From contig NC_022792.1 of NCBI RefSeq assembly GCF_000504085.1, forward strand, positions 1,640,001 to 1,704,000: 64,000 nucleotides of DNA, given 5' to 3'. Below are positions 1 through 64,000 of this stretch, piece after piece. The DNA comes from Pseudothermotoga elfii DSM 9442 = NBRC 107921. Lineage in GTDB: Bacteria; Thermotogota; Thermotogae; Thermotogales; DSM-5069. A program made the position numbers and the translations under genes. Each line of letters starts with the position of its first letter. The stretch's first letter is position 1. The notes under the pieces were generated by a model, which was not told the origin of the DNA, did not search any database, and was given only the letters and a program-made list of their open reading frames with translations.

Positions 1-173
1 AAATATTTACAAGCCGAGATGCCTAAGTAGTACGATGAACCACAACCAACAAAATAAACTACATCACTGTCAGTGAGAAAATATGGGAAAGAAGATGTTG
101 GTAGTTGATTCAAATATGAAAGTACTTTTTTGAATTCACCAGGTTGACTGAGTATTTCCTCTTTTGTGTACAA
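1..173 (-). CDS. SIS-domain sugar isomerase/deaminase-like protein, N-terminal part only
   Basis: Only the first 57 codons lie in the window; the gene runs off the left edge. The visible translation begins LYTKEEILSQPGEF and later has DVVYFVGCGSSYYLG. This is the first nucleotide-fold strand and Gly/Ser loop of a SIS (sugar isomerase) domain, as in GlmS- and AgaS-type aminosugar-phosphate enzymes. I chose TTG at 173 because a GAGGTGA site sits 8 bases upstream and the frame has no better start. It begins 27 bases after the DeoR-family gene on the same strand, so the two are probably one transcript, with the regulator sensing a sugar phosphate that this protein processes. The substrate cannot be read from this fragment. 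Confidence 0.75.
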   Translation of the reverse strand, partial: MYTKEEILSQPGEFKKVLSYLNQLPTSSFPYFLTDSDVVYFVGCGSSYYLGISACKY

Positions 174-200
174 TCTGCCATCACCTCTTTGGTCAAAAAA

Positions 201-968
201 TTAAGCGATTATTACATTTATTCCAATGGATCTAAATTTTCTGGCCTGCTCTTGATCGATGCCATTGTCAGTAACAAGTACATTGACTTTCTCTATATTG
301 CATATTTTGTAAGGTGCCACCTGATTTATCTTTGTGCTGTCAACAACTAAAATCACAGTTTTTGATTTTTGAATTATTAACTCAGCGAGGTTTCTTTCTT
401 CAAAATCAGCAACAGTTACGCCTGATTCAAGCCCCACCCCACTTGCTCCAAGTACATAGCAATCAAAATACAAATTTTCGAATAGCTTTGATGCATATTC
501 GCCAACGCATTCAAATGATCCATGACGTACAATTCCACCTGAATGTATTAGATTAAAGGTTTTACTCAAGTTTATGACAGCCCAAGCAGTTGTTATTGAA
601 TTTGTTGCTATATTCAAAGAATGAATTGAGCTGCTTTCCAAAGCTTTGATGACGTAATAAACTGTTGTACCGCCACCAACTGCAATTGTCTGTCCATTCT
701 TGAAAAACTCTACAACCTTTTTTGCTATGCGCTGTTTTTCATCTTTCCGAATGTCTAAATTCTTGAAAAACGGAGAATCACCTGTTATGGTTTTAAGAAC
801 AGCGCCACCTCGTGTCCTTTCAACCAAACCCTGGGATTCCAGGATATCAAGATCGCGTCGAGCAGTTATTACGGATATATCAAAGGATTTGCAAATATCA
901 TTAATGCCTATCTGACCGTATTGCCTTAATGTGGTTAGGATCGCTTTCAGTCGTTCTTGCCGGCCCAC
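201..968 (-). CDS. DeoR/GlpR-family transcriptional regulator
   Basis: A sugar-phosphate-responsive repressor of 255 residues, the usual length for the family. Residues 1-57 form the winged helix-turn-helix (QERLKAIL, ISVITARRDLDILE, then the wing VERTRGGAV). Residues about 75-250 form the DeoRC sensor domain, with the VGGGTTVYYV and NIATNSITTAW loops and the conserved VVDSTK segment that binds effector phosphate in this family. The start is GTG at 966-968, 7 bases after a GGAGTGA site. It lies directly upstream of a SIS-domain gene, so control of an aminosugar or sugar-phosphate pathway is likely. GATCAT repeats in the upstream region may be its own operator. Confidence 0.92.
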   Translation of the reverse strand: MGRQERLKAILTTLRQYGQIGINDICKSFDISVITARRDLDILESQGLVERTRGGAVLKTITGDSPFFKNLDIRKDEKQRIAKKVVEFFKNGQTIAVGGGTTVYYVIKALESSSIHSLNIATNSITTAWAVINLSKTFNLIHSGGIVRHGSFECVGEYASKLFENLYFDCYVLGASGVGLESGVTVADFEERNLAELIIQKSKTVILVVDSTKINQVAPYKICNIEKVNVLVTDNGIDQEQARKFRSIGINVIIA

Positions 969-990
969 CGGATCACTCCCTTCCTATTTC

Positions 991-1038
991 GATCATAATC
1001 GATCATTTATATATCATCTTTTATAACTATATATGATC
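991..1038. promoter_or_regulatory. Possible operator: GATCAT repeats upstream of the DeoR gene
   Basis: GATCAT occurs at 991-996 and again ten bases on at 1001-1006. Its complement ATGATC occurs at 1033-1038, giving a direct repeat plus a loose inverted repeat in an AT-rich stretch just upstream of the regulator start. Position and symmetry suggest autoregulation; the protein that binds it is inferred. The rest of 969-1232 holds no gene that I can support. Confidence 0.3.
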
Positions 1039-1232
1039 CATAATGATAATATCAATAGTCGCTTTTGTTGATTTTTGTACCTTGAAGTGAAAAAATGACA
1101 GTTGTTCGTTCTTTTCACCTGGGTTCTCAAGATTACTTGGCTTTTCGTGAGTTTTCTGGGGTTTTTGAGTGATAGGTTGGATGCAAAACAGTTTGAGGAT
1201 TTAACAAACAGTATAAAAATTTGGAGATAACA

Positions 1233-1823
1233 TTAGTTTGTCAAAAAATCAATAGTTTTTTCCAATATTTCCAAAGTCTTGCGATCTTTCAACACGAATT
1301 CAAAACCATGATCGCCCTTCGGGTGCAACAACAATTTCGCTGTACATCCTTTTTGTCTGAGTTTTTTGAACATCTTTACAGAACTCACATATGGAACAAC
1401 AGAATCTTTCATTCCATGGGCGAGTAGAATCTTAGGAGATGCTGGTGTTACATAGTTTATTGGAGAGTATTTTTCGTAAATATCCTTAGACTTATTTGGC
1501 AATCTCTTGATCGTTGCCGTAACAGAGAATCGTGCAAAGATTGATTCAGATCTCCATATGTCCATGAGATCACATGGAGTGTAGTAAGCTACTATTTTGT
1601 CAACAAGATTCATATACCTCAAGCCAGTTAAAAGGGCAAGGAGGCCTCCAGCAGACAAGCCCATCAAGGCAAATTGGTTTTTGGAGAGATTGTCGATCTT
1701 TTTTTTCAAAAACAATATAGCGTTGGAAAGCTCTTCGAGCAATTTTTCTATCTCTTGAATATAACCTCTGCTGTATCCTATTGCTGCCACAATGAATCCC
1801 TGTGACACCAAAAATAACGCCAA
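1233..1823 (-). pseudogene. Alpha/beta hydrolase (dienelactone hydrolase/peptidase S9-like), N-terminally truncated
   Basis: This frame encodes the C-terminal two thirds of an alpha/beta hydrolase. GLSAGGLLALL holds the nucleophile serine (GxSxG), HGMKDSVVPY the acidic residue and GDHGFEF the catalytic histidine. The usual N-terminal strands and the oxyanion-hole HGG loop are missing. The only start is a TTG at 1823 without a good ribosome site, and a stop lies five codons upstream. Family members are normally 240-300 residues; this is 196. The peptide just upstream in another frame (VDLLFDL) could continue the fold, so a frameshift is possible, but I cannot follow homology further. Probably a decayed gene. 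Confidence 0.6.
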
Positions 1824-2161
1824 GATCGAATAATAAATCTACCAAAGTTTTTAAACCAATGGAGAACAAATTATCAGAGAGAAATTAAAAATTAAATATG
1901 AGAGTTTTTTGAGAATATATCTTAAAAACAGTAAACAAATGAGTAGGAAAAAATTATAGACCAAAAACATACCAGAAAGCGCAAATTGATTCAAAACTAG
2001 GACAGAGTATTCCTAAACACAGGGTCAATTTAAATGCTTACCTACTCCAAAAGGCGATTTAGCTGTCGCGTTAGACAATGTGATTATAAAGAAACAATAT
2101 ACTTTCGATCATCAAACATCGATGTCTATAAGAAAATAAGAACAATGAAACTGCTATCCAG
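1824..2161. other. Intergenic, no gene recognised
   Basis: AT-rich stretch of about 340 bases between the truncated hydrolase and the terminator of the fatty-acid operon. A short plus-strand open stretch near 2040-2137 (peptide containing PKGDLAVALDN) looks faintly coding but has no start or ribosome site. I cannot support a feature. Confidence 0.5.
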
Positions 2162-2192
2162 AAAAAAAGCGGGCATTAAGCCCGCTTTTATT
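2162..2192 (-). terminator. Rho-independent terminator of the fatty-acid operon
   Basis: A perfect 10-bp stem (2165-2174 with 2180-2189, GC core GCGGGC/GCCCGC) with a five-base loop lies directly after the CoA-transferase stop codon. Read on the minus strand it is followed by a run of T. It closes the operon transcribed from about 6121. Confidence 0.92.
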
Positions 2193-2867
2193 TTACAAAC
2201 TCACTGGCATTACTGGAACATCTTCTGGTACAATCAACTTTGCCTCAGTAAACTTCACAACTTCATCTACGGTTGTTTGAGGTGCGAGTTCTTTTAAAAT
2301 TAAGCCATTCTCTGTTACTTCGATAACCGCCATATCTGTAACGATTAAATCAACACGCCTGATCGATGTCAAAGGTAATGTACATTTTTTGACAATTTTT
2401 GGTGCGTTGCCCTTTGCAACATGCTGCATTGCAACTATAACCTTTTTTGCGCCTGTAACAAGGTCCATCGCTCCACCCATACCCGGAACCATTTTACCTG
2501 GTATCATCCAGTTTGCAAGATGACCTTCTTCGTCCACCTGCAAAGCCCCGAGGACCGTTGCATCAACATGGCCGCCTCTTATAAGACCAAAAGAAACTGC
2601 CGAATCGAAAGCACAGGCGCCCGGCAAAAATGTTATCGGCGAGCCACCGGCATTTGTCAAATTAGGATGTTCATACCCACTCATTGGTGCAGGTCCCATA
2701 CCAAGTATTCCATTTTCGGACTGTAGAAAAATTTCGACTTTTGGAGGCAGGTAATTTGCCACCAAGGTTGGAATGCCTATACCCAGATTTACGATATCTC
2801 CATCTTTGAGTTCAAGTGCCACCCTCTTAGCAATTACAGCTTTTGCAAGGTTCTGATCCTGTATCAT
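2193..2867 (-). CDS. atoA: 3-oxoacid/acetate CoA-transferase, beta subunit
   Basis: Beta subunit of a class I CoA-transferase that moves CoA between an acyl-CoA and a short-chain acid such as acetoacetate, acetate or butyrate. At 224 residues it has normal subunit length. The catalytic glutamate is seen at E51 in [12 protein letters not shown]; the family forms a glutamyl-CoA thioester there. [17 protein letters not shown] and [18 protein letters not shown] follow as in AtoA/ScoB. Its ATG overlaps the alpha-subunit stop codon by four bases (ATGA), so the subunits are translationally coupled. The operon also holds a thiolase and a fatty-acid permease, which points to acetoacetate or butyrate metabolism. 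The exact acid cannot be told from sequence. Confidence 0.93.
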
Positions 2868-3523
2868 CTGGCATTCCCCCTTACAATGTAATCTACAACT
2901 GCGTGTGGTGTATGAATTTCATTTGGTGAAAGCCCTCCTACTGGAACGAATTCTTCAACTTCTACTATCGTAATCTTTCCAGCAAATGCCATCAATGGGT
3001 TGAAGTTTCTCGAAGTGAGATTGAAGAAAAGATTTCCATAGAAATCAGCTTTTTGAGCCTTTATCAGGGCAAAATCAGCCCTTAGGGCTGGCTCAACGAG
3101 ATATTCTTTATCGTCAATGACTATTTTTTGTTTTCCATTCTCAACAACTGTACCGACACCAGTAGGTGTCAGGATCCCGCCAAGGCCAAATCCACCTGCA
3201 CGAACTTTTTCAGCCAGTGTACCTTGCGGTACCAATTCCACTTCAAGAGTACCTTCGATCATCTGCTTTTGTGTTTCTGGATTTGTACCAATGTGCGAAA
3301 CAATCACTTTTTTCGCCATTTTATTGACTATCATCTTCCCGATGCCTTTGTCTGGAAAGGCTGTATCATTAGCGATGATGGTGAAGTTTCTTTTGCCACT
3401 TTTTACAAGAGCGTCAATGAGTAATTCAGGTGTGCCATCTCCAAGAAATCCACCAATCATCAGCACGGCACCATCTGGTATCATTTCAACGGCTCTTTCT
3501 ACTGTTATAACTTTGTTTTTCAC
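2864..3523 (-). CDS. atoD: 3-oxoacid/acetate CoA-transferase, alpha subunit
   Basis: Alpha subunit pairing with the adjacent beta subunit. The N-terminal [12 protein letters not shown] is the CoA-binding glycine loop of the family, and [25 protein letters not shown] is the long conserved motif of AtoD/ScoA proteins. I place the start at GTG 3523 (219 residues), nine bases after the AGGAGG site. The alternative GTG at 3532 abuts that same site too closely. It follows the thiolase gene by 12 bases and overlaps the beta subunit by four. With the thiolase it would turn acetoacetate plus acetyl-CoA into two acetyl-CoA, or run in reverse. Confidence 0.92.
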
Positions 3524-3535
3524 TGCAGGCACCTC

Positions 3536-4741
3536 CTAATTAACATTTCTGATGATGATTGCTGTACCCATACCTCCACCTATACAAAGGCTTGCAAGTC
3601 CTAATTCAAGATTGCGCTTTTTCATCTCATAAAGTAATGTCACCGTTATTCTATTGCCGCTTGCTCCAATTGGATGACCGAGTGCGATAGCTCCACCGTT
3701 TACATTTACTCTTTCTTCAAGCCAGTCATCTGTCACACCATGTTCATTTTTCAGATCTTTCAGAACAGCTATGCTTTGAGCAGCAAATGCTTCATTGAGC
3801 TCTATCAATTGAATATCTGTAAGTTTGAGATTCGCACATTTCAAAGCCTTTGAGATAGCTCCCACAGGCCCTATACCCATTATACTTGGATCAACCCCGT
3901 GTTGAGCAAATGCAATTATTTCTGCCAGAGGTTTTAAACCATATTTTTTCACGGCATCTTCGCTTGCAAGAACTGTGGCAGAAGCACCGTCGTTTATTCC
4001 CGAAGCATTTCCAGCAGTAACAGTACCATCTTTTTTGAAGGCAGGCCTCAATTTTGCAAGTGTTTCGAGTGTTGTGTCGAATCTTGGATGTTCATCTGTG
4101 TCAAAGATTTTTTCGCTCTTCTTTTCTTTTACGACAAATGGCACTATTTCATCTTTAAACCTACCTGTCTCAATGGCTTTTTTTGCTTTCATCTGACTTT
4201 TGTAGGCAAAAAGATCTTGTTCTTCTCTCGATATGCCATATTTTTCTACAAGATTTTCCGCTGTGACTCCCATGTGATACATGTTGAAAACATCTGTAAG
4301 CCCATCAAAAACCATGTGATCTATTATCTGACCATCGCCAAGTCTGTAGCCAAACCTTGCCTTCGGCAACAAATATGGTGCGGTACTCATGCTTTCCATA
4401 CCACCAGCCAGAACTATTTCAGCTTGATTTGCCATGATATCTACCGCGCCTATCATGATGGCTTTCATCCCAGATCCACAGAGCATGTTCACGGTATACC
4501 CCGGTTTCTCTGCGGGGACACCGGAGTAAATACTCACCTGTCTGCCTGGCCCCATTCCTTGCCCAGCCATTAGTATATTTCCGACGATTGTTTCATCTAT
4601 CCATTCTGGATTAACATTTGCCTGCTCAATAGCCGCCTTTGATGCCGCAACTGCAAGCTGCACAGCAGGAACATCTTTCAAACTACCACCGAATGTACCT
4701 ATAGCCGTTCTCTTAGCACCAACAATGTAAACCTTTCTCAA
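3536..4741 (-). CDS. atoB: Acetyl-CoA acetyltransferase (thiolase)
   Basis: Interconverts two acetyl-CoA and acetoacetyl-CoA. The full catalytic set is visible: acyl-accepting cysteine C88 in NMLCGSGMKA, H356 in NVNGGAIALGHPIGASG and C386 in LCIGGGMGTA. Length (401 residues) is standard for a biosynthetic or degradative type II thiolase. I favour TTG at 4741, which lies five bases after GGAGGTGA; the GTG at 4750 is buried inside that site. Middle gene of a four-gene minus-strand operon between the fatty-acid permease and the CoA-transferase. The direction of flux in the cell is not evident from the sequence. Confidence 0.94.
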   Translation of the reverse strand: MRKVYIVGAKRTAIGTFGGSLKDVPAVQLAVAASKAAIEQANVNPEWIDETIVGNILMAGQGMGPGRQVSIYSGVPAEKPGYTVNMLCGSGMKAIMIGAVDIMANQAEIVLAGGMESMSTAPYLLPKARFGYRLGDGQIIDHMVFDGLTDVFNMYHMGVTAENLVEKYGISREEQDLFAYKSQMKAKKAIETGRFKDEIVPFVVKEKKSEKIFDTDEHPRFDTTLETLAKLRPAFKKDGTVTAGNASGINDGASATVLASEDAVKKYGLKPLAEIIAFAQHGVDPSIMGIGPVGAISKALKCANLKLTDIQLIELNEAFAAQSIAVLKDLKNEHGVTDDWLEERVNVNGGAIALGHPIGASGNRITVTLLYEMKKRNLELGLASLCIGGGMGTAIIIRNVN

Positions 4742-4754
4742 TTTATTCACCTCC

Positions 4755-6083
4755 TTACAAAATGAGTATCAGCAAGCTTGTTACAACCCCACTCCATATC
4801 AAAGCCATTACGCAATACCCCATGATGTCTCTTATATCAAGTTTTGCAACTGAAAGTAGTGGCAAAGCCCAGAATGGCTGAATCATATTTGTCCATGCAT
4901 CGCCCCATGCAACACCCATAACAACCTTTGGTATAGAAGCGCCTATTTGCTGAGCTGCCTGCGTCATTATTGGACCCTGAACAGACCACTGACCTCCGCC
5001 TGATGGAACAAACAGATTTATCAAACCTGCACTCCAGTAAGAGAACAGAGGTAAAGTTCTTGCAGTGGAGAAAGAGGCAAACCAGTTTGCAATTGTTGCA
5101 GCAAGGCCAGAATTGATCATCATACCCATAATTCCTGCATAAAATGGAAATTGTATGACAACTCCCCAGACAGTTTTTCCAGCCTCGATCGCAGCATTTA
5201 TAAAATTCTTTGGTGTACCATGCAGCAATAACCCGATCATAAGAAAAATAAAGTTGAGTATATTCAAATCAAGAGAACCACCTTTTACAAAGAAGTAGTA
5301 AAAGATGTAAACCAGACCTATTAAACCTATGATCAAGGACAAAACAGGACTATTTTCCATCTTTTCAGCAGGTGTCATATCAGACCATTTTTTCTTTGCG
5401 ATTTCTTTTTTCTCGGCAAACACAGATGGATCTACTTCTATAACTTCTTCTTTTTTCGGATGCATTCCAGCCATGATGAATGGCAATGTGAAAAGCAATA
5501 CCAGGACAGGCACATAACCTACAGGAGAGAAAATTGTCTGCGAAACAGGTATCAGACCAATCTGCTTTTCCAAAAAGTGCCCTTTTGTATTAACCAGAAG
5601 TGGTGCAGATGCTGAAAGCCCGGCGTGCCATACAAGAAAGCCAGAATAAGCAGAAGCAACAAGCAGCGGATAGTGCAGGCCTTTCCCTTTCATATTTTTT
5701 GCTATTTCAATTGCCAGAAGCGATGTAAAGATCAAACCAAACCCCCAGTTCAAATAACTCGTGATGATCATAACCACACATGCCAGTGCAACAGCTTTAA
5801 ATGGTGTGTTGGCAGCTTTCGCAATCGTTCTTAAAATAGCTGCCATAGGTTTGGTCTGAGCCAGAATGTGTCCCGTCATGAGCACCAAGCACATCTGCAT
5901 TGCAAAAGAAAGTAAGTTCCAGAAACCATCGCCCATGTAACGAATCATGTCAATAGGGCTTTTGTGCTGGATAAGCATACCAAGCACAAAAGTTAGCAGC
6001 GTCAGAATAATAGCAAAAATCAGAGCATCAGGTAACCACTTTTTCGCAAACCTGGAAAAAGCACTACCCAGAACCCTAAGCAT
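4755..6083 (-). CDS. atoE: Short-chain fatty acid transporter, AtoE family
   Basis: A 442-residue inner-membrane permease with about ten to twelve hydrophobic segments, matching the AtoE/SCFA_trans family. Recognisable family stretches include LNWGFGLIFTSLLAIEIAK, HAGLSASAPLLVNTKGH and, near the C-terminus, FVPSGGGQWSVQGP. It probably carries acetoacetate, butyrate or related acids. It is the first gene of the operon, starting at ATG 6083 after GGAGGGTGA, with a sigma-A-like promoter 45 bases further upstream. The charged loop PKKEEVIEVDPSVFAEKKE around residues 205-225 is probably cytoplasmic. Confidence 0.92.
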   Translation of the reverse strand: MLRVLGSAFSRFAKKWLPDALIFAIILTLLTFVLGMLIQHKSPIDMIRYMGDGFWNLLSFAMQMCLVLMTGHILAQTKPMAAILRTIAKAANTPFKAVALACVVMIITSYLNWGFGLIFTSLLAIEIAKNMKGKGLHYPLLVASAYSGFLVWHAGLSASAPLLVNTKGHFLEKQIGLIPVSQTIFSPVGYVPVLVLLFTLPFIMAGMHPKKEEVIEVDPSVFAEKKEIAKKKWSDMTPAEKMENSPVLSLIIGLIGLVYIFYYFFVKGGSLDLNILNFIFLMIGLLLHGTPKNFINAAIEAGKTVWGVVIQFPFYAGIMGMMINSGLAATIANWFASFSTARTLPLFSYWSAGLINLFVPSGGGQWSVQGPIMTQAAQQIGASIPKVVMGVAWGDAWTNMIQPFWALPLLSVAKLDIRDIMGYCVMALIWSGVVTSLLILIL

Positions 6084-6127
6084 ACTCTCACCCTCCTATT
6101 GTGAAAAATGTGACAAAATGCAACGAA

Positions 6128-6156
6128 ATTATACCACTATATTTTTTCTATTTCAA
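6128..6156 (-). promoter_or_regulatory. Sigma-A-type promoter of the fatty-acid operon
   Basis: On the minus strand TTGAAA (6156-6151) and TATAAT (6133-6128) are separated by exactly 17 bases, about 45 bases upstream of the permease start. This is a near-consensus vegetative promoter. I see no clear operator beside it. Confidence 0.75.
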
Positions 6157-6313
6157 CAATATTCATTCTGTATAAATTAACTTAAGCTAACTGTGCAAAT
6201 AGAACATAAATTAAGTTTTATACAGGCTCATTTTTGAGAGATAATCGTATCTGCAAACAAATCATTTTTCCAATAAATTCATCAATTAATGGTTTAATAT
6301 CTGAACAACAGTC

Positions 6314-6350
6314 TTGACAGATATACTGTAATGTTGTAGTATTACAGTAT
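6314..6350 (+). promoter_or_regulatory. Promoter with overlapping palindromic operator of the YtrA operon
   Basis: TTGACA (6314-6319), a 17-base spacer and TAGTAT (6337-6342) form a promoter. A perfect 10-bp inverted repeat, ATACTGTAAT (6323-6332) and ATTACAGTAT (6341-6350), covers the spacer and the -10 box. The ribosome site GGAGG follows at once. A GntR/YtrA dimer bound here would block RNA polymerase, so autorepression is a direct inference. Confidence 0.82.
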
Positions 6351-6362
6351 GGAGGTAAGTCA

Positions 6363-6743
6363 ATGTGGTTCACCTTAGATTTTTCTTCACATGTTCCTGT
6401 TTACAAGCAAATAAAAGAGAAGATAAAGGGCTTGATTAACGCAAATATTCTTAAAAAAGGTGAATTTGTGCCTTCTATCAGAAATCTTGCCGAGGATTTA
6501 GGTGTGAACATAAATACAGTCGCCCGGGCATACAGGGAGCTGACTATAGAAGGGGTCCTTGAGCCGGTTAGGGGTGAAGGCTATATAGTTCGAAAACTAA
6601 ACAGAGATGAGTTCACAAAACAAATTCTTTCCAAACTGGAGCTTCAAATAGAATCATGCAAAAAAGCAGGAATTTCTTTTGAAGAACTTTACAATCTGTT
6701 AGAGAGAATCTACTGGAGGGATAAAAATGATCCTGAAAGTTGA
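6363..6743 (+). CDS. GntR-family regulator, YtrA subfamily
   Basis: A 126-residue repressor. Residues 11-78 are the winged helix-turn-helix of the GntR family (VPVYKQIKEKIKGLI, SIRNLAEDLGVNINTVARAYRELTIEGVLE, RGEGYIV). Only a short helical tail follows, which is typical of the YtrA subgroup that lacks a ligand domain. YtrA proteins usually control ABC exporters responding to cell-envelope stress, and an ABC-2 exporter follows here with a 17-base overlap. The 10-bp inverted repeat just upstream is the likely binding site. Confidence 0.93.
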   Translation: MWFTLDFSSHVPVYKQIKEKIKGLINANILKKGEFVPSIRNLAEDLGVNINTVARAYRELTIEGVLEPVRGEGYIVRKLNRDEFTKQILSKLELQIESCKKAGISFEELYNLLERIYWRDKNDPES

Positions 6744-7509
6744 AAATTTGAGGAAATCTTATAATTCAAAAATAGCTGTGAATGATGTTTCTTTCGAAAT
6801 CGAAAAAGGGCAGATTTTTGCATTGCTTGGCCCAAACGGTGCAGGAAAAACCACAACAATAAAATGCATCCTTGGATTGAGAAAGCCTGATTCGGGAAAA
6901 ATTTTGCTGCATGGCAGTTATGCATATTTGCCGGAAGAAAAGGAACTTTACAGATATCTCACTGTGAAAAAAACAGTACAGATAACTTCTCAAATTACAG
7001 ATAATTTTTCTTCACAGAAGGCGCTCAATTTTCTCGAAGAATTTCAAATACCACTGGATGAGAAAATTTCTAATTTATCGCATGGCATGATGACACAGAC
7101 TTACATTTCTCTTATATTTGCTCAAGATGCTGATATATATTTCATGGACGAACCAACGTGGGGGCTTGACCCAATAATGAGAAACAGGATACTCGAACTG
7201 ATAAGACAGCTTTCCTACGAAGGAAAGACAATTTTTTACACCAGCCATATTCTCGCGGAAGTCGAAAAACTCGCAGATACCATAGCAATAATGGTTAATG
7301 GAAAGATAATCGAACTTGACGAAATTGACAATATAAAAGATAAGTATGTGGTATGTATTACGCCAAAAGGCAAAAACCCGGGAGGTTTCCTTTACAAAAG
7401 TACCGACAGAGAAAATATTTACATAGTGAGAAAAGAAAAAGCCGAGGGAGTTGTCGAACCAGCAACATTCGACATGATCTTTGAAGCTATTGTAAAGGGG
7501 GCGAAATGA
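6727..7509 (+). CDS. ABC-2-type transporter ATP-binding protein
   Basis: Energises export by the neighbouring permease. Walker A is GPNGAGKTTT (35-44), the Q-loop region reads YLPEEKELY, the signature is LSHGM (about 117-121) and Walker B is IYFMDEPTWGLDP (137-149), followed by the H-loop TSHI. The signature departs from LSGGQ, as is common in ABC-2 and Ytr-like ATPases. The start ATG overlaps the regulator gene by 17 bases and has its own GGAGGGA site. The last 60 residues form a variable tail. The exported substrate is unknown; a lipid, peptide antibiotic or polysaccharide would fit the family. Confidence 0.92.
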   Translation: MILKVENLRKSYNSKIAVNDVSFEIEKGQIFALLGPNGAGKTTTIKCILGLRKPDSGKILLHGSYAYLPEEKELYRYLTVKKTVQITSQITDNFSSQKALNFLEEFQIPLDEKISNLSHGMMTQTYISLIFAQDADIYFMDEPTWGLDPIMRNRILELIRQLSYEGKTIFYTSHILAEVEKLADTIAIMVNGKIIELDEIDNIKDKYVVCITPKGKNPGGFLYKSTDRENIYIVRKEKAEGVVEPATFDMIFEAIVKGAK

Positions 7510-8273
7510 TGCTTAAAAAAGAGTTCTATGATATGAGACTCAGAACTTTTGTAATACTTTTCTTGGGAATAGGGCTTTTTTTCACACTTGCTCCATTACA
7601 AAATATCACTGTAGAAATGCTTAAACAGTATTCACAGGCAGAAAATCTACCAAAATCCCTTGAAAAATTCTTTCCCAAGGGTATCGTTGAAAACCTGAGC
7701 GATTGGAACTTTTATATATACAGTCAGTGGTTTGGAAAAAACCTCGGACAAATGATTCCTATTCTGGCAATTATAATGGCATTTCCTCTATTTTCACGTG
7801 AAAACGAGAATGGTACAATAGAATTTCTGCTTGCAAGAAGAAGCAGGAAGGAAATCTTTCTATCAAAATCACTTCTGGCATCTTTCGTTTTATTTTCTCA
7901 AATGATTGTATTTTCCTTGCTACCGGGAATATACTCTCTTGTTGCAAATAAAGATCTGGCTTACAGATATCTGCCGGCTTTCGTTGTCCACACTGTAGTT
8001 GGCGCATTTTTCTGGTTTTCGGTGACCCTGTTTTTATCTGTTTTGTCCAGCGATCAGGTAAAACCTATTCTTATTTCATTTGGCCTTTTAGCCGCAACTA
8101 CAGTGGCCGGAATGATCAAACCGCTGAGATTTCTAAACACATATTCTTACATACTTGGAAGTGAGATATTTCAGAGTGGAAAAATGAATTTACCGTACAC
8201 TTCCGGGTTGCTGTGCATTACAGTGGTTTTATTTGTCATCAGTTATTTTACATTTCTAAAAAGAGAATACTGA
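7506..8273 (+). CDS. ABC-2-type transporter permease
   Basis: A 255-residue membrane protein with about six hydrophobic segments. FSRENENGTIEFLLARRSRKEIFLSK, just after the second, is the amphipathic coupling motif of ABC-2 permeases. It overlaps the ATPase by four bases (ATGA), so the two are coupled and probably form a homodimer-plus-two-ATPase exporter. The first 20 residues are cytoplasmic and charged. Substrate unknown. Confidence 0.88.
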   Translation: MMLKKEFYDMRLRTFVILFLGIGLFFTLAPLQNITVEMLKQYSQAENLPKSLEKFFPKGIVENLSDWNFYIYSQWFGKNLGQMIPILAIIMAFPLFSRENENGTIEFLLARRSRKEIFLSKSLLASFVLFSQMIVFSLLPGIYSLVANKDLAYRYLPAFVVHTVVGAFFWFSVTLFLSVLSSDQVKPILISFGLLAATTVAGMIKPLRFLNTYSYILGSEIFQSGKMNLPYTSGLLCITVVLFVISYFTFLKREY

Positions 8274-8287
8274 AAGGCGGTGTTAAA

Positions 8288-9598
8288 ATGAGAAAGTTTC
8301 TTTTGCCAATATTGCTTATAGCTGGTCTAACTTTTGGGTCGAGTTACGAGCAGAAAGCCCTGCAGTTCATCACTCTATTATCATCGAATGATTTTGAGAA
8401 CGCACAGAAAATGGTCTCAGATGTGTTTTTGAATGCCCTAAATCAATCAAGTCTTACCATGGAATCATTCTGGAACACTTTAAATCAACAGGTTGGAAAA
8501 TTGGAGCAGGTAAAAAGAATTAAGCTTTCCCAGGAACAGGGTTATCAGGTAGTTTATGTTGCATGTGAGTTCGAGAAAGCATCACTTGATGCAAGAATAG
8601 TTTTCGACAGAGACGAAAAAATAGCAGGGCTTCAATTTTTGCCTTATACCGGGGAAGTTTCATATCAAGAACCAGAATATGTTGATAAAAACAGATTTTA
8701 TGAAATCGAATGTACTGTAAAAAATGATAAATGGGAACTTCCTGCCATTTTGACAGTTCCAAAAGGTGAAGGACCTTTTCCCGCAGTTGTTCTGGTGCAT
8801 GGTTCTGGCCCGAATGATAAAGACGAAACAATAGGTCCAAACAAACCTTTTAAAGACATTGCCTGGGGACTCGCAAGCAAAGGAATAGCGGCGCTCAGGT
8901 ATGACAAACGCACCAAAATCTATGCAAAAGAAAGCTCCGAAATGATCAGCACTTTCACAGTCAATGATGAAACCGTAAATGATGCCGTTACGGCAATTGA
9001 TCTATTGAGCAGTTTTGACATGGTAGATAAAAACAAAATATTTTTGATTGGACACAGTCTTGGCGGTACAGTCGCACCGAGAATAGCAACTATGACAGAT
9101 AAACTGTCCGGTTTAATACTTATGGCTCCTGCTGCTCATGGATTTTATGCTGAAAATCTTTTAAGTCAACTTGAGTATATTTTCTCGCTCGATGGAAAAA
9201 TAGATGAAACAGAATCAAAACAACTCGATGAGACAAAACAGCAACTGGAACGCATCAAAAGTCGCCAGATGGAACAATCCGAGGTTTTGATTGGTGCTTC
9301 AAAAAAATACTGGGAAGATCTGCTTGATTACGATCCACTGAAAGTTGCGCGCAGTTTGGAAATACCAATTTTAATACTCCAGGGAGCAAGAGATTATCAG
9401 GTCACAATAAAAGATTTTGAGATGTGGAAAGAAGCCCTTTCAGAAAAGCATAATGTATCTTTCAAGTTTTATGAAAAATTAAACCACCTCTTTATGCCGG
9501 GCGAAGGCCCTTCAACACCTTATGAATACCAAAAACCAAATAATATACCAAAAGAAGTGATCGAAGATATAGTCCAGTGGATAAAGACAATCAAGTGA
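8288..9598 (+). CDS. Secreted alpha/beta hydrolase with N-terminal DUF3887-like domain
   Basis: A 436-residue esterase-like enzyme. Residues 1-18 are a signal peptide (KFLLPILLIAGLTFG), so it acts outside the membrane. Residues about 20-125 match the small DUF3887 domain often found before secreted hydrolases. The catalytic fold follows: HGSGPNDKDETIG oxyanion region, nucleophile S257 in GHSLGG, acid D369 in GARDYQV and H400 in LNHLFMPG. I start at ATG 8288 after AAAGGCGG; an in-frame upstream extension lies inside the permease. It is the last gene of the YtrA operon and may remodel or detoxify an envelope or lipid ester. Substrate unknown. Confidence 0.88.
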   Translation: MRKFLLPILLIAGLTFGSSYEQKALQFITLLSSNDFENAQKMVSDVFLNALNQSSLTMESFWNTLNQQVGKLEQVKRIKLSQEQGYQVVYVACEFEKASLDARIVFDRDEKIAGLQFLPYTGEVSYQEPEYVDKNRFYEIECTVKNDKWELPAILTVPKGEGPFPAVVLVHGSGPNDKDETIGPNKPFKDIAWGLASKGIAALRYDKRTKIYAKESSEMISTFTVNDETVNDAVTAIDLLSSFDMVDKNKIFLIGHSLGGTVAPRIATMTDKLSGLILMAPAAHGFYAENLLSQLEYIFSLDGKIDETESKQLDETKQQLERIKSRQMEQSEVLIGASKKYWEDLLDYDPLKVARSLEIPILILQGARDYQVTIKDFEMWKEALSEKHNVSFKFYEKLNHLFMPGEGPSTPYEYQKPNNIPKEVIEDIVQWIKTIK

Positions 9599-9683
9599 TT
9601 TACAAAGCAATAAATTATTCACCATTCAGACACTTGAAAAGTACCAAACATCTGATAGAATCTCATTCAGAACAAAGATTCGC

Positions 9684-9759
9684 TCCGGCGTAGCTCAACC
9701 GGTAGAGCGGGTGGCTGTTAACCACTAGGTTGGGGGTTCGAGTCCCTCCGCCGGAGCCA
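9684..9759 (+). tRNA. tRNA-Asn (anticodon GTT)
   Basis: A 76-base cloverleaf with the CCA end encoded. The acceptor stem pairs TCCGGCG with CGCCGGA, with a G discriminator base. The D arm contains AGCTCAACCGGTAGAGC, the anticodon loop CTGTTAAC gives GTT, and the T arm has GGTTCGAGTCC. It sits immediately left of the restriction-modification island, a common place for insertions, but I see no repeat of its 3' end at the far side. Confidence 0.96.
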
Positions 9760-9821
9760 TTTTAATAGCTGTCTTAAACTCATTCAAAGTCTCCTTCCGT
9801 TTATCCGCACAAGAGAAAAGG

Positions 9822-9848
9822 CAGGGAAAATAAAACTCTCCCTTTTTC
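9822..9848 (+). terminator. Possible terminator after tRNA-Asn
   Basis: GCAGGGA and TCCCT can pair across an AT-rich loop and are followed by five T. The stem is short, so this is tentative. Upstream, at 9798-9808, is a stray copy of the 11-base arm CGTTTATCCGC found in the hairpin element at 10307-10399. Confidence 0.35.
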
Positions 9849-9913
9849 CTGTTTTGGATTGGCGATGAGACCCCCCACACCCGCCCTGAAAAGGAAAAAT
9901 TTTTGAAAAGGAA

Positions 9914-10058
9914 CTTGACTTTTTGATTTTCTTTGCTATATATTATTATGTGATGTTAAAAAATGATAAACTTTGACACGCACAAAAGGAGTTAAACCTA
10001 TGATGGAAGGTTTCTCTGAAATAATGACCCTTGAGGAGACCGCAAAATATTTAAAAAT
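9914..10058 (+). repeat. Left arm of a 145-bp inverted repeat flanking the defence island
   Basis: This segment reappears, inverted and without gaps, at 16893-17037. Identity is essentially complete from about 9937 onward and somewhat lower in the first 25 bases. It includes a promoter-like TTGACT plus TATATT stretch, the ribosome site AAAGGAG and the first 19 codons of the HTH gene. The sharp end of identity inside a coding sequence shows that the right copy arose by duplication and inversion. Confidence 0.93.
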
Positions 10059-10206
10059 AGGAAAATCTACTCTTTATAAAATGGCAAGGGAAGGAAAAAT
10101 CCCCGCCGTGAAAATTGCTAATCAATGGAGATTTAGAAAAGATGAAATTGATAAATGGTGGCGTGAAGTAAGAAATAAGGAAATTCTTACCTACAAAGAA
10201 AAATAA
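10000..10206 (+). CDS. Small excisionase-like HTH (MerR-superfamily, helix-turn-helix_17) protein
   Basis: A 68-residue DNA-binding protein. MTLEETAKYLKIGKSTLYKMAREGKIPAVKIANQWRF is the winged-helix module of the excisionase/HTH_17 family: helix, turn, recognition helix, then the KIPAxKIxNQWRF wing. Family members serve as phage excisionases or as small regulators and antitoxin-like partners. I use ATG 10000, eight bases after AAAGGAG; longer TTG starts lie upstream of that site. Its promoter and first 19 codons are duplicated in inverted orientation at the far end of the island. It may regulate or mobilise the restriction genes, but no integrase is present in the window. Confidence 0.82.
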   Translation: MMEGFSEIMTLEETAKYLKIGKSTLYKMAREGKIPAVKIANQWRFRKDEIDKWWREVRNKEILTYKEK

Positions 10207-10306
10207 ATCCTCTCTCTTTCTATTCAACTTTTAAAAGCCGAAAGTTTGAGGGCTGGGAACTTTTTGGTGTTTATGAAGATGCGGGCTTCTCCGCCACATT
10301 AGTATT

Positions 10307-10399
10307 TCACTATAACGTTTTGCGGATAAACGAAGGTTTGCGAAGCAAACTTTGGGCGAAGGGCTTTAGCCCGAAACCGTTTATCCGCTTGTTAAGTGA
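10307..10399. repeat. attC-like hairpin element 1
   Basis: Imperfect palindrome of about 93 bases. Outer boxes CACTATAAC and GTTAAGTG, inner arms GCGGATAAACG (10322-10332) and CGTTTATCCGC (10378-10388), and a central region with two smaller hairpins, including GGGCT/AGCCC at 10361-10372. Unpaired bases separate outer and inner boxes on one side (GTTTT against TT). This is the architecture of integron attC sites; the right outer box fits GTTRRRY, the left one only with a one-base bulge. It lies between the HTH gene and the end of the res gene. Confidence 0.55.
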
Positions 10400-10503
10400 C
10401 CGAGGCCTTATGGCCGAGGCAAGCAACCCAAAGGGTTGTGACGAGTCGGGGGCGTATGGCGTCTTTACTATCCTGTCACTTCTTATTTTCATAGGAGACC
10501 GCC
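10391..10503 (+). repeat. Left boundary repeat of the type III module
   Basis: GTTAAGTGA (10391-10399), TCGGGGGCGTATGGC (10446-10460) and GGAGACCGCC (10494-10503) occur in the same order, inverted, at 15079-15025 on the other side of the mod-res pair. The spacing between blocks differs between the two ends. The last block abuts the res stop codon. Confidence 0.75.
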
Positions 10504-13082
10504 TATTCATTTTCATTTTTTAAGACTGAAGCAATTTCTCCTAAATTTTCAAACTTATGTTTTTCAAATAATTCCTGATTTACTCTAAAGAATCTCCATG
10601 TTTCACCGGTTAAATTAGAAGCATCTTTACACCAGATTTTTGCTCTTTTATCCTTATGTTCAACATCTACATCCACTCTACCCTTCGTTTCAATTATTAT
10701 CTTCTCACCCCCATTGGTTTCCACAATAAAATCAGGATAATACAATCTCAAGTTGCCTTTTGAATCTCTATACTCAATAAAAAAGCCAATTTTAGGGATA
10801 ATTTTGCTGAATGCTCTTACATCATCAGCTCTATCCAGGAATTTAGCGAAATCCACTTCAAAATTGTTATCGCAGGGTACATAGTTAAATATGGACTTAT
10901 CCGCTGGATAAACCTGTTTTGACCATACAAAGGGCGGAGTATCAGAAAGTTTTATTGTATCCATTTTCTTGGGTTCTCTTTCAGAGAAGGTCATATCTTT
11001 AAATGTATCAACAAATAATTTTACGATTTTCTCCTGAACATCTGGACTGCTTAGCATATAAAGAACACGAGGATCATCTATATCAACCACAGTATCAAAC
11101 AGTTTTTCCTGAACATATTTTTTTACTATGGGATAGAAGCTTGCAAACGCTCCGCCAATCTTTAATTCTTTAAGTATTAAGTCAGTGTAATAGGCAATAA
11201 CGCTCTTTGCATCCTTGGGTACCGGTAAATTCCACCTTCTATTAATTCTTTCAACACCTTCAAGCATATCCACAGCGACATATTCCATTTCCAGCACTTT
11301 GTTTTCAAGATGAATTCCAAGAGATGACAGAGAATCAATATCTATAGAGTTTATATCAAATTCCCTTATGACAATTCTGGAACTGAGAATTGGAATTTCT
11401 ATGTCTTTGTCCAATTTATTTTCATCTACAAATATCGATGTCAAATTTAAAGATTTGTCCGTATCAAATTCTGCAAACTTTATACCTTCTTCCGCTTCTA
11501 AATCCTCAAGTATCTCTGTTAATCCGGGTGGACCAATAACTTCTAAGGTGTTTATTGAATGTTCAACATCTGCCGGTTCTTCAGGGAACATTTTTCTTAA
11601 ACCTCTCCCTATAACCTGTTCTGGTAAAACCTTTCTTTTTGAACCATACGGTCTCAGTCCAACAATAACATTTACATTTCTAACATCCCAACCCTCGTTC
11701 AACATCATTGTACTGACAATAGCTTCAATCCCTTCTGGAAAGAGTTTGTTAAGTTCTGGATCAGTTGCAATTTTTTCTGGCTCATCAATAAGCTTTGCAG
11801 CCTTTCTGGCAGGCTCAAGGTCTTTTTTCTGGATGTTTCCAGTGCTGTCAGTATGAATGAGCAAGACTTTTCCCTTAAGATCCGGTATTGAATTAATGTA
11901 CTCAAAAACTTCGTCGGATTCCTTGTTGCTTGAACACTGAATGAATAAGACAGGTATTTTAGAAAGAGGCTTCAACGCTTTTTTATATTCTCTCCATCTC
12001 CTTATTCCAGCGTCTATCCAAGCCCTATATCTTTCTACCGCCTTTTTAGATGCGATTTCTTCAGCATTCTTTACTATTCCTTTAAGCGGTAGCTTAACAA
12101 TGTTCATTTCTATGGCCTCTTTGAGCGAGAAATCTACTATTATCCACGGAAATAAAGCACCTGTTTCCGTTTTTGGTGTTGCAGAAAAATCAAGCTCCAT
12201 ATTGATACCTTTGCCAAACTGAGAAACAAGGTTCTTATGGAGATTCAGAAGGGTCTTTTTCCATGCCTTTTCAAAACTGTATATGTGGTGAGCCTCATCC
12301 TTTAAGATCATGATATTTGGGCATTTTGTAAGAACTTCCTTTATTCTGTTTTCCTGATAAATATCGTGCTTTTTCACTTCCTCAAGTACTAAAACATCAT
12401 CTACATATTCCTCAACTTCTTCCTTTTTGTTTTTTCTCTCCTCCAGTTGCTGAATATTTGTTAAAAATAAAACACTGTCAGGAATCACCTGGATTGGGTC
12501 TTCCTTCAAAATTACCTGTAAATCAAATTCTTCTTCCCATTCTGGTGGGATAAAAGGCCACTTTTTGAATATGGCACCATCTTTAAAATCTCTCTTTAAC
12601 CTATCATAGATAACATTTTTCTCGCCAGCAATTAAGAGGAACTTGGATGTATAATCTTCTTTGTTTTCCCATTTATGATTGAAATATGACCAGATGATAG
12701 CAAGAGCCATAACAAAAGTCTTTCCCGAGCCGGTTGCCATTTTAAAAGCGTACAGCGGATATTGGTCATAAGATGGGTCATAGGCCTGTATTGGTCCTGC
12801 TCCAAAATCCCTTGCCAGGTCTATAAAATTGCGTTTCTTCATAACTTCGTAAACATAAATAAGGGTTTCAATAGCTTCTCTCTGGCAGAACCAGAACTGG
12901 AACAATTCTCCATTCAGTTTGTGATCTTCCTCAAACCAGAATTGCAAAAGTCTTTTTGTAGTATCTGTTACACCGGGATAACCATCCTCACGCCATTTAT
13001 ACACCGCTTCTCTGAGTTCATTAACTAAATAAGCCCTGCTTGGCCTTCGCTCTGTAGGTTTTAATATATCGGTTGGATTCAT
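10503..13082 (-). CDS. res: Type III restriction enzyme, Res subunit (helicase-nuclease)
   Basis: Cuts unmodified DNA in complex with the Mod subunit after ATP-driven communication between sites. The 859-residue protein has the SF2 translocase core: Walker A KMATGSGKTF (about 115-123), DEAH box LKDEAHH (262-265), motif III FSATPK and motif VI VIGRGLRKM. At the C-terminus a PD-(D/E)xK nuclease is seen as PDF (783-785) and IIETKG (E798, K800). All key residues are present, so it should be active. Its ATG overlaps the mod stop by four bases. About 300 residues between the helicase core and the nuclease are family-typical but carry no motif that I recognise. Confidence 0.95.
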   Translation of the reverse strand: MNPTDILKPTERRPSRAYLVNELREAVYKWREDGYPGVTDTTKRLLQFWFEEDHKLNGELFQFWFCQREAIETLIYVYEVMKKRNFIDLARDFGAGPIQAYDPSYDQYPLYAFKMATGSGKTFVMALAIIWSYFNHKWENKEDYTSKFLLIAGEKNVIYDRLKRDFKDGAIFKKWPFIPPEWEEEFDLQVILKEDPIQVIPDSVLFLTNIQQLEERKNKKEEVEEYVDDVLVLEEVKKHDIYQENRIKEVLTKCPNIMILKDEAHHIYSFEKAWKKTLLNLHKNLVSQFGKGINMELDFSATPKTETGALFPWIIVDFSLKEAIEMNIVKLPLKGIVKNAEEIASKKAVERYRAWIDAGIRRWREYKKALKPLSKIPVLFIQCSSNKESDEVFEYINSIPDLKGKVLLIHTDSTGNIQKKDLEPARKAAKLIDEPEKIATDPELNKLFPEGIEAIVSTMMLNEGWDVRNVNVIVGLRPYGSKRKVLPEQVIGRGLRKMFPEEPADVEHSINTLEVIGPPGLTEILEDLEAEEGIKFAEFDTDKSLNLTSIFVDENKLDKDIEIPILSSRIVIREFDINSIDIDSLSSLGIHLENKVLEMEYVAVDMLEGVERINRRWNLPVPKDAKSVIAYYTDLILKELKIGGAFASFYPIVKKYVQEKLFDTVVDIDDPRVLYMLSSPDVQEKIVKLFVDTFKDMTFSEREPKKMDTIKLSDTPPFVWSKQVYPADKSIFNYVPCDNNFEVDFAKFLDRADDVRAFSKIIPKIGFFIEYRDSKGNLRLYYPDFIVETNGGEKIIIETKGRVDVDVEHKDKRAKIWCKDASNLTGETWRFFRVNQELFEKHKFENLGEIASVLKNENE

Positions 13083-14983
13083 TTTATCCTCACCTTCAAT
13101 ACTTTATTTGTATCTGTCCCAAATACATCTATAACCTTAACCATTATGGTGTATTCCCCGGGCTCATCATACCTGTGCTTTGCTTCGTACTCCACTCTTG
13201 GCTCTTTCTCCTTTCTGAAGCTCTGCCACTGATTGTGGAAGGTATCGCCCTTATAATCCCAATCTATCGCCCAGTAATCTATTAACTCACGAGAATCTTT
13301 TATCTTGTCTGCAATCTCTGCGAGTTCTGCCGTTGGCAGGAGCTGGAAATCGGTTATCTTTAACACAACTTCTCTGCCATTAACTTCCGTCTCTATTTCA
13401 AGATATGCCACTTCTGGGAATTTTATATGCGGAGCAAGTTCTTTTTCAACAACCTGATCTGGTATTTTTAGGAGTTGCAAATCAAAACCTACGAGGGCAG
13501 ACTTGATCTCATTCACAGATGGGATCTGAATAAGTCTTATATCAACGCCGTTTTTCTTTGCCAGTTCTTTGGCAAGTTCATTTACCTCATAACTCCACTC
13601 CCAGCCGAGGATGTCTGCTTTGTAGAAATTGTTAGCCCTGCACTCTAAAACCACTTTTTCAACCTCTTCCATTGTTACCGGTGCGTTCAGCGGTCCAACA
13701 TGAACGATTCTATCTCCTTTTCTCCCGTGCAAGTATCTGAAGCCATGTAGCGGCTGAGCCTGATAGAGCTTAAGCATAAAGGCAAGGTATTCATCTTCTC
13801 TGTCCTTCCAGTATATTGTCTCGTAGTTCCCTATATTCCACACCTCAAAGGGTCTTGCCGGCTTGCCATAGAGTTTCTTCTTCTTTTCATCATCATTCAA
13901 TAAGTCCTTTGAATTATGAATATCCAACAGCCTCTTTCTCGTTACCTGAATAGCGAATTTAGACAAATCACACCCAATCCACCGCCTGCCAAGTTTCTCT
14001 GCTACCGCTAAGGTTGTGCCAGAGCCACAGAAGAAATCTGCAACTATGTCACCGGGGTTGGATGCAGAAAGTATGATTCTTCTCAATAATTCTTCTGGTT
14101 TTTGGGTATCAAATCCTAAATATTCACTACTATGAGCTTTAGATACACTACTCTGACCAATAGTCCATACATCGTCTGCATATTTGTGTGTGAATAATTC
14201 ATATATGATATTGCCATTTTCATCTCTTGCAGCGACTATCTTGCTTTTTTCTTTATCCCAAACTCTTTTATCTCGTTTAATAGGCTTATCTAACGGTATT
14301 TTGATTCTATTAAGTTTTATTTCTAAAGTCTTGCTATAAACTAAAATTATATTATGGTTATTTGCGTATCTGTTTACATTTCCTTGAAAATTATCAGGAT
14401 AATACCAAACTATCTCATTCAGGAAATTCTCATACCCAAAGATCTCATCCATCATAACCTTAACATAATGACCTACATGTTCATCCAAATGAACCCATAT
14501 AGTCCCATTCTCTGCCAGAAGTTCCCTCATCAAAACCAATCTCTCATACATGTATTTGAGATAAGAGGCAATGCCACCGCTCCATGTGTCCCTGTATGCT
14601 CGCTCCTCAATTATGGAGGGTGCCTTTTCTATCTGCTCATCTCCCACCTTTGTTCTTATCGTGAAATCAGCACCTGTGAAAAACGGCGGGTCAATGTAGA
14701 TCAGATTTATCTTTCCAGCCCAACCTTGCTTAAGAAGTGAGGACATAACAAGTTTGTTATCTCCCCATATCAAGAGGTTTTTCCAGTCCTTTGGATAATT
14801 CTCTGGCCATTCTTTTTCTGGAAAAAGGAAACTTTGAACTTCTCCTTTGATTCTTGGCTTATTGATTGTTTCCACTACCTGGAAAGGAAGATTTGGCCTT
14901 TCAATTGGCATTTTATTGCCCAGTTCTATTTTCTCGTATTTTCCATACCAGAGGAGTTCTACATATTTTTTATTATTTGCCAT
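13079..14983 (-). CDS. mod: Type III DNA methyltransferase, Mod subunit
   Basis: Sets the recognition sequence and methylates adenine in one strand; needed for both modification and restriction. The beta-class order is visible: catalytic motif IV IDPPFFTG (about 97-104) precedes the AdoMet motif I DFFCGSGTT (near residue 318). The region between holds the target-recognition part. The last 90 residues end in an Ig/PKD-like strand-rich stretch (RYDEPGEYTIMVKVIDVFG). I start at ATG 14983, nine bases after GAGG; TTG at 14992 is less likely. First gene of the mod-res pair, and the pair is bounded by inverted repeats. Confidence 0.94.
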   Translation of the reverse strand: MANNKKYVELLWYGKYEKIELGNKMPIERPNLPFQVVETINKPRIKGEVQSFLFPEKEWPENYPKDWKNLLIWGDNKLVMSSLLKQGWAGKINLIYIDPPFFTGADFTIRTKVGDEQIEKAPSIIEERAYRDTWSGGIASYLKYMYERLVLMRELLAENGTIWVHLDEHVGHYVKVMMDEIFGYENFLNEIVWYYPDNFQGNVNRYANNHNIILVYSKTLEIKLNRIKIPLDKPIKRDKRVWDKEKSKIVAARDENGNIIYELFTHKYADDVWTIGQSSVSKAHSSEYLGFDTQKPEELLRRIILSASNPGDIVADFFCGSGTTLAVAEKLGRRWIGCDLSKFAIQVTRKRLLDIHNSKDLLNDDEKKKKLYGKPARPFEVWNIGNYETIYWKDREDEYLAFMLKLYQAQPLHGFRYLHGRKGDRIVHVGPLNAPVTMEEVEKVVLECRANNFYKADILGWEWSYEVNELAKELAKKNGVDIRLIQIPSVNEIKSALVGFDLQLLKIPDQVVEKELAPHIKFPEVAYLEIETEVNGREVVLKITDFQLLPTAELAEIADKIKDSRELIDYWAIDWDYKGDTFHNQWQSFRKEKEPRVEYEAKHRYDEPGEYTIMVKVIDVFGTDTNKVLKVRIK

Positions 14984-15024
14984 GATTACCAACCTCTTTC
15001 TGTTGTCTGATTAATTTCCATTAA

Positions 15025-15079
15025 GGCGGTCTCCTTATTTACTTTTTTCATAAGCCATACGCCCCCGATTTCACTTAAC
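15025..15079 (-). repeat. Right boundary repeat of the type III module
   Basis: Inverted counterpart of 10391-10503: GGCGGTCTCC (15025-15034), GCCATACGCCCCCGA (15054-15068) and TCACTTAAC (15071-15079). It lies just upstream of the mod gene and merges into hairpin element 2. Confidence 0.75.
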
Positions 15080-15160
15080 GTCCGGCGGGTATCTGAAGTC
15101 CAGCCATAGGCGATTTGGGTGAGGGCTGAAAGCCCGAACCAGATACCCGCTTGTTGTGCG
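15071..15160. repeat. attC-like hairpin element 2
   Basis: Inner arms GCGGGTATCTG (15085-15095) and CAGATACCCGC (15140-15150), outer boxes ACTTAAC (15073-15079, fits RYYYAAC) and GTTGTGC (15153-15159), and a central GGGCT/AGCCC hairpin (15123-15135). Size and plan match element 1, and the stem sequence is different, as between attC sites. The outer boxes are not complementary to each other; each instead matches the box across the neighbouring gene module. The stop codon of the HNH gene lies seven bases beyond. Confidence 0.55.
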
Positions 15161-15168
15161 ACGTGCTC
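15153..15168 (+). repeat. Left boundary repeat of the HNH module
   Basis: GTTGTGCGACGTGCTC here matches the reverse complement of 16792-16807 at 14 of 16 positions. The two copies enclose exactly the HNH-DGQHR gene, and the left copy reaches into its stop codon. Confidence 0.7.
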
Positions 15169-16771
15169 ATTCTTTAATCATCTCCATTAAGTTTATTGGA
15201 CGAGGCAAAACTTGATATCCTTGTGGAGTTTTTCCGGTCTCAAATATTGTTTGCCAGTACTCATAATTTTGTTTTCCACCAAAGACGGTATTGGATAATT
15301 CTTTGTTGACCCAGATCGGAAGATCTCTCAGATTCTTCACGAATATTTTTATTCTATCCCACAGTGGTTCAGGAAAACTATACTGAAACAGCTTGTTTTC
15401 ATCTATTGGTTTGCCCTGCATTATGAAGTAATTCTTTATTATCTGTGATATATATTTAAGCCAATTATATATAATTTCCTCCTTGCTCATCCTGTACGCT
15501 ATTAGATGTGGTTCTGGAATGTTTTCTCCTTTCTGAATTCTATTTTCTATTCTGTATGTACCTATATCTGGATCAAACCTGCCAATATAAATTTCTTCTG
15601 CAATGATATTCATCAGCTTAAGTATTTGTTGTTTTTCCAATTCTCTCGGATTTTCTCCTTCTTCTAATCTATAATTAATCGGAGTTTGTAATGCGTCTCG
15701 ATATATAAAAAATGAATAGAATGTCTTTTCTATAGTACTATATGACAATGGTTTCTCTTTTGCTCTACCCCCAAAATCTATAAAATCTTTAAGTTTATTT
15801 TCTGGATTATGTGTAATCCAGTCTCTTATTGAGTCCAGAATATATCTTTTCATCTCTCTAGATTCTCCCTTGAAATATTTAACCAAATCTGCTTCTGAAA
15901 AACTATAATCATCTTCTGCTAAGCCACGCTCTTTCTTATATCTTTCAACTCTTTCAATATATAACGCACTTCCAAGATGCCTCTGGACTGATTTGTCAAA
16001 AGCAACCTGTCTTAATGTCGTTCCTGCATTGGTGTTTGTAGTAAGGAGCACATCTAAATCTGGATCAATGAATACTCTAGCAGGTAATTCTCTTACACCC
16101 AGCAAGACTTGTGCCGCAGCCTTATGTTGTCCATCAAAAACTTTAACTTCCGAACTACTATCCTTTGACAATATATATCCTAAAGTCACATGGAGTTGGG
16201 GACGTTTTAAAAAGAATTCCTTAATTAACTTTGATATGTTTTTACCAATTGACCTTGGATTTATTCTCTCGTCATGGTGTAAATATTCAATCGGGAATGT
16301 ACCAAAAAAATATTTGAATCCGCTAAGCTTATCCTCAAATATTGGATATGAGTATATCGTGTTATCTCCTATTTCTGGGAATGAAAATTTTATGATGTTA
16401 CCTTCAATCTTAAATCTTAATTTGTATTTTGAACCACCATACTCCGCCAGAATATCACTCAGATTAGGAGCCGTTCCCTTCTCATTTATAGTAGTTTCTG
16501 AAATTTTTGAAAATTTATGGAGGATTCTTGCAATTCTCAAATCAGAATCTTGTTTCGATCTATTGCAGGATTGATGGGTTATGGCAAAATTAGATGAGTC
16601 ATCTTTACCACCTAATTTTAAGGGAATAACATGATCTATGTCTACCTGATGTATATCTAAATCTATCTCTTCACCACAAATAAAACATTTGTGGTTTTGA
16701 GCCTCCCATAGTTTTTTGACAAGTTCTTCTCGTTCATTTGGTGTTAGACGACTTAAATATAAAGATCCCAT
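15167..16771 (-). CDS. HNH endonuclease-DGQHR/ParB-like fusion, putative defence protein
   Basis: A 534-residue protein that I cannot assign to a named system. Residues 25-75 are an HNH nuclease: C29 and C32 (CFIC), DH at 46-47 (VDIDHVIPLKLGG), N61 and SCN at 68-70. Residues about 140-260 hold DGQHKAAAQVLLG (213 on) and RVFIDPD, a DGQHR/ParB-like motif known from DndB and related to the DGQQR motif of GmrSD DUF262 proteins. The C-terminal 270 residues are charged, helical and unassigned. A strong GGAGG precedes ATG 16771. It neighbours a type III system and is framed by its own inverted repeats. A nuclease against foreign or modified DNA is inferred. Confidence 0.7.
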   Translation of the reverse strand: MGSLYLSRLTPNEREELVKKLWEAQNHKCFICGEEIDLDIHQVDIDHVIPLKLGGKDDSSNFAITHQSCNRSKQDSDLRIARILHKFSKISETTINEKGTAPNLSDILAEYGGSKYKLRFKIEGNIIKFSFPEIGDNTIYSYPIFEDKLSGFKYFFGTFPIEYLHHDERINPRSIGKNISKLIKEFFLKRPQLHVTLGYILSKDSSSEVKVFDGQHKAAAQVLLGVRELPARVFIDPDLDVLLTTNTNAGTTLRQVAFDKSVQRHLGSALYIERVERYKKERGLAEDDYSFSEADLVKYFKGESREMKRYILDSIRDWITHNPENKLKDFIDFGGRAKEKPLSYSTIEKTFYSFFIYRDALQTPINYRLEEGENPRELEKQQILKLMNIIAEEIYIGRFDPDIGTYRIENRIQKGENIPEPHLIAYRMSKEEIIYNWLKYISQIIKNYFIMQGKPIDENKLFQYSFPEPLWDRIKIFVKNLRDLPIWVNKELSNTVFGGKQNYEYWQTIFETGKTPQGYQVLPRPINLMEMIKE

Positions 16772-16791
16772 TTTCCTACCTCCTTCTCAGC

Positions 16792-16807
16792 AAGCATGTC
16801 GCACAAC
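16792..16807 (-). repeat. Right boundary repeat of the HNH module
   Basis: Inverted partner of 15153-15168, lying 20 bases upstream of the HNH start codon. It ends in GCACAAC, complementary to the GTTGTGC outer box of element 2. Confidence 0.7.
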
Positions 16808-16812
16808 TCGTT

Positions 16813-16872
16813 CATATCCGAACTGTTCAGATATGCTACTGAATTTGGAAGATATGCGAACTGTTCGCATAT
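16813..16872. promoter_or_regulatory. Two related palindromes, possible operator pair
   Basis: Palindrome 1 (16813-16835) has arms CATATC and GATATG around GAAC-T-GTTC with one mismatched pair. Palindrome 2 (16852-16872) has perfect 10-base arms ATATGCGAAC and GTTCGCATAT around a single T. They share the core GAACTGTTC and their centres are 38 bases apart. They lie upstream of the HNH gene, so they may bind its regulator. The single-base spacing does not fit the LexA box GAACNNNNGTTC. Confidence 0.5.
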
Positions 16873-16892
16873 ACCTTCCTTTGCATGAACTC

Positions 16893-17037
16893 ATTTTTAA
16901 ATATTTTGCGGTCTCCTCAAGGGTCATTATTTCAGAGAAACCTTCCATCATAGGTTTAACTCCTTTTGTGCGTGTCAAAGTTTATCATTTTTTAACATCA
17001 CATAATAATATATATCAAAGAAAAGCAAAGGGTCAAG
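16893..17037 (-). repeat. Right arm of the 145-bp inverted repeat
   Basis: Reverse complement of 9914-10058. At its outer end the promoter-like stretch CTTTTCTTTGATATATATTA occurs divergently: once reading into the island and once (17057-17082) reading out towards the nucleotidyltransferase gene. Confidence 0.92.
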
Positions 17038-17097
17038 TCAATTTTCAAAAAATTCTTGCTTTTCTTTGATATATATATTATGTAAGGAGAGGGAATC

Positions 17098-17151
17098 ATG
17101 ATTGTACTCAGGGATGAGTTAGGCGAAATGCTTTCCGAGGTAAGAAAATGA
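17098..17151 (+). CDS. 17-codon open frame before the nucleotidyltransferase gene
   Basis: ATG 17098 lies behind a good TAAGGAGAGGG site and reads MIVLRDELGEMLSEVRK to a TGA that overlaps the next ATG by four bases (ATGA). Placement implies translational coupling: it is either a leader peptide or the residue of a larger partner gene whose middle was deleted. No homology can be claimed at this length. Confidence 0.4.
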   Translation: MIVLRDELGEMLSEVRK

Positions 17152-17654
17152 TTAAGCCTGAATATCTTTGTGTTCTTCGGAAAATATACGACCGACTGAA
17201 GAGTAAGAATGTGAATTGGGTAGTTACAGGCAGTCTTGGTTTTGCGCTGCAGGGTGTTCCCATTGAAATTCATGATATTGACATTCAGACTGACAAAGCA
17301 GGAGCTTATGAGATCGAATGTCTCTTTTCCGAGTTTGTGAGTAAAAAGGTTAGGTTCTCCTCTACAGAAAAAATCCGTTCGCACTTCGGCAAATTAATTA
17401 TTGACGGGATAAAGGTGGAAATTATGGGAGATATCCGGAAACGGCTTGAAGATGGAAATTGGGAGGATCCTGTGGATTTGAACAAGCACAAGAGGTTTGT
17501 AGAGATACAAGGGATGAAAATACCAGTTCTATCTTTAGAGTATGAATATCAAGCATATTTGAAATTGGGCAGGATAGAGAGAGCCGAAATGTTAAGAAAG
17601 TGGTTGCATGGTGAGTATGAATTTTCAGACAGCACACCGCCCGGCAGCGAATAA
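17148..17654 (+). CDS. Nucleotidyltransferase-superfamily protein
   Basis: A 168-residue protein with the start of a nucleotidyltransferase fold: WVVTGSLGFALQG (residues about 24-36) followed by HDIDIQTD, the hG[G/S]x(n)DxD metal-binding signature. A third acidic position may be in VEIMGD. The C-terminal part is helical. Such small proteins are related to AbiEii/MNT toxins and to aminoglycoside or lincosamide nucleotidyltransferases. The tight coupling to a short upstream frame, next to a defence island, resembles toxin-antitoxin organisation, but no antitoxin is recognisable. Substrate unknown. Confidence 0.65.
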   Translation: MIKPEYLCVLRKIYDRLKSKNVNWVVTGSLGFALQGVPIEIHDIDIQTDKAGAYEIECLFSEFVSKKVRFSSTEKIRSHFGKLIIDGIKVEIMGDIRKRLEDGNWEDPVDLNKHKRFVEIQGMKIPVLSLEYEYQAYLKLGRIERAEMLRKWLHGEYEFSDSTPPGSE

Positions 17655-17952
17655 AAATCAAAGGTTTCCACAAATTACCTTCATTTATCCCCAGAAAGTT
17701 AGCAAAAATTCCACATGTCCTATTAACAAATTGAATGTATACTAAATTTAGTGCAGCGGTTGAATGAAAAGAAAATTGTGTTTTGATGCATAATCGTAAG
17801 GTTTTCAACGAGCCTATTAGAATTCTCAGAAAAATCCAAATTTTTATTACAGAATAAAAATTAGTAAGAAGTTTTAAAGAAACAGGTATTATCATGGCTA
17901 ATGACTTCGATGAACTTGCTTATATCGCCATGTGCTAGTATGAGGTGGAAAA
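17655..17952. other. Intergenic, no gene recognised
   Basis: About 300 AT-rich bases. Minus-strand open frames here lack ribosome sites and look non-coding. The only signal is the GAGGTGG ribosome site of the next gene. Confidence 0.5.
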
Positions 17953-18843
17953 ATGGAGTTAAGACAACTTGGCGAAAAAGTATATTATATTCAGAATCCA
18001 GCAAATGTAGGTGTAATTAGAGATAGAAAAACAGCAATCCTTATAGACAGCGGATTGGACGACGACACAGCCAGAAAGATATTAAAAATCTTAGAAAGAG
18101 AAAATCTTTATCCTAAAGCAATAATAAACACACACTCTCACGCTGATCACTGTGGAGGCAATGCTCATCTGAAAGAAAAAACAGGATCAAAAATTTATGC
18201 TCCAGAAATTGAATCAGCCATAATAGAAAACCCTCTTTTAGAACCTTTGTATTTATTTTCAGGTGCAAACCCTATTATCAATTTGAAGAATAAATTTTTG
18301 ATGGCAAGATCATCAAAGGTTGATTATGTCATAAGAGATGGGAAAAAATTAGGCTTTGATGAAATCGAATTAGATATTGTTAATTTGCCAGGTCATTCTC
18401 CGAACCAAATTGGCATTGTTATTGATAACATTCTCTTTTGCGCAGATTCCGTTTTTTCTAAAGATATGCTAAGAAGGCATAGGCTTCCTTTTTATATTGA
18501 CATAGATGCTCAGAAAAAGACTTTGAATTTCCTTAAAGATAGTAGATACAAACTTTATGTACCAAGCCATGCAGAACCATTAGAGAATATTACAGAGCTA
18601 GTCGATATGACCTTAGAGATAATCAATGATGTTGAAGAATATCTTATCAGAACTACCAGAGAAAAGAAAACGACAGAACAAATTTTAAAAGACCTATGCT
18701 CCAACTACAGAATCAGAATAAAAGATGTTCAACACTACTATTTAATGAAAACGTTAGTAATGGCTTATCTTAGTTCATTGAATAATAGAAAAATTCTGGA
18801 TTTAACGATAGAAGATAATATGTTGCATTGGAGAAGAATATGA
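17953..18843 (+). CDS. Metallo-beta-lactamase-fold hydrolase
   Basis: A 296-residue MBL-fold enzyme. The metal motif is THSHADHCGG (H61, H63, D65, H66), with further ligands in LPGHSPNQ, FCADS and PSHAEP. The first 220 residues are the catalytic fold. The C-terminal 75 residues are a helical, winged-helix-like tail, as in glyoxalase II-like and quorum-lactonase-like proteins. It starts at ATG 17953 after GAGGTGG. It stands between two defence-type regions and ends 34 bases before hairpin element 3, so it may belong to the same modular array. The substrate cannot be deduced. Confidence 0.85.
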   Translation: MELRQLGEKVYYIQNPANVGVIRDRKTAILIDSGLDDDTARKILKILERENLYPKAIINTHSHADHCGGNAHLKEKTGSKIYAPEIESAIIENPLLEPLYLFSGANPIINLKNKFLMARSSKVDYVIRDGKKLGFDEIELDIVNLPGHSPNQIGIVIDNILFCADSVFSKDMLRRHRLPFYIDIDAQKKTLNFLKDSRYKLYVPSHAEPLENITELVDMTLEIINDVEEYLIRTTREKKTTEQILKDLCSNYRIRIKDVQHYYLMKTLVMAYLSSLNNRKILDLTIEDNMLHWRRI

Positions 18844-18877
18844 AAGACTCAAAATGCTCAGTAAGCAGGGCGCTCCG

Positions 18878-18951
18878 TCACTCTGTGGTATCTGAACTCG
18901 TCAAAGGCAATTTGAGCGAAGATTGAAAGCTCTGACCAGATCCCCACAACA
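18878..18951. repeat. Degenerate attC-like hairpin element 3
   Basis: Aligns by eye with element 2: GTGGTATCTGAACTC (18885-18899), a central GGCAATTTGAGCGA stretch matching GGCGATTTGGGTGA, then GACCAGATCCCCAC (18934-18947). The inner arms still pair imperfectly, but the outer GTT box is gone. It follows the MBL-fold gene as elements 1 and 2 follow res and HNH. Confidence 0.5.
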
Positions 18952-19167
18952 GCCTCGAAAGTGGGCTTGTGATAACAGAAAATGAATTTTACTTACTCCT
19001 CATCGTTTCAATTTTCCATTTTACAATCTTTCTTTTCTATATTGCTTCCGATTATGTCTATGTTCAACTTTTCTCCCAGTACCTCTATATTTTCACTTAA
19101 AAAAATAAAACCTCCATCGTCGCGGCGCGCCTATTTGTTTCAAGCTTTTCTTTTACCTCCTTAGCAG

Positions 19168-19203
19168 TTATAAAAGTTGTTTCTATTATAAAAGTTGTTT
19201 CTA
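19168..19203. repeat. 18-bp perfect tandem duplication
   Basis: TTATAAAAGTTGTTTCTA occurs twice without a gap. No function seen. The surrounding 18952-19504 has no gene that I can support; an open frame at 19195-19482 lacks a ribosome site and protein-like composition. Confidence 0.8.
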
Positions 19204-19504
19204 TCTGTTTCAACTCCATTATGGCAACCGCAACAATCGCTGGGCCTACCCTCTATCTACAAACGAACTCATCTCTATCTGAATTCTGAGCGGATAGATA
19301 GAAATGTTAGTTTGGATTTTCACTCGCGCGCAGCATTATATCTTAAAATTTATCGAGAAAATACCGCAAACCTGATATGCCAGCTGAAAAATCTCAAAAT
19401 CTTCTATAAAAAACGAATGGCAGATTTTGTTTCTTCAAGTTGCGCAGTCAATAAAAAGTCAGCAGAAATATACATGTACTGAAAGAATAGCAATATATTT
19501 CATC

Positions 19505-20278
19505 TCATATTTTCCTGCCAATGTAGAAAACATATCCATAATACTGTTTATACTTTGAATACAATTCTGCCTCATAATTCATATATTCAACAAAAGCTTT
19601 TGCAGATTTGCTTTCAAAATGTTCCTGCAAAAATGCTTTTTGTATCGCTTTCTGCGGAATAAAATAATTATTCGTCCAGCACTTTTCAGGCAATGCAAAT
19701 GCTGCGACAAAACTATAACCAGCTTTTTGCATTGTTGAAATATTGTGCCCCACTGTATTCATTTCAGGAACAGAATCGACCCAGAATTTTTCGACTTCGG
19801 CAGGCCTTTCATTGGTAAACCACGATTCATATGTTATAGCTATATAGCCACCTTTTTTTAGAAAATCTCTCCAGTAATTCAAACCTTTCTCAAAACCTAT
19901 AATTGCAATAGCCCCTTCAGACCATATAATATCGAATTCTTCTTTTTGAAATGGTAAATTATCCATCGAACCAACAATACCTTTTACTCTATTCTGCAAG
20001 CCGAGCTTTTCAGCGTTTTTATTGAATTTTTCAATAAAATCCGGAGAAATGTCAAGCCCAATAATAGTACCTTTTGTATTTTGGGCAAGGACCATCGTTT
20101 GACCGCCCGTTCCACAGCCTAAATCTGCTATTCTTAATTCACTCGAAATGTTATCGATAAAACTCAATGCTCTAATAGTAGATTCGCGGCTGCCAGGGCC
20201 CTGCCGCTCCAATCTGCCAAAATAATCACAGATTAATCCCAAATCGAAATCATGAATTAACATTTCTTCTTTTTTCAT
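19505..20278 (-). CDS. Class I SAM-dependent methyltransferase
   Basis: A 257-residue small-molecule-type methyltransferase. AdoMet motif I is [11 protein letters not shown] (about residue 53), motif II has [12 protein letters not shown], and motif post-I covers [23 protein letters not shown]. This is the UbiE/Methyltransf_11 layout. The C-terminal 100 residues, with [12 protein letters not shown], are the substrate part and are not diagnostic. ATG 20278 follows AAAGGAG by nine bases. It is a single gene, with its back to the restriction-modification pair. Substrate unknown. Confidence 0.85.
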
Positions 20279-20416
20279 ACAATGGGCTCCTTTGTATACC
20301 CGAAATTTTTGATATATGTGATAACTGCAATATTATATCACTTTATCTCAATATCTTTAAACTCATATCGATCTCAGGATAGAGATTTCTCAACTCAGAA
20401 ATGTTAAAATAAAGCG

Positions 20417-21673
20417 ATGAAATACGGTGAGATTATGGATAGATGGGTAAAGATAATAATTGGTGATAGCCGAAAAATGCCAGAGATAGATGATGAAAGT
20501 GTGGATTTAATAGTCACATCCCCTCCTTATTGGCACATCAAAGATTACGGCATCAAAGGGCAAATTGGTTATGGACAAAGTCTTCATGAATATCTGAAAG
20601 ATCTTTACAGAGTCTGGAATGAATGTTTTCGTGTTCTCAAACCTGGCAGGAGGTTATGTATAAACATAGGTGATCAATTTGCTCGTTCGGCCATTTATGG
20701 AAGATACAAAATTATACCGCTGCACGCCGAAATAGTAGCTCAATGTGAAGATATAGGCTTTGATTATATGGGATCAATAATATGGCAGAAAAAAACCACA
20801 ATGAACACCTCTGGTGGAGCAAATGTTATGGGATCTTATCCATACCCTCCAAATGGAATGATAGAGATAGACTATGAATTCATCCTTATTTTTAAAAAAC
20901 CAGGAAAGAGTTCGAAAGCATCTGCGGATATAAAAGAAAAATCAAAACTCACAAAAGAAGAATGGAAAGAGTATTTCTACGGGCACTGGTATTTTGGTGG
21001 GGCGAAGCAAATAGGGCACGAAGCAATGTTTCCTGAAGAATTGCCAAGAAGGCTCATAAAGATGTATACATTTGTTGGCGATACGGTCCTTGATCCATTC
21101 CTTGGTAGCGGAACAACTGCAAAGATGTCTCTTGAAATAGGAAGAAATGCTATAGGTTATGAAATAAATGATAAATTCTTAACTGTAATAGAAAACAAAA
21201 TAGAGTCGAAAAAAAATCTGTTTCAATCTAATTTTAATGTCGAAATCATAAAACGAGAACACAAGATAAACGTAGATGAAATTAATTATACCCCAACAAT
21301 TAAAGATGCCAAACCACTCATTAATCCTCAAAAATTCAACTCTAACAGCAAGCTATATAAAGTTGTTAGTATCATTGATGAACAAACAGTCCAGATAGAT
21401 ACGGGATTAAAAGTTAGATTTCTGGGTGTTGATGTGATCAAAAATCAGGAAGCATTGAATTATTTGAAAAATTATGTTGCAAGAAAAGAAATTTTACTCC
21501 GTTTTGAAGATGATGAACCATTGAATGAAGATACTGTAGAAGCATATGTCTATCTTAAAAACAAAATTTTTGTGAATGCCTATCTCATAAAATCTGGTAT
21601 TGCAAAAGCAGACAGACAAAGAGAATACAGATACAAATCTATGTTTTTAGAGCTTGAAAAAGAGGTGAAATAA
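20417..21673 (+). CDS. Type II DNA methyltransferase (N4-cytosine/N6-adenine class) with SNase-like C-terminal domain
   Basis: Residues 1-265 are a beta-class DNA methylase: catalytic TSPPYW (34-39) comes before the AdoMet motif DPFLGSGTT (about 224-232). SPPY suggests N4-cytosine methylation. Residues about 310-418 resemble the staphylococcal-nuclease fold (VVSIIDEQTVQIDTGLKVRFLGVD, then FVNAYLIKSGIAKAD). The catalytic YGR arginine region of SNase is not conserved, so this tail is probably a binding domain. The start is ATG 20417 or ATG 20435; neither has a clear ribosome site. Its stop overlaps the endonuclease start by one base (TAATG). Confidence 0.85.
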   Translation: MKYGEIMDRWVKIIIGDSRKMPEIDDESVDLIVTSPPYWHIKDYGIKGQIGYGQSLHEYLKDLYRVWNECFRVLKPGRRLCINIGDQFARSAIYGRYKIIPLHAEIVAQCEDIGFDYMGSIIWQKKTTMNTSGGANVMGSYPYPPNGMIEIDYEFILIFKKPGKSSKASADIKEKSKLTKEEWKEYFYGHWYFGGAKQIGHEAMFPEELPRRLIKMYTFVGDTVLDPFLGSGTTAKMSLEIGRNAIGYEINDKFLTVIENKIESKKNLFQSNFNVEIIKREHKINVDEINYTPTIKDAKPLINPQKFNSNSKLYKVVSIIDEQTVQIDTGLKVRFLGVDVIKNQEALNYLKNYVARKEILLRFEDDEPLNEDTVEAYVYLKNKIFVNAYLIKSGIAKADRQREYRYKSMFLELEKEVK

Positions 21674-22347
21674 TGGCCAGAGAATGGATATTAAATATAG
21701 CAACAAACAGATGGGGATTGAATAAAAAGAATAGTGTCGGTCCAGTTTCGCAATGGATTCGTGAATGTGAGCCAAGATCAGTCAAGGATTGGAAGCAATT
21801 TTACTACAAAAAACTCGCTGGCTTTCTCAAGACTAATGGCATTTCACTACCCCCCGAAGAATATATCAAGGAGCTTGGAAGAAAACTGTATGTAAAAGTT
21901 ACGGAAGTTATTCAAGCGGAAATTGAAGAGGTAACCGAGGATGATTGTATCCAATATATTCACGATCTCGTGATTAATAGAACCTATGATGGTTACCTAA
22001 CAGAAGTGAAAACCATCTACGGGCAATTACAGAGAGATCTTGATGTAGAGATAAAACCCGCTCCTGATAAGTGGGACAGGCTTTATAATGTAGATTTTTA
22101 CATTCAAATCGGTGAAAAATATATCGGTCTACAAATAAAACCTATAACTTATGAACAAACACCACAAATAAGTCAATGGAAAAAATGGATTGGTAAGACT
22201 CATAAAAAATTTGAGGAGAATTTCGGCGGAAAAGTGTTTATCATATTTTCAATTAAGAAAAATGGTAGAAAAGAAATCTATAACCCAGAGGTTATAGAAG
22301 AAATCAAAGAGGAAGTAGAAAGATTAAAAAACGAAATAACCCAATAA
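21673..22347 (+). CDS. Type II restriction endonuclease, MjaI-like
   Basis: A 224-residue protein coupled to the methylase. YDGYLTEVKTIYGQLQ and VDFYIQIGEKYIGLQIKP fit the MjaI endonuclease family as I know it. The latter is a PD-(D/E)xK-type core with D in VDF and Q-x-K in place of E-x-K. MjaI cuts CTAG, and the methylase class fits that, but the specificity here is inferred. The C-terminus is a charged helix (EVIEEIKEEVERLKNE). With the methylase it would form a self-contained type II system separate from the type III island. Confidence 0.65.
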   Translation: MAREWILNIATNRWGLNKKNSVGPVSQWIRECEPRSVKDWKQFYYKKLAGFLKTNGISLPPEEYIKELGRKLYVKVTEVIQAEIEEVTEDDCIQYIHDLVINRTYDGYLTEVKTIYGQLQRDLDVEIKPAPDKWDRLYNVDFYIQIGEKYIGLQIKPITYEQTPQISQWKKWIGKTHKKFEENFGGKVFIIFSIKKNGRKEIYNPEVIEEIKEEVERLKNEITQ

Positions 22348-22378
22348 TTTAAATATTCAGGCTACTACACTCAGATTC

Positions 22379-22852
22379 TCATTTCAAAACCTCCTTCAAC
22401 CATTCCGAAATTTCATTTTCGAGACCTTTTCCCCCACTTCCGTAAATTACGAGTTCTTTTAAAATCTTTGAATTATGGCACAATTTTCTTATATTCTCTA
22501 CAATCCTTTGCTTTCCTCCCCCTCCGTGGCTGATGAACGGAGCAATCTTTTTACCAGAAAGATCATATTGAGAAAGAAATGTGGCAGCAGGCGGTGCCAT
22601 GGTACCCCACCAGTTTGGTGAACCCACAAAAATAATTTCATAATCTTCGATATTATCGATCTTAGTTTTTAGAGGTGGCTTATAATTTGCCTGAATTTCC
22701 TTTTTGGCCTGCTCTAAAGTTGCATTATAGGATGAAGGATAAGGTGTTTCAGGAATCAGCTCAACGATATCTCCATCTGTCAGTTCTTGGATCAATCTTG
22801 CTATTTTTTGTGTGTTTCCGGACCAACTGTAATAGACTACTAAAGATTTCAT
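22379..22852 (-). CDS. Flavodoxin-family protein
   Basis: A 157-residue FMN protein. YYSWSGNTQKIA (8-19) is the phosphate-binding loop, VGSPNWWGTMAPP the 60s loop that stacks on the isoalloxazine ring, and SHGGGGKQR the 90s loop. This is the flavodoxin_4 type seen in many anaerobes, with a WW pair in the 60s loop. Last gene of a three-gene minus-strand set with a membrane cytochrome-b-like protein and a second, exported flavodoxin. Electron transfer is likely; partners are not shown. Confidence 0.9.
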   Translation of the reverse strand: MKSLVVYYSWSGNTQKIARLIQELTDGDIVELIPETPYPSSYNATLEQAKKEIQANYKPPLKTKIDNIEDYEIIFVGSPNWWGTMAPPAATFLSQYDLSGKKIAPFISHGGGGKQRIVENIRKLCHNSKILKELVIYGSGGKGLENEISEWLKEVLK

Positions 22853-22856
22853 AACT

Positions 22857-23476
22857 TCATCCCCCTTTTATGGAATTGACGAGCGAGTAAGATAGATAAG
22901 CTATCAGCATGAACACCACTAAATAATCCATAAAGAATACGATTATGTGTTCTTCATAATCAAAATATGTGAAATTGATCAAACCAAACATCCTGTGAAA
23001 AATCTGCCTGTTGAAAAACTGGTATGTTCCATAAATTAAAACAATTGATAGAATAAACTTTTTTATCCTCGATCCGATATATCTCCGCATTTTTCCAAAA
23101 AATATTTTCCAGTGAAATCCAAAATGAATTGCCATCATTATAAAGCACCAAGCACTGAACACCATGTGTGACTTTCTTGCTAAATCTGTAGAAACAAAAA
23201 TTGGAAAATCAAAAACCTGAGATATAGCAATGCTACTAATCGTTGTACCAATCATTACAGCAACAAGTAAGAAATTAATAACCGCATGAAAAATTCGAAA
23301 TAAAGAATATTTACCCTTGAAAAGATTCAAATACCATCTCCAATTTAACACATTGTGCAAAACGCATAAGAAAAAAGACAGGATTCCTGTTATTTCATGA
23401 AACACTTCGCCAAAGGTATGATACGCCATCAACATAAAAAAGACAGTAGCCAAATAACAATTCTTATGAAGAACAT
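22857..23476 (-). CDS. DUF4405-like membrane protein, apparent -1 frameshift near the N-terminus
   Basis: The main frame (to 23453) encodes about five membrane helices with spaced histidines in HEITGILSF, HNVLNW and HFGFHW, typical of DUF4405/cytochrome-b-like proteins that may bind haem. It has only a TTG start without a ribosome site. In the next frame ATG 23476 sits six bases after a perfect AGGTGA and reads MFFIRIVIWLLSFL, a plausible first helix. The two frames join by a -1 shift at a T6 run (23441-23436). The sequence T TTT TTA there is a classical slippery heptamer. It is either a one-base deletion, a sequence error or real frameshifting. Its neighbours are flavodoxins. Confidence 0.65.
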
Positions 23477-23481
23477 TTGAA

Positions 23482-24108
23482 TCACCTCAGAAAATTCAGT
23501 TCTCTGAGCCATCTTTCCACATCATCTTTTGCCCTATCAACATTTCTTTCATAAGTACTGAGAGGTTCAAGTATTCTGCAGTCCTCGGATAATATTGCTT
23601 TCAGATCACGGATGGTTCTTTCCAATCCTCCTCGCCCATGAGTTACAAATGGAACAATCGTTTTTCCAGAAAGATCATGTTCTTCCACAAAACTATGGAT
23701 CGCCATGGGAATCGTATGCCACCAGTTGGGAAAACCAAGGAAAATGATATCGTACCGGTCTATGTTTGCCACTTTTTTAACCAGTACTGGACGCTCTTTC
23801 CTTCTTAACTGCTCAGCAGCTTGATCTAAGCATTCTGAGTAATTAGAGGAATACTTTGGTTCCACAACTATCTCAAAGATATCTCCTCCTGTAAATTCAG
23901 CGATGTATTGAGCAACTTTTCCTGTATGGCCGGGAGCGATAGCACTGGCCTGAGTGATCGTGTCCACCTTTTCTGGAATTCGTGCTACGTTGTTGCCCCA
24001 GCTAAAATATGCAACTAATATGTTTGTTGATCTTTTGTTTTGAACGTCCTGGCCCATGAGGAAGAAACACAACAGTAACAAAATTAGTATCAGGAATATT
24101 TTTTTCAA
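23482..24108 (-). CDS. Exported flavodoxin-family protein
   Basis: About 208 residues. Residues 1-18 form a hydrophobic signal or anchor (KKIFLILILLLLCFFLMG). The flavodoxin fold follows: VAYFSWGNN binding loop, LGFPNWWHTIPM 60s loop and THGRGGLER 90s loop. An insertion TITQASAIAPGHTGKVAQ lengthens the first loop, as in the flavodoxin_4 group. The start TTG 24108 lies seven bases after GGAGGTG; ATG 24114 is too close. A flavodoxin facing outward beside a DUF4405 membrane protein suggests a membrane-linked redox module. Confidence 0.82.
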   Translation of the reverse strand: MKKIFLILILLLLCFFLMGQDVQNKRSTNILVAYFSWGNNVARIPEKVDTITQASAIAPGHTGKVAQYIAEFTGGDIFEIVVEPKYSSNYSECLDQAAEQLRRKERPVLVKKVANIDRYDIIFLGFPNWWHTIPMAIHSFVEEHDLSGKTIVPFVTHGRGGLERTIRDLKAILSEDCRILEPLSTYERNVDRAKDDVERWLRELNFLR

Positions 24109-24171
24109 AGACATCACCTCCCCAATTGAATTCTGTAGATATTTACATCCTTGAGTGTATTTCCTACTCAT

Positions 24172-24729
24172 ACACCCAAAACGAAAACTATAAACAATTC
24201 AGACAAATCACGGATCTAAAAGCTCGAACCACATCACCAGCTTCTTCAAGAAAGGCCAGATCGCCCTCTATAACATGTCCAACATGCTGTTGGGTAAACC
24301 TTTCGCCTGTTTACTTATAAAAAATCACGAAACTATGTCTTGTCAGCTCAAGTTTTTCAGTAACATCGATGTCTTCACTTCCATGAACAACTTAGATTTT
24401 CCTTTTATTTTTTTCAAAGGGGTTGAAGATCTTCAGAGTCACAGGTTTCTGCCTCGTCGATTAATTCAGCAGAGAATCTCAAGGGTTTATGCCCCTTAAA
24501 TTCTATGTACCCCACCATCTGGTTGAGAAACTCTTGTATCGTAGCGTTCTCTTAAGGAGACATCCTCCACTTTCCAGTTAGCATTCTCTCCATGTCTTTC
24601 AATCAAACGCTGCTTTTCTATAATTCATAACGATTTCCATAGCTTTTCTTTCGCTTTCAAGGATATCTTCGAGTGGGACGAAACTTCTTTCCGTTGCTTG
24701 AAAAGATTCTGAGCAAATGAAACTATTCG
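24172..24729. other. Decayed sequence, no intact gene
   Basis: No open frame with a ribosome site. Minus-strand translations give protein-like scraps interrupted by stops, for example RFTQQHVGHVIEGDLAFLEE near 24240-24310 and SFVPLEDILESERKAMEIV near 24620-24690. I read this as remains of one or two genes at the edge of the acquired segment. Confidence 0.5.
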
Positions 24730-25051
24730 TCTGTGACAGGTCCGAACCACTCTGCGGGGCCAAGATGAACCTGTGTACTGATACCTATATGTACGAGTTC
24801 TTCACTGGGTGCCGCACCATGCCAGTGAACCACGTTCGGTGGTATACCACATCACCTTTTTTCAACATTCTCGCGAGTTTTCCTCTTTCCTGGTAAAAGC
24901 CTTTTCCCCGGGTCACGATCAGGATCTGTCCTCCCGGATGGCTGTGCCAGTGCGTTCTCGCTCGTGGTTCGAAAACAACGTTGTATATCTGTGTGTTGAA
25001 TACTCCGTTTTCGTCAGTGACTAACATCTTCACCCAGACGATAAACGACAT
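24730..25051 (-). pseudogene. Cupin pseudogene, copy 1
   Basis: Encodes most of a single-domain cupin: ARTHWHSHPGGQILIVTRGKG (metal-binding HxH plus E/Q motif). It then runs out of frame at KKGDVV. The N-terminus is replaced by unrelated sequence at 25041-25051. The span 24730-25040 matches 29891-30201 with about five mismatches in 311 bases and carries the same frameshift, so the two copies share a recent origin. Confidence 0.88.
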
Positions 25052-25080
25052 CTAATTTTCTCTGATTCTTGACACACTTT

Positions 25081-25108
25081 TTGAGAGAGGCACCTGAAAT
25101 GCTATAAT
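25081..25108 (+). promoter_or_regulatory. Promoter of the secreted-protein pair
   Basis: TTGAGA (25081-25086), a 16-base spacer and a perfect TATAAT (25103-25108) lie about 30 bases upstream of the ATG at 25141. The ribosome site GAAAGGAG follows at about 25122-25129. Confidence 0.7.
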
Positions 25109-25140
25109 AGGTCAGATCAACTGAAAGGAGTCGTTTAAGA

Positions 25141-28100
25141 ATGCTTAGGACGATCATCCTCCTTTTACTCCTCTCTTCGTGCATACTCTTTGCCTCTGCT
25201 CCAACTTACCAGGAATTCAAGAATGACTTTGGAATGGCAAAAGATTTTGCGAGTCTTCTCAATATACCATTAGAGGAGGTCAATTTTTTTGTCTCAGGAA
25301 TGTCCAATTTCCTCGATTTTCTTGACCTCACCGAGGGAGTTTCTTACCTGAAGGAAGGAAACTACGACAAAGCCTTTGAGAATTTTTCAAAGGTGGGGGT
25401 CTCTCAAGTCATAAATTTGCTTCCATATGTGAGCACAATGCTCACCGTTGTGAGTTTCGCTCAGCCATTCTGGGACAGGGTGATAGTGTACGTGTTCGAC
25501 GAGAAAATAAACCAATTCAAACAGGAGTTTGTGAATCGAAAGATGGACGAACTCAGAAAGCCCCTTGAAAAAAATCCTCTAGCCTTCAAGGGAGAAGACT
25601 TCAAAAAATGGCTCGAGTCAGACTCTGTTGAAGTTTCAGATTTTCTCGAGCTCGTTTTCGAAGACGGAGGAATGAAGCACGGTCTGTACAATGTTGGAAA
25701 CAAGATCTTGAATGAGAAAGAGTTTGAATCCAAAAAATGGTACGAAAAAATGAAAAGCCTGTTTTTAAACCTCTCGCACAAAGCATACACAACCGAAGAG
25801 GTTAAGAACTTCTGGATCACTCAGTGGAGAGCGGAGGCTTTCAAGCGTGGAATCGATTACGTTGTAGAGAAGAAAAGAGAAGCTTTGAGCTACTTTCTTT
25901 CCGCGAGCAGTGTCAATGTCACTGTGGAAATCAATGCACCGGGAGAATTTGTCCTGAGCGTTCCTGAGCTTGATCTGAACGCGCGGGTGCAGAAAAAATA
26001 CACGGTCTCCTCTTCACTAAAAGATTTAAAATCACGGCAAATCACGATCACTCTGAAGGATTTAAAGGGAAACATCGTTTACACGAAGACTCTCGAAGAA
26101 AAAGAACTGTTTGAAAAGTACGATCCGTTGCTTTCAACTGAAAAGAGCACTTACTACGTGAAAAAGATCAGCGTGACACCCGCTTACGAGAGAGAAATCG
26201 TTGAAAACTTGCATGTTGAGCTTCCTGAGAAGACAAAGTCTGCCACTGTCACTGTTGCAGGAAAAGATGATGTGCGCACTTATAAGGTCGAAAATACTCG
26301 TTCGGTTTCGCTGCCGGACGTGAACGTGACTTTGGATGAGGAAATAGAAATAGAAGCTGAAATATCAGACGCTGCCACTGAAGCGCGCAAATTATACGAA
26401 AGAGCTTACGTTCCATCAACAGGTGAAATTGTCGTGTGCGTAACAGAAACACCGAAGTTAGATTTCCAGAATCAAGAGGAATACAATGCTTATCTTCAAA
26501 AGATAAAAGAACAATTCCTTGAGAATATAAACGATTCAAATTCTGTCAAGGTTCTTCTGTACAAACTGGAGAAAGCCTTCTACGCCTTTCACGTCAATCC
26601 ACTCGATCGGGCTGCTTTTAATGTCGTGTCTTATTGCCAGGAGAAATTCATCGGCTACAAGTACAGATTGAACGAAGAAGAAAGTCTCTTTAAGAGCATC
26701 AATAACAAATTTTCTTTACTGAGCAATCAGATTTATGAGAGTGATAAAAAATGGGGAGATCTCAATTACGATGTACGAAATCTTGAATACATTTCTTCAC
26801 GCCTATTCGATGGCGCAGTTATACCGGCATATTACAGTTACATAGTGCGGGCGAAAGAAGATGTCCAAAGAAGAATAGACGGAAACAAGAGTGATCTGGA
26901 AAGGATTCTGAGTGAACTTTCGAATGTTTTGGAACAAACTGAAGAATTCAGAAAGACCGTTGAAGAAAAGATCGCCCTCGATGTCCTTTTCGAAACCAAC
27001 TTAATACAGCAGTCTTCGCAGTTGGTTCGACAGATCCAGGAAAAGATCAACAAGGTGATGACCAGCTTGAGTGAGCTGGAGAGTTTGAAGATCAGATCTG
27101 ATACGTGTATCGATAATTTTGTGTGTCTGATGAATTATACCCACAAACAGGCAGAGTTTTACAACACGCTCGTTGATCAATGGCATCTTTTGATGGAACA
27201 GGCACGCGCGTTAGAAAAAGATATTCAAAGCTTCAAACCGGAGTACGTTAATTATCTGTCAGAATTGATGAAGTACGGTGGAATCAACTTTTTCTATCTG
27301 AAAGAGAATGAGCAACTTAAGGGAATCGGTTTGAATGAAATAGCTGCCAGAGCTTTCCAGGAGTTTCTGGAAGAGGAAGAACTTGCAGATAGAGTTCAAC
27401 GATTCAACAAAACTGCCGAGAACCTGCGAAGGCAGATCGAACAGTATCACCGCTATCACTACTATGTCTCTCTGAATGAAAACGACTTAAACGTGGACAA
27501 AAGCTACAGGCTGGAAGGTAATTATGACTATCGCTACTCGGTCAGTTTCTTCGACAAAAGTTTCCCATATAAGAGTGTAGGGTTCTCACATGAGCTGGGA
27601 AGCGTCCCTGAACTTTTAGAAAAATTCTTTATGTTAAGCGAAAAGCTAAAGCAGCAAGATCCACAGGGAGACAGAGTGAGAGAAAAGCTCGAAAAACTGC
27701 TCAGCTTGTCGTCATTTGAGACGGTTGAAGAATACAACACGATCGTGGATGAATGGATAAAACTTTATAAAGCTTACGAGCAGGAAGATTTCTATAAAAT
27801 CAACGCGCTGTCGTATTCCTACATCGACAGAGACGGTCGAACCGTTCAAAAAACTTATCCAACAGAAGATTTTCTGAGGTGGCTATCACAGAGAAACAGC
27901 AAAAATCAAAATTTTATCCTCGACAAATATCTGAGAAAGATCACCGACGATCCAAAAAGAGAAGGTTATGAAACCCGTGACCCGCTGAGCGTGCTTGGAC
28001 GCAATCTGATTGAAGCTGTTAAAAGAGCTCTTGCGGATTATGAATCCAGAATGATGGTGCAAATAGATTCCCTCAAGAATCTGAGCAAGATGACCAGAAA

Positions 28101-28281
28101 GAGGAAAGAGCAGGAGATTCAAAAGATGATCATGACAGATCCTTTCACCGCTGTAGATGCCAAAGTGCCAGAAGAGATAAAAGATTGGACTTTTCGCATT
28201 TCAAAGTTCGAACTTTCTGAAGACTGGAACAGGATCACAAGTGAACTTCAGGCACATCTTGAGGAGGTGATGAAGCAATGA
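25141..28281 (+). CDS. Large secreted coiled-coil-rich protein of unknown function
   Basis: I do not recognise this 1046-residue protein. Residues 1-18 are a signal peptide (IILLLLLSSCILFAS). Residues 20-250 are helical, with one hydrophobic stretch (INLLPYVSTMLTVVSFAQPFW). Residues about 255-420 are beta-rich and look like two Ig- or adhesin-like repeats (VNVTVEINAPGEFVLSVPEL; SATVTVAGKDDVRTYKV). From about 440 to the end it is almost continuous charged helix, including long coiled coils near 530-700 and 960-1040. It should act outside the cytoplasmic membrane, perhaps in the periplasm or toga. It overlaps the next gene by four bases. Codon choice is more GC-rich than in genes beyond 32.3 kb. 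Confidence 0.85.
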   Translation: MLRTIILLLLLSSCILFASAPTYQEFKNDFGMAKDFASLLNIPLEEVNFFVSGMSNFLDFLDLTEGVSYLKEGNYDKAFENFSKVGVSQVINLLPYVSTMLTVVSFAQPFWDRVIVYVFDEKINQFKQEFVNRKMDELRKPLEKNPLAFKGEDFKKWLESDSVEVSDFLELVFEDGGMKHGLYNVGNKILNEKEFESKKWYEKMKSLFLNLSHKAYTTEEVKNFWITQWRAEAFKRGIDYVVEKKREALSYFLSASSVNVTVEINAPGEFVLSVPELDLNARVQKKYTVSSSLKDLKSRQITITLKDLKGNIVYTKTLEEKELFEKYDPLLSTEKSTYYVKKISVTPAYEREIVENLHVELPEKTKSATVTVAGKDDVRTYKVENTRSVSLPDVNVTLDEEIEIEAEISDAATEARKLYERAYVPSTGEIVVCVTETPKLDFQNQEEYNAYLQKIKEQFLENINDSNSVKVLLYKLEKAFYAFHVNPLDRAAFNVVSYCQEKFIGYKYRLNEEESLFKSINNKFSLLSNQIYESDKKWGDLNYDVRNLEYISSRLFDGAVIPAYYSYIVRAKEDVQRRIDGNKSDLERILSELSNVLEQTEEFRKTVEEKIALDVLFETNLIQQSSQLVRQIQEKINKVMTSLSELESLKIRSDTCIDNFVCLMNYTHKQAEFYNTLVDQWHLLMEQARALEKDIQSFKPEYVNYLSELMKYGGINFFYLKENEQLKGIGLNEIAARAFQEFLEEEELADRVQRFNKTAENLRRQIEQYHRYHYYVSLNENDLNVDKSYRLEGNYDYRYSVSFFDKSFPYKSVGFSHELGSVPELLEKFFMLSEKLKQQDPQGDRVREKLEKLLSLSSFETVEEYNTIVDEWIKLYKAYEQEDFYKINALSYSYIDRDGRTVQKTYPTEDFLRWLSQRNSKNQNFILDKYLRKITDDPKREGYETRDPLSVLGRNLIEAVKRALADYESRMMVQIDSLKNLSKMTRKRKEQEIQKMIMTDPFTAVDAKVPEEIKDWTFRISKFELSEDWNRITSELQAHLEEVMKQ

Positions 28282-29372
28282 AGCGGGGCATTTTGATCCT
28301 TTTTGTTCTTTTCTCAGTCGTGTTCTTCGCTCAGAGCATCGATAAAGTTAGATTCGATTCCGGTAAATTTCTGGCTTTCGCGGGGTCTGTGGCAAAAGAA
28401 AATGTTTCGTGTGAAGGAGTGGATCTGTGTTATATCGGAAGCAACTATGATTTCGTTGAAGATGCCCTTCTCGATGGAGAGAACGTTCTCGAGATATACG
28501 CTTACAGACAAGCAAGCGGAGATGGTTTCATCGTAAGGTACAGAAAACTCAATTCCAGTGTCTGGGATTACAGAGAACCAACTTACAACAACATCTGGAA
28601 CATTCCTTACGAAGATGTTTCACTTCACCATGGAGAACTGTACAGGCTCAACAACGAATTTTTGTTTCTCGGAAGTGTCGGGCTCGATGGAGAGAACTTT
28701 CTCTATCTGATGAGAATCGACAGGGAAGGAAACATTCTCGATGAGCAGGAACTGGATTTCGAAGATTTTCTGATCAACGAATCAAGCAAATCAGGAATAG
28801 AATTTCTTGCCTACAAGAGCACCAGTTCGGGACATTCCTCCGCTTACCTCTGTCAGGCGTTCTCTTACTCAGGTTCTCTTTCTGAGAAAGGAAAACAGTT
28901 CAAGCTGGATTATCTCCCGGACTTTTTCGCAAACGGAAAGTACTACAGAGTGGAAGGATGGACGAACAGAGAGTTGGCCATTTATGAGTTCGGAAAAAAG
29001 GAAAGGAAGAAAACTGTGAAAGTACCTTTCTCTATACCAAGCGGTGGCGGTGGATACCCGGTTCTCGGTCACACGGATGATTCCTTTTTCACTCTGGGCT
29101 TAGATTATCCAACGTCCCACATTGTTGTTATCGAGATCGGTTTGGATGGAAAATTGAAAAAGACCTTCGACCTCACAAAGGCCATCATGGAAAGGTACGA
29201 CCTCGAGAGCCTGGACTATTTCGAGATCGGAGAAAAGAGGATCTTTCCTGTTCCCTGGAGCGTAAATCTGATACATGCAGACGGCAAATTGCACATGTTT
29301 TATCTTCTGGGCTTTACTGCGCACAATTACTATCGTGGAATAATGGTTCAAAGAATCTCTGTGGAATGGTAG
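28278..29372 (+). CDS. Secreted beta-rich protein of unknown function, partner of the preceding gene
   Basis: 364 residues with a signal peptide (ILILFVLFSVVFFAQ). The remainder is strand-rich with repeated motifs of the form hhxhxxxGxhhxxxxh (LMRIDREGNILDEQEL, VIEIGLDGKLKKTFDL). This suggests a propeller-like or WD/kelch-like fold, though I cannot name a family. Two cysteines close together (NVSCEGVDLC) could form a disulfide. The ATG overlaps the stop of the large coiled-coil gene, with AGGAGGTGA nine bases upstream, so the two products are made together and probably form one extracytoplasmic complex. Confidence 0.82.
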   Translation: MKRGILILFVLFSVVFFAQSIDKVRFDSGKFLAFAGSVAKENVSCEGVDLCYIGSNYDFVEDALLDGENVLEIYAYRQASGDGFIVRYRKLNSSVWDYREPTYNNIWNIPYEDVSLHHGELYRLNNEFLFLGSVGLDGENFLYLMRIDREGNILDEQELDFEDFLINESSKSGIEFLAYKSTSSGHSSAYLCQAFSYSGSLSEKGKQFKLDYLPDFFANGKYYRVEGWTNRELAIYEFGKKERKKTVKVPFSIPSGGGGYPVLGHTDDSFFTLGLDYPTSHIVVIEIGLDGKLKKTFDLTKAIMERYDLESLDYFEIGEKRIFPVPWSVNLIHADGKLHMFYLLGFTAHNYYRGIMVQRISVEW

Positions 29373-29856
29373 TTAGCTTTCTGAGTTTTCTGTAGTAAGA
29401 TCTCAATTGTGATGCCATTTCAGACAAAAACACTGAAGGTATAACATGAATCTGAGAGTCCTTCTTTCAGGTCTTGCTTACAGAACACAAGCCAGAAAAC
29501 ACATCCCCAGCAGATCATGATGAACAGTTATAGACTTGTAACTGTTAAAATTCCATCAGACTAAGCGCTGAAGAAGATATCTACGAACCCAGAAAGTTAG
29601 GGATAGGGACCTTGGTCAACCCTGTACGGTTAAGGCTTGCAAATTGAGTACGCCGTACGAAGAATCCCATCCCCTTTCAAGGGTGTGGCTTTCAATCTAT
29701 TAAAATTCGACCCACGGATACTCTCTTCTTGCTAACTTGCCCATCGCCTGAAGGAACGCTAATCCTGCCTCAGTTAGTGCATCTTCTGTGATGAATTTGG
29801 ATATTCTGGCGAGGAGGATAGTATTGGATTCTAAGCGAATGAAACGGAGAAATTCG
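29373..29856. other. Intergenic with decayed coding scraps
   Basis: No intact gene in 484 bases. The minus strand near 29700-29800 ends in a protein-like tail (TEAGLAFLQAMGKLARREY) followed by a stop, but the frame is not supported further upstream. Nothing else recognised. Confidence 0.45.
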
Positions 29857-30260
29857 TTACTTTCCTTTCGTGGCCTTTCGGTACTCTTCTTCTGTGGCAG
29901 GTCCAAACCACTCTGCGGGGCCAAGATGAACCTGTGTACTGATACCTATATGTACGAGTTCTTCATTGGGTGCCGCACCATGCCAGTGAACCACGTTCGG
30001 TGGTATACCACATCACCTTTTTTCAACATTCTCGCGAGTTTTCCTCTTTCCTGGTAAAAGCCTTTTCCCCGGGTCACGATCAGGATCTGTCCTCCCGGAT
30101 GGCTGTGCCAGTGCGTTCTCGCTCGTGGTTCGAAAACAACGTTGTATATCTGTGTGTTGAATACTCCGTTTTCGTCAGTGACCAGCATCTTCACCCAGAC
30201 GTTACCCGTGAAGAAGTCGCTCGAACCTTTAGAACCCCTTTCAAAGATATCATCTACCAT
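29857..30260 (-). pseudogene. Cupin pseudogene, copy 2 (one-base deletion)
   Basis: From ATG 30260, after AAAGGAGG, the frame reads a normal cupin (FTGNVWVKMLVTDENG, THWHSHPGGQ) up to KKGDVV near 30011. Adding one base there restores PPNVVHWHGAAPNEELVHIG and the rest, ending at TAA 29857-29859, for 134 residues in all. The second cupin motif and its histidines therefore exist but are out of frame. The exact arithmetic (404 bases plus one) supports a single deletion in GTGGTATACC. Copy 1 shares it. Confidence 0.88.
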
Positions 30261-30300
30261 GGTTGTACCTCCTTTCAATAGTGTTCCACGTGGCGATTTT

Positions 30301-32053
<1,753 letters not shown>

Positions 32054-32067
32054 TTACCCCAAAACCA

Positions 32068-32091
32068 AATTCCGTCTAACGGAATTGAAAC
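32068..32091. repeat. Single CRISPR-like repeat unit, orphan
   Basis: A perfect 8-bp hairpin (AATTCCGT, loop CTA, ACGGAATT) followed by GAAAC has the form of the 3' part of a thermophile CRISPR repeat. No second copy lies nearby, so this is at most a remnant and not an array. Confidence 0.3.
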
Positions 32092-32109
32092 CACAGTGCA
32101 AGCTCTTGA

Positions 32110-32319
32110 TTGTACATGATAAGAGCAGTTTTAAAACCAATTGTAATTACCGGGAATTTCACAGCTAATAATACAAATGAAGAAGAATTCAGAAAGATTT
32201 GTTCTTTAAGCGGTGTCATAAACTTACTTTCCCTTGCACGCTCTTATATAGCATCTGCAACCTCATTAGCAGGAGGACCACCTGTTATATTACCTTTTAT
32301 TGACTTGACATCGAAATAA
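32110..32319 (+). pseudogene. C-terminal fragment of a SecB-like chaperone
   Basis: The frame ends VINLLSLARSYIASATSLAGGPPVILPFID, which fits the last helix and the GxPPxxLP tail of SecB-family proteins of the short Gram-positive or toxin-antitoxin-associated kind. Only about 65 residues remain and there is no ribosome site. The N-terminal part was lost at the same junction that truncates the neighbouring reductase. Confidence 0.55.
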
Positions 32320-32412
32320 TTGCTCTATATTTCTTACTTCACAAAATTTTTTATTTCACACTTCACGGTGATTTGATTTGCTTGAAAATACCATCTACAA
32401 TCAAAAGTCTTT

Positions 32413-33543
32413 TTATCTTTTCACAAATTCACTGTGAACCCTTTTGAGAAGTGAAGGAATTTCAAGCTTTTGAGGGCATTTGCTGAGACATTCGCCACAT
32501 TCTATACAGAAAGATGCCGACATTTTTTGACTCTCAAACCACCTGTATGTTCCTTTTCCCCCCTCTATATCTTCAAACATAATTGTCTCATTGTACAATC
32601 TGAAATTTCCCGGAATATTCACACCATTTGGGCATGGCATACAATAGTTACATTCTGTACAGTTGATCACCGCAAAAGATTCCAAGGCTTTTCTTGTTTC
32701 TTCGATTAATTTTAAATCATCTTCTGTCAGGTTGTTCACTGTAACTCGGCCTGCTATATCGATATTTTCTTTCACCTGATCCAGTGTGCTCATTCCACTC
32801 AAAATGACTGAGACCTGTGGAAAGTTTCCGAGCCATCTCAAGCTCCATTCTACAGCCGACCAGTTTTTCCCATTTCTTTTTAAAATATTCATAGCTCTGT
32901 CTGGAAGCCTTGCGAGTTTTCCACCCTTGAGAGGTTCCATTATCACAACGGGCATTTTTTCAGAAGCGTACATGAGCCCTCTCAAACCAGCCTGATAATT
33001 GATATCCATGTAATTGAGTTGAATCTGGCAGAAATCCCAGTTGTAATTATCCACAATTTCTTTAAAGACGGAATATTTATCATGAAAAGAAAAGCCAGCA
33101 AATCTTATCTTTCCCTGTTTTTTAGCCATCTCGAAGAATTCAAAAAATCTCAAATCTCTTATTTTTTGCCATCTTTCTTTGTTGAGTGCATGCATAAGGT
33201 ACATATCTATATGGTCAGTCTGAAGCTTTTTTAATTGCTCGTCCAGAAATCTGTCGAAATCTTCATATTTTTCTACCTGCCAAACAGGGCATTTTGTGGC
33301 AAGAAAGACTTTTTCTCTATAACCACCTTTAAGCGCTTTTCCAACGACTTTTTCACTGTTCCCCCTGTGATAGGGATATGCAGTATCAATATAATTCACT
33401 CCATGATCGACAGAATATCTGATCATCTCTATTGCTTTTTCTTCATCGATTTGAGATTCATCGTTATTTATTATGGGAAGTCTCATTGCACCAAATCCCA
33501 AAAGAGACGTCTTTATAGTTTTACCAAACTCTCTGTATTGCAT
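32413..33543 (-). CDS. Aldo/keto reductase with C-terminal 4Fe-4S domain
   Basis: 376 residues. Residues 1-280 are an AKR barrel with D and Y in YIDTAYPYHRGN, K in ATKCPVW and H in YLMHALN. Residues 295-365 add a ferredoxin-like domain: CTECNYCMPCPNGVNIP and CIECGECLSKCPQKLEIP supply the cysteines for two clusters. This is the ferredoxin-dependent AKR group common in anaerobes, which may couple carbonyl reduction to ferredoxin instead of NADPH. ATG 33543 follows GGGAGGTA. Base composition is again like the rest of the window. Single gene; substrate unknown. Confidence 0.92.
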   Translation of the reverse strand: MQYREFGKTIKTSLLGFGAMRLPIINNDESQIDEEKAIEMIRYSVDHGVNYIDTAYPYHRGNSEKVVGKALKGGYREKVFLATKCPVWQVEKYEDFDRFLDEQLKKLQTDHIDMYLMHALNKERWQKIRDLRFFEFFEMAKKQGKIRFAGFSFHDKYSVFKEIVDNYNWDFCQIQLNYMDINYQAGLRGLMYASEKMPVVIMEPLKGGKLARLPDRAMNILKRNGKNWSAVEWSLRWLGNFPQVSVILSGMSTLDQVKENIDIAGRVTVNNLTEDDLKLIEETRKALESFAVINCTECNYCMPCPNGVNIPGNFRLYNETIMFEDIEGGKGTYRWFESQKMSASFCIECGECLSKCPQKLEIPSLLKRVHSEFVKR

Positions 33544-33758
33544 TATTTTACCTCCCTGATATCTTTAATATCTTTAGCTTTATAATTATTATACTCGAAC
33601 ACAGAAGAATTTTTCGCCACCATCTGTTGAAAAATCACTTTTTACAAAGTTAATGTGATATAATAAAAATAACAAGATATTGTAATTTTCATTTAATTTC
33701 AGTCCTCTTAATTATCCTCTCCGCTTTAAATTTGAAATCAAAAGGAAGTGGAAAAAAT

Positions 33759-34577
33759 ATGAAATCAAAAACTGTGGCAGGTTATTTTAACAATGGCCTT
33801 CCTTACAATAAGTTCGGCCATGGGCCTCGTGATCTTGTAATTTTCCAGGGATTAACGTTTGAAAACAAGCCTCTGTCTGCATCCATGTTCCGATTTTTCT
33901 TTAAGATTTACAAATTTTTAGGAGAAGATTATACGGTATATGTTGTGAATCGAAAATCAAATTTGCCTGATATTTATACTTTGAAAAATATGGCAGATGA
34001 TTATGCAAAAATGATCACAGAAGAATTCGAATATCCAATTGATTTGATAGGTGTTTCAACAGGCGGGTCTATTGCTCAGCATTTTGCTGCTGATCACCCA
34101 AAGCTGGTTCGCAAATTGGTGATTCATTCAAGCGCTTATACTCTTAACAAAAAAGCCAGGGATGTTCAGATGCATGCTGGACAGCTGGCGAATCAACGAA
34201 AATGGAGAGAAGCCTGTTTTTCCTTGATGAGCTTATCGCTTTCAGAAAAGGGAATCAAAAAATATATGGGTAAATTACTGTTCTGGTTCATATCACTTTT
34301 TTCGAAAAAACTTTTCGGCGCACCAGAAGATCCATCAGACCTGATAGTAACAATCAAGGCAGAAGACAATCATAATTTCAAAAACCGTCTGTCAGAGATC
34401 GCCGCTCCTACACTTGTAATAGCTGGAAGTAAAGATCCTTTCTATTCAGAAATATTGTTTTGTGAAACTGCTGAGTGTATACCAAATGCCAAACTGATTC
34501 TATATAGGAAACTCGGGCATCCTGCTTCTGGCAGAAAATTTGCCCGGGACGTTATCGTATTTCTAAAAGAAGCATAA
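33759..34577 (+). CDS. Alpha/beta hydrolase
   Basis: A 272-residue cytoplasmic esterase-like protein. The nucleophile is in LIGVSTGGSIAQHFA, the acid in IAGSKDPFYS and the histidine in KLGHPASGRK. A cap of helices covers residues about 135-200. I start at ATG 33759 behind AAAGGAAGTGG; the frame extends to a TTG at 33732 without a site. It precedes a flavodoxin-like gene by 18 bases and is probably co-transcribed with it. Substrate unknown. Confidence 0.85.
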   Translation: MKSKTVAGYFNNGLPYNKFGHGPRDLVIFQGLTFENKPLSASMFRFFFKIYKFLGEDYTVYVVNRKSNLPDIYTLKNMADDYAKMITEEFEYPIDLIGVSTGGSIAQHFAADHPKLVRKLVIHSSAYTLNKKARDVQMHAGQLANQRKWREACFSLMSLSLSEKGIKKYMGKLLFWFISLFSKKLFGAPEDPSDLIVTIKAEDNHNFKNRLSEIAAPTLVIAGSKDPFYSEILFCETAECIPNAKLILYRKLGHPASGRKFARDVIVFLKEA

Positions 34578-34595
34578 AGAAATGGAGGTATAAAG

Positions 34596-35096
34596 ATGAA
34601 TATATTGATACTCTATGATTCGTTTTTTTCAAACACCGAGAAAATAGCCCGCACAATTGGTGAAGCTTTTTCTCCAAACGAAGTCAATGTACTCAAAGTG
34701 GATAATGTAAAATACAGAAATCTGGAAAATCTCGATCTGCTCATCGTTGGCTCTCCCACCAGAGCCTTCAGTCCAACCAGAGCAATCAAGAGCTTTCTGA
34801 GAAAAATACCAAAAGACGGCTTAAAAGGTATTAAGGTGATCGCATTCGATACAAGATTTGCAGAAGAAAAAATAAGATCTTCTTTTTTCGCGTTGCCATT
34901 TTTTGTGAAAATATTTGGCTATGCTGCAGATTCCATCTCTAAGAAGCTCACAAAAAAGGGAGGAAAGCTTGTTGTTCCTTCTGAATGGTTCTTCGTTGAA
35001 GATGTCGAAGGGCCATTAAAAGATGGAGAAATAGAGCACACCAAAAGGTGGGTCAAGAAGATTCTCAAGCAAATTGATTTTTCTGGAAATCAGTAA
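34596..35096 (+). CDS. Flavodoxin-family protein
   Basis: 166 residues. LYDSFFSNTEKIARTIG is the FMN phosphate loop and VGSPTRAFSPTRAIKSFL the 60s loop; IAFDTRFAEE and the GGKLVVPSEWFFV strand complete the fold. It lacks the WW motif of the two flavodoxins at 22-24 kb and looks like the type seen as a domain in flavodiiron proteins and protoporphyrinogen oxidase-like enzymes. It starts at ATG 34596 after TGGAGGT. Paired with the preceding hydrolase. Confidence 0.88.
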   Translation: MNILILYDSFFSNTEKIARTIGEAFSPNEVNVLKVDNVKYRNLENLDLLIVGSPTRAFSPTRAIKSFLRKIPKDGLKGIKVIAFDTRFAEEKIRSSFFALPFFVKIFGYAADSISKKLTKKGGKLVVPSEWFFVEDVEGPLKDGEIEHTKRWVKKILKQIDFSGNQ

Positions 35097-35281
35097 AAAC
35101 CACAGAGAAAGTTTGCTTTTTTGTTAACGAAAACTCATGAAGGCAACAATCATGCCCGAAATCAGGCATAACAGTGGTCTGGTATATAAAAAATGCATTT
35201 TTTCTGCCGATTATCTGCATTGTTTCTCTTAATTTCTTTTAGTAACTTCGATTATCTTTTTATTGCTGAGTGAATTGAAAT

Positions 35282-35311
35282 TTGACTTAGGTTAACGATA
35301 ACGTTATCGTT
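35282..35311 (+). promoter_or_regulatory. Promoter and LacI-type operator of the GH2 sugar operon
   Basis: TTGACT at 35282-35287 is a likely -35 box. It is followed by the perfect 18-bp palindrome AACGATAAC/GTTATCGTT at 35294-35311, placed over the spacer and -10 region. Central CG and even symmetry are typical of LacI-family operators, and a LacI regulator ends this operon. The rest of 35097-35390 holds no gene. Confidence 0.8.
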
Positions 35312-35390
35312 GAAGTAGATTACACTGGTTACTCTCAAATATGAACGCTCAGCCATACGCTATTCTAAAAATTTCAGGGGAGGTAGAATT

Positions 35391-36617
35391 ATGAAAAAAG
35401 TTCTTCTGGTTGTCGGTATCATGCTTATTCTGGCAATAGCAGTCACAGCAAAAACAACGATAACTGTCTGGACATTTTTCAGTGGTGGTGAAGGATTTAT
35501 AGTAACTGATCTAATCAAAAAATTCAACGCTGAAAACCCCGATATCGAAGTTGTCGAACAAATAATCGAATGGGGAGAACTTTACAACAAATTAACTACA
35601 GCAGTTGTTGCAGGAGATCCACCCGATGTTTCTGTCATGCATCTTGCAATGATACCGGATTTTGCCTCAAGAGGAGCTCTGACAGCTATTGACAATTACG
35701 TGTCCAAGGATATTTTGTCTGATTATGTACCGGAAGTTATTTCAAAGGCACACTACAACGGCAAACTCTATGCAATCCCAATCGATACGCACCCTCTTGT
35801 TCTCTATTACAACAAGAAACTTTTGAAAAAAGCAGGATTAACTGACCAAAATGGTGAAGTTCTTGTCCCAAAAACCTGGGATGAATTGATCAGTTATGCA
35901 AAAACAGCCAAAGACAAACTTGGTCTGGAAGTTGGTATATCTGCAGAAAATGGGCCAATGACTGGTGAAAGACTTTTCATAGCATACTACACACAGCTTG
36001 GCGGTGAATTTTACGATGCAAAAACAAATACAATCAAACTCGATCTTGAAAAAGCCAAAAAGACCTATGAGTTCATTAAAAATCTCTTTGACTCGGGCAT
36101 TATAGAATCGATGGATTACAATACTGGAGAATCACTTTTTCAAAATGACCAATCTCCATTCCATTTGAATGGTGTCTGGGCAATGGCAGTTTATCCAACA
36201 CTCGATCTGGAATTTGGTGTTACAAGTGTGCCTGCAATCCCTGGTAGCAAACCATACACATGGGCAGATAGTCACACATGGGTGCTTCCAAAACATCCAA
36301 AAGATGACCAGAACAAGATCAAAGCCGCTGTAAAATTCATAGAGTGGTTTGCAAAAAATTCCGCAGAATGGGCAAAAGCAGGGCATCTGCCAGTTCTCAA
36401 CAGTGTTCTGAAATCTGATGCCTTCTTAAAGTTACCAATGAGAGCTGATTATGCACAGGTTGCAAACTTTGTTGTGCCTGCACCGAGTATGAGGGGCTGG
36501 GTAGAGATCAGGCAGAAAATGTGGGAACTCAATCAGGCTGTTATTCTTAACCAGATCACACCCGAGCAGGGTGCAAAAGAATTACAGCAAACAATTAAGA
36601 ACGTTTTGTCAGACTGA
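35391..36617 (+). CDS. Carbohydrate ABC transporter substrate-binding protein (family 1)
   Basis: 408 residues: signal peptide at 1-20 (VLLVVGIMLILAIAVTA), then a family-1 binding protein. TITVWTFFSGGEGF is the N-terminal strand, GDPPDVSVMHL the first hinge contact and AIPIDTHPLVLYYNKKLLKKAGL the classic signature. The first gene of an operon with two MalF/MalG-type permeases, a GH2 glycosidase and a LacI regulator. It probably binds the oligosaccharide or glycoside that the GH2 enzyme hydrolyses. A hairpin directly follows the gene. Confidence 0.93.
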   Translation: MKKVLLVVGIMLILAIAVTAKTTITVWTFFSGGEGFIVTDLIKKFNAENPDIEVVEQIIEWGELYNKLTTAVVAGDPPDVSVMHLAMIPDFASRGALTAIDNYVSKDILSDYVPEVISKAHYNGKLYAIPIDTHPLVLYYNKKLLKKAGLTDQNGEVLVPKTWDELISYAKTAKDKLGLEVGISAENGPMTGERLFIAYYTQLGGEFYDAKTNTIKLDLEKAKKTYEFIKNLFDSGIIESMDYNTGESLFQNDQSPFHLNGVWAMAVYPTLDLEFGVTSVPAIPGSKPYTWADSHTWVLPKHPKDDQNKIKAAVKFIEWFAKNSAEWAKAGHLPVLNSVLKSDAFLKLPMRADYAQVANFVVPAPSMRGWVEIRQKMWELNQAVILNQITPEQGAKELQQTIKNVLSD

Positions 36618-36628
36618 GGTCTGATACG

Positions 36629-36660
36629 AAAGAAGGGGGATATCCCCCTTCTTTATTCTT
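36629..36660 (+). terminator. Intercistronic hairpin after the binding-protein gene
   Basis: A 26-base perfect palindrome, AAAGAAGGGGGAT/ATCCCCCTTCTTT (36629-36654), is followed by a T-rich stretch. Its position between binding protein and permeases suggests partial termination or mRNA protection that raises binding-protein levels. Confidence 0.85.
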
Positions 36661-36677
36661 TCGCACGGAGGGGTTTC

Positions 36678-37565
36678 ATGACTGTTCATAACAGGAAAAA
36701 ACATACATTGCTTGCCTATTTATTTTTTCTGCCTTTTGGTGCCTTGCTGGTTGTTTTCAAATTGATTCCCTTTGTAAATTCAGTCAGAATGGTATTTTAC
36801 AAATGGGACATTCTGGGTACACCTCAATTTATAGGCCTTTCAAATTTGTCGCGCATGTTTTCTGACAAAGTTTTTCTGTCATCACTGTGGCATACCTTTT
36901 ATTTTGTCATTCTGACAGTTCCGCCAATTATGATTTTGTCTTTTCTGGTTGCCGTGCTTGCAAACAGTAAAATGCACGCAAGGGGTTTTTTGAGGTCTGC
37001 TTTTTATCTCCCATACACTTTGACAATCTCAGTTGTCTGTCTGACATGGTCTTTGCTCTACAATCCATATTTTGGATTGATCTCAAAAGCCACAAAATCC
37101 ATAGGACTGAAAACCATTAACTGGCTTGTTGATCCATTCTGGGCCATGCCGGCTGTTGCCATCACCACTGTCTGGTGGACGATGGGGTTTTGCGTCATTT
37201 TATATATTGCGGGCCTGCAGCAAATACCATCTTCCTATTACGAAGCAGCAGAACTTGATGGTGCCAGCAGTTTCAAAAAAATGATCTTCATAACAATACC
37301 ACTTTTGAAGAGAGTGCATGTTCTTGTTATTGTGACTCAGATCATAGCTTCACTTCAGATTTTCGGGCAGGTTTACATCATGACGGCAGGAGGACCGGCT
37401 GGAAAGACTCGAACAGTTATGCAATATATCTATGAACAGGGTTTTAGATATTTCAAAATGGGCTATGCACAGAGTATGGCTTTTATCATGTTCCTCATAA
37501 TGCTCGTTTTTTCATATTTGCAGCTGCGTTTGATGATTTCCTCTTCAAAAGAGGAGTTGATATAA
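36678..37565 (+). CDS. Sugar ABC transporter permease, MalF-like
   Basis: 295 residues with six membrane helices. YYEAAELDGASSFKKMIFITIPLLK (from about residue 187) is the EAA loop that docks the ATPase. It starts at ATG 36678 after GGAGG, directly downstream of the hairpin, and ends where the second permease begins. Together they form the membrane channel for the binding protein at 35391. Confidence 0.93.
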   Translation: MTVHNRKKHTLLAYLFFLPFGALLVVFKLIPFVNSVRMVFYKWDILGTPQFIGLSNLSRMFSDKVFLSSLWHTFYFVILTVPPIMILSFLVAVLANSKMHARGFLRSAFYLPYTLTISVVCLTWSLLYNPYFGLISKATKSIGLKTINWLVDPFWAMPAVAITTVWWTMGFCVILYIAGLQQIPSSYYEAAELDGASSFKKMIFITIPLLKRVHVLVIVTQIIASLQIFGQVYIMTAGGPAGKTRTVMQYIYEQGFRYFKMGYAQSMAFIMFLIMLVFSYLQLRLMISSSKEELI

Positions 37566-38372
37566 ATGAAGGTAAAAAAATATATTCTGACGATTCTGGC
37601 AATTTTTCTGTCTGTTATCTACCTGCTTCCTCTTATCTGGATGACCCTGGCATCTTTTCAATCACAGAAAGATATCCTTGCCGGAAAATGGATACCTTCT
37701 AAATGGTCGGCCGATAATTACAGAACAATACTTCAAAGGGCAAAGATTGGCGCGTGGTTTGCAAATAGTCTCGTTTCTTCCTCGATAGGGACAGCTGGAA
37801 TCATTGTAATCTGTACACTTGCAGCGTATGCGGTGAGTCGAATGAATTTTCCAGGGAGAAAATTTCTCTATTTTCTATCCTTGACCGGATTCATGATACC
37901 AAGTCAAGCAATCGCCATCCCGTTATATCTGATGATCAGAAAAATCGGTCTTGTGAATAATCTTTTTGGGATAATACTGCCAGCTTTGCCTTCTTCTATG
38001 GCAGTTTTTATACTCTCACAGTTCATGAAAGCTATACCATCAGATTACGAAGAAGCTGCAAGACTGGACGGCGCAGGCGAGCTGGATATAATGTTCAGAA
38101 TAATCCTGCCAATGTCTCTACCTTCTATCATAACGGTGGCTGTGCTTCACTTCACCTGGATATGGAATGATTTTTTCTGGCCTTTGATTGTCATGACAAA
38201 TGAAAAGATGTACACCCTACCAGTTGGGTTGGTGGCACTGGCAGGTTCAGATGTCAACATACGTTATGGTCCAATAATGGCGGCAAATGTGCTGGCATCC
38301 CTGCCAGTCGTAGTAGTTTATCTTTTCATGCAAAGGTATCTAACACGTGGAGTAGTTTTGAGTTTAAGGTGA
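37566..38372 (+). CDS. Sugar ABC transporter permease, MalG-like
   Basis: 268 residues, six membrane helices, with the EAA loop DYEEAARLDGAGELDIMFRIILPM. The start codon follows the first permease stop without a gap. No ATP-binding gene is present in this operon, so an MsmK/UgpC-type ATPase encoded elsewhere must serve it; this is common in Thermotogales and Firmicutes. Confidence 0.93.
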   Translation: MKVKKYILTILAIFLSVIYLLPLIWMTLASFQSQKDILAGKWIPSKWSADNYRTILQRAKIGAWFANSLVSSSIGTAGIIVICTLAAYAVSRMNFPGRKFLYFLSLTGFMIPSQAIAIPLYLMIRKIGLVNNLFGIILPALPSSMAVFILSQFMKAIPSDYEEAARLDGAGELDIMFRIILPMSLPSIITVAVLHFTWIWNDFFWPLIVMTNEKMYTLPVGLVALAGSDVNIRYGPIMAANVLASLPVVVVYLFMQRYLTRGVVLSLR

Positions 38373-38387
38373 AAGGAGTGTAAGACA

Positions 38388-40763
38388 GTGAGAATAACTC
38401 TAAACCATGGCTGGAAAATAACTTACGATGACGGTACTTGTGACAATATTTTTTTACCGCACGAATTTCCAATAACTGAGCAAAGCTATCCAAACCCGAT
38501 TTGTTTTTCGGGCTTATACGAAAGAAAATTGACCGAATTGGAAGGAATATCCAGCAAAAGAATCATGTTGAGATTTCATGGGATTGATTGGCTGTCGAAA
38601 ATCTATGTAAACGGCAAGCAAGTCCTGCATCACGAAAATGGTTATGATTTGTTTGAAGTTGAAATAACAGATTTTCTCAACTTTGATGGCCATGATATCT
38701 TAAAAATCCATGTTTCTGATTTTGACATATCTGGCAAGCCGGAAATTGTTGTGGGAAAACAAGATTGGTATGGGAATGCTTGCGGAATAATCCAAAATAT
38801 CGAGCTATGGGTTGTAGATGATATTTTTATAAAATCTGCTAAATTCATACCAATGAAAGATTTGAAAACCATCAAATGCGAGATTGAGTTTTCTGACAGG
38901 CAAGAGCATGATTTTTCTCTAACCGTGATAGATCCATCTGGAACGCAAATTCTGAATAAGAAATTTAGCCGCTCAACATTTGATCTTCTCATTGACGATC
39001 CGAAACTCTGGTCTTTGAAATCTCCCCAGCTTTATACAGCCATAATCGATTTTGCCAAGGACAATTCGAAAGACAGGTTTCAAACCACATTTGGCATTCG
39101 ATCAATTGATGTAGATGAAGACAGGATACTGTTAAATGGTGAACCTGTTTATATATTCGGTGCACTCGATCAAAATTTCTATCCGGTCAATCACTACACA
39201 CTGCCTGAGAAAAACGATCTTCTCTCTGAATTATTGAAGGCCAAAGAAATGGGGCTGAATCTTTTAAGATTCCATGTGAAAATTCCAGATGATCTTTACT
39301 TAGAAATTGCCGATGAACTTGGTCTCCTGATATGGATAGACCTGCCATACGCAAGGCAGTTAAATGAAAAATCAATGGGATATCTTGAAAAATTGCTTGA
39401 AAACCTTTTAAAAAGGCATGCAAATCACCCGAGTTTTGTCTTACTGAGCTTGATAAACGAAAGCTGGGGTGTGGATCTATCAGAGGAACAAACGAGAATC
39501 TGGCTCAAGATGTTTTTCAGAAAAGCCAAAGCCCTTGATGATACAAGGCTATACGTAGACAATTCTGCATGTATGGGCAATTTTCACGTTATATCCGATA
39601 TAGATGATTTTCATTTTTATCATTCGTTTCCGTATCACAATGCGCAATGGGATGAAAAAATAAAAAGTTTTGCTACAGGTGATTTTAAGAGCTTTTTTGA
39701 ATCAAACGCCGAATCGAAGAAATTGCCAAAAATCGTATCGGAATTCGGTGTCTGGGGACTTTCTGATCCAAAAGATTGGGAAGGTAACTGGATGAAATTT
39801 CCTGTAACTACGATGGGTATGAAATTTCCTAATTCATCACCTATCGAGGCAATTGCACGCGTTTGTGGCTTTCACAACATAGATGACTTTATTTACCAAA
39901 CCCAGCTCAATCAATTTCTGGGATTAAAGTATCAGATAGAAAAGATAAGACTCAGGCCAGAGATTTCAGGGTATGTTATAACAGAATTCTCAGATATTGC
40001 TTGGGAAGCCAATGGTTTACTCGATTACAATCGCATGCCGAAAGTTTTTCATTCCAAGTTGAGATTTCTCAACAAAAAGATTCTGCCAATCATCAAAAAC
40101 CACATGGCAATTATCCAAGATGGAGATACTTATCATACCCAGATCTATATAGCTAATAATTCAGGAAAAAATATGGATGCAGATTTAATCATAAGAACAG
40201 ATACAAAAATCCTTAAACAGATACCAGTGCCACTGAAAAAATGGTCGGTGTCAGAAGGTATAGATTTCTCTGCAAAACTTGAACACGATACACAGAATAT
40301 CTTTCTTGAGGTTTTTGAAAATGGAAATTTGATTAGCCGGAACTTCTATCCAGTAGTTGTTTTAGGACCAGCACCTCTGAGTGATGAAATACTCTGGGTA
40401 AATGACGATTTGTTGCAGGATGAAGAACTTGTATCAATCTCCGAAAAAAGAAAGCTTCATGGTTTTCTTGATTTATCAGGAGATTGGATAAGCAATTTAA
40501 CCATATTCAACACAAAGAGAAATAAGAATATATCTGCCCTGCTATGGTCCTTAGGTGAAGTTGCATCAGAATATGTGCTCATATCAAAACAGACTGATAA
40601 AATATTGTCTTCTGACAATTCACTCATAAGCAAGATCACAGGCTGGGGCTATGCCTTTACTTCTATACTGTATATAAAAGAAAAGGAGGGAAAGCGAAAG
40701 GTCTACACAACGTTGAAAAACAATCCACTTTCAAGATCGATTATTTCTTATGTATTATACTAA
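38388..40763 (+). CDS. Glycoside hydrolase family 2 enzyme
   Basis: A 791-residue retaining beta-glycosidase in the GH2 plan. Residues 1-150 are the sugar-binding jelly roll (FHGIDWLSKIYVNGKQV), about 150-240 an Ig-like domain, and 240-560 the TIM barrel. The acid/base is E358 in LINESW and the nucleophile E452 in IVSEFGVWG. C-terminal beta domains follow. There is no signal peptide, so it acts on imported substrate. Beta-galactosidase, glucuronidase and mannosidase activities all occur in the family, and the sequence alone does not decide. The start is GTG 38388 after AAAGGAG. Confidence 0.92.
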   Translation: MRITLNHGWKITYDDGTCDNIFLPHEFPITEQSYPNPICFSGLYERKLTELEGISSKRIMLRFHGIDWLSKIYVNGKQVLHHENGYDLFEVEITDFLNFDGHDILKIHVSDFDISGKPEIVVGKQDWYGNACGIIQNIELWVVDDIFIKSAKFIPMKDLKTIKCEIEFSDRQEHDFSLTVIDPSGTQILNKKFSRSTFDLLIDDPKLWSLKSPQLYTAIIDFAKDNSKDRFQTTFGIRSIDVDEDRILLNGEPVYIFGALDQNFYPVNHYTLPEKNDLLSELLKAKEMGLNLLRFHVKIPDDLYLEIADELGLLIWIDLPYARQLNEKSMGYLEKLLENLLKRHANHPSFVLLSLINESWGVDLSEEQTRIWLKMFFRKAKALDDTRLYVDNSACMGNFHVISDIDDFHFYHSFPYHNAQWDEKIKSFATGDFKSFFESNAESKKLPKIVSEFGVWGLSDPKDWEGNWMKFPVTTMGMKFPNSSPIEAIARVCGFHNIDDFIYQTQLNQFLGLKYQIEKIRLRPEISGYVITEFSDIAWEANGLLDYNRMPKVFHSKLRFLNKKILPIIKNHMAIIQDGDTYHTQIYIANNSGKNMDADLIIRTDTKILKQIPVPLKKWSVSEGIDFSAKLEHDTQNIFLEVFENGNLISRNFYPVVVLGPAPLSDEILWVNDDLLQDEELVSISEKRKLHGFLDLSGDWISNLTIFNTKRNKNISALLWSLGEVASEYVLISKQTDKILSSDNSLISKITGWGYAFTSILYIKEKEGKRKVYTTLKNNPLSRSIISYVLY

Positions 40764-40779
40764 ATGAAGGTGAGTGCAA

Positions 40780-41784
40780 GTGAAAAAATACGTGACGATG
40801 AAAGACATCGCCAAACGAGCTGGCGTTTCAGTCAACACAGTTTCGAAGGCCCTGAGAGGCAAAGACGATATAAGCAAGCAGACCCGGCAGAAGATTCTCA
40901 AAATAGCCAGAGAGATCGGTTATATAAAAAACACAACGGCTTTTGCTTTGAGGAGAAATCAAACAAAGACCGTTGGAGTTGTCATAGAAGACAGCTCCAA
41001 CCCTTTTTTTGCAGAGGTTCTTAAAGGCATCGAAGCTGCTACAAGAAAATTCGGTTACCAATTACTTTTGATGAATACAGAGACAGATCCAAAAACCCAG
41101 TCGCAGGCTATTACTACTCTACTTGAAAGAAGAGTTGAAGGCCTGTTGATCAGCCCATTTGGGCAGAATACAGAAGATTTTGAAAAACTTTTAAAGATGA
41201 ATTTTCCCTTCGTGTTAATCGGTAGGCATATGTACTGTTCAGGCATCGATGAAATATACAACGATGAAATCAAAGGGGGCTATTTGGCAACAAAACATTT
41301 GATTTCCAGAAATAGAAAACGCATACTCTTCATCAACACAAGCATGGACAACTCTGCATCAATAATGAGATATGAAGGCTATAAAAAAGCACTTTCCCAA
41401 GCAAATATAGAACTTTCTGAAGATTACCTTGTCACTGCTCCTTACAATAAAAATATGGAAGCAGGATATATGGGAGTTAAGGAAGCAATCAAAAAGGGTA
41501 TAGATTTTGACTCTATATTCTGTTACAACGATATGTTCGCATTTGGTGCGATAAAAGCGCTGGATGAACTTGGAAAAAAGGTGCCTGAAGATATAGCAGT
41601 TGTTGGTTATGATGATATCTGTTTTGCATCTTATTTTCGTCCGCCTTTGACTACCGTTCAAATCAAGAAGTACGAAATGGGTTTTGAAGCTTTCAAAATC
41701 CTTCTGGGGCGAATTACCGGTAAAAGAAAAAGCTATAAACAGCTAATACTGGATGTCGAATTAGTGGTTAGGCAAACCAGCTGA
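40780..41784 (+). CDS. LacI-family transcriptional repressor
   Basis: 334 residues. The N-terminal MKDIAKRAGVSVNTVSKALRG is the LacI headpiece with recognition helix, followed by the hinge and a periplasmic-binding-protein-like sensor (VGVVIEDSSNPFFAEVLKGIE; CYNDMFAFGAIKALDE; VVGYDDI). I choose GTG 40780, seven bases after AAGGTGA, over GTG 40774. Last gene of the sugar operon; its likely operator is the 18-bp palindrome at 35294, which would make the operon autoregulated and induced by the sugar. Confidence 0.94.
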   Translation: MKKYVTMKDIAKRAGVSVNTVSKALRGKDDISKQTRQKILKIAREIGYIKNTTAFALRRNQTKTVGVVIEDSSNPFFAEVLKGIEAATRKFGYQLLLMNTETDPKTQSQAITTLLERRVEGLLISPFGQNTEDFEKLLKMNFPFVLIGRHMYCSGIDEIYNDEIKGGYLATKHLISRNRKRILFINTSMDNSASIMRYEGYKKALSQANIELSEDYLVTAPYNKNMEAGYMGVKEAIKKGIDFDSIFCYNDMFAFGAIKALDELGKKVPEDIAVVGYDDICFASYFRPPLTTVQIKKYEMGFEAFKILLGRITGKRKSYKQLILDVELVVRQTS

Positions 41785-41791
41785 ATAAAAT

Positions 41792-41819
41792 AAAAGGCGG
41801 GCTTCTGCCCGCCTTTTTT
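41792..41819. terminator. Bidirectional terminator between LacI and alkaline phosphatase genes
   Basis: An 11-bp stem AAAAGGCGGGC/GCCCGCCTTTT with a TTCT loop and T runs on either strand. The two convergent genes both end here. Confidence 0.93.
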
Positions 41820-43159
41820 CAATACAATACAGGGCCTGTAATTACTGGCTCTTTGTATATGGGATAGGTAAGCGGACATCCCATTAAGCGAGCTATCAAT
41901 CTTGGTATATCTGTGTTGTCAAACCAGCCGGTGAAATATTCCGCACCAGGTCCAAAGGCAAAGATTGGTACAGGATTTCCCGTATGGTCGAAAGTGGTCC
42001 ATCCAACTAAGGCTTTGCTGCTTATGTATTTTCCAAAGTTGTTTGGTAAATCATAGGAACTTTTTGCTGTTTTCTTGATGTTCAACAACCATTCGTATTC
42101 TGCTTCGGTCATATCAACTGAATAAATTTCTTTAACAGCACTGATGAATTTTTCTTTTTCTTCGATATTGAATTTAGCCAAAAAAGTATCGGTATTCATT
42201 TTGAATTTTTTGAGCGTTTCAACCTCAAGCATATAGGTGCCAGTAGAAGTAGAAAGCCCGCCAGTTTCGTGATCGGCTGTGATAACGATCAGAGTATCTG
42301 GGTTTGTTTTAACGAATTGTAAAGCTACGCCTACAGCTTTATCGAATTCAGCAACTTCTTTCCAGACTCCATAAGGGTCATTCCCGTGTGCTTCCCAGTC
42401 AATTTGTGATCCTTCGACCATTAAAAAGAATGGTTCACCATCTTTTGATAACAGCTCAAGTGCCTTTTCAACCATTTCGTAGAGCATCGGCTGCTCTCCA
42501 CTTCGATCGCTTGCCGCAGCCATGTGACTGCTTGAAAAAAGAGCAAGCACTTTATCTGAGTCAATATTAGCAAGCTCACTCTTTTTGGTCACATAAGCAT
42601 ACCCTTTTTCCTTTGCCAGTGCTATCAAATCTTTTTCATCTTTTCTGCTGCTGCCCTTGACAGACATTGGTAAAAAGTTTCTGTAGCCTCCGCCCATGAT
42701 AATATCAACCGTTGCATTTGTGATTAATTGTTCTGCAAGTTCGTTTTCCATATCTCTATCTGGAACATGTCCATAGAATGATGCTGGAGTAGCATGTGTA
42801 ATTCGGCATGTGACAACTATACCTGTTCTCATTCCGTATGCTTTGGCAATTTCTATGATCGTCGGTACAGATTCTTGGTTTGGGAGCATGCCTATCATTC
42901 CGTTGTTTGTTTTAAAACCAGTTGCAAGTGCTGTACCAGCTGCAGCAGAATCAGTTACCCATGTGTTGGCAGAAAACGTCTTGACAATGCCTGTGTAAGG
43001 TGTTTTCATCATGTTCAATGTCTTTCCCTCAAGCAAACTTGCAAGATAAAGGTGGTTGAAACCCATTCCATCGCCAATGAAGTAAATGACGTTTTTGACA
43101 TGTGCAAATGCCACAAATGTTAAAGCAAGCAGCAATATCACCGCAAGAACTTTTTTCAT
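41819..43159 (-). CDS. phoA: Alkaline phosphatase, exported
   Basis: 446 residues with a signal peptide (VLAVILLLALTFVAFA). IYFIGDGMGFNH gives the first metal aspartate, VTDSAAAGTAL the catalytic serine, VEGSQIDWEAHGND and VITADHETGG further metal ligands. This is the PhoA fold that releases phosphate from esters outside the membrane. I start at ATG 43159, six bases after GGGAGGTGA, rather than the 5-residue extension. Single gene; no Pho box is evident. Confidence 0.93.
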   Translation of the reverse strand: MKKVLAVILLLALTFVAFAHVKNVIYFIGDGMGFNHLYLASLLEGKTLNMMKTPYTGIVKTFSANTWVTDSAAAGTALATGFKTNNGMIGMLPNQESVPTIIEIAKAYGMRTGIVVTCRITHATPASFYGHVPDRDMENELAEQLITNATVDIIMGGGYRNFLPMSVKGSSRKDEKDLIALAKEKGYAYVTKKSELANIDSDKVLALFSSSHMAAASDRSGEQPMLYEMVEKALELLSKDGEPFFLMVEGSQIDWEAHGNDPYGVWKEVAEFDKAVGVALQFVKTNPDTLIVITADHETGGLSTSTGTYMLEVETLKKFKMNTDTFLAKFNIEEKEKFISAVKEIYSVDMTEAEYEWLLNIKKTAKSSYDLPNNFGKYISSKALVGWTTFDHTGNPVPIFAFGPGAEYFTGWFDNTDIPRLIARLMGCPLTYPIYKEPVITGPVLY

Positions 43160-43246
43160 AAATTCACCTCCCACAATGATAGATTACCAGGTAAAATTCT
43201 AACTCATTTTCACAGATTTGAGATAAAATCAAATTGAGGTGAAATT

Positions 43247-45604
43247 ATGATTGAAAAACTTGTTGATTTCTGGAAAGCCTGCTGCTATATTTCAGCCGGA
43301 ATGATCTATCTCAAAGACAACCCCCTACTGAGAACTCCCTTGAAGTCTGAACATATAAAAAACAGATTGCTTGGCCACTGGGGTGCTTCACCCGCCTTGA
43401 GTTTCGTATATGTTCATGCTAACAGAGTGATAAACAAGTACAATCTGAATGCCATCTTCATTGCTGGGCCCGGCCATGGCGCGCCTGGTGTAATAGCGCC
43501 TGTATATCTTGAAGGGACATTGAGTGAATACTATCCGGAATTCACACAAGACGAAGAAGGGATGAAAAAACTCTTCAAGTATTTTTCTTTTCCAGGTGGT
43601 TTTGGCAGCCACTGCACACCTGAGCTACCCGGTTCGATACAGGAAGGTGGCGAGCTTGGTTATTCACTCTCTCACGCCTACGGTGCAGTGTTCGACAATC
43701 CAAAACTCTTAGCTGTAACAGTTATTGGAGATGGCGAAGCAGAAACTGGTCCTCTTGCGGCGTCATGGCATTCCAATAAATTTCTCAATCCAGCAAGAGA
43801 TGGTGCGGTTTTACCAGTACTGTCTTTGAATGGCTATAAAATAAACAACCCAACAGTACTCGCTCGAATAGAAGAAGCCGAACTACTCAATTTGTTCAAA
43901 GGCTATGGCTATGATCCAATCATTGTTGATGGAACAGATGATTATGTTGAGTCGCACCAAAAAATGGCTGAAGCGATGGATAAGAGTGTTGAAAGAATAA
44001 TCAATATCTGGTCTGATGCCAAGGAAAAAATTCAAAGGCCAATTTTACCCATGATAATTTTGAGATCTCCAAAAGGCTGGACTGCCCCCAAGATCGTCAA
44101 AGACCATTACATCGAAGGATACTGGAGATCACATCAGGTACCACTTTCTGATGTCAAAGAAAACACAGAAAACCTCGTGATTTTGCAACAATGGTTGATG
44201 AGCTATGAACCCAATAAACTATTCGATCAATCTGGAAAATTGAGAAAAGATTTACTTGAACTCATTCCACCAGATAATCTGAAGATGAGTAAAAATCCAG
44301 TTTCGAATGGTGGGCTTATCAGAATTTCATTGAAATTACCCCAGTTAAAAGAGTTCTCCATCGATCCACAGCAACAGAAATACCACGAAAATACCCGCCC
44401 GCTTGGAGACTATCTCAGAAAGATCATAGATCTTAATCCAGATAATTTCAGAGTTTTTGGACCGGATGAAACAAAATCCAACAGACTTGATGCAACATTT
44501 TCTCATGGCAAAGCCTGGAATGCAAGAATTTTTCCAGTTGACAGTGACGAAGGCTATCTTTCAGTTTTTGGAAGAGTTATGGAAATTCTCTCCGAGCACA
44601 CAATCGAAGGCTGGCTTGAAGGATATTTGCTCACAGGCAGGCATGGTTTTCTAAATACTTACGAAGGTTTTGCACCTATCATCTCTTCGATGGTCAATCA
44701 ATTTGGAAAGTGGATCGATATATCTTCGGATATTTCCTGGAGAATGCCGGTTTCTTCTTTAAATCTGCTGCTGACTTCTGTGGTATGGCGGCAGGATCAC
44801 AACGGTTTCACGCATCAAGACCCGGGTTTTATAACCTCAATTGTTGACAAATGGCCAAACGTAGTCAGAGTTTATTTTCCACCAGATGCAAATACGCTTC
44901 TGGCAACGACATGGCATTGCTTGCAGACAACAAACAGAATAAACATCATCGTGGCCGATAAACAAAAACATCCACAATATTTGGATATCGATGAAGCAAT
45001 CAAAAACGTGATAAAAGGAATTGGAATCTGGAATTTTGCATCAAATCACCCTCAAGAAGAACCAGATGTTGTCGTGGCAAGCTGTGGAGATATTCCAACA
45101 AAGGAAGCCATCGCGGCAGTGAAGATTGTTAAAGACTTTTTCCCGGAGCTCAGAATAAGATTTGTGAACGTGATAAATCTTTTTGCTCTAACACCGAGCG
45201 GTGAGCATCCTGATGGATTGACTGATAGAGAATTTGATTCTTATTTCACCATCGACAAACCTGTTATATTCAACTTCCACGGTTACCCATGGCTCATACA
45301 CAGGCTCACATACAGAAGGAAAAATCACGACAACATACATGTGCGAGGCTATCGCGAGAACAGAAAATATGGAATAGATTCCACCGCACTTTCACCGTTC
45401 TTGAAAGGAAGAGGTGGTATAACTACACCGATGCAGCTATCGATTTTGAATCAAACCGACAGATTCAGTATAGCAATAGACATAATAGACAGAGTAGAAC
45501 GCATAAGCCAAAAAGCCGGTTATGCAAGAGATTTGATAAGAAACGCTCAAATTGAGGCTCTTCAATATGCTTATGAATATGGGGTAGATAAACCAGATCT
45601 TTGA
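43247..45604 (+). CDS. xfp: Xylulose-5-phosphate/fructose-6-phosphate phosphoketolase
   Basis: Thiamine-diphosphate enzyme that splits xylulose 5-phosphate (or fructose 6-phosphate) with phosphate to acetyl phosphate plus a triose or tetrose phosphate. At 785 residues it has family length. Seen: GPGHGAPGV and GDGEAETGPLAASWHSNKF (ThDP binding), LSLNGYKINNPT, and QDHNGFTHQDPGF in the pyrimidine domain. ATG 43247 follows GAGGTGA. It would give a route from pentoses to acetyl phosphate beside glycolysis. The phosphatase gene upstream is divergent. Confidence 0.95.
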   Translation: MIEKLVDFWKACCYISAGMIYLKDNPLLRTPLKSEHIKNRLLGHWGASPALSFVYVHANRVINKYNLNAIFIAGPGHGAPGVIAPVYLEGTLSEYYPEFTQDEEGMKKLFKYFSFPGGFGSHCTPELPGSIQEGGELGYSLSHAYGAVFDNPKLLAVTVIGDGEAETGPLAASWHSNKFLNPARDGAVLPVLSLNGYKINNPTVLARIEEAELLNLFKGYGYDPIIVDGTDDYVESHQKMAEAMDKSVERIINIWSDAKEKIQRPILPMIILRSPKGWTAPKIVKDHYIEGYWRSHQVPLSDVKENTENLVILQQWLMSYEPNKLFDQSGKLRKDLLELIPPDNLKMSKNPVSNGGLIRISLKLPQLKEFSIDPQQQKYHENTRPLGDYLRKIIDLNPDNFRVFGPDETKSNRLDATFSHGKAWNARIFPVDSDEGYLSVFGRVMEILSEHTIEGWLEGYLLTGRHGFLNTYEGFAPIISSMVNQFGKWIDISSDISWRMPVSSLNLLLTSVVWRQDHNGFTHQDPGFITSIVDKWPNVVRVYFPPDANTLLATTWHCLQTTNRINIIVADKQKHPQYLDIDEAIKNVIKGIGIWNFASNHPQEEPDVVVASCGDIPTKEAIAAVKIVKDFFPELRIRFVNVINLFALTPSGEHPDGLTDREFDSYFTIDKPVIFNFHGYPWLIHRLTYRRKNHDNIHVRGYRENRKYGIDSTALSPFLKGRGGITTPMQLSILNQTDRFSIAIDIIDRVERISQKAGYARDLIRNAQIEALQYAYEYGVDKPDL

Positions 45605-45629
45605 GTCCGATTAAAGGGGGGTGGGGAGT

Positions 45630-46736
45630 TTGAAAATTAAAGCTCTGTACATCAGTGGCAGGCAAACTGTCATGGTTCCGCTTTTAGAATTTCTGCTGAT
45701 CTGGATTGGATTGCCAGTTCTTGTTTTCAGCTTGCTTGGCTGGAAGGTTTCTGGCTGGGTTATTTTTCTTGGTTTTATCGGCAGTTTGATCTTAGCTTTC
45801 GCTGTTTGTGTAAAAACTTACGGACTGGTAATGAATTTTGCCAAGGAAAAATATGGAACGCTTTCTTTTGAAAATGATTACATTGAGTACCAAATAGGCA
45901 GGCGTAAAGGCAAGATCGATTTGAAAAAACCACATGATGTAAAAATCTGCGCCGGCTCGAGCGGGCTGGGAAAACCATCTGCCCAGATTAATTTTCGACA
46001 AACTGGTTTGATCATTCATCTTTATAAAGCAATGCGTGAAGAAGTTCTGGATGTATTTTCAGAACCATACTTTGTTGAAGAACTTTCTATTTTGCCCGAA
46101 GAAGGTTTATGGGGTTTTAAGTTGTTGGCAGATGATTCTGAACAAAAGAAATTTTTCTTCACCATGTTAGAAAGCCTGTGGAAAAATCGTGAGAAAAATA
46201 CATATTTTCAGTCCTATGCGCATTACCCGTGGTATCAAAAACCAAATCCCGCTTTTGAATACATCAAGGTAATAAAAACCGATTCCATGACAATTGAAGA
46301 AAAAGAGTTTATAGATACACTTTTAACACAATTTGTAGATAAGCTTGACGATTCCTATGTGCGTACTACTCCAGATTATCTTGTAGGATGGGCTTACAAA
46401 TCTTTGAAAAGCACATGGACCGGTATGCCAGATTACTACTGCATAATGCCAATTGGCCACGTTAGTGTTGAAGTTTCCCTACCAATGCCAAACTGGAAGC
46501 CGTTTATTGTTGGACAATTGGTTATGGAGACTGTTTATAGGCTGGGAAGTTCTTCAAGATCATATGGCCCTTCTCTTCAAAATCGCAGATATTTATACAT
46601 ACGTGGACATGACGAACATGGCAAAATGCTGGGAATGGCTTTTGATTGGTATGAATTAACAGATTCACTGTATGAAGAATCACAGAGATTTGTAAGATTT
46701 GTCAATCGTATTTCCATTCCTCTTAGATTCGATTGA
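45630..46736 (+). CDS. Membrane-anchored protein of unknown function
   Basis: About 368 residues, not recognised. Two N-terminal hydrophobic segments (LLEFLLIWIGLPVLVFSLLG; VIFLGFIGSLILAFAVCV) are followed by a roughly 300-residue cytoplasmic or external part. The first 50 residues after the helices look like a small beta domain (YGTLSFENDYIEYQIGRRKGKI). TTG 45630 lies after a G-rich site; GTG 45621 is also possible. It follows phosphoketolase by 25 bases, so co-transcription is likely, but no functional link is obvious. Confidence 0.75.
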   Translation: MKIKALYISGRQTVMVPLLEFLLIWIGLPVLVFSLLGWKVSGWVIFLGFIGSLILAFAVCVKTYGLVMNFAKEKYGTLSFENDYIEYQIGRRKGKIDLKKPHDVKICAGSSGLGKPSAQINFRQTGLIIHLYKAMREEVLDVFSEPYFVEELSILPEEGLWGFKLLADDSEQKKFFFTMLESLWKNREKNTYFQSYAHYPWYQKPNPAFEYIKVIKTDSMTIEEKEFIDTLLTQFVDKLDDSYVRTTPDYLVGWAYKSLKSTWTGMPDYYCIMPIGHVSVEVSLPMPNWKPFIVGQLVMETVYRLGSSSRSYGPSLQNRRYLYIRGHDEHGKMLGMAFDWYELTDSLYEESQRFVRFVNRISIPLRFD

Positions 46737-46897
46737 AACGCGTTCCTGTGCCTATAGCTTTTGTTTTTGGCATGGCTTTTGGGCATTTTTCAAAAGGCTC
46801 TGTTTATCAATATAGCAGCAAAGAAAATATCTCCTATTTTGAAGCGTTTAGAATAGAAAAACTCCGAATCTGAACAATCTATATTTGAAAGCAGGCA

Positions 46898-47365
46898 TTA
46901 TTTTCCACGATTGGCTTTGGCTGTTATGTAATCTATCGAAATCCGGACCACCCCTGTTTGATTCAACATTGACAGAATACATTTTTCACCTTCGTTTTCA
47001 TAACCTGGGGAAAGCTTTTTTACAAGACTGCGCAGGACCTGTTTCTTTTCTTCTCCATCAACAAATTCTGCCCTGCCAAAAACGGTAGCACTTTCATATT
47101 TCGTGGAAAGTTCCTGCTCAAGAATCTCATTTTCTGCTACCACATTGAAACATACTTTGGGATAGTTTTTTATGCTGTCAACTTTATGGCCATCTAAGGC
47201 TGTGTGAAAATATATATATCCATCTATAAAAACATAATTTACAGGTACACAATATGGAAACTCACCATCCCAGGTTGAAAGCACTCCATACTGACCTTTT
47301 TCCAGTATTTTATATGCTTCCTGTACAGAAAGCTGCCTCTCAGATCTCCTCACAGGTCTAAACAC
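46898..47365 (-). CDS. FMN-binding split-barrel protein (pyridoxamine 5'-phosphate oxidase family)
   Basis: 155 residues. YGVLSTWDGEFPYCVPVNYVFIDGYIYFHTALDGHK is the split barrel with the FMN contacts of the NimA/PNPOx-like group. VVAENEI and YESATVFGRAEFV complete the fold. Such proteins reduce or bind nitroimidazoles, F420 or flavin substrates; here no substrate is indicated. The start is GTG 47365, preceded by GGAGGGTG. Single gene. Confidence 0.88.
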   Translation of the reverse strand: MFRPVRRSERQLSVQEAYKILEKGQYGVLSTWDGEFPYCVPVNYVFIDGYIYFHTALDGHKVDSIKNYPKVCFNVVAENEILEQELSTKYESATVFGRAEFVDGEEKKQVLRSLVKKLSPGYENEGEKCILSMLNQTGVVRISIDYITAKANRGK

Positions 47366-47491
47366 TTTTCACCCTCCTGATGCGAGAATTTTTCAACCTC
47401 TTAAAAGTATAAGCCAAATTCAGATTATCGACCTACACTCAAAGCTATCTGAACGTGATAGAATTTTCTTTGAAATAAGGGGGTTTGAGAG

Positions 47492-48052
47492 ATGGTGCTT
47501 TTTCCAAAAAAAGGTGAGGAGAACACAGAAAAAACCTTACAACTTGCAATTGAGGAAGCAAGCAAATGTGGAAAAAAACTGCTGATATCTTCTACCCGCG
47601 GTTATAGTGCAGAAAAGGCTTTAGAAATGATACCGGATGATTTTCAATTGATTGTGGTCACACATCATCATGGCTTTAAAGAAGTAGATCATCAAGAGTT
47701 TTCTGAGCAAACATTTCAAAAACTCATAAATAAAGGCCATAAAGTTCTCACCGCAACTCACGTTCTTTCTGGAATTGAAAGAGCCTTCAGGAGAGAATAC
47801 AATGGCATTCATACTGCCGAAGTTATAGCCAATACTCTGAGGCTGTTTTCTCAGGGGGTCAAGGTTTGTGTGGAAATGAGCCTTATGGCAGCAGATGCCG
47901 GATTAATCAAATGCAGTGAATGGATAGTTGCGTGTGCGGGCAGTTCAAAAGGGCTGGATACGGCAATGGTTATCAAACCGGCAAATACATCAAGAATGCT
48001 GGAATTAAGAATTGGAAAGATCATATGCATGCCTTCTGAATATACAGGTTAA
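47492..48052 (+). CDS. Stand-alone pyruvate kinase C-terminal-like domain protein
   Basis: 186 residues matching only the C-terminal (allosteric) domain of pyruvate kinase. NTEKTLQLAIEEASKCGKKLLISSTRGYSAEKALEM opens it, and VCVEMSLMAADAGLI and VACAGSSKGLDTAMVIKPAN follow. No catalytic barrel is present, so it cannot phosphorylate ADP. Stand-alone copies occur in several anaerobes and archaea with unknown function. It starts at ATG 47492 behind a GGGGG-type site. Single gene. Confidence 0.82.
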   Translation: MVLFPKKGEENTEKTLQLAIEEASKCGKKLLISSTRGYSAEKALEMIPDDFQLIVVTHHHGFKEVDHQEFSEQTFQKLINKGHKVLTATHVLSGIERAFRREYNGIHTAEVIANTLRLFSQGVKVCVEMSLMAADAGLIKCSEWIVACAGSSKGLDTAMVIKPANTSRMLELRIGKIICMPSEYTG

Positions 48053-48458
48053 ACAAATTCTGAAAAATTTTACTTTGCTGTGAACAAGCTGGCGATGTTT
48101 CTAAGACTCTTTCACTAAATTTAAGATGATGCCCAAGCAAACTTGAATATTAATCACATTTCTGTATGAGATCTTGCTTAGATTTATGTTTATAGGCAGT
48201 TGAGTTTTTCCCTTACAAATTTGTTAACCAAAAATTTTACTTATGAGATTTTACGAGAAAATGTGAATTTATTCGAGATATTGTAAGATTTTATTCAAAT
48301 TTATTCCTTGTTCCAAATTTTTTCTGGATTATTAGAACTACTTACTGCTAATACTGAAAAACAATCCTTGACAATACCAATAATACGGGATAGCCTGTTA
48401 TTGTACAATTATATTTAATTAATTAAATATTTTTGAATAAGAAAGGTGGATTTATTTT
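48053..48458. other. Intergenic region upstream of the IclR operon
   Basis: About 400 AT-rich bases with no gene. A TTGACA lies at 48368-48373 without a well-spaced -10 box, and a TTGTACAA palindrome at 48401-48408. The main signal is the 20-bp palindrome listed separately. Confidence 0.6.
48411..48430. promoter_or_regulatory. Perfect 20-bp palindrome, candidate IclR operator
   Basis: ATATTTAATT and its exact complement AATTAAATAT meet at 48420/48421, 28 bases upstream of the IclR start codon. IclR-family dimers bind palindromes of this kind near their own promoters. Pure AT content weakens the case, because such palindromes arise more easily by chance. Confidence 0.5.
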
Positions 48459-49226
48459 ATGAGCAGTATAAATACGACATTGAGAATTTTGGAACTCATA
48501 TGCTCTGAAAAACTTGGTGTAACGGTTTCCCAATTAGCAGAAAGCATCGGCCAATCACCATCAAATATATGCTATTACTTGAGAATTCTTCAAGAAGAAG
48601 GATATGTTTACAAAGACGCACATTCAGGAAGATATAAAACTTCGTACAAAATTGTGGATCTAGGTAGCAGGGTTTTAGCAAACAACGAAATCTTTGAAGT
48701 TGCTTATCCTGTACTTCTAGAACTAAGTGAAAAAGCTCAAGTCACTGTCCATATGGCTATTAGAGAAAGAAACATGGGAGTATGTATTGCAAAAGTGGGT
48801 AGCAGTAAAACAATGCCATCCATTTCCAGGATTGGTGAAGTTTTCGATCTATATCCAACGGCTCTTGGGAAAGCAATTTTAGCTTGGCTTTCTGAAAAAG
48901 AATTAGATCAATATTTAAAACACATCCAACTCAAATCTTACACACCATATACAGTAACAGATCCAGACTTACTAAAACAACAATTGCGTGAAATTCGATG
49001 CCGAGGCTATTCTGTCGATGAACATGAGCACCGGATCGGGGTTAGAGGTGTGGGTGTACCTGTTTTCGATTACACAAACAAAGTTGTTGCTGCCATCAGT
49101 GCTTTATTGTTGCCATATCACAAAGACAACGACATCATAAAGATATCAGTAGAACTTAAAAATGCTGCTATTGAAATTTCAGAGAAACTCGGTTACCGAA
49201 ACTACTTAAGTATTCAAGCAGATTGA
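48459..49226 (+). CDS. IclR-family transcriptional regulator
   Basis: 255 residues. The N-terminal winged helix (LRILELICSEKLGVTVSQLAESIGQSPSNICYYLRILQEEGYV) is followed by the IclR effector domain, with HMAIRERNMGVCIAKVGS, YPTALGKAILAWLSE and the GVRGVGVPVFDYTNKVVAAIS strand that lines the ligand pocket. ATG 48459 follows AAAGGTGG. It heads a ten-gene run on one strand and most likely controls it in response to a compound handled by the operon. Confidence 0.93.
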   Translation: MSSINTTLRILELICSEKLGVTVSQLAESIGQSPSNICYYLRILQEEGYVYKDAHSGRYKTSYKIVDLGSRVLANNEIFEVAYPVLLELSEKAQVTVHMAIRERNMGVCIAKVGSSKTMPSISRIGEVFDLYPTALGKAILAWLSEKELDQYLKHIQLKSYTPYTVTDPDLLKQQLREIRCRGYSVDEHEHRIGVRGVGVPVFDYTNKVVAAISALLLPYHKDNDIIKISVELKNAAIEISEKLGYRNYLSIQAD

Positions 49227-49264
49227 AACTGAATCCTAACTAGTGAGTAGAAAGGGTGATAAAG

Positions 49265-50404
49265 GTGCCTACAAAGAGTCTCACAAATGTTGAAGAAATA
49301 ACAGATTTTGTGAGGGGTTGTACGTTTTTCGGCACAGGTGGAGGTGGACGTCCGGAAGATGGCATCAGGTTATTGACTAACATTTTAAAGAAAACGGGGT
49401 TCATCAGATGGATTGATGTACAAGAAATACCTGATGAGGGCTACGCAGTCTGCCCATTCTTGATGGGATCCATAGCTCCTTTAACAAACCAAACAATCGA
49501 ACAAATGAAGCAAATTGGATTAAGTGAGGAAATGAAGGTGAGCGTTAATTTGCTTTCGAAGTCCGTTGAAGCACTGCAAAAATTTACAGGTGTTACTGCA
49601 AACGTCATAGTTCCTATTGAACTTGGTGGTGCCAATACTCCGACTGCTTTAGCTGCGGCAATGGAATTACATCTATATGCCGTTGATGGTGACTATACGG
49701 GGCGTGCAATCCCCGAGGTAACCCAGGTAACACCTCATATATATGGAAGAGAACCATATCCTATGGTTTCCTGGGATCAATGGGGAAATATTTGCTATAT
49801 CGAAAAAGCAGTTAATTCTTCCATGGCAGAAAGAATAGGAAAATACCTTTCTGCAGCAGCATTTGGTATAGCTGGTCAGGCAGGTTATTTAATGCCCATC
49901 AGAGATATGAAAAATATGATAATTAGTGGTACATTAACAGAATGCTTTGAAATAGGTAATTTGATCAGAGTAGAGAGAGATCAGGGAAGAAATCCAGAAG
50001 ATGCTGTTTTAAGAAAGACTAACGGCAAAATAATTTTTACAGGAACAGTATCAAAGAAAGAATGGATGGACAAAGATGGTTATTATTGGGGATACCATGA
50101 GATCACAGGCACACGAAAATTTGAAGGACAAAAATTCAAAATTTGGTTCAAAAATGAGAATCATATAGGATGGCTGAATGAAAAACCTTATATAACAAGT
50201 CCCGACATGATAATTGTTGTTAAATCTTCTGATTTTGAACCCTTGTACAATCCAGACATTCAAGTTGGCATGGAAGTTAAAGTATTAGGAATTCCTGCAA
50301 GAAAAGTATTTCTGACAGAAAAAGGTTTAGAGTTGCTTGGACCAAAGCATTTTGGATTCGATATTGAATACATGCCTTTCGAAAAAATGGTAGAGACCTC
50401 TTAA
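49265..50404 (+). CDS. DUF917 (S-methyl thiohydantoin desulfurase-like) protein, paralogue 1
   Basis: 379 residues of the DUF917 family. CTFFGTGGGGRPEDGIRLL near the N-terminus, ELGGANTPTALAAAMELHLYAVDGDYTGRAIPEVTQVT in the middle and a beta C-terminal domain are diagnostic. Family members occur with hydantoinase/oxoprolinase enzymes, and one branch desulfurises thiohydantoins. The C-terminal domain (ITSPDMIIVVKSSDFEPLYN) is present. I start at GTG 49265; GTG 49256 lies in the ribosome site AAAGGGTGA. A second paralogue closes the same operon. Reaction here unknown. Confidence 0.85.
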   Translation: MPTKSLTNVEEITDFVRGCTFFGTGGGGRPEDGIRLLTNILKKTGFIRWIDVQEIPDEGYAVCPFLMGSIAPLTNQTIEQMKQIGLSEEMKVSVNLLSKSVEALQKFTGVTANVIVPIELGGANTPTALAAAMELHLYAVDGDYTGRAIPEVTQVTPHIYGREPYPMVSWDQWGNICYIEKAVNSSMAERIGKYLSAAAFGIAGQAGYLMPIRDMKNMIISGTLTECFEIGNLIRVERDQGRNPEDAVLRKTNGKIIFTGTVSKKEWMDKDGYYWGYHEITGTRKFEGQKFKIWFKNENHIGWLNEKPYITSPDMIIVVKSSDFEPLYNPDIQVGMEVKVLGIPARKVFLTEKGLELLGPKHFGFDIEYMPFEKMVETS

Positions 50405-50438
50405 CGTGAAAAGGTATTCTTAATAAGGAGGGGGTAGT

Positions 50439-52055
50439 ATGTCAAAAGATAGTACGAAATTAGTCGCTGTCTGTTTCTTGATAATGATTTCCGTTTTGTG
50501 TTTTGGTCAATCTCAGAGTATCGTTAGAACAACAGAAGACTGGCCTACTTATATTGACCCAGCCGTCGGTAGTGATTTTTCAGACTGTATAGCTATCGTC
50601 AATCTATATGACAGCCTTGTCTTTCCAAATCCAGATGGTTCAGTGAGACCACACTTAGCAACTCACTGGGAATGTAGCTCAGATGGTTTAGTCTGGACGT
50701 TCTATCTGAGGCAAGGTGTGAAATTTCATTCTGGCAATGAATTGACCGCAGAAGACGTCGTTTTCTCTGTGAAACGACTGTTAACGATGGGAGAGGGATT
50801 CGCGTATTTGTTTGAACCATTTATTGACAAAGTAGTAGCTCTGGACAAGTACACAGTTCAATTTAAGATGAAAAAAGCTTATGGGCCATTCTTGAGCACC
50901 TTAGTCAGATTGTATATTGTTGATAAAGACACAGTTCTCAGACATTTAGATTCAGGACCATATGGAGAGTTCGGAGATTACGGAAGAAAGTGGCTTTTAG
51001 AACATGATGCAGGTAGCGGTCCCTACATGGTGGAAGAAGTAAAGATGGAGGAATACGTACTTATGAAAAAGTTCGATGACTGGTGGGGAGGTTGGGAACC
51101 GAACGCTCCAGAGTATTTCAAAGAAATGGCCACGGCAGACCCGGTAACTATAAGAACTCTTGTGGCAAAAAAGGAACTGGAGATAACAGACGAAATACAG
51201 CCAATGGAGAGCTATGAAGCAATGGCAAAGATGCCAGGTGTGGAAGTAATACGTTTTGTCCCAGGAGGAATGAATTTAAATGTGATGTTGCATACACGAA
51301 AACCTCCAACAGATGACGTTCACTTTAGAAGAGCTTTGGCATACGCAGTAGACTACAAAACAATAGCCAATATAATATTCCCAGGATCATTAGTCGCACG
51401 AGGGCCAGTTCCGCAGACTCTTCCCGGCCATGACTCATCCATACAGCCATGGGAATTCAATTTGGACAAAGCGCGTGAAGAACTCAAAAAATCCAAATAC
51501 TATGGACAATTAGACAAATATCCTTTGACATTTTCTTGGTGTGCCGAGGTGCCAGAGGAGGAAAAAATAGCCCTAATGCTTCAAGCTAATTGGTCTAAGT
51601 TAGGTATTAAAGTTGAGGTGACGAAAAAACCTTTCGGTTCTATGATTGCTGATGCTCAAAGCATTGAAACAACTCCTAACTGTTCCTTGATATTCGTTGC
51701 GGCACATTACATGGAAGCAGGCGGCATGCTGACAACCCGTTACCACTCAAAATCAACAGGCACATGGGAACAATGTGAGTGGCTGTTGAATCCAGAGATC
51801 GATCGTATGATAGAAGATGCACTGAGCACGATCAATACCGAGGAACGATTCAATAAGTACCACGCAATTCAACAGAAACTTGTGGAGCTGTGCCCAACAA
51901 TTTGGTTAATAGACCGGGCAGAAACACGTGCGTATCAAGCATCGTATGTTTCTTGGTTTGTTGCAGATTTAGTACATCAAGGAAAGCAAATTGCCCTTCC
52001 CCTGGGCTATGGACTCTACGCACATGATATGAAAGTATTCCCCGAGAAAAGGTAA
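50439..52055 (+). CDS. ABC transporter substrate-binding protein, family 5 (peptide/opine type)
   Basis: 538 residues with a signal peptide (LVAVCFLIMISVLCFGQ). Family-5 marks: LATHWECSSDGLVWTFYLRQGVKFHSGNELTAEDVVFSVKRL, GSGPYMVEE, and FRRALAYAVDYKTI. It begins a complete Dpp/Opp-type importer (two permeases, two ATPases). Given the aminopeptidase and DUF917 genes, the ligand is probably a peptide or a cyclic or modified amino-acid derivative. ATG 50439 follows AAGGAGG. Confidence 0.93.
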   Translation: MSKDSTKLVAVCFLIMISVLCFGQSQSIVRTTEDWPTYIDPAVGSDFSDCIAIVNLYDSLVFPNPDGSVRPHLATHWECSSDGLVWTFYLRQGVKFHSGNELTAEDVVFSVKRLLTMGEGFAYLFEPFIDKVVALDKYTVQFKMKKAYGPFLSTLVRLYIVDKDTVLRHLDSGPYGEFGDYGRKWLLEHDAGSGPYMVEEVKMEEYVLMKKFDDWWGGWEPNAPEYFKEMATADPVTIRTLVAKKELEITDEIQPMESYEAMAKMPGVEVIRFVPGGMNLNVMLHTRKPPTDDVHFRRALAYAVDYKTIANIIFPGSLVARGPVPQTLPGHDSSIQPWEFNLDKAREELKKSKYYGQLDKYPLTFSWCAEVPEEEKIALMLQANWSKLGIKVEVTKKPFGSMIADAQSIETTPNCSLIFVAAHYMEAGGMLTTRYHSKSTGTWEQCEWLLNPEIDRMIEDALSTINTEERFNKYHAIQQKLVELCPTIWLIDRAETRAYQASYVSWFVADLVHQGKQIALPLGYGLYAHDMKVFPEKR

Positions 52056-52066
52056 AGTGCAGATTT

Positions 52067-52108
52067 CTAAACCGGATGAGTAGGCGTAATGAAACTCATC
52101 CGGTTTAG
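52067..52108 (+). terminator. Intercistronic 15-bp hairpin after the binding-protein gene
   Basis: CTAAACCGGATGAGT (52067-52081) pairs perfectly with ACTCATCCGGTTTAG (52094-52108) across a 12-base loop. No T run follows, so it more likely stabilises or processes the mRNA than terminates it. This matches similar hairpins after the other two binding-protein genes. Confidence 0.75.
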
Positions 52109-52135
52109 CCGTAAACAAATGGTGGTGATGAGAAT

Positions 52136-53164
52136 ATGTCTTTAACCAAATATATAATTAAGCGCATTGTTTATTCCATAGGCGTACTTTTTGGAGTATC
52201 GATACTAATTTTTATAATTTCCAATATTGTCCCAGGGGATCCAGCTCGCATGGCTCTGGGTCCAAGAGCACCGGAATGGGCAGTCGATTCTTTGAGAAAA
52301 GAGATGAACCTCGACAAACCATTAGTGGAGAGATACTTCCTTTGGCTGTCCAATTTGATGCAAGGTGATCTTGGTGAGTCCTTACGATCGCGAAGACCAA
52401 TTACAAAAGACATAGCAGAATACTTACCTGCTTCCATTGAAATAATTGCACTGTCGGCATTCTTCATGGCCGTTATCGGTATAAACCTTGGTCGCCTTTC
52501 TGCGCGTTTTTCGGGAACCTGGCTCGATGGTGCAATTAGGATACTCTCCTATATAGGAATAGTAACTCCTGCTTTTGTGTGGGCAATTATATTTCTTCTT
52601 TTATTCACTTATTTGATCCCGATCTTCCCAACAACGGGAAGAATAAGTCCTGGCTTAGTTGCTCCCCCAAGAATCACGGGAATGTATATAATTGACGGTT
52701 TACTAACTGGAAACTTGCGTGTGGCGCTAGATACCTTATGGCACATAGTATTACCCTCTCTCGCTCTGTCAATGGGCGGGGCTGCTCAAGCAGCGAGAAT
52801 GACAAGGGCAAGTATGGTTGATAATGCTGAAAAGGACTACATTCTCGCAGCCCGAGCATACGGAGTACCAAGCAAATTGATATACCGCCGTTTGTTGCTA
52901 AAACCCTCTTTGGTGGCACCAATATCCATAATGGCTCTGGATATAGCTGCGCTGTTGGGAAACGCTTTCCTTGTCGAACTCGTTTTTCTTTATCCGGGAA
53001 TATCTCGTTATGGCATAGAAGCCATGCTTAACAAAGATCTTTTTGCAATCATAAGTGTTGTGTTAATTATAGGTATTGGATACACAATTGCAAATGTCGT
53101 TATAGACGTGATTATCGCATATCTTGATCCCAGAGTACGGTTAGGAGGGGCAAAAAGTGCGTGA
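52136..53164 (+). CDS. Peptide ABC transporter permease, DppB-like
   Basis: 342 residues, six membrane helices. It opens with the DppB signature IIKRIVYSIGVLFGVSILIFIISNIVPGDPARMALG. The ATPase-docking loop is DYILAARAYGVPSKLIYRRLLLKPSL. ATG 52136 follows TGGTGGTGA. It overlaps the next permease by eight bases. Confidence 0.94.
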   Translation: MSLTKYIIKRIVYSIGVLFGVSILIFIISNIVPGDPARMALGPRAPEWAVDSLRKEMNLDKPLVERYFLWLSNLMQGDLGESLRSRRPITKDIAEYLPASIEIIALSAFFMAVIGINLGRLSARFSGTWLDGAIRILSYIGIVTPAFVWAIIFLLLFTYLIPIFPTTGRISPGLVAPPRITGMYIIDGLLTGNLRVALDTLWHIVLPSLALSMGGAAQAARMTRASMVDNAEKDYILAARAYGVPSKLIYRRLLLKPSLVAPISIMALDIAALLGNAFLVELVFLYPGISRYGIEAMLNKDLFAIISVVLIIGIGYTIANVVIDVIIAYLDPRVRLGGAKSA

Positions 53165-54050
53165 TAGCACAGTGACAATTGAGATATCCGCAAGATCTGC
53201 CTATGCTGAAAGGTTTAAACGAGCATGGTACCGTTTTTCAAGAAACAAGTTGTCATTGTTGGGGCTTTTGATGGTAGCAAGTATCGTATTTGTCGCTATC
53301 TTTGCTTCAGTGGTTAGTCCATATCCTGAGCACGCGGGAGCATTTGTCGATTTTGGTAACACCATGCATCCTCCAAGCCTGGAACATCCTTTTGGGACTG
53401 ATGCCATGGGTAGAGACATTCTTACGAGATGTTTTTTTGCATTCCGCGGGGCATTAATTATGGGAATAGTTGTGCTTGCGATAGTTGTTCCGCTTGGAAC
53501 AGCTGTTGGTCTCTTCGGGGGCTACTTTGAAGGCAGGTGGTTCAGTACAGTTGTTATGCGAGTGACAGATGTGTTTCTTGCTGTGCCCCCTTTGGTCCTT
53601 GCTCTGGCAATAGCAGCCTTGCTTAAGCCTACGCTCATGAACTCCATGATTGCAGTGTGTGTTTCGTGGTGGCCATGGTATGCTCGACTGGTGTACGGTA
53701 TGACTGTTTCAGTTAGGAATGAACCATTCGTGAAAGCGGTGGAGTTAACTGGAATGAACAGATTCAAGATAATGTTCAGTGAAATTCTTCCAAACCATTT
53801 AGGGCCAATTCTGACAAAGATGACTCTCGACATGGGATGGGTAATTTTAACAGGAGCATCACTGAGTTTTGTTGGACTGGGAGAACAACCGCCAACCCCG
53901 GCATTGGGGACCATGGTCTCTGATGGTGCAAAATATCTTCCTACCTACTGGTGGATATCTGTATTTCCAGCTTTGATGATTGTGGTTATTATATTGTCAT
54001 TTAACCTGCTTGGTGACGGTATCAGAGAAATGCTGACATCGGGGGAATAG
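53157..54050 (+). CDS. Peptide ABC transporter permease, DppC-like
   Basis: 297 residues with the DppC N-terminal segment (WYRFSRNKLSLLGLLMVASIVFVAIFA), the HPFGTDAMGRDILTRCFFAFRGALIMG loop and docking loop PFVKAVELTGMNRFKIMFSEILPNHLGP. The start is GTG 53157 after TAGGAGGGG. It forms the heterodimeric channel with the preceding permease. Confidence 0.94.
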   Translation: MRDSTVTIEISARSAYAERFKRAWYRFSRNKLSLLGLLMVASIVFVAIFASVVSPYPEHAGAFVDFGNTMHPPSLEHPFGTDAMGRDILTRCFFAFRGALIMGIVVLAIVVPLGTAVGLFGGYFEGRWFSTVVMRVTDVFLAVPPLVLALAIAALLKPTLMNSMIAVCVSWWPWYARLVYGMTVSVRNEPFVKAVELTGMNRFKIMFSEILPNHLGPILTKMTLDMGWVILTGASLSFVGLGEQPPTPALGTMVSDGAKYLPTYWWISVFPALMIVVIILSFNLLGDGIREMLTSGE

Positions 54051-54052
54051 TT

Positions 54053-55066
54053 ATGAAGAATGAAGAAGCATTGGCAGTTCGGAATCTACGTGTTAATTAC
54101 AAGGTATACAGAGGTATTCTGAAAGTTCTCGATGGAATTGATTTGACGGTAAAAAGAGGAGAGAAGATAGGACTTGTTGGTGAAACAGGCTGTGGCAAGA
54201 CGACTACACTGAAAGCGATTATGGGAATACTCGCGAGTAACGCGATTTTATCAAGTGGCAAAGTTACAGTGAATGGAAAAGTTATTTTGGAAAGAAGTGC
54301 ACACCACATGGTGAGAAAACCAGCAAAACGTGTTGCAATGATCTTCCAAGATCCGACGGCATCACTCAATCCTGTTTTCACCATAGGTGAACAGATGGAG
54401 CTCGTTGTGAGATATGCGGCAAATCGTTCGTCATCAGTAAGAGAAGCGGCTATTAATGCTCTTCGTCTAGCGCGACTCCCGGACGCAGAGAGAATTCACA
54501 CGAATTTTCCTTTCCAGTTAAGTGGGGGTATGAGACAAAGAGTATGTATAGCCATGGCACTTGCCGCTGAACCCAATATCATACTTGCTGATGAACCCAC
54601 CACTAATCTGGATGTTACGATCCAGGATCAAGTTCTCAAACTACTAAAACGACTATGCGATGAACAAAAATTGGCACTGGTACTTGTAACTCACTCACTG
54701 GGAGTTGCCAGAGAAACATGCGACAGAATATATGTCATGTACGCGGGTACCATTGCGGAATATGCCAGTAGTCAAAACATTTTCGAAAACCCTTATCATC
54801 CATATACGCGTGGATTATTGGCAGCTTTGCCACGACTAACTGGTGAGGGAATCGCTGAAGGTATTGGAGGAAGAATACCAGATTATCTAAATCCACCCCA
54901 GGGGTGTCGATTTGCTCCAAGGTGCGAGCAAGCAACAGAAAAGTGTTTTTCCACAAAACCCGGCTTTTATGAAGTCGAGGACGAACATTTCGTTTCTTGC
55001 TTTCTTTACGAGACTGAGAGGGGTGTGGCTTCTGATGTCGGTCATTCTTCGGATACGGAATCTTAA
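54053..55066 (+). CDS. Peptide ABC transporter ATPase, DppD-like
   Basis: 337 residues. Walker A GETGCGKTTT, signature LSGGMRQR, Walker B IILADEPTTNLD and H-loop LVTHSLG are all intact. The C-terminal oligopeptide extension (GCRFAPRCEQATEKCF) has the cysteines that hold a 4Fe-4S cluster in DppD/OppD proteins. It starts two bases after the permease stop and overlaps the second ATPase by 32 bases. Confidence 0.94.
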   Translation: MKNEEALAVRNLRVNYKVYRGILKVLDGIDLTVKRGEKIGLVGETGCGKTTTLKAIMGILASNAILSSGKVTVNGKVILERSAHHMVRKPAKRVAMIFQDPTASLNPVFTIGEQMELVVRYAANRSSSVREAAINALRLARLPDAERIHTNFPFQLSGGMRQRVCIAMALAAEPNIILADEPTTNLDVTIQDQVLKLLKRLCDEQKLALVLVTHSLGVARETCDRIYVMYAGTIAEYASSQNIFENPYHPYTRGLLAALPRLTGEGIAEGIGGRIPDYLNPPQGCRFAPRCEQATEKCFSTKPGFYEVEDEHFVSCFLYETERGVASDVGHSSDTES

Positions 55067-56027
55067 GAAGTATTTCCCCACAAATAAAAAGGGAGTTTTT
55101 GTCAAGGCCGTTGATGGAATTGACGTTGACATTTATAAAGAAGACGTCTTTGCATTGGTTGGGGAGTCTGGTTCAGGCAAGAGCACAACCGCCTACACAG
55201 TTATTGGTATGTATGAACCAACAGAAGGCAGGATTGAATACAAAGACCTTGACATAAGCCACATTCATTGGAAACGTCCAGCCCAACTGAAAAAGAATAT
55301 TCAGATCGTTTTTCAAGACCCCGGCACATCTCTTAATCCCTCAAAGACAGTTTTTCAAATCATAGGGGCACCACTAATAATACACAAACACTTGAGAGGA
55401 GAGAAGCTTCGGGAAGCCATTGTTAATGCCTTAAATATGGTTGAACTGCCGCCAGAATACATTTACAAACTTCCAAGAGATATAGGAGGTGGTGAAAAAC
55501 AGCTGATAGCAATTGCACGAGCGCTGTCAGCTGGACCAGAGTTTGTCATTCTCGACGAACCAACTTCTGCGTTGGATGTTTCCATTCAAGCTAAGATCAT
55601 ACGAACACTGCTGAAGCTTAAAGAAGAACTTGGATTGACTTATATGTTTATCACCCATGATCTAAGTTTAGTCAGAAATATCTCCAACAGAGTTGCAATT
55701 ATGTATCTTGGTAAAATCGTGGAACAAGGACCAACAGCCCAAATTTTTGCAGAACCCAGTCATCCATACACTCAGATGTTGTTGTCATCGATTCCTGTCG
55801 TAACCAAAGCCGAAGAAGCTCTTAAACCCAAACAAATTCAATCTACTGGAGAAATACCAAGCCCAGTGGATGTACCAGCTGGTTGCTCTTTCCACACAAG
55901 GTGTCCTTTCGTTCAGGAAATATGTCGCAAGGCAGAACCACAATCTGTTGAGTTACAACCAGGTAGAGTAGTTAAATGCCATTTGTATTCAAAAGGAAAG
56001 GCACTATTGATGGAAGTGAATTCATAA
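55035..56027 (+). CDS. Peptide ABC transporter ATPase, DppF-like
   Basis: 330 residues from ATG 55035, which begins MSVILRIRNLKKYFPTNKKG. The frame stays open upstream into the other ATPase but is not coding there. Walker A GESGSGKSTT, Walker B FVILDEPTSALD, H-loop FITHDLS. The signature reads IGGGEKQL rather than LSGGQ, a mild departure. The C-terminal CSFHTRCPFVQEIC holds the cluster cysteines. Completes the importer. Its stop overlaps the next ATG (TAATG). Confidence 0.93.
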   Translation: MSVILRIRNLKKYFPTNKKGVFVKAVDGIDVDIYKEDVFALVGESGSGKSTTAYTVIGMYEPTEGRIEYKDLDISHIHWKRPAQLKKNIQIVFQDPGTSLNPSKTVFQIIGAPLIIHKHLRGEKLREAIVNALNMVELPPEYIYKLPRDIGGGEKQLIAIARALSAGPEFVILDEPTSALDVSIQAKIIRTLLKLKEELGLTYMFITHDLSLVRNISNRVAIMYLGKIVEQGPTAQIFAEPSHPYTQMLLSSIPVVTKAEEALKPKQIQSTGEIPSPVDVPAGCSFHTRCPFVQEICRKAEPQSVELQPGRVVKCHLYSKGKALLMEVNS

Positions 56028-56893
56028 TGGAGGTTGGCGAAGCCATCCTTAAGAGGAGAAGTGTGCGTTTTTTTAATGATCACGAAATAGATATTTCCAT
56101 TTTACATGAAATCCTAATTTCTGGCATTTATGCCCCAACCGCAGGCAATTTACAAGTGTGGGAATTTTACTGCTATTTTCAGAAAAACACTATCGATCGT
56201 ATAAAAAGTTGTTCCCCAGGAATACTGGGAAACCCCAAAGCAATAATAGTAGCATGTGTGAATGAGAGAAGAATCGAAGAATTGAAATTAAAAGACTGGA
56301 CTTTAAACGCTGTAATTGATGTTTCTATGGCTTGCCAAAACATTATGCTGAAGGCGTTTGAGTTGGGAATTGGATCTTGCCCAGTGACTTCTTTTGAAAA
56401 AGATACTCTCACAAAAATTCTTTCATTATCTTCTTATCTAAAACCATTGATTTTGATAGCTCTCGGATATTACGATAAATTACCTGAGACACCCGCACGC
56501 GACGAATCGGTTATTCATATTGAAGCGAAAAACCAAAATGAACCCACTTTTAATCAAGAAATTGAAGCTCCTCAACGTATATCAAATTTTCCAATTGAAA
56601 TGCTGGGATTTCTGATTACATCTGTAAAAATAAATGTTAGAGAGCCACCAAGTTACGCGGTTATTAGATTGTTAGAAGCTGCCGAAAAAATTTGTGAGTA
56701 TCTTCTTGATCTATACCCAGAACATCAAAGTTATTTCGAATTCATCAAGAATGAACTTAATACAGCATCTTCTCTATATTTCCTTGGAAATGCTACTTAT
56801 ATAGAACACTTGGAGAAGGCACTTGATGTGTATGTTCATCTACTTTCATCCTTAGAAAACAAAAAACAAAGTGAAAATTCTGGGAGGGATTGA
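56027..56893 (+). CDS. Nitroreductase-family protein with unusual C-terminal extension
   Basis: 288 residues. The first 175 form a nitroreductase-type flavin domain: ILKRRSVRFFNDHEID is the phosphate-binding start, YAPTAGNLQVWEF the flavin contact, and FELGIGSCPVTSFEKD with LIALGYYDKLPETPARD the end. The last about 100 residues are a helical extension (YAVIRLLEAAEKICEYLLDLYPEHQ) that I do not recognise from the family. ATG 56027 follows GGAAGTGA and overlaps the ATPase stop. It may carry out a redox step on the imported compound. Confidence 0.85.
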   Translation: MEVGEAILKRRSVRFFNDHEIDISILHEILISGIYAPTAGNLQVWEFYCYFQKNTIDRIKSCSPGILGNPKAIIVACVNERRIEELKLKDWTLNAVIDVSMACQNIMLKAFELGIGSCPVTSFEKDTLTKILSLSSYLKPLILIALGYYDKLPETPARDESVIHIEAKNQNEPTFNQEIEAPQRISNFPIEMLGFLITSVKINVREPPSYAVIRLLEAAEKICEYLLDLYPEHQSYFEFIKNELNTASSLYFLGNATYIEHLEKALDVYVHLLSSLENKKQSENSGRD

Positions 56894-56895
56894 GT

Positions 56896-57942
56896 ATGGC
56901 AGAGGCATTTGAGTTTGAAGTTGCAAAAGCTGCATCAATTATTGTAAGAGATTTGTGCCGTGTTCGAAGAGGAGAATCCGTTCTAATCACAATCGACTCA
57001 GTTATGGATTTCAAACCCGCCGAAGAAACAGCTAAAGTTGCAGAAACTTTAGGAGCAAAAGTGATGATTGCTTTGCATTCAACACCTAGGGGATATGGAA
57101 AAATTGCGGATAATCAATTACCAGAACCATTAAAAGCTGCTATTCCATCAACCGATGTATGGATTGAATTCAATAACCAATGGTTACTTTACAACAGCGC
57201 TTGGACCCAAGCAATGTCAAATGGCCGAACAAGATATTTATTCCTCGGAGGTTTGGATCGCGAGAGAATAGCAAGATGTATAGCAAGAGTAGATATAGAG
57301 CTCCAGGAAAAATTTCAGAACAAAGTTGTGGAAATGACCAAAAGGGCAAAAAAAATGAAAATCACCACACCTGCCGGAACAGATATTTCATTCGAAAATA
57401 TCCCAACGAGACCTGTAACAAACGAATTACGTGCAGATACTCCGGGACCACATTTCTTATTAGGACAAATAGGATGGGCCCCACTTGAGGAGAGTATTAA
57501 CGGTACGATAGTTTTCGATGGATCATTTTCTGGTGGAGGTGAAGCAGATCTTGGAGTACTTAAACACCCAATAAAACTTGTGGTAAAAGAAGGAAAAATC
57601 ACGGAGATACTCGGCCAAGATGAGGCAAAGTTCGTCAAAAAATGGTTGGAAAAACTGGATGACCCAAGAATGTACTATCTAGCTCATGTATGTTATGGCT
57701 TCAATCCAGGTGCAAAACTGAGTGGTTTATGTACTGAAGATGAACGTGTCTGGGGATCAACAGAATGGGGATTTGGTTACCAAGGGCCTGCTTTCAAGGG
57801 AAAACTTGGTGAAGCAATCTCTCACGCGGATGGGATTTGTTTAAATTCCTCCGTTTGGCTCGATGGAGAACTATTGATGGATGAGGGTAAGATTGAACAC
57901 CCAGAACTTGTCGAAATAGCTAAAATTATGGGAAAAATATAA
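56896..57942 (+). CDS. Aminopeptidase, M29-type (leucyl aminopeptidase/AmpS-like)
   Basis: 348 residues. EFEVAKAASIIVRDLCRVRRGESVLITIDSVMDF is the N-terminal domain of thermophilic M29-type aminopeptidases, and the metal-binding half contains ITTPAGTDISFE, DGSFSGGGEADLG, HVCYGFNPGAKLSG and the final HADGICLNSSVWLDGELLMDEGKI. Enzymes of this group remove N-terminal residues using two metal ions. It lies between nitroreductase and DUF917 genes, so it probably trims the imported peptide-like substrate. I start at ATG 56896, eight bases after GGAGGG; TTG 56890 is possible. Confidence 0.85.
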   Translation: MAEAFEFEVAKAASIIVRDLCRVRRGESVLITIDSVMDFKPAEETAKVAETLGAKVMIALHSTPRGYGKIADNQLPEPLKAAIPSTDVWIEFNNQWLLYNSAWTQAMSNGRTRYLFLGGLDRERIARCIARVDIELQEKFQNKVVEMTKRAKKMKITTPAGTDISFENIPTRPVTNELRADTPGPHFLLGQIGWAPLEESINGTIVFDGSFSGGGEADLGVLKHPIKLVVKEGKITEILGQDEAKFVKKWLEKLDDPRMYYLAHVCYGFNPGAKLSGLCTEDERVWGSTEWGFGYQGPAFKGKLGEAISHADGICLNSSVWLDGELLMDEGKIEHPELVEIAKIMGKI

Positions 57943-57969
57943 TTTTGTGATTAAGAAAGGAGCATACCT

Positions 57970-59067
57970 GTGAGAATTCTGCACAAAGAAGATCTTGAAG
58001 TAATTGTAAATGGCGCTGCTTTTTTAGGCGCAGGAGGAGGTGGGCCAGTAGGCGTTGGTAGGTACCTTATAGAGAGAATAGAAAAGGAAACTGGTAGCAT
58101 AGAGATAGAGCTAATAACTACCGATGAGATGAGTGATTATGAGTTTGCGGTGATGGTTGCAGGTATAGGGTCGCCAAAAATCATTAAAGAAAAAGGATTT
58201 GGTTGCGAGGCACTTTATGCGTATGAGTTTATAAGGAAAATATGTGCCATATCTGGGATGAAAGTGAAATACGTAATGCCTGGAGAAATGGGAGGATTTA
58301 ATACGCTTGTATCTGTTTACGTTAGTGGAATCACAAAAACTCCTTTAATAGATGCAGATGGCAACGGAAGAGCTGTCCCAGAGTTATCCACCACATTATA
58401 TTATTGTGCAGGCATTCCCTCCGTCCCTTTAGTATTAGCTGATTCATCAGGAGATATAGCTGTGGTATATCTTGGCAATGAAACAGATCATAAAACCGCG
58501 GAAAGTGTAGCAAGAAACATCACAGTGTCGTGGGGTATGGCAGCTGCTTTTTCTACATGGCCAGTACGCAAGCATGAAATCACTAAATATCTAGTTGCTG
58601 GATCAATTAGCCGAGCTAAAAAGATTGGAGAAATCCTCAGAAGATTTGGCGGTAAGTCAATAGAAGAGCTTTCTAAAAAACTATCTATCATGGGTATTAA
58701 GGAACTGTTCGTAGGATGTGTTCGCGATATAAATTCTAAGACCGAAAAAGGATTTGATTGTGGCATTGTCTCAATAGAAGGGAAAGATAAATATAGCGGA
58801 TTAACAATGAATATTTTGTTCAAAAATGAAAACATCTTAGCACAAATTGATGGTAAGCACGTGGCTATGGTACCTGATTTGATAAGTTTTATAGATGCCG
58901 AGACTGGCGAAGTTCTTACTAATGCCGAAATAACAAGTAATCAGAAAATAGTTGTCTATGGAATGCCTGCTCCCAAAAAATGGAAGCAAAAACCTTCTGG
59001 CTTTGAATCCTGGAAACATATTCTGCAAGATTTTGGTTATTCGGGAGAATATTTATCTCTTGATTAG
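57970..59067 (+). CDS. DUF917 (S-methyl thiohydantoin desulfurase-like) protein, paralogue 2
   Basis: 365 residues with the same plan as the paralogue at 49265: NGAAFLGAGGGGPVGVGRYLIERI, GEMGGFNTLVSVYVSGITKTPLIDADGNGRAVPELSTT, and the C-terminal beta domain (MVPDLISFIDAETGEVLTNAEI). The two differ widely, so they are old duplicates or separate subunits rather than a recent copy. GTG 57970 follows AAAGGAG. Last gene of the IclR operon. Confidence 0.85.
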   Translation: MRILHKEDLEVIVNGAAFLGAGGGGPVGVGRYLIERIEKETGSIEIELITTDEMSDYEFAVMVAGIGSPKIIKEKGFGCEALYAYEFIRKICAISGMKVKYVMPGEMGGFNTLVSVYVSGITKTPLIDADGNGRAVPELSTTLYYCAGIPSVPLVLADSSGDIAVVYLGNETDHKTAESVARNITVSWGMAAAFSTWPVRKHEITKYLVAGSISRAKKIGEILRRFGGKSIEELSKKLSIMGIKELFVGCVRDINSKTEKGFDCGIVSIEGKDKYSGLTMNILFKNENILAQIDGKHVAMVPDLISFIDAETGEVLTNAEITSNQKIVVYGMPAPKKWKQKPSGFESWKHILQDFGYSGEYLSLD

Positions 59068-59221
59068 TCATTTTTACTTAGGAGGCAAGAAAATAGTAAG
59101 TAAGTTCGCAATACAAAGTATTGTCAGCGGTTTTTTGAAAACGTGCGCAATTCGGTATTTCCTAACACTTTTAATATTTTCATATCACTTGAATTTTTGT
59201 GATCGTGGTAAACTATGTTAT

Positions 59222-59584
59222 ATGGATTACAAAATCTTTGCCTGGATAAGTGTTGTTTTACTTTTTTACAATTTTTCGCTTTTTCCACTGAGAAAAATCA
59301 TGAGAAATGTTAAGGGGGCCAGAAAATTTCTGAAAATTGGTTCATTGCTGCACAAATATACAGGATTAGCCCTGATTGTAACAGGTTTTATTCACGGTTA
59401 TCTGGCGCTGGGCATTTTTATATTTCATACAGGTTGGATTTTGTGGTTTAGCATAATTTTGCTGTTTGCATATTATTTGTTGAGGAAAGTTTTTAAAAGA
59501 AAATGGATGTATCTTCACAGATACACAGATTTTCTTGTCTTAGGATGGTTTTTTGTCCATTTATTTCTTCCGTGGTTGCTGTGA
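59222..59584 (+). CDS. Small four-helix membrane protein
   Basis: About 120 residues with four hydrophobic segments and histidines in HKYTGLALIVTGFIHGYLAL and WMYLHRYTDFLVLGWFFVHLF. This resembles the haem-binding core of ferric-reductase/cytochrome-b-like proteins. The frame is open further upstream but overlaps the DUF917 gene; ATG 59222 is the first start clear of it, with only a weak GTGGTAA site. Function unknown. Confidence 0.6.
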   Translation: MDYKIFAWISVVLLFYNFSLFPLRKIMRNVKGARKFLKIGSLLHKYTGLALIVTGFIHGYLALGIFIFHTGWILWFSIILLFAYYLLRKVFKRKWMYLHRYTDFLVLGWFFVHLFLPWLL

Positions 59585-59668
59585 AGGTTTTTCTACAGAT
59601 TAGCAAAAACTGCCCTTAATACATGCTTTCTGTGAGTTAAAAAGCTATGTTACGGAATATGAACAAAA

Positions 59669-59697
59669 TTGACATAAAAGTATCTTTATGATATATT
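59669..59697 (+). promoter_or_regulatory. Strong promoter of the second sugar ABC operon
   Basis: TTGACA (59669-59674), exactly 17 bases, then TATATT (59692-59697). Transcription should start near 59704, giving a leader of about 133 bases before the ATG at 59838. Confidence 0.85.
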
Positions 59698-59715
59698 CTT
59701 TTTGAATTAACGCAA

Positions 59716-59781
59716 GGGTATGGGGGGAGATGAGGAGAAGACCGTACCCCTTTGGGGTGTGGTCTTTTAGTTTTTTTTAAG
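59716..59781 (+). promoter_or_regulatory. Leader attenuator: terminator with alternative antiterminator pairing
   Basis: A terminator hairpin (GAAGACC-G-TACCCC, loop TTT, GGGGTG-T-GGTCTTT) spans 59737-59767 and is followed by a run of eight T. Its left arm contains CCGTACCC (59742-59749), which can instead pair with GGGTATGG at 59716-59723, just after the promoter. The two structures exclude each other. Downstream the sugar-transport genes begin. This is the layout of a transcription attenuator or small riboswitch; the signal is unknown. Confidence 0.65.
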
Positions 59782-59837
59782 ATATTTATAGATTATTTAA
59801 GCTATCTCATATACCATGGGGAGAAGGAGGTGTTAGG

Positions 59838-61136
59838 ATGAAGAAATTTTTGGTGATATCTTTGTTAGTTTTAACAGTTTTGTCGTTCGCAAAAGTAAAG
59901 ATTCAATTCTGGCATGCCATGGGTGGCTGGCGAATTGAAGTAATTCAAAACATGGTGAACGATTTCATGAAACTCAATCCTGATATCGAGGTGGAAGTTC
60001 AGTATGTTGGAAGTTACGAAGAAATATTAGCAAAAACAGTTGCTGCTGTACAGGCAGGTACACCACCACACGTGGTTCAATTGAATGAAATAAGCACCCA
60101 AAAAATGATTGATAGCGGTGTCGTAGTTCCTGTTCAAGATATGATTGACAAAGATCCAACTTTCGATGTTGGTCTGTTTCTGCCACAGGTACTTAATTAC
60201 TACCGGGTTAGCGGAAAGCTCTATTCAATGCCATGGAACAGTTCAACACCACTTTTGTATTATAATAAAACGCTTTTCAAAGAAGCTGGACTTGATCCAG
60301 ATAATCCCCCGAGAACTTACAGTGAGTTGATAGAGGCATGCAGAAAGCTTGTTAAAAAAGATGAAAAAGGAAATGTTATCAGAAGTGGTATAACCTGGCC
60401 ACTTTATTCCTGGTTCTTTGAAGAGTATATGGCTCTGCAAAACAAATCACTTGTCGATAACGACAATGGAAGAACGAAAAAAGCAACCAAAGCTACTTTT
60501 AACAATGAAGCGGCCATGAATTTTCTCAACCTGTGGGATAAATTAACAAAAGAAGGATTGATGATCAACACAAAACGCGCCGACTGGACAGCCGCAAGAC
60601 AACTTTTCATATCACAAACGGTAGGAATGCTCATATCTTCAACATCAGATGTCGCACTGCTGATGAATGAATCTGCCAAACAGGGATTTGAACTCGGAAC
60701 AGCATTTTTACCACTTCCAGATGGTGCGCAGCGTGGAGGAGTTATAATAGGTGGAGGAAGCCTGTGGATTATAAAACAAAAAGATCAGCAGGAAATCAAT
60801 GCAGCTTGGAAATTGGTTAAATATTTAGCTGAACCAGGACCTCAAATAACGTGGCATCAGGCAACAGGTTATTTTCCAATAAGAGTGGATGCAATTCAAA
60901 CATTGCAGGTTCAGGGGTATTACAGAGATAATCCACATCATCTGACGGCTATTCTTCAACTTCTAACGAGTGTACAGAATTACAACACAAATGGTGCAAT
61001 AATTGGTGCTTTTCCTGAGGTTAGAGACGCTATTGAAACAGCTGTGGAAAAAATGATATCTGGCTCCATCACACCTAAGCAAGCTCTCGATGAAGCAGAA
61101 AAGAATGCAAACAAAGCTATAAAAGAATATTTTTGA
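59838..61136 (+). CDS. Carbohydrate/glycerol-phosphate ABC transporter binding protein (UgpB-like)
   Basis: 432 residues with signal peptide (FLVISLLVLTVLSFA). IQFWHAMGGWRIEVIQNMVNDF and AGTPPHVVQLNEISTQ, then SMPWNSSTPLLYYNKTLFKEAGLDPDNPPRTYSE, match the family-1 UgpB branch that binds sn-glycerol-3-phosphate or oligosaccharides. ATG 59838 follows AAGGAGGTG. Two permeases follow and there is no ATPase. Expression probably depends on the leader attenuator. Confidence 0.92.
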   Translation: MKKFLVISLLVLTVLSFAKVKIQFWHAMGGWRIEVIQNMVNDFMKLNPDIEVEVQYVGSYEEILAKTVAAVQAGTPPHVVQLNEISTQKMIDSGVVVPVQDMIDKDPTFDVGLFLPQVLNYYRVSGKLYSMPWNSSTPLLYYNKTLFKEAGLDPDNPPRTYSELIEACRKLVKKDEKGNVIRSGITWPLYSWFFEEYMALQNKSLVDNDNGRTKKATKATFNNEAAMNFLNLWDKLTKEGLMINTKRADWTAARQLFISQTVGMLISSTSDVALLMNESAKQGFELGTAFLPLPDGAQRGGVIIGGGSLWIIKQKDQQEINAAWKLVKYLAEPGPQITWHQATGYFPIRVDAIQTLQVQGYYRDNPHHLTAILQLLTSVQNYNTNGAIIGAFPEVRDAIETAVEKMISGSITPKQALDEAEKNANKAIKEYF

Positions 61137-61141
61137 TAAAT

Positions 61142-61172
61142 GCGGCTGGCTCTGCCCAGCCGCTATGTTTTT
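61142..61172 (+). terminator. Intercistronic hairpin after the binding-protein gene
   Basis: GCGGCTGG (61142-61149) pairs with CCAGCCGC (61156-61163), followed by TATGTTTTTC. It lies between binding protein and permease genes, as in the two other importers of this window. Confidence 0.8.
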
Positions 61173-61187
61173 CATGGAGGTGCTCGC

Positions 61188-62057
61188 GTGAAAAGAAAAT
61201 GGCTGCCGTATATTTTTTTAATTCCAACCTACGTTATCATCGTCCTGTTCATATATATCCCTGCTGCTGATTCATTTTACTCGAGTTTTATGAAAATATC
61301 TGTATTTGGAAACAGAAAAATGTTTGTTGGATTGCAAAATTACCTAAATCTTTTTCAGGACCCTGATTATATTTTGGCGGTAAGATTCACTTTAATATAC
61401 ACCGCTGCTACTGTTCTGGTATCTATTTTTTTATCGTTCTTTTTTGCGTTGTTGTTAGATCAAAAAGTTCCTGGCTCGAGAATATACAGAACACTTATTT
61501 TTGCACCATACGCTGTTTCACATGCTGTTGCAGGAGCCCTCTGGGGTTTTCTGTTGAATTCTGTGGTTGGGCATGTCAATTACCTGACAAGAACACTGTT
61601 TGGAATACAGGCCCAATGGTTAACAACCAAACCATTCGCTGCATATTCATTGATAATAGCTTCCATCTGGAAAACATTACCGTTCAACATTATTTTCTAC
61701 TTAGCAGCACTTCAAAATATTTCGTCCGAGGTAATTGAAGCCAGCATAATCGATGGTACAAATTCCTGGACGAGAACCTGGAAGATTATATTTCCGCTTG
61801 TTTCGCCGATAACTTTCTATCTTGTCATCATGAGCATAATATCTTCTATGTTTCAATCTTTCGCAATCATAGATGTGATGACAAAAGGTGGTCCAGGTGG
61901 TTATACAACCAATATGATATACAAGCTCTTCATGGATGGATTCAGATTTCAGAAAACTGGCTTAGCTTCTGCAGAAAATGTCATACTCTTTTTTATAATG
62001 ATCGTGGTAACGGTGATTTATTTTTCTGCCGCGCAGAAGAGAGTTCATTACCAATAG
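61188..62057 (+). CDS. Sugar ABC transporter permease, UgpA/MalF-like
   Basis: 289 residues, six membrane helices; EVIEASIIDGTNSWTRTWKIIFPLV is the EAA docking loop. I take GTG 61188, six bases after TGGAGGTG. The upstream frame to 61140 would read through the hairpin. It pairs with the following permease. Confidence 0.93.
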   Translation: MKRKWLPYIFLIPTYVIIVLFIYIPAADSFYSSFMKISVFGNRKMFVGLQNYLNLFQDPDYILAVRFTLIYTAATVLVSIFLSFFFALLLDQKVPGSRIYRTLIFAPYAVSHAVAGALWGFLLNSVVGHVNYLTRTLFGIQAQWLTTKPFAAYSLIIASIWKTLPFNIIFYLAALQNISSEVIEASIIDGTNSWTRTWKIIFPLVSPITFYLVIMSIISSMFQSFAIIDVMTKGGPGGYTTNMIYKLFMDGFRFQKTGLASAENVILFFIMIVVTVIYFSAAQKRVHYQ

Positions 62058-62069
62058 AGGTGAAATGTG

Positions 62070-62909
62070 ATGAGAAAATCAACCAGAAAAACTATAAAAG
62101 TTGTGACAACTGAGATATTTCTGATAATAGCAAGCATTTTTATGTTTGCACCTGTTTTTCTGGCAATTGTTATGAGCATTCAACCACCAGAATTTGTCTT
62201 TTCTTATCCTCCCAAATTTCTCCCACAAGGATTTTTCACCAAAAATTATCTCGATGCTTTCAAAATAGTTCCATTTGCAAGAATGATGCTGAATAGTGCA
62301 ATAATAGCTGTTTTGATTACCTTTGGAAAATTGATCAGCGGTACACTTTCAGGTTATGCATACGCAAACTTTCAATTTAGGGGAAGCAGGATTTCTTTTT
62401 ACATACTTTTTGCGACACTCTTTATACCTTCTGAAATAGTCTTGATAGTTCCCCTTTTTAAAATAGTCAGTAAATTCGGCTGGACAAACACATATATGGC
62501 CATGACAATACCATTTATGGCAAGTGCAACGAACACTTTCCTGATGCAACAGCATTTCAAAACTATTCCGAGAGAATTTGAAGATGCAGCAAAAATTGAT
62601 GGAGCAGGTTCAATGCAGTATTTTTTCAGGATCGTACTTCCTCTTTCAAGACCTATTATAGCTGGAGCAGCGATAATAAATTTCACATACGCATGGAATA
62701 TGTACCTTTGGCCATTGATAGTGGCGATGGAAGATAAAATGAAAACAGTTCAAGTTGCCATAAACATGATCATAAACGCGGAATCTTCCAACAACTGGGG
62801 AATAATAATGGCCGGGACAGTGATTGCTCTGGCACCGACACTTTTGCTGTTTTTCACACTTCAGGATTTGTTTGTAAAATCACTTGTAAGTACCGGAATA
62901 AAGGGATGA
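62070..62909 (+). CDS. Sugar ABC transporter permease, UgpE/MalG-like
   Basis: 279 residues, six membrane helices, with the EAA loop REFEDAAKIDGAGSMQYFFRIVLPL. ATG 62070 lies five bases after GAGGTGAA; GTG 62067 is an alternative. Last gene of the operon; again no ATPase gene is present. It converges on the YdcF-like gene with one base between stops. Confidence 0.93.
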   Translation: MRKSTRKTIKVVTTEIFLIIASIFMFAPVFLAIVMSIQPPEFVFSYPPKFLPQGFFTKNYLDAFKIVPFARMMLNSAIIAVLITFGKLISGTLSGYAYANFQFRGSRISFYILFATLFIPSEIVLIVPLFKIVSKFGWTNTYMAMTIPFMASATNTFLMQQHFKTIPREFEDAAKIDGAGSMQYFFRIVLPLSRPIIAGAAIINFTYAWNMYLWPLIVAMEDKMKTVQVAINMIINAESSNNWGIIMAGTVIALAPTLLLFFTLQDLFVKSLVSTGIKG

Positions 62910-62910
62910 A

Positions 62911-63648
62911 TCATTTGAACCTGTACCAGAGAATACCTATTATTTCATGAATTGCCCACAGGTTTGCTGTTAAAGCATCTCTATTTGGTAAATAATCAGA
63001 CCAACCGAGCTTGGAGTGATTGTAAAGATAGCCTGTTGGGCATGGATGAACTGTGAATCTGGCCTTAGAAAATGAATAAATGGCACGCTTCATGTGAATT
63101 GCTGATGTTACGACAACCACGTTTTGAAAACCTTTCTCTCTGCAGATTTGCGATGTAAAAATCGCATTTTCAAAGGTTGTTTTTGCATCTGGCTCGATTA
63201 TTATCGCCTCTGCCGGAAAACCTAACGATATGGCTAAATCTCTCATGACTACTGCCTCTGGAGGTTGATTCAGCAATGGTAACATTCCTCCAGATATTAT
63301 CAGAAAAGAATCAAAGTCCTTTGCTATCCGGACGCCTTCGAGCAATCTTACTATAGAACTTTGTGATGGCTGATAACCATTAGGAGTCTTAACAATACCT
63401 CCACCAAGAACAACAACAGCATCAATCTTTTTCGGGATAGAAATTTCATAAGATCTTTCAAGAGGTAAAACAAGTGTTAGAGCACCAAGACCACTGGAAA
63501 AAAAGTAGAAACAAAGCGCAAGAAAAATCATAAAAATCGCCGTGTTTCTACTTTTTTTAAACTGCAAAATGCCTATTAATAGAAACAATGTCACGAAAAA
63601 ACCTGGAGGAAGAAGAAAAGCTTCAACAACCTTTTGAAATACAATCAT
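62911..63648 (-). CDS. YdcF/SanA-like DUF218 membrane protein
   Basis: 245 residues. Two N-terminal membrane helices (LLPPGFFVTLFLLIGIL; AIFMIFLALCFYFFSSGLG) precede the DUF218 domain: IDAVVVLGGGI, LIISGGMLP, IIEPDAKTTFENAIFT and VVVTSAIHMKRAI. This is the envelope-related YdcF/ElyC arrangement, often linked to cell-wall or polysaccharide precursors. ATG 63648 follows TGGAGG. Its start overlaps the end of the amidohydrolase gene by 26 bases. Confidence 0.9.
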   Translation of the reverse strand: MIVFQKVVEAFLLPPGFFVTLFLLIGILQFKKSRNTAIFMIFLALCFYFFSSGLGALTLVLPLERSYEISIPKKIDAVVVLGGGIVKTPNGYQPSQSSIVRLLEGVRIAKDFDSFLIISGGMLPLLNQPPEAVVMRDLAISLGFPAEAIIIEPDAKTTFENAIFTSQICREKGFQNVVVVTSAIHMKRAIYSFSKARFTVHPCPTGYLYNHSKLGWSDYLPNRDALTANLWAIHEIIGILWYRFK

Positions 63649-64000
63649 TTTTTCCTCCAAGCATACTCAAAACTAAACTTACATGCATCTGTGTACCAAC
63701 AAGCAAGGAATCTTCATCAATATCAAAGTACGGTGAATGGTGAGATCTTTCCAGACCTTTTTGCGAGTTTGACGCACCTATGAAATAAAAAACACCCGGT
63801 ACTTCTTTCAAAAAGAACGACATATCTTCTCCACCCATAGTTGGAGGTACCTCAACGACATTTTCTTTGCCAAAAATACCTTCAGCAATTTTTCGAACAT
63901 AATCTGTTAATTTTTCATCGTTCACGAGAACAGCTGTGCCATCTTTATGGTCTATTTCAAAATCTAACTCGTGAGCCATACACACACCCTGTGTAATTCT
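63623..64000 (-). CDS. M20-family amidohydrolase/peptidase, C-terminal part
   Basis: The frame enters from the right edge and is open throughout, so the start lies beyond the window. The visible 125 residues read RITQGVCMAHELDFE, then VPPTMGGEDMSFFLKEVPGVFYFIGASN and HHSPYFDIDEDSL. These are the last part of an M20D amidohydrolase (N-acyl-amino-acid or hippurate hydrolase type), including the metal-ligand histidine in HHSPYF and the GGEDMSFF motif. It removes acyl groups from amino acids in known relatives. Operon with the YdcF-like gene. Confidence 0.9.
   Translation of the reverse strand, partial: RITQGVCMAHELDFEIDHKDGTAVLVNDEKLTDYVRKIAEGIFGKENVVEVPPTMGGEDMSFFLKEVPGVFYFIGASNSQKGLERSHHSPYFDIDEDSLLVGTQMHVSLVLSMLGGKNDCISKGC

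Follow-up and report, generated by a model that had tools for sequence, protein, structure and literature searches.

Nucleases that join a DGQ-motif domain of the ParB/Srx superfamily to an HNH nuclease domain, namely GmrSD, SspE, DndI and BrxU (DUF262 plus a DUF1524 HNH domain), form a growing class of antiviral effectors and occur with restriction, BREX or phosphorothioate systems. In DndI, a nickase, both ATP hydrolysis and phage defence depend on the DGQQR motif (PMC11662687), BrxU has been placed with BREX (PMC8565348, PMC12839542), and ParB-HNH nucleases have been named auxiliary BREX effectors (PMC12839542). A 2025 PNAS survey describes an HNH domain (PF01844) fused to a ParB-CTPase fold in bacteria as a novel fusion (PMC12704722), the same general pairing as the one considered below, in passages that give no domain order, family or function.

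The window, by which we mean the whole 64-kb stretch of the Pseudothermotoga elfii chromosome that was analysed, contains a gene that encodes both parts in a single polypeptide:

15167-16771, minus strand: open reading frame with an ATG start, 534 aa, HNH-ParB/Srx(DGQHK)-helical protein, with about 33 relatives in the same order
16547-16687, minus strand: HNH domain, aa 29-75 (Pfam PF01844; column counts)
16007-16327, minus strand: ParB/Srx-fold domain, aa 149-255 (AlphaFold2 model, Foldseek, VIA)
16121-16135, minus strand: DGQHK motif, aa 213-217, invariant in 28 of 28 relatives
15170-16003, minus strand: C-terminal all-helical domain, aa 257-534 (AlphaFold2 model)

A preliminary description, made from the sequence, had placed an HNH core near residues 25-75 and DGQHKAAA from residue 213, and both are borne out. 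The core is complete and matches PF01844 over residues 29-75 (E=1.2e-8, 35.3 bits against a cut-off of 21.4), with HNH_5 and HNH_4 also above the Pfam cut-off, and the profile together with the catalytic His and Asn identifies an HNH endonuclease domain. All 26 of the 26 relatives compared keep D46, H47, N61, N70 and K73, while C29, C32, H66 and C69 are almost invariant, and residues 7-90 of the predicted model resemble T4 endonuclease VII, Cas9 HNH and similar HNH nucleases (Foldseek, VIA). DGQHKAAA spans residues 213-220. The HNH and DGQHK residues are unchanged in relatives at ∼50% overall identity, and such invariance argues that neither occurs by chance.

The same description regarded the order, HNH first and DGQH second, as an uncharacterised architecture with an unassigned C-terminal part, a view that is supported by the shared order in relatives and by the profile libraries tested, which match the HNH part only and hold no model for residues 98-534. 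No Pfam family scored above cut-off over residues 98-534 in this protein or in 27 relatives scanned singly, no convincing match outside the HNH part was found in NCBIfam, PADLOC or PHROGs (HNH-only matches, for example to Cas9, IscB and PtuB, were set aside), and a PDB sequence search with the core gave no match. Structure prediction, proposed in the earlier description as a check, yielded an AlphaFold2 model built with 29 sequences at a mean pLDDT of 89. Residues ∼149-255 of this model match 5k5a in Foldseek (E=4.7e-4) and, in VIA, PadC (6ryk; Z 7.8, rmsd 2.2 Å over 100 residues) and CDP-bound ParB (6sdk; Z 6.7), Z values for the ParB/Srx and HNH parts that the tool itself rates as middling. 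The match extends over the whole domain, is consistent with the motif, and is accompanied by many ParB and sulfiredoxin entries, so that the central DGQH part of the predicted structure is assigned to the ParB/Srx superfamily, with a nucleotide-site motif. Modelled alone, residues 257-534 are helical and confidently predicted (pLDDT 93.8, pTM 0.91); comparison of this predicted domain with the PDB returned no match (Foldseek best E=3.3, VIA best Z 4.8), which is an absence of match and does not prove a new fold.

Compared with GmrSD, SspE, DndI and BrxU, the protein differs in having its HNH domain first, in the type of that domain (CxxC-type, PF01844, rather than DUF1524), in carrying DGQHK instead of DGQQR, and in its ∼280-residue helical C-terminal domain. 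DUF262/GmrSD_N (PF03235) has no match in the protein or in the cores of 27 relatives. Membership of GmrSD (DUF262-DUF1524) was rejected on the missing PF03235 and DGQQR and on the N-terminal position of an HNH domain of PF01844/HNH_5/HNH_4 type. With DndB/DGQHR proteins (PF14072, TIGR03187) the protein shares a ParB/Srx-type DGQH domain and weak nearby profile similarity; it differs in the fused HNH domain and in K for R in 28 of 28 relatives. Neither PF14072 nor TIGR03187 matches the protein or the relatives scanned, and membership of DndB by profile was likewise rejected. The earlier comparison with the DGQHR of DndB and the DGQQR of GmrSD is corrected in that the motif is DGQHK throughout and lies outside the DndB and DUF262 profiles. 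In hhalign the motif region is nearest to DndB (P=2.3e-4, probability 45%, 50 columns; a weak match to a small DndB alignment) and farther from DUF262 (P=0.028, also weak). This proximity would suit a DndB-like protein that regulates or assists DNA modification and to which the HNH domain is an add-on, a reading that we consider highly improbable given the invariant HNH catalytic residues, the missing DndB profile match and the fact that, in the subset of neighbours of relatives that was read or scanned, no dnd gene was recognised.

The invariance of the catalytic residues and of DGQHK, and a predicted ParB/Srx fold situated between the nuclease and the helical domain, bear directly on the reading that we favour and consider reasonably probable: that of a single-protein, nucleotide-regulated HNH DNA restriction nuclease, similar to GmrSD, SspE, DndI and BrxU in reversed order, with DndI as the closest tested analogue. 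In this reading the N-terminal HNH domain would nick or cut DNA, and the central ParB/Srx domain would serve as the switch, binding a nucleotide at DGQHK and probably hydrolysing it. Recognition of DNA or of the trigger may fall to the helical C-terminal domain, which is conserved. Working beside restriction-modification or BREX-type systems, the protein would protect the cell from DNA of phages or plasmids.

The close relatives, at 43-91% identity, come from GTDB contigs, in which the core alignment picked out 28 loci, and from whole-genome profile searches, which added more. One lies on a viral contig (IMGVR_UViG_3300048599_000897), and matches in phages and plasmids were confined to the HNH domain. 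Hosts are found among Thermotogota, Chloroflexota, Pseudomonadota, Bacteroidota, Actinomycetota, Nitrospirota, Planctomycetota, Myxococcota, Bacillota and archaeal MAGs, with single host names uncertain, archaeal ones most of all, since MAG bins may contain foreign contigs. The family is rare: the centre genome aside, 397 genomes from the phylum of Acinetobacter contained 1 member and 399 Chloroflexota genomes contained 4 (1 of them distant). The gene was not found in three other genomes of the genus or elsewhere in the family searched, and phyla are intermixed on the tree of relatives. The mixed tree and the three congeneric genomes without the gene indicate that it moves horizontally, and its acquisition in this genome would be recent.

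Copies with an interrupted frame were observed at L016/L002 (G046) and L038, one of them in another Thermotogota genome, which suggests loss in some hosts. A distant relative (L067/L073; 492 aa, 25% identity) retains the order and the motif, and at L073 (9146-13210) it adjoins a gene for an AAA_21 (OLD-like) ATPase and a small gene. Separately, ORFs of ∼440-464 aa in other Thermotogae (L005-L008, L010, L011, L013; up to three copies in G041) match the HNH core only, at E of about 1e-4 to 1e-5, and are possibly IscB-like.

Restriction or defence genes adjoin 12 of the ∼33 close members, the window member included. BREX PglZ and BrxL are found at L021, a type I methyltransferase and restriction endonuclease at L026 and L029, a type I/II-like methyltransferase at L027, type IIG-like genes at L019 and L022, an Eco57I methyltransferase with a T5orf172 helicase at L039, a DruE/DpdE-like gene at L025, and a DrmD-like gene with an Eco57I-type methyltransferase at L043; TIR, Abi_2 and YhcG genes lie near L023. 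At L034 the gene is situated between the genes of a DUF499/DUF1156/PLD-helicase system itself, and at L036 between HmaA-like and HmaB-like genes. The co-occurrence with restriction, BREX or Dnd/Ssp genes that the preliminary description proposed to survey is thus recurrent for restriction, BREX and other defence genes, Druantia/DISARM-like loci among them, but neither dnd nor ssp genes were recognised in the subset of neighbours read or scanned. No restriction gene is visible at about 20 of the ∼33, some of them on short contigs. About half of the relatives stand alone among housekeeping genes, a placement that had been named as one that would speak against a defence role if it predominated, yet several of these are cassette insertions. 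The defence label is scattered rather than clustered on the tree. The one background that was measured is that of PF02384, which is matched about 98 times across some 65 Mb; against this, its presence within 10 kb of the gene in 2-3 of 20 genomes is a weak enrichment. The case for defence enrichment is accordingly a judgement that draws on how mixed the accompanying systems are, rather than a full statistic.

In six members of one clade, a small, conserved partner gene lies directly 3' of the gene. Its product, which starts with a coiled-coil-like part and also has a winged helix of Mrr_N type, may share in the recognition of DNA or trigger. The partner gene is present at L028 and L029 and at the following loci:

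L030, 11206-11757: Mrr_N partner gene
L031, 11203-11757: Mrr_N partner gene
L032, 1974-2498: Mrr_N partner gene
L043, 11228-11773: Mrr_N partner gene

These neighbourhoods admit two more specific accounts. A strict type IV enzyme, cutting only foreign DNA with modified bases or backbone and so backing up methyl-based systems, would be a narrower form of the restriction nuclease proposed above; it has the same two parts as GmrSD, SspE, DndI and BrxU and is placed with BREX as BrxU is (PMC8565348, PMC12839542), but no SRA or similar modification-reading domain was matched in Pfam, NCBIfam or PADLOC and the target is not readable from sequence, which leaves this account possible and somewhat doubtful. 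A back-up (abortive) effector, sensing that a neighbouring restriction or BREX system has failed or been inhibited and then damaging DNA, could explain why the gene accompanies so many unrelated modification systems and sometimes lies between their genes (L034, L036). It seems unlikely for a family that is also met alone in cassettes and between housekeeping genes.

In the window, the nuclease gene and its immediate neighbours are delimited by short sequences of a recognisable kind:

15073-15159, minus strand: attC-like site of the HNH cassette, with R'' GCACAAC, an 11-bp L stem GCGGGTATCTG/CAGATACCCGC and a downstream box GTTAAGT
16801-16807, minus strand: upstream cassette boundary GTTGTGC, complementary at 7/7 positions to the cassette's own R'' GCACAAC (inverted repeat I9/I25)
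10310-10397, minus strand: second attC-like site, behind res, with R'' ACTTAAC and 69% identity to the first site over 99 nt
13079-14992, minus strand: type III Mod methyltransferase of the neighbouring cassette (PF01555, E=6e-49; PADLOC MTase_III, E=2.4e-114)
10503-13082, minus strand: type III-like Res helicase-nuclease of the neighbouring cassette (PF04851, PF19778)

In the coding direction, from 15159 to 15073, the first site reads GCACAAC-AAG-CGGGTATCTG...CAGATACCCG-CCGGAC-GTTAAGT. Its score of 12, in a scan of our own rather than IntegronFinder, is reached by no other site in the 64 kb, and dinucleotide shuffles predict 0.013 such sites per 64 kb; as single-stranded DNA, both strands fold better than shuffles (z -2.8 and -3.4). 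The complementarity of boundary and R'' is as expected for a circular cassette inserted at G/TT. Inverted repeats framing the gene, which the preliminary description had reported as the gene's own, do exist (15153-15167/16793-16807, 15 nt, 93%, in addition to the stem inside 15073-15159), but their identity is corrected here: they are the two ends of a gene cassette of integron type. A terminal-inverted-repeat transposon was rejected, as no target duplication was seen at the repeat ends and there is no transposase, and as the logic of R'' and boundary suits cassettes for two adjoining units.

The second of these units is mod-res. The R'' behind res, ACTTAAC, is the exact complement (7/7) of the GTTAAGT boundary before mod, from which mod-res is taken to be the next cassette, with the two attC-like sites about 4.7 kb apart. 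Between 10310 and 15079 the two-gene type III system resembles one integron-type cassette of 4.7 kb, and a perfect 15-nt inverted repeat (10446-10460/15054-15068) is seen near its ends. Attachment sites recur at relatives: L018 has three attC sites in a row (3168-3216, 4886-4946, 5422-5480), L019 has one (11226-11283), and ahead of the L017 relative lies a site that is 67% identical to 15073-15159 over its full length. Archaeal integron cassettes, like bacterial ones, are reported to carry restriction genes (PMC9668308), which fits the cassette reading.

In all, the locus resembles integron gene cassettes and CALIN in the attC-like sites behind both the HNH gene and mod-res, in the 7/7 agreement of R'' and boundary at both, and in the attC settings of L018 and L019; it differs in the distance of about 4.7 kb between its two sites, in lying on a Thermotogota chromosome, and in that no integron integrase above the 265-bit cut-off for TIGR02249 was found in this genome, the best two pieces summing to ∼170 bits and looking Xer-like. 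Cassettes remote from an integrase, as CALIN or single insertions, are known, and the missing integrase thus does not rule out a cassette. In one part of the family, horizontal spread would take place as a mobile gene cassette. Single-gene insertions between housekeeping genes and a patchy, cross-domain distribution might also be expected of a selfish element whose HNH domain serves its own cassette as a nuclease for homing or insertion, but the cassette ends suit IntI-type recombination, which requires no cassette nuclease, many relatives lie within defence loci without cassette ends, and the large ParB/Srx and helical domains are conserved, all of which make this explanation very unlikely beside that of a restriction nuclease.

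Both cassettes are flanked by a longer repeat:

9897-10058, plus strand: arm 1 of a 162-nt inverted repeat that encloses the two cassettes, 95% complementary to 16893-17054
16893-17054, minus strand: arm 2 of the same repeat, 95% complementary to 9897-10058

Arm 1 adjoins a tRNA-Asn (9684-9759) and carries the 5' end of an intact 77-aa HTH ORF (9973-10206), labelled excisionase-like from reading the sequence; the copy in arm 2 is cut off at the cassette side and has no Pfam match. Between this truncated ORF and a nucleotidyltransferase gene (PF10706) lies an inverted repeat whose perfect 21-nt arms are spaced 27 nt apart (17008-17028/17056-17076). Behind an MBL-fold gene (17953-18843), a decayed attC-like sequence at 18887-18945 is 75% identical to 15073-15159 over 61 nt.

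With mod-res as a second cassette, the restriction adjacency in the window is probably a matter of cassette neighbourhood and not of one operon. The type III system had been described as lying beside the gene, and mod and res are indeed directly downstream; they belong, however, to a separate neighbouring cassette. A common operon was rejected, as the two nearest full-length mod homologues (G074, G064; Thermotogota, 75% identity) have unrelated upstream DNA and lack the HNH gene. The earlier term defence island proved too strong for a locus whose other neighbours checked encode an ABC transporter, an esterase, a short-chain fatty acid transporter, a nucleotidyltransferase, an MBL-fold protein and a methyltransferase.

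Taken more broadly, the relatives may constitute a new, unnamed one-protein defence family that moves between bacteria and archaea, in part on integron-type cassettes, and serves as an interchangeable nucleotide-gated nuclease in BREX, Hma, Druantia-like, DUF1156 and restriction loci, its C-terminal part being a sensor fold not seen in the PDB; we put this forward tentatively, at a little short of an even chance. The family arrives at the pairing of the ParB/Srx-HNH effectors through another order and other domains, and its different order, its presence in many phyla and its mobility on small cassettes make it a testable case of a portable effector common to many defence systems. The locus also presents a candidate cassette in a Thermotogota chromosome that consists of a type III restriction system of two genes, and its thermophilic source makes the protein well suited to biochemistry and structure determination. 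The scatter of close relatives over bacteria and archaea, and their frequent placement within known antiviral gene clusters, suggest that the protein may be a portable antiviral enzyme.

What the first reader, a model, noticed from the sequence alone, without database searches (positions are those of the whole stretch)
59669..59781. Terminator/antiterminator leader controls a sugar-transport operon
A near-consensus promoter is followed within 35 bases by a terminator with eight T, and only then by the operon. The terminator left arm can pair instead with GGGTATGG close to the transcript start. This is the minimum plan of a riboswitch or protein-controlled attenuator, and the leader is too small for known sugar-sensing classes that I can recognise (glmS, T-box).
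Basis: partly seen in the sequence, partly recalled or inferred. Interest (0 to 1): 0.6.

Follow-up and report, generated by a model that had tools for sequence, protein, structure and literature searches.

The report
GlpP-controlled glycerol-phosphate transport leader RNA
A short RNA at the start of a bacterial transport operon carries the same signal that, in Bacillus, lets the glycerol-sensing protein GlpP override a built-in stop signal, so this operon very probably turns on when glycerol phosphate is available.

Summary
TTGACA-17-TATATT is followed by a terminator whose left arm can pair instead with GGGTATGG. It is a conserved regulatory RNA: P1 5' arm - RGAGA - short spacer - RGAGA - P1 3' arm (also the terminator's left arm) - terminator - T-run. 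A model from six copies matched 61 of 103 class genomes at E<=0.05, 52 at E<=0.001. Of 76 sense matches at E<=0.001, 72 precede glycerol/G3P-linked genes. The antiterminator gene glpP lies between the other two copies in this genome. The same boxes and hairpin precede glpFK and glpD in a B. subtilis relative; published B. subtilis work shows GlpP/G3P-dependent antitermination of those genes. So this is very probably a GlpP-controlled attenuator; GlpP binding here is inferred, not shown. The operon is UgpB-like, not a general sugar importer: eight of nine reported ligand residues are kept, and Leu replaces the Trp whose change to Leu goes with glycerophosphocholine binding in M. tuberculosis. 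The element is not in Rfam 15. [quoted passage not shown]

The parts
59669..59697 (+). promoter TTGACA-17-TATATT
   Evidence: 10-11 of 12 consensus also in the three other same-genus leaders L006-L008
59716..59723 (+). P1 5' arm GGGTATGG of the antiterminator hairpin
   Evidence: 8 of 8 pairs with 59742-59749; covariation in relatives
59726..59730 (+). box 1, GGAGA
   Evidence: conserved RGAGN in the 72 non-redundant elements, which were found by a pattern that requires it; GAG core invariant in 48 aligned
59734..59738 (+). box 2, GGAGA
   Evidence: GAGA invariant in 48 of 48 aligned elements; the scan required it, but it was seen first in the unselected orthologous leaders
59742..59749 (+). 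P1 3' arm CCGTACCC, shared with the terminator's left arm
59740..59778 (+). intrinsic terminator: arms 59740-59750 and 59754-59764, T-rich tail 59765-59778
59838..61136 (+). UgpB-like solute-binding protein, 432 aa
   Evidence: SBP_bac_1; PDB 4aq4 UgpB E 1.9e-60; NCBIfam UgpB 255.6 bits, under the cut-off of 411
61140..62057 (+). UgpA-like permease (start codon may lie further in)
   Evidence: BPD_transp_1; NCBIfam UgpA 207.9 bits, cut-off 335
62067..62909 (+). UgpE-like permease
   Evidence: BPD_transp_1; NCBIfam UgpE 189.6 bits, cut-off 297

Best explanation
The leader is a GlpP-controlled transcription attenuator. By default RNA polymerase starts near 59704 and stops at the terminator after about 70 nt. 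When glycerol or its phosphates are used, cytoplasmic G3P binds GlpP, and GlpP binds the two RGAGA boxes presented in the loop of the P1 hairpin. P1 uses up the left arm of the terminator, so transcription runs on into the UgpBAE-like operon. Shown here: promoter, terminator, competing pairing with covariation, boxes shared with Bacillota glp leaders, regulon membership, glpP in the genome. From published B. subtilis work: GlpP with G3P antiterminates these genes. Inferred: that GlpP of this genome binds this RNA, that the boxes are its contacts, and that it acts by holding P1.
For: Conserved plan in orthologous leaders. R1 model in 61 of 103 class genomes at E<=0.05, 52 at E<=0.001; 72 of 76 sense matches at E<=0.001 precede glycerol/G3P-linked genes (5 of the 72 classed by eye). 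glpP lies in the own glp cluster between two copies. Element genomes have GlpP in 59 of 61, others in 20 of 42. The window operon's orthologues carry the element in 18 of 23 GlpP-positive genomes with a readable leader and 0 of 6 GlpP-lacking ones. Same boxes and hairpin in Bacillota glpP loci: 36 sites in 76 loci, 1 on reversed sequence, 0-7 for five decoy motifs, incl. B. spizizenii glpFK and glpD. P1 covaries in both phyla. B. subtilis: GlpP with G3P prevents termination at glpD/glpFK, and induction is lost without glpP (PMC9604022 and PMC7430163, passages).
Against: No experiment on this organism. P1 is short or missing in family f2 and L010, so the competing helix is not universal. 9 of 79 GlpP genomes showed no element in any search, and 5 of 23 GlpP-positive genomes lack it before this operon. 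A P1-only model from Thermotogota does not find Bacillus glp leaders above noise. One strong copy lies in a genome without detected GlpP (G004, 71% complete).
Confidence: 0.87

Rival explanations
1. A small riboswitch: the RNA itself binds G3P, glycerol or a related metabolite in the RGAGA loop and no protein is needed.
For: Compact conserved loop with a covarying closing stem and an expression platform; one strong copy in a genome without detected GlpP (G004).
Against: Tight co-occurrence with GlpP; the same element stands before B. subtilis-group genes whose induction needs glpP; no Rfam riboswitch matches; the conserved core is about 13 nt of unpaired purines.
Confidence: 0.05
2. Another RNA-binding regulator (for example a CsrA-like protein, since the boxes hold GGA) controls the leader, and glpP linkage reflects only shared glycerol genes.
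For: GGA-type boxes in a hairpin loop resemble CsrA sites (recalled; not tested).
Against: The element follows GlpP presence even before one and the same transporter gene; in Bacillus the same leaders depend on GlpP (PMC9604022 passages).
Confidence: 0.05
3. The terminator only ends upstream transcription or is constitutive; the alternative pairing is chance.
For: The terminator is strong and follows genes on the same strand.
Against: A conserved promoter lies between the upstream gene and the terminator in all 4 genus members checked; the alternative pairing covaries; the leader class is confined to glycerol-linked genes.
Confidence: 0.02
4. A leader peptide (ATG at 59730, frame MRRRPYPFGVWSFSFF) controls the terminator by ribosome stalling.
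For: The frame is open in the window sequence.
Against: The ATG is absent in the other three same-genus leaders, and the frame starts without a spaced ribosome site.
Confidence: 0.01

Closest known systems
GlpP/G3P antitermination leaders of Bacillus subtilis (glpD, glpFK, glpTQ)
   Same: Strong promoter, short leader with intrinsic terminator, RGAGA-spacer-RGAGA loop, P1 that shares the terminator's left arm, glp genes behind, glpP nearby; seen in the B. spizizenii glpFK and glpD leaders. GlpP dependence is published for B. subtilis (PMC9604022, PMC7430163, passages).
   Different: Phylum Thermotogota; here it governs a UgpBAE-like ABC importer and, in relatives, a GlpA-like dehydrogenase and a membrane hydrolase. 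P1 arm sequences differ. GlpP action is not shown here. glpTQ leader was not looked at.
UgpB/UgpBAEC glycerol-phosphate ABC importers
   Same: Nearest solved relative 4aq4; eight of nine ligand residues reported for Phaeobacter UgpB identical.
   Different: The Trp188 equivalent is Leu, as in the glycerophosphocholine-binding M. tuberculosis protein (PMC7034087, passage); all three proteins score under the NCBIfam equivalog cut-offs; no ATPase gene in the operon.
LicT/SacY (BglG-type) antitermination
   Same: Protein-stabilised antiterminator hairpin overlapping the terminator's left arm (works like it; recalled, and PMC7430163 passage).
   Different: Other regulator family; box loop instead of two bulges; genes and linked regulator are GlpP-type.

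Membership tests
GlpP-dependent antitermination leader | intrinsic terminator between promoter and first gene | tested here: met
GlpP-dependent antitermination leader | sequence element shared with the Bacillus glpD/glpFK leaders | tested here: met
   boxes + hairpin at L189 glpFK and glpD; 36 sites in 76 Bacillota-type loci against 1 on reversed sequence. The R2 covariance model did not retrieve them.
GlpP-dependent antitermination leader | GlpP encoded in the genome | tested here: met
   PF04309, E 2.5e-62, G000:C1:1150405-1150923
GlpP-dependent antitermination leader | controls glycerol/G3P uptake or use | tested here: met
   UgpBAE-like operon; other copies before glpA-like and hydrolase-glpK-glpP
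GlpP-dependent antitermination leader | G3P-dependent GlpP binding and read-through | not testable with these tools
   needs biochemistry or genetics
known riboswitch or other Rfam class | match to a covariance model at gathering score | tested here: not met
   (11 matches at E<=10, all under gathering score); the B. spizizenii locus L189 has none either
UgpB (NCBIfam equivalog) | score over the curated cut-off | tested here: not met
   255.6 bits against 411
UgpB-type glycerol-phosphate binder | nine ligand residues reported for Phaeobacter UgpB | tested here: inconclusive
   8 of 9 identical; Trp188 is Leu (24 of 30 orthologues Leu, never Trp). Positions mapped by hand from the alignment with residue numbers, counted over orthologues

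The most novel reading that the evidence does not exclude
The RGAGA-spacer-RGAGA loop is an autonomous small sensor RNA: it binds G3P or a glycerophosphodiester itself, and GlpP is a later-recruited stabiliser. This would also account for leaders that keep the boxes but have little or no P1.
Probability: 0.04. Interest if true: 0.85.

Novelty: new member of a known kind. Interest (0 to 1): 0.5.

Why it matters
GlpP antitermination is a classic Bacillus mechanism, but the RNA that GlpP reads is not in Rfam, and the Thermotoga GlpP regulon was left unstudied in the 2013 reconstruction. The element found here gives one compact signature shared by two phyla, a class-wide list of controlled genes, and natural variants with and without the competing helix. 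That makes GlpP-RNA recognition directly testable. It also predicts glycerol-phosphate control, and a glycerophosphodiester-type substrate, for a transporter that reads as a generic sugar importer.

Tried and rejected
Rfam at low threshold: 11 weak matches, all under gathering score, PreQ1 on the wrong strand; rejected. Leader peptide: rejected, ATG not conserved. First box patterns on the own genome gave no excess over the reversed-pattern control (18 against 17) or too few to judge (4 against 3; two of the four are elements); replaced by covariance models. R2 (P1 hairpin only) in 8 Bacillota genomes: 35 weak matches, best E 0.097, none at the B. spizizenii glp locus by its coordinates; no use as a cross-phylum test. 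Of five R1 matches with E 0.001-0.05 inspected, three were chance (G062, G045, G041) and two real (G024, G093). CsrA, TRAP and HutP were considered from recall and dropped because the genes and glpP linkage point elsewhere; none was tested by search. A count of boxes upstream of glp-like frames in Bacillota used loose frame labels and no hairpin test and is not used as evidence.

Full report
OBSERVATION. The promoter, terminator and alternative pairing exist as described. The terminator's left arm pairs 8 of 8 with GGGTATGG at 59716-59723. Folded alone, the RNA up to the end of the left arm forms this alternative hairpin (-12.6 kcal/mol, 94% of the ensemble); the terminator hairpin is stronger (-17.4 kcal/mol). 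Between the two arms of the alternative hairpin lies GGAGA TGA GGAGA.

CONSERVATION. The 432-aa solute-binding protein was searched in 61 genomes, and the 30 best fetched loci were read upstream. Many leaders share the order P1 5' arm - RGAGA - short spacer - RGAGA - P1 3' arm, which doubles as the terminator's left arm - terminator - T-run. P1 changes in step: GGGTTG/CAACCC, GGTGC/GCACC, GTGGC/GCCAC, TATGTGAC/GTCACATA (pairs read by eye). A second copy in the same genome lies before an alpha/beta hydrolase gene.

REGULON. A covariance model R1 built on six copies (terminator as structure) matched 61 of 103 class genomes at E<=0.05 and 52 at E<=0.001. Of 77 places at E<=0.001 one is the antisense of another. 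Of the other 76, 52 precede a GlpA-like FAD-dependent dehydrogenase, 6 glycerol kinase, 6 the UgpB-like protein and 8 the membrane hydrolase; 1 runs off its contig, 1 precedes a PiT-like phosphate transporter, 1 a RuvB-like frame (both labels by eye) and 1 has no frame (5 of the 72 were classed by eye because the script's pattern missed them). In the own genome the two further copies head glpA-like - oxidoreductase - DUF1667 and hydrolase - glpK - glpP, facing each other. NCBIfam calls the kinase GlpK over its cut-off; the GlpA-like protein is under all NCBIfam cut-offs, best matches type 2 G3P oxidase and GlpA. In some family f1 genomes the hydrolase copy stands alone rather than before glpK (G005, G007, G008, G009).

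GLPP. PF04309 is over its cut-off in 79 of 103 class genomes and rings in the B. subtilis and T. maritima controls. 59 of 61 element genomes have it, against 20 of 42 without an R1 match (related genomes are not independent). The two exceptions are G004 (71% complete) and G041, a chance match. Of the 20 GlpP genomes without an R1 match, looser searches and a box scan showed an element in 11; 9 remain without. Conversely three of five weaker R1 matches inspected were chance, so the 59 is somewhat high. Orthologues of the window operon: 18 of 23 GlpP-positive genomes with a readable leader carry boxes and hairpin, 0 of 6 GlpP-lacking ones. One of those six, L026, has a box-like match in coding sequence without a hairpin; L015 had only 38 readable bases and is left out; L021's hairpin was judged by eye; G040, whose PF04309 match is under the cut-off, is counted as lacking.

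BACILLOTA. A GlpP alignment of six proteins found 80 loci in genome contigs, among them Bacillus spizizenii. Boxes + hairpin + T-run with a frame behind occurred 37 times in 34 of 80 loci, 4 of them in Thermotogota, with 1 in shuffles. On the 76 other loci: 36 sites, 1 on reversed sequence, 0-7 for five decoy motifs. The listed sites lie before glpF, glpK, glpD, GlpA-like or glpP genes by eye from the translations; for three (L175, L189, L193) the script's frame was an alternative one (L189 checked as glpF). These loci were chosen around glpP, so nearness to glp genes is expected; the contrast with the decoys is the evidence. The B. spizizenii glpD leader reads GGTC-CTGAGATGAGGAGA-GACC, then the terminator; the scan missed it and it was added by hand. 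In B. subtilis, GlpP with G3P activates these genes by preventing termination directly after the promoter, and induction is lost without glpP (PMC9604022 and PMC7430163, passages). The primary papers on glpD leader binding were seen only as titles in reference lists.

COVARIATION. Thermotogota set A5: 48 of 72 elements; the 24 left out were near-duplicates and those with short or no P1, so this tests P1 where it exists, not how common it is. All 8 pairs change on both sides; score 0.309 against 0.178 shuffled (0/500) and at most 0.216 slid. Bacillota set A7: 30 of 34 (four near-duplicates left out): 0.342 against 0.187 (0/500), at most 0.203 slid; 56% of cells paired. Across all 72 without that selection, own arms pair over 5.4 bases on average against 4.3 for arms of different elements; 48 of 72 reach 5 pairs against 39% of cross pairs. 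The 72 come from a scan that gave 86 hits; 14 were dropped as second registers or hits in or near coding sequence. P1 is short or missing in L010 and in family f2 (L016-L019, L110, L113).

TRANSPORTER. Best solved relative UgpB 4aq4 (E 1.9e-60), next sugar binder 2.2e-26. Of nine ligand residues in Phaeobacter UgpB (PMC12718374, passages), eight are identical in the window protein. Six positions are invariant in 30 of 30 orthologues, Arg393 in 29 of 30 (one gap), Glu88 is E in 20 and D in 10; Trp188 is Leu in 24, Phe in 3, Thr in 3 (positions placed by hand from the alignment). A review says that the Trp needed for G3P binding in E. coli is Leu205 in M. tuberculosis UgpB, which binds glycerophosphocholine and not G3P (PMC7034087, passage). 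So a glycerophosphodiester is my best guess for the substrate. Once inside it would have to be cleaved to G3P to signal; no such enzyme was looked for.

MECHANISM. During transcription P1 can form before the terminator's right arm exists (inference). Without GlpP the stronger terminator displaces it. With G3P, GlpP binds the two boxes in the loop and holds P1, so polymerase passes. Leaders without P1 suggest that box binding next to the terminator arm can suffice.

NOVELTY. The mechanism is known. The element is not in Rfam 15, here or in the Bacillus locus. [quoted passage not shown] its table lists GlpABC and GlpF as glycerol transporters, and whether GlpABC is the counterpart of this operon was not checked. 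Text searches with GlpP, Thermotoga, antitermination, leader, motif and regulon terms showed in their listings no paper describing this regulon. Subscription journals are mostly not held, and the B. subtilis papers may already show the box sequence as the GlpP site.

Noticed in passing
L075:6157-7959 (own genome about 1152456-1154258, minus strand): A ~600-aa protein with an N-terminal alpha/beta hydrolase (esterase-like) part and a long hydrophobic C-terminal part is under the same leader, before glpK-glpP here and alone in other f1 genomes; a possible source of glycerol from esters (guess).
   Followed up: partly
L075:1-866: CRISPR-like direct repeats (GTTTCAATCGAACCTTAGAGGGATGGAAAC with spacers of similar length), and a second set in another orientation, stand next to the own-genome glp cluster; two neighbouring spacers look identical.
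   Followed up: no
L086 (G084:C24:63975-64050, minus strand): A copy of the element about 220 bases before a PiT-like phosphate transporter frame, a possible extension of the regulon to phosphate release or uptake.
   Followed up: no
L082, L083, L085, L095, L097 (family f9 and genus g6 of f3): In these leaders the terminator loop is long and holds an inner inverted repeat, unlike the 3-6 nt loops of family f1.
   Followed up: no
G021, G023, G017, G019, G027 (family f2): Two PF04309 proteins per genome, a long form beside the glpA element and a shorter, divergent form a few kb away; their division of labour is unknown.
   Followed up: no
window 58952-59584: A hydrophobic 210-aa frame just upstream has no Pfam or NCBIfam match; it overlaps the end of the preceding gene, so its true start may be later.
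   Followed up: no
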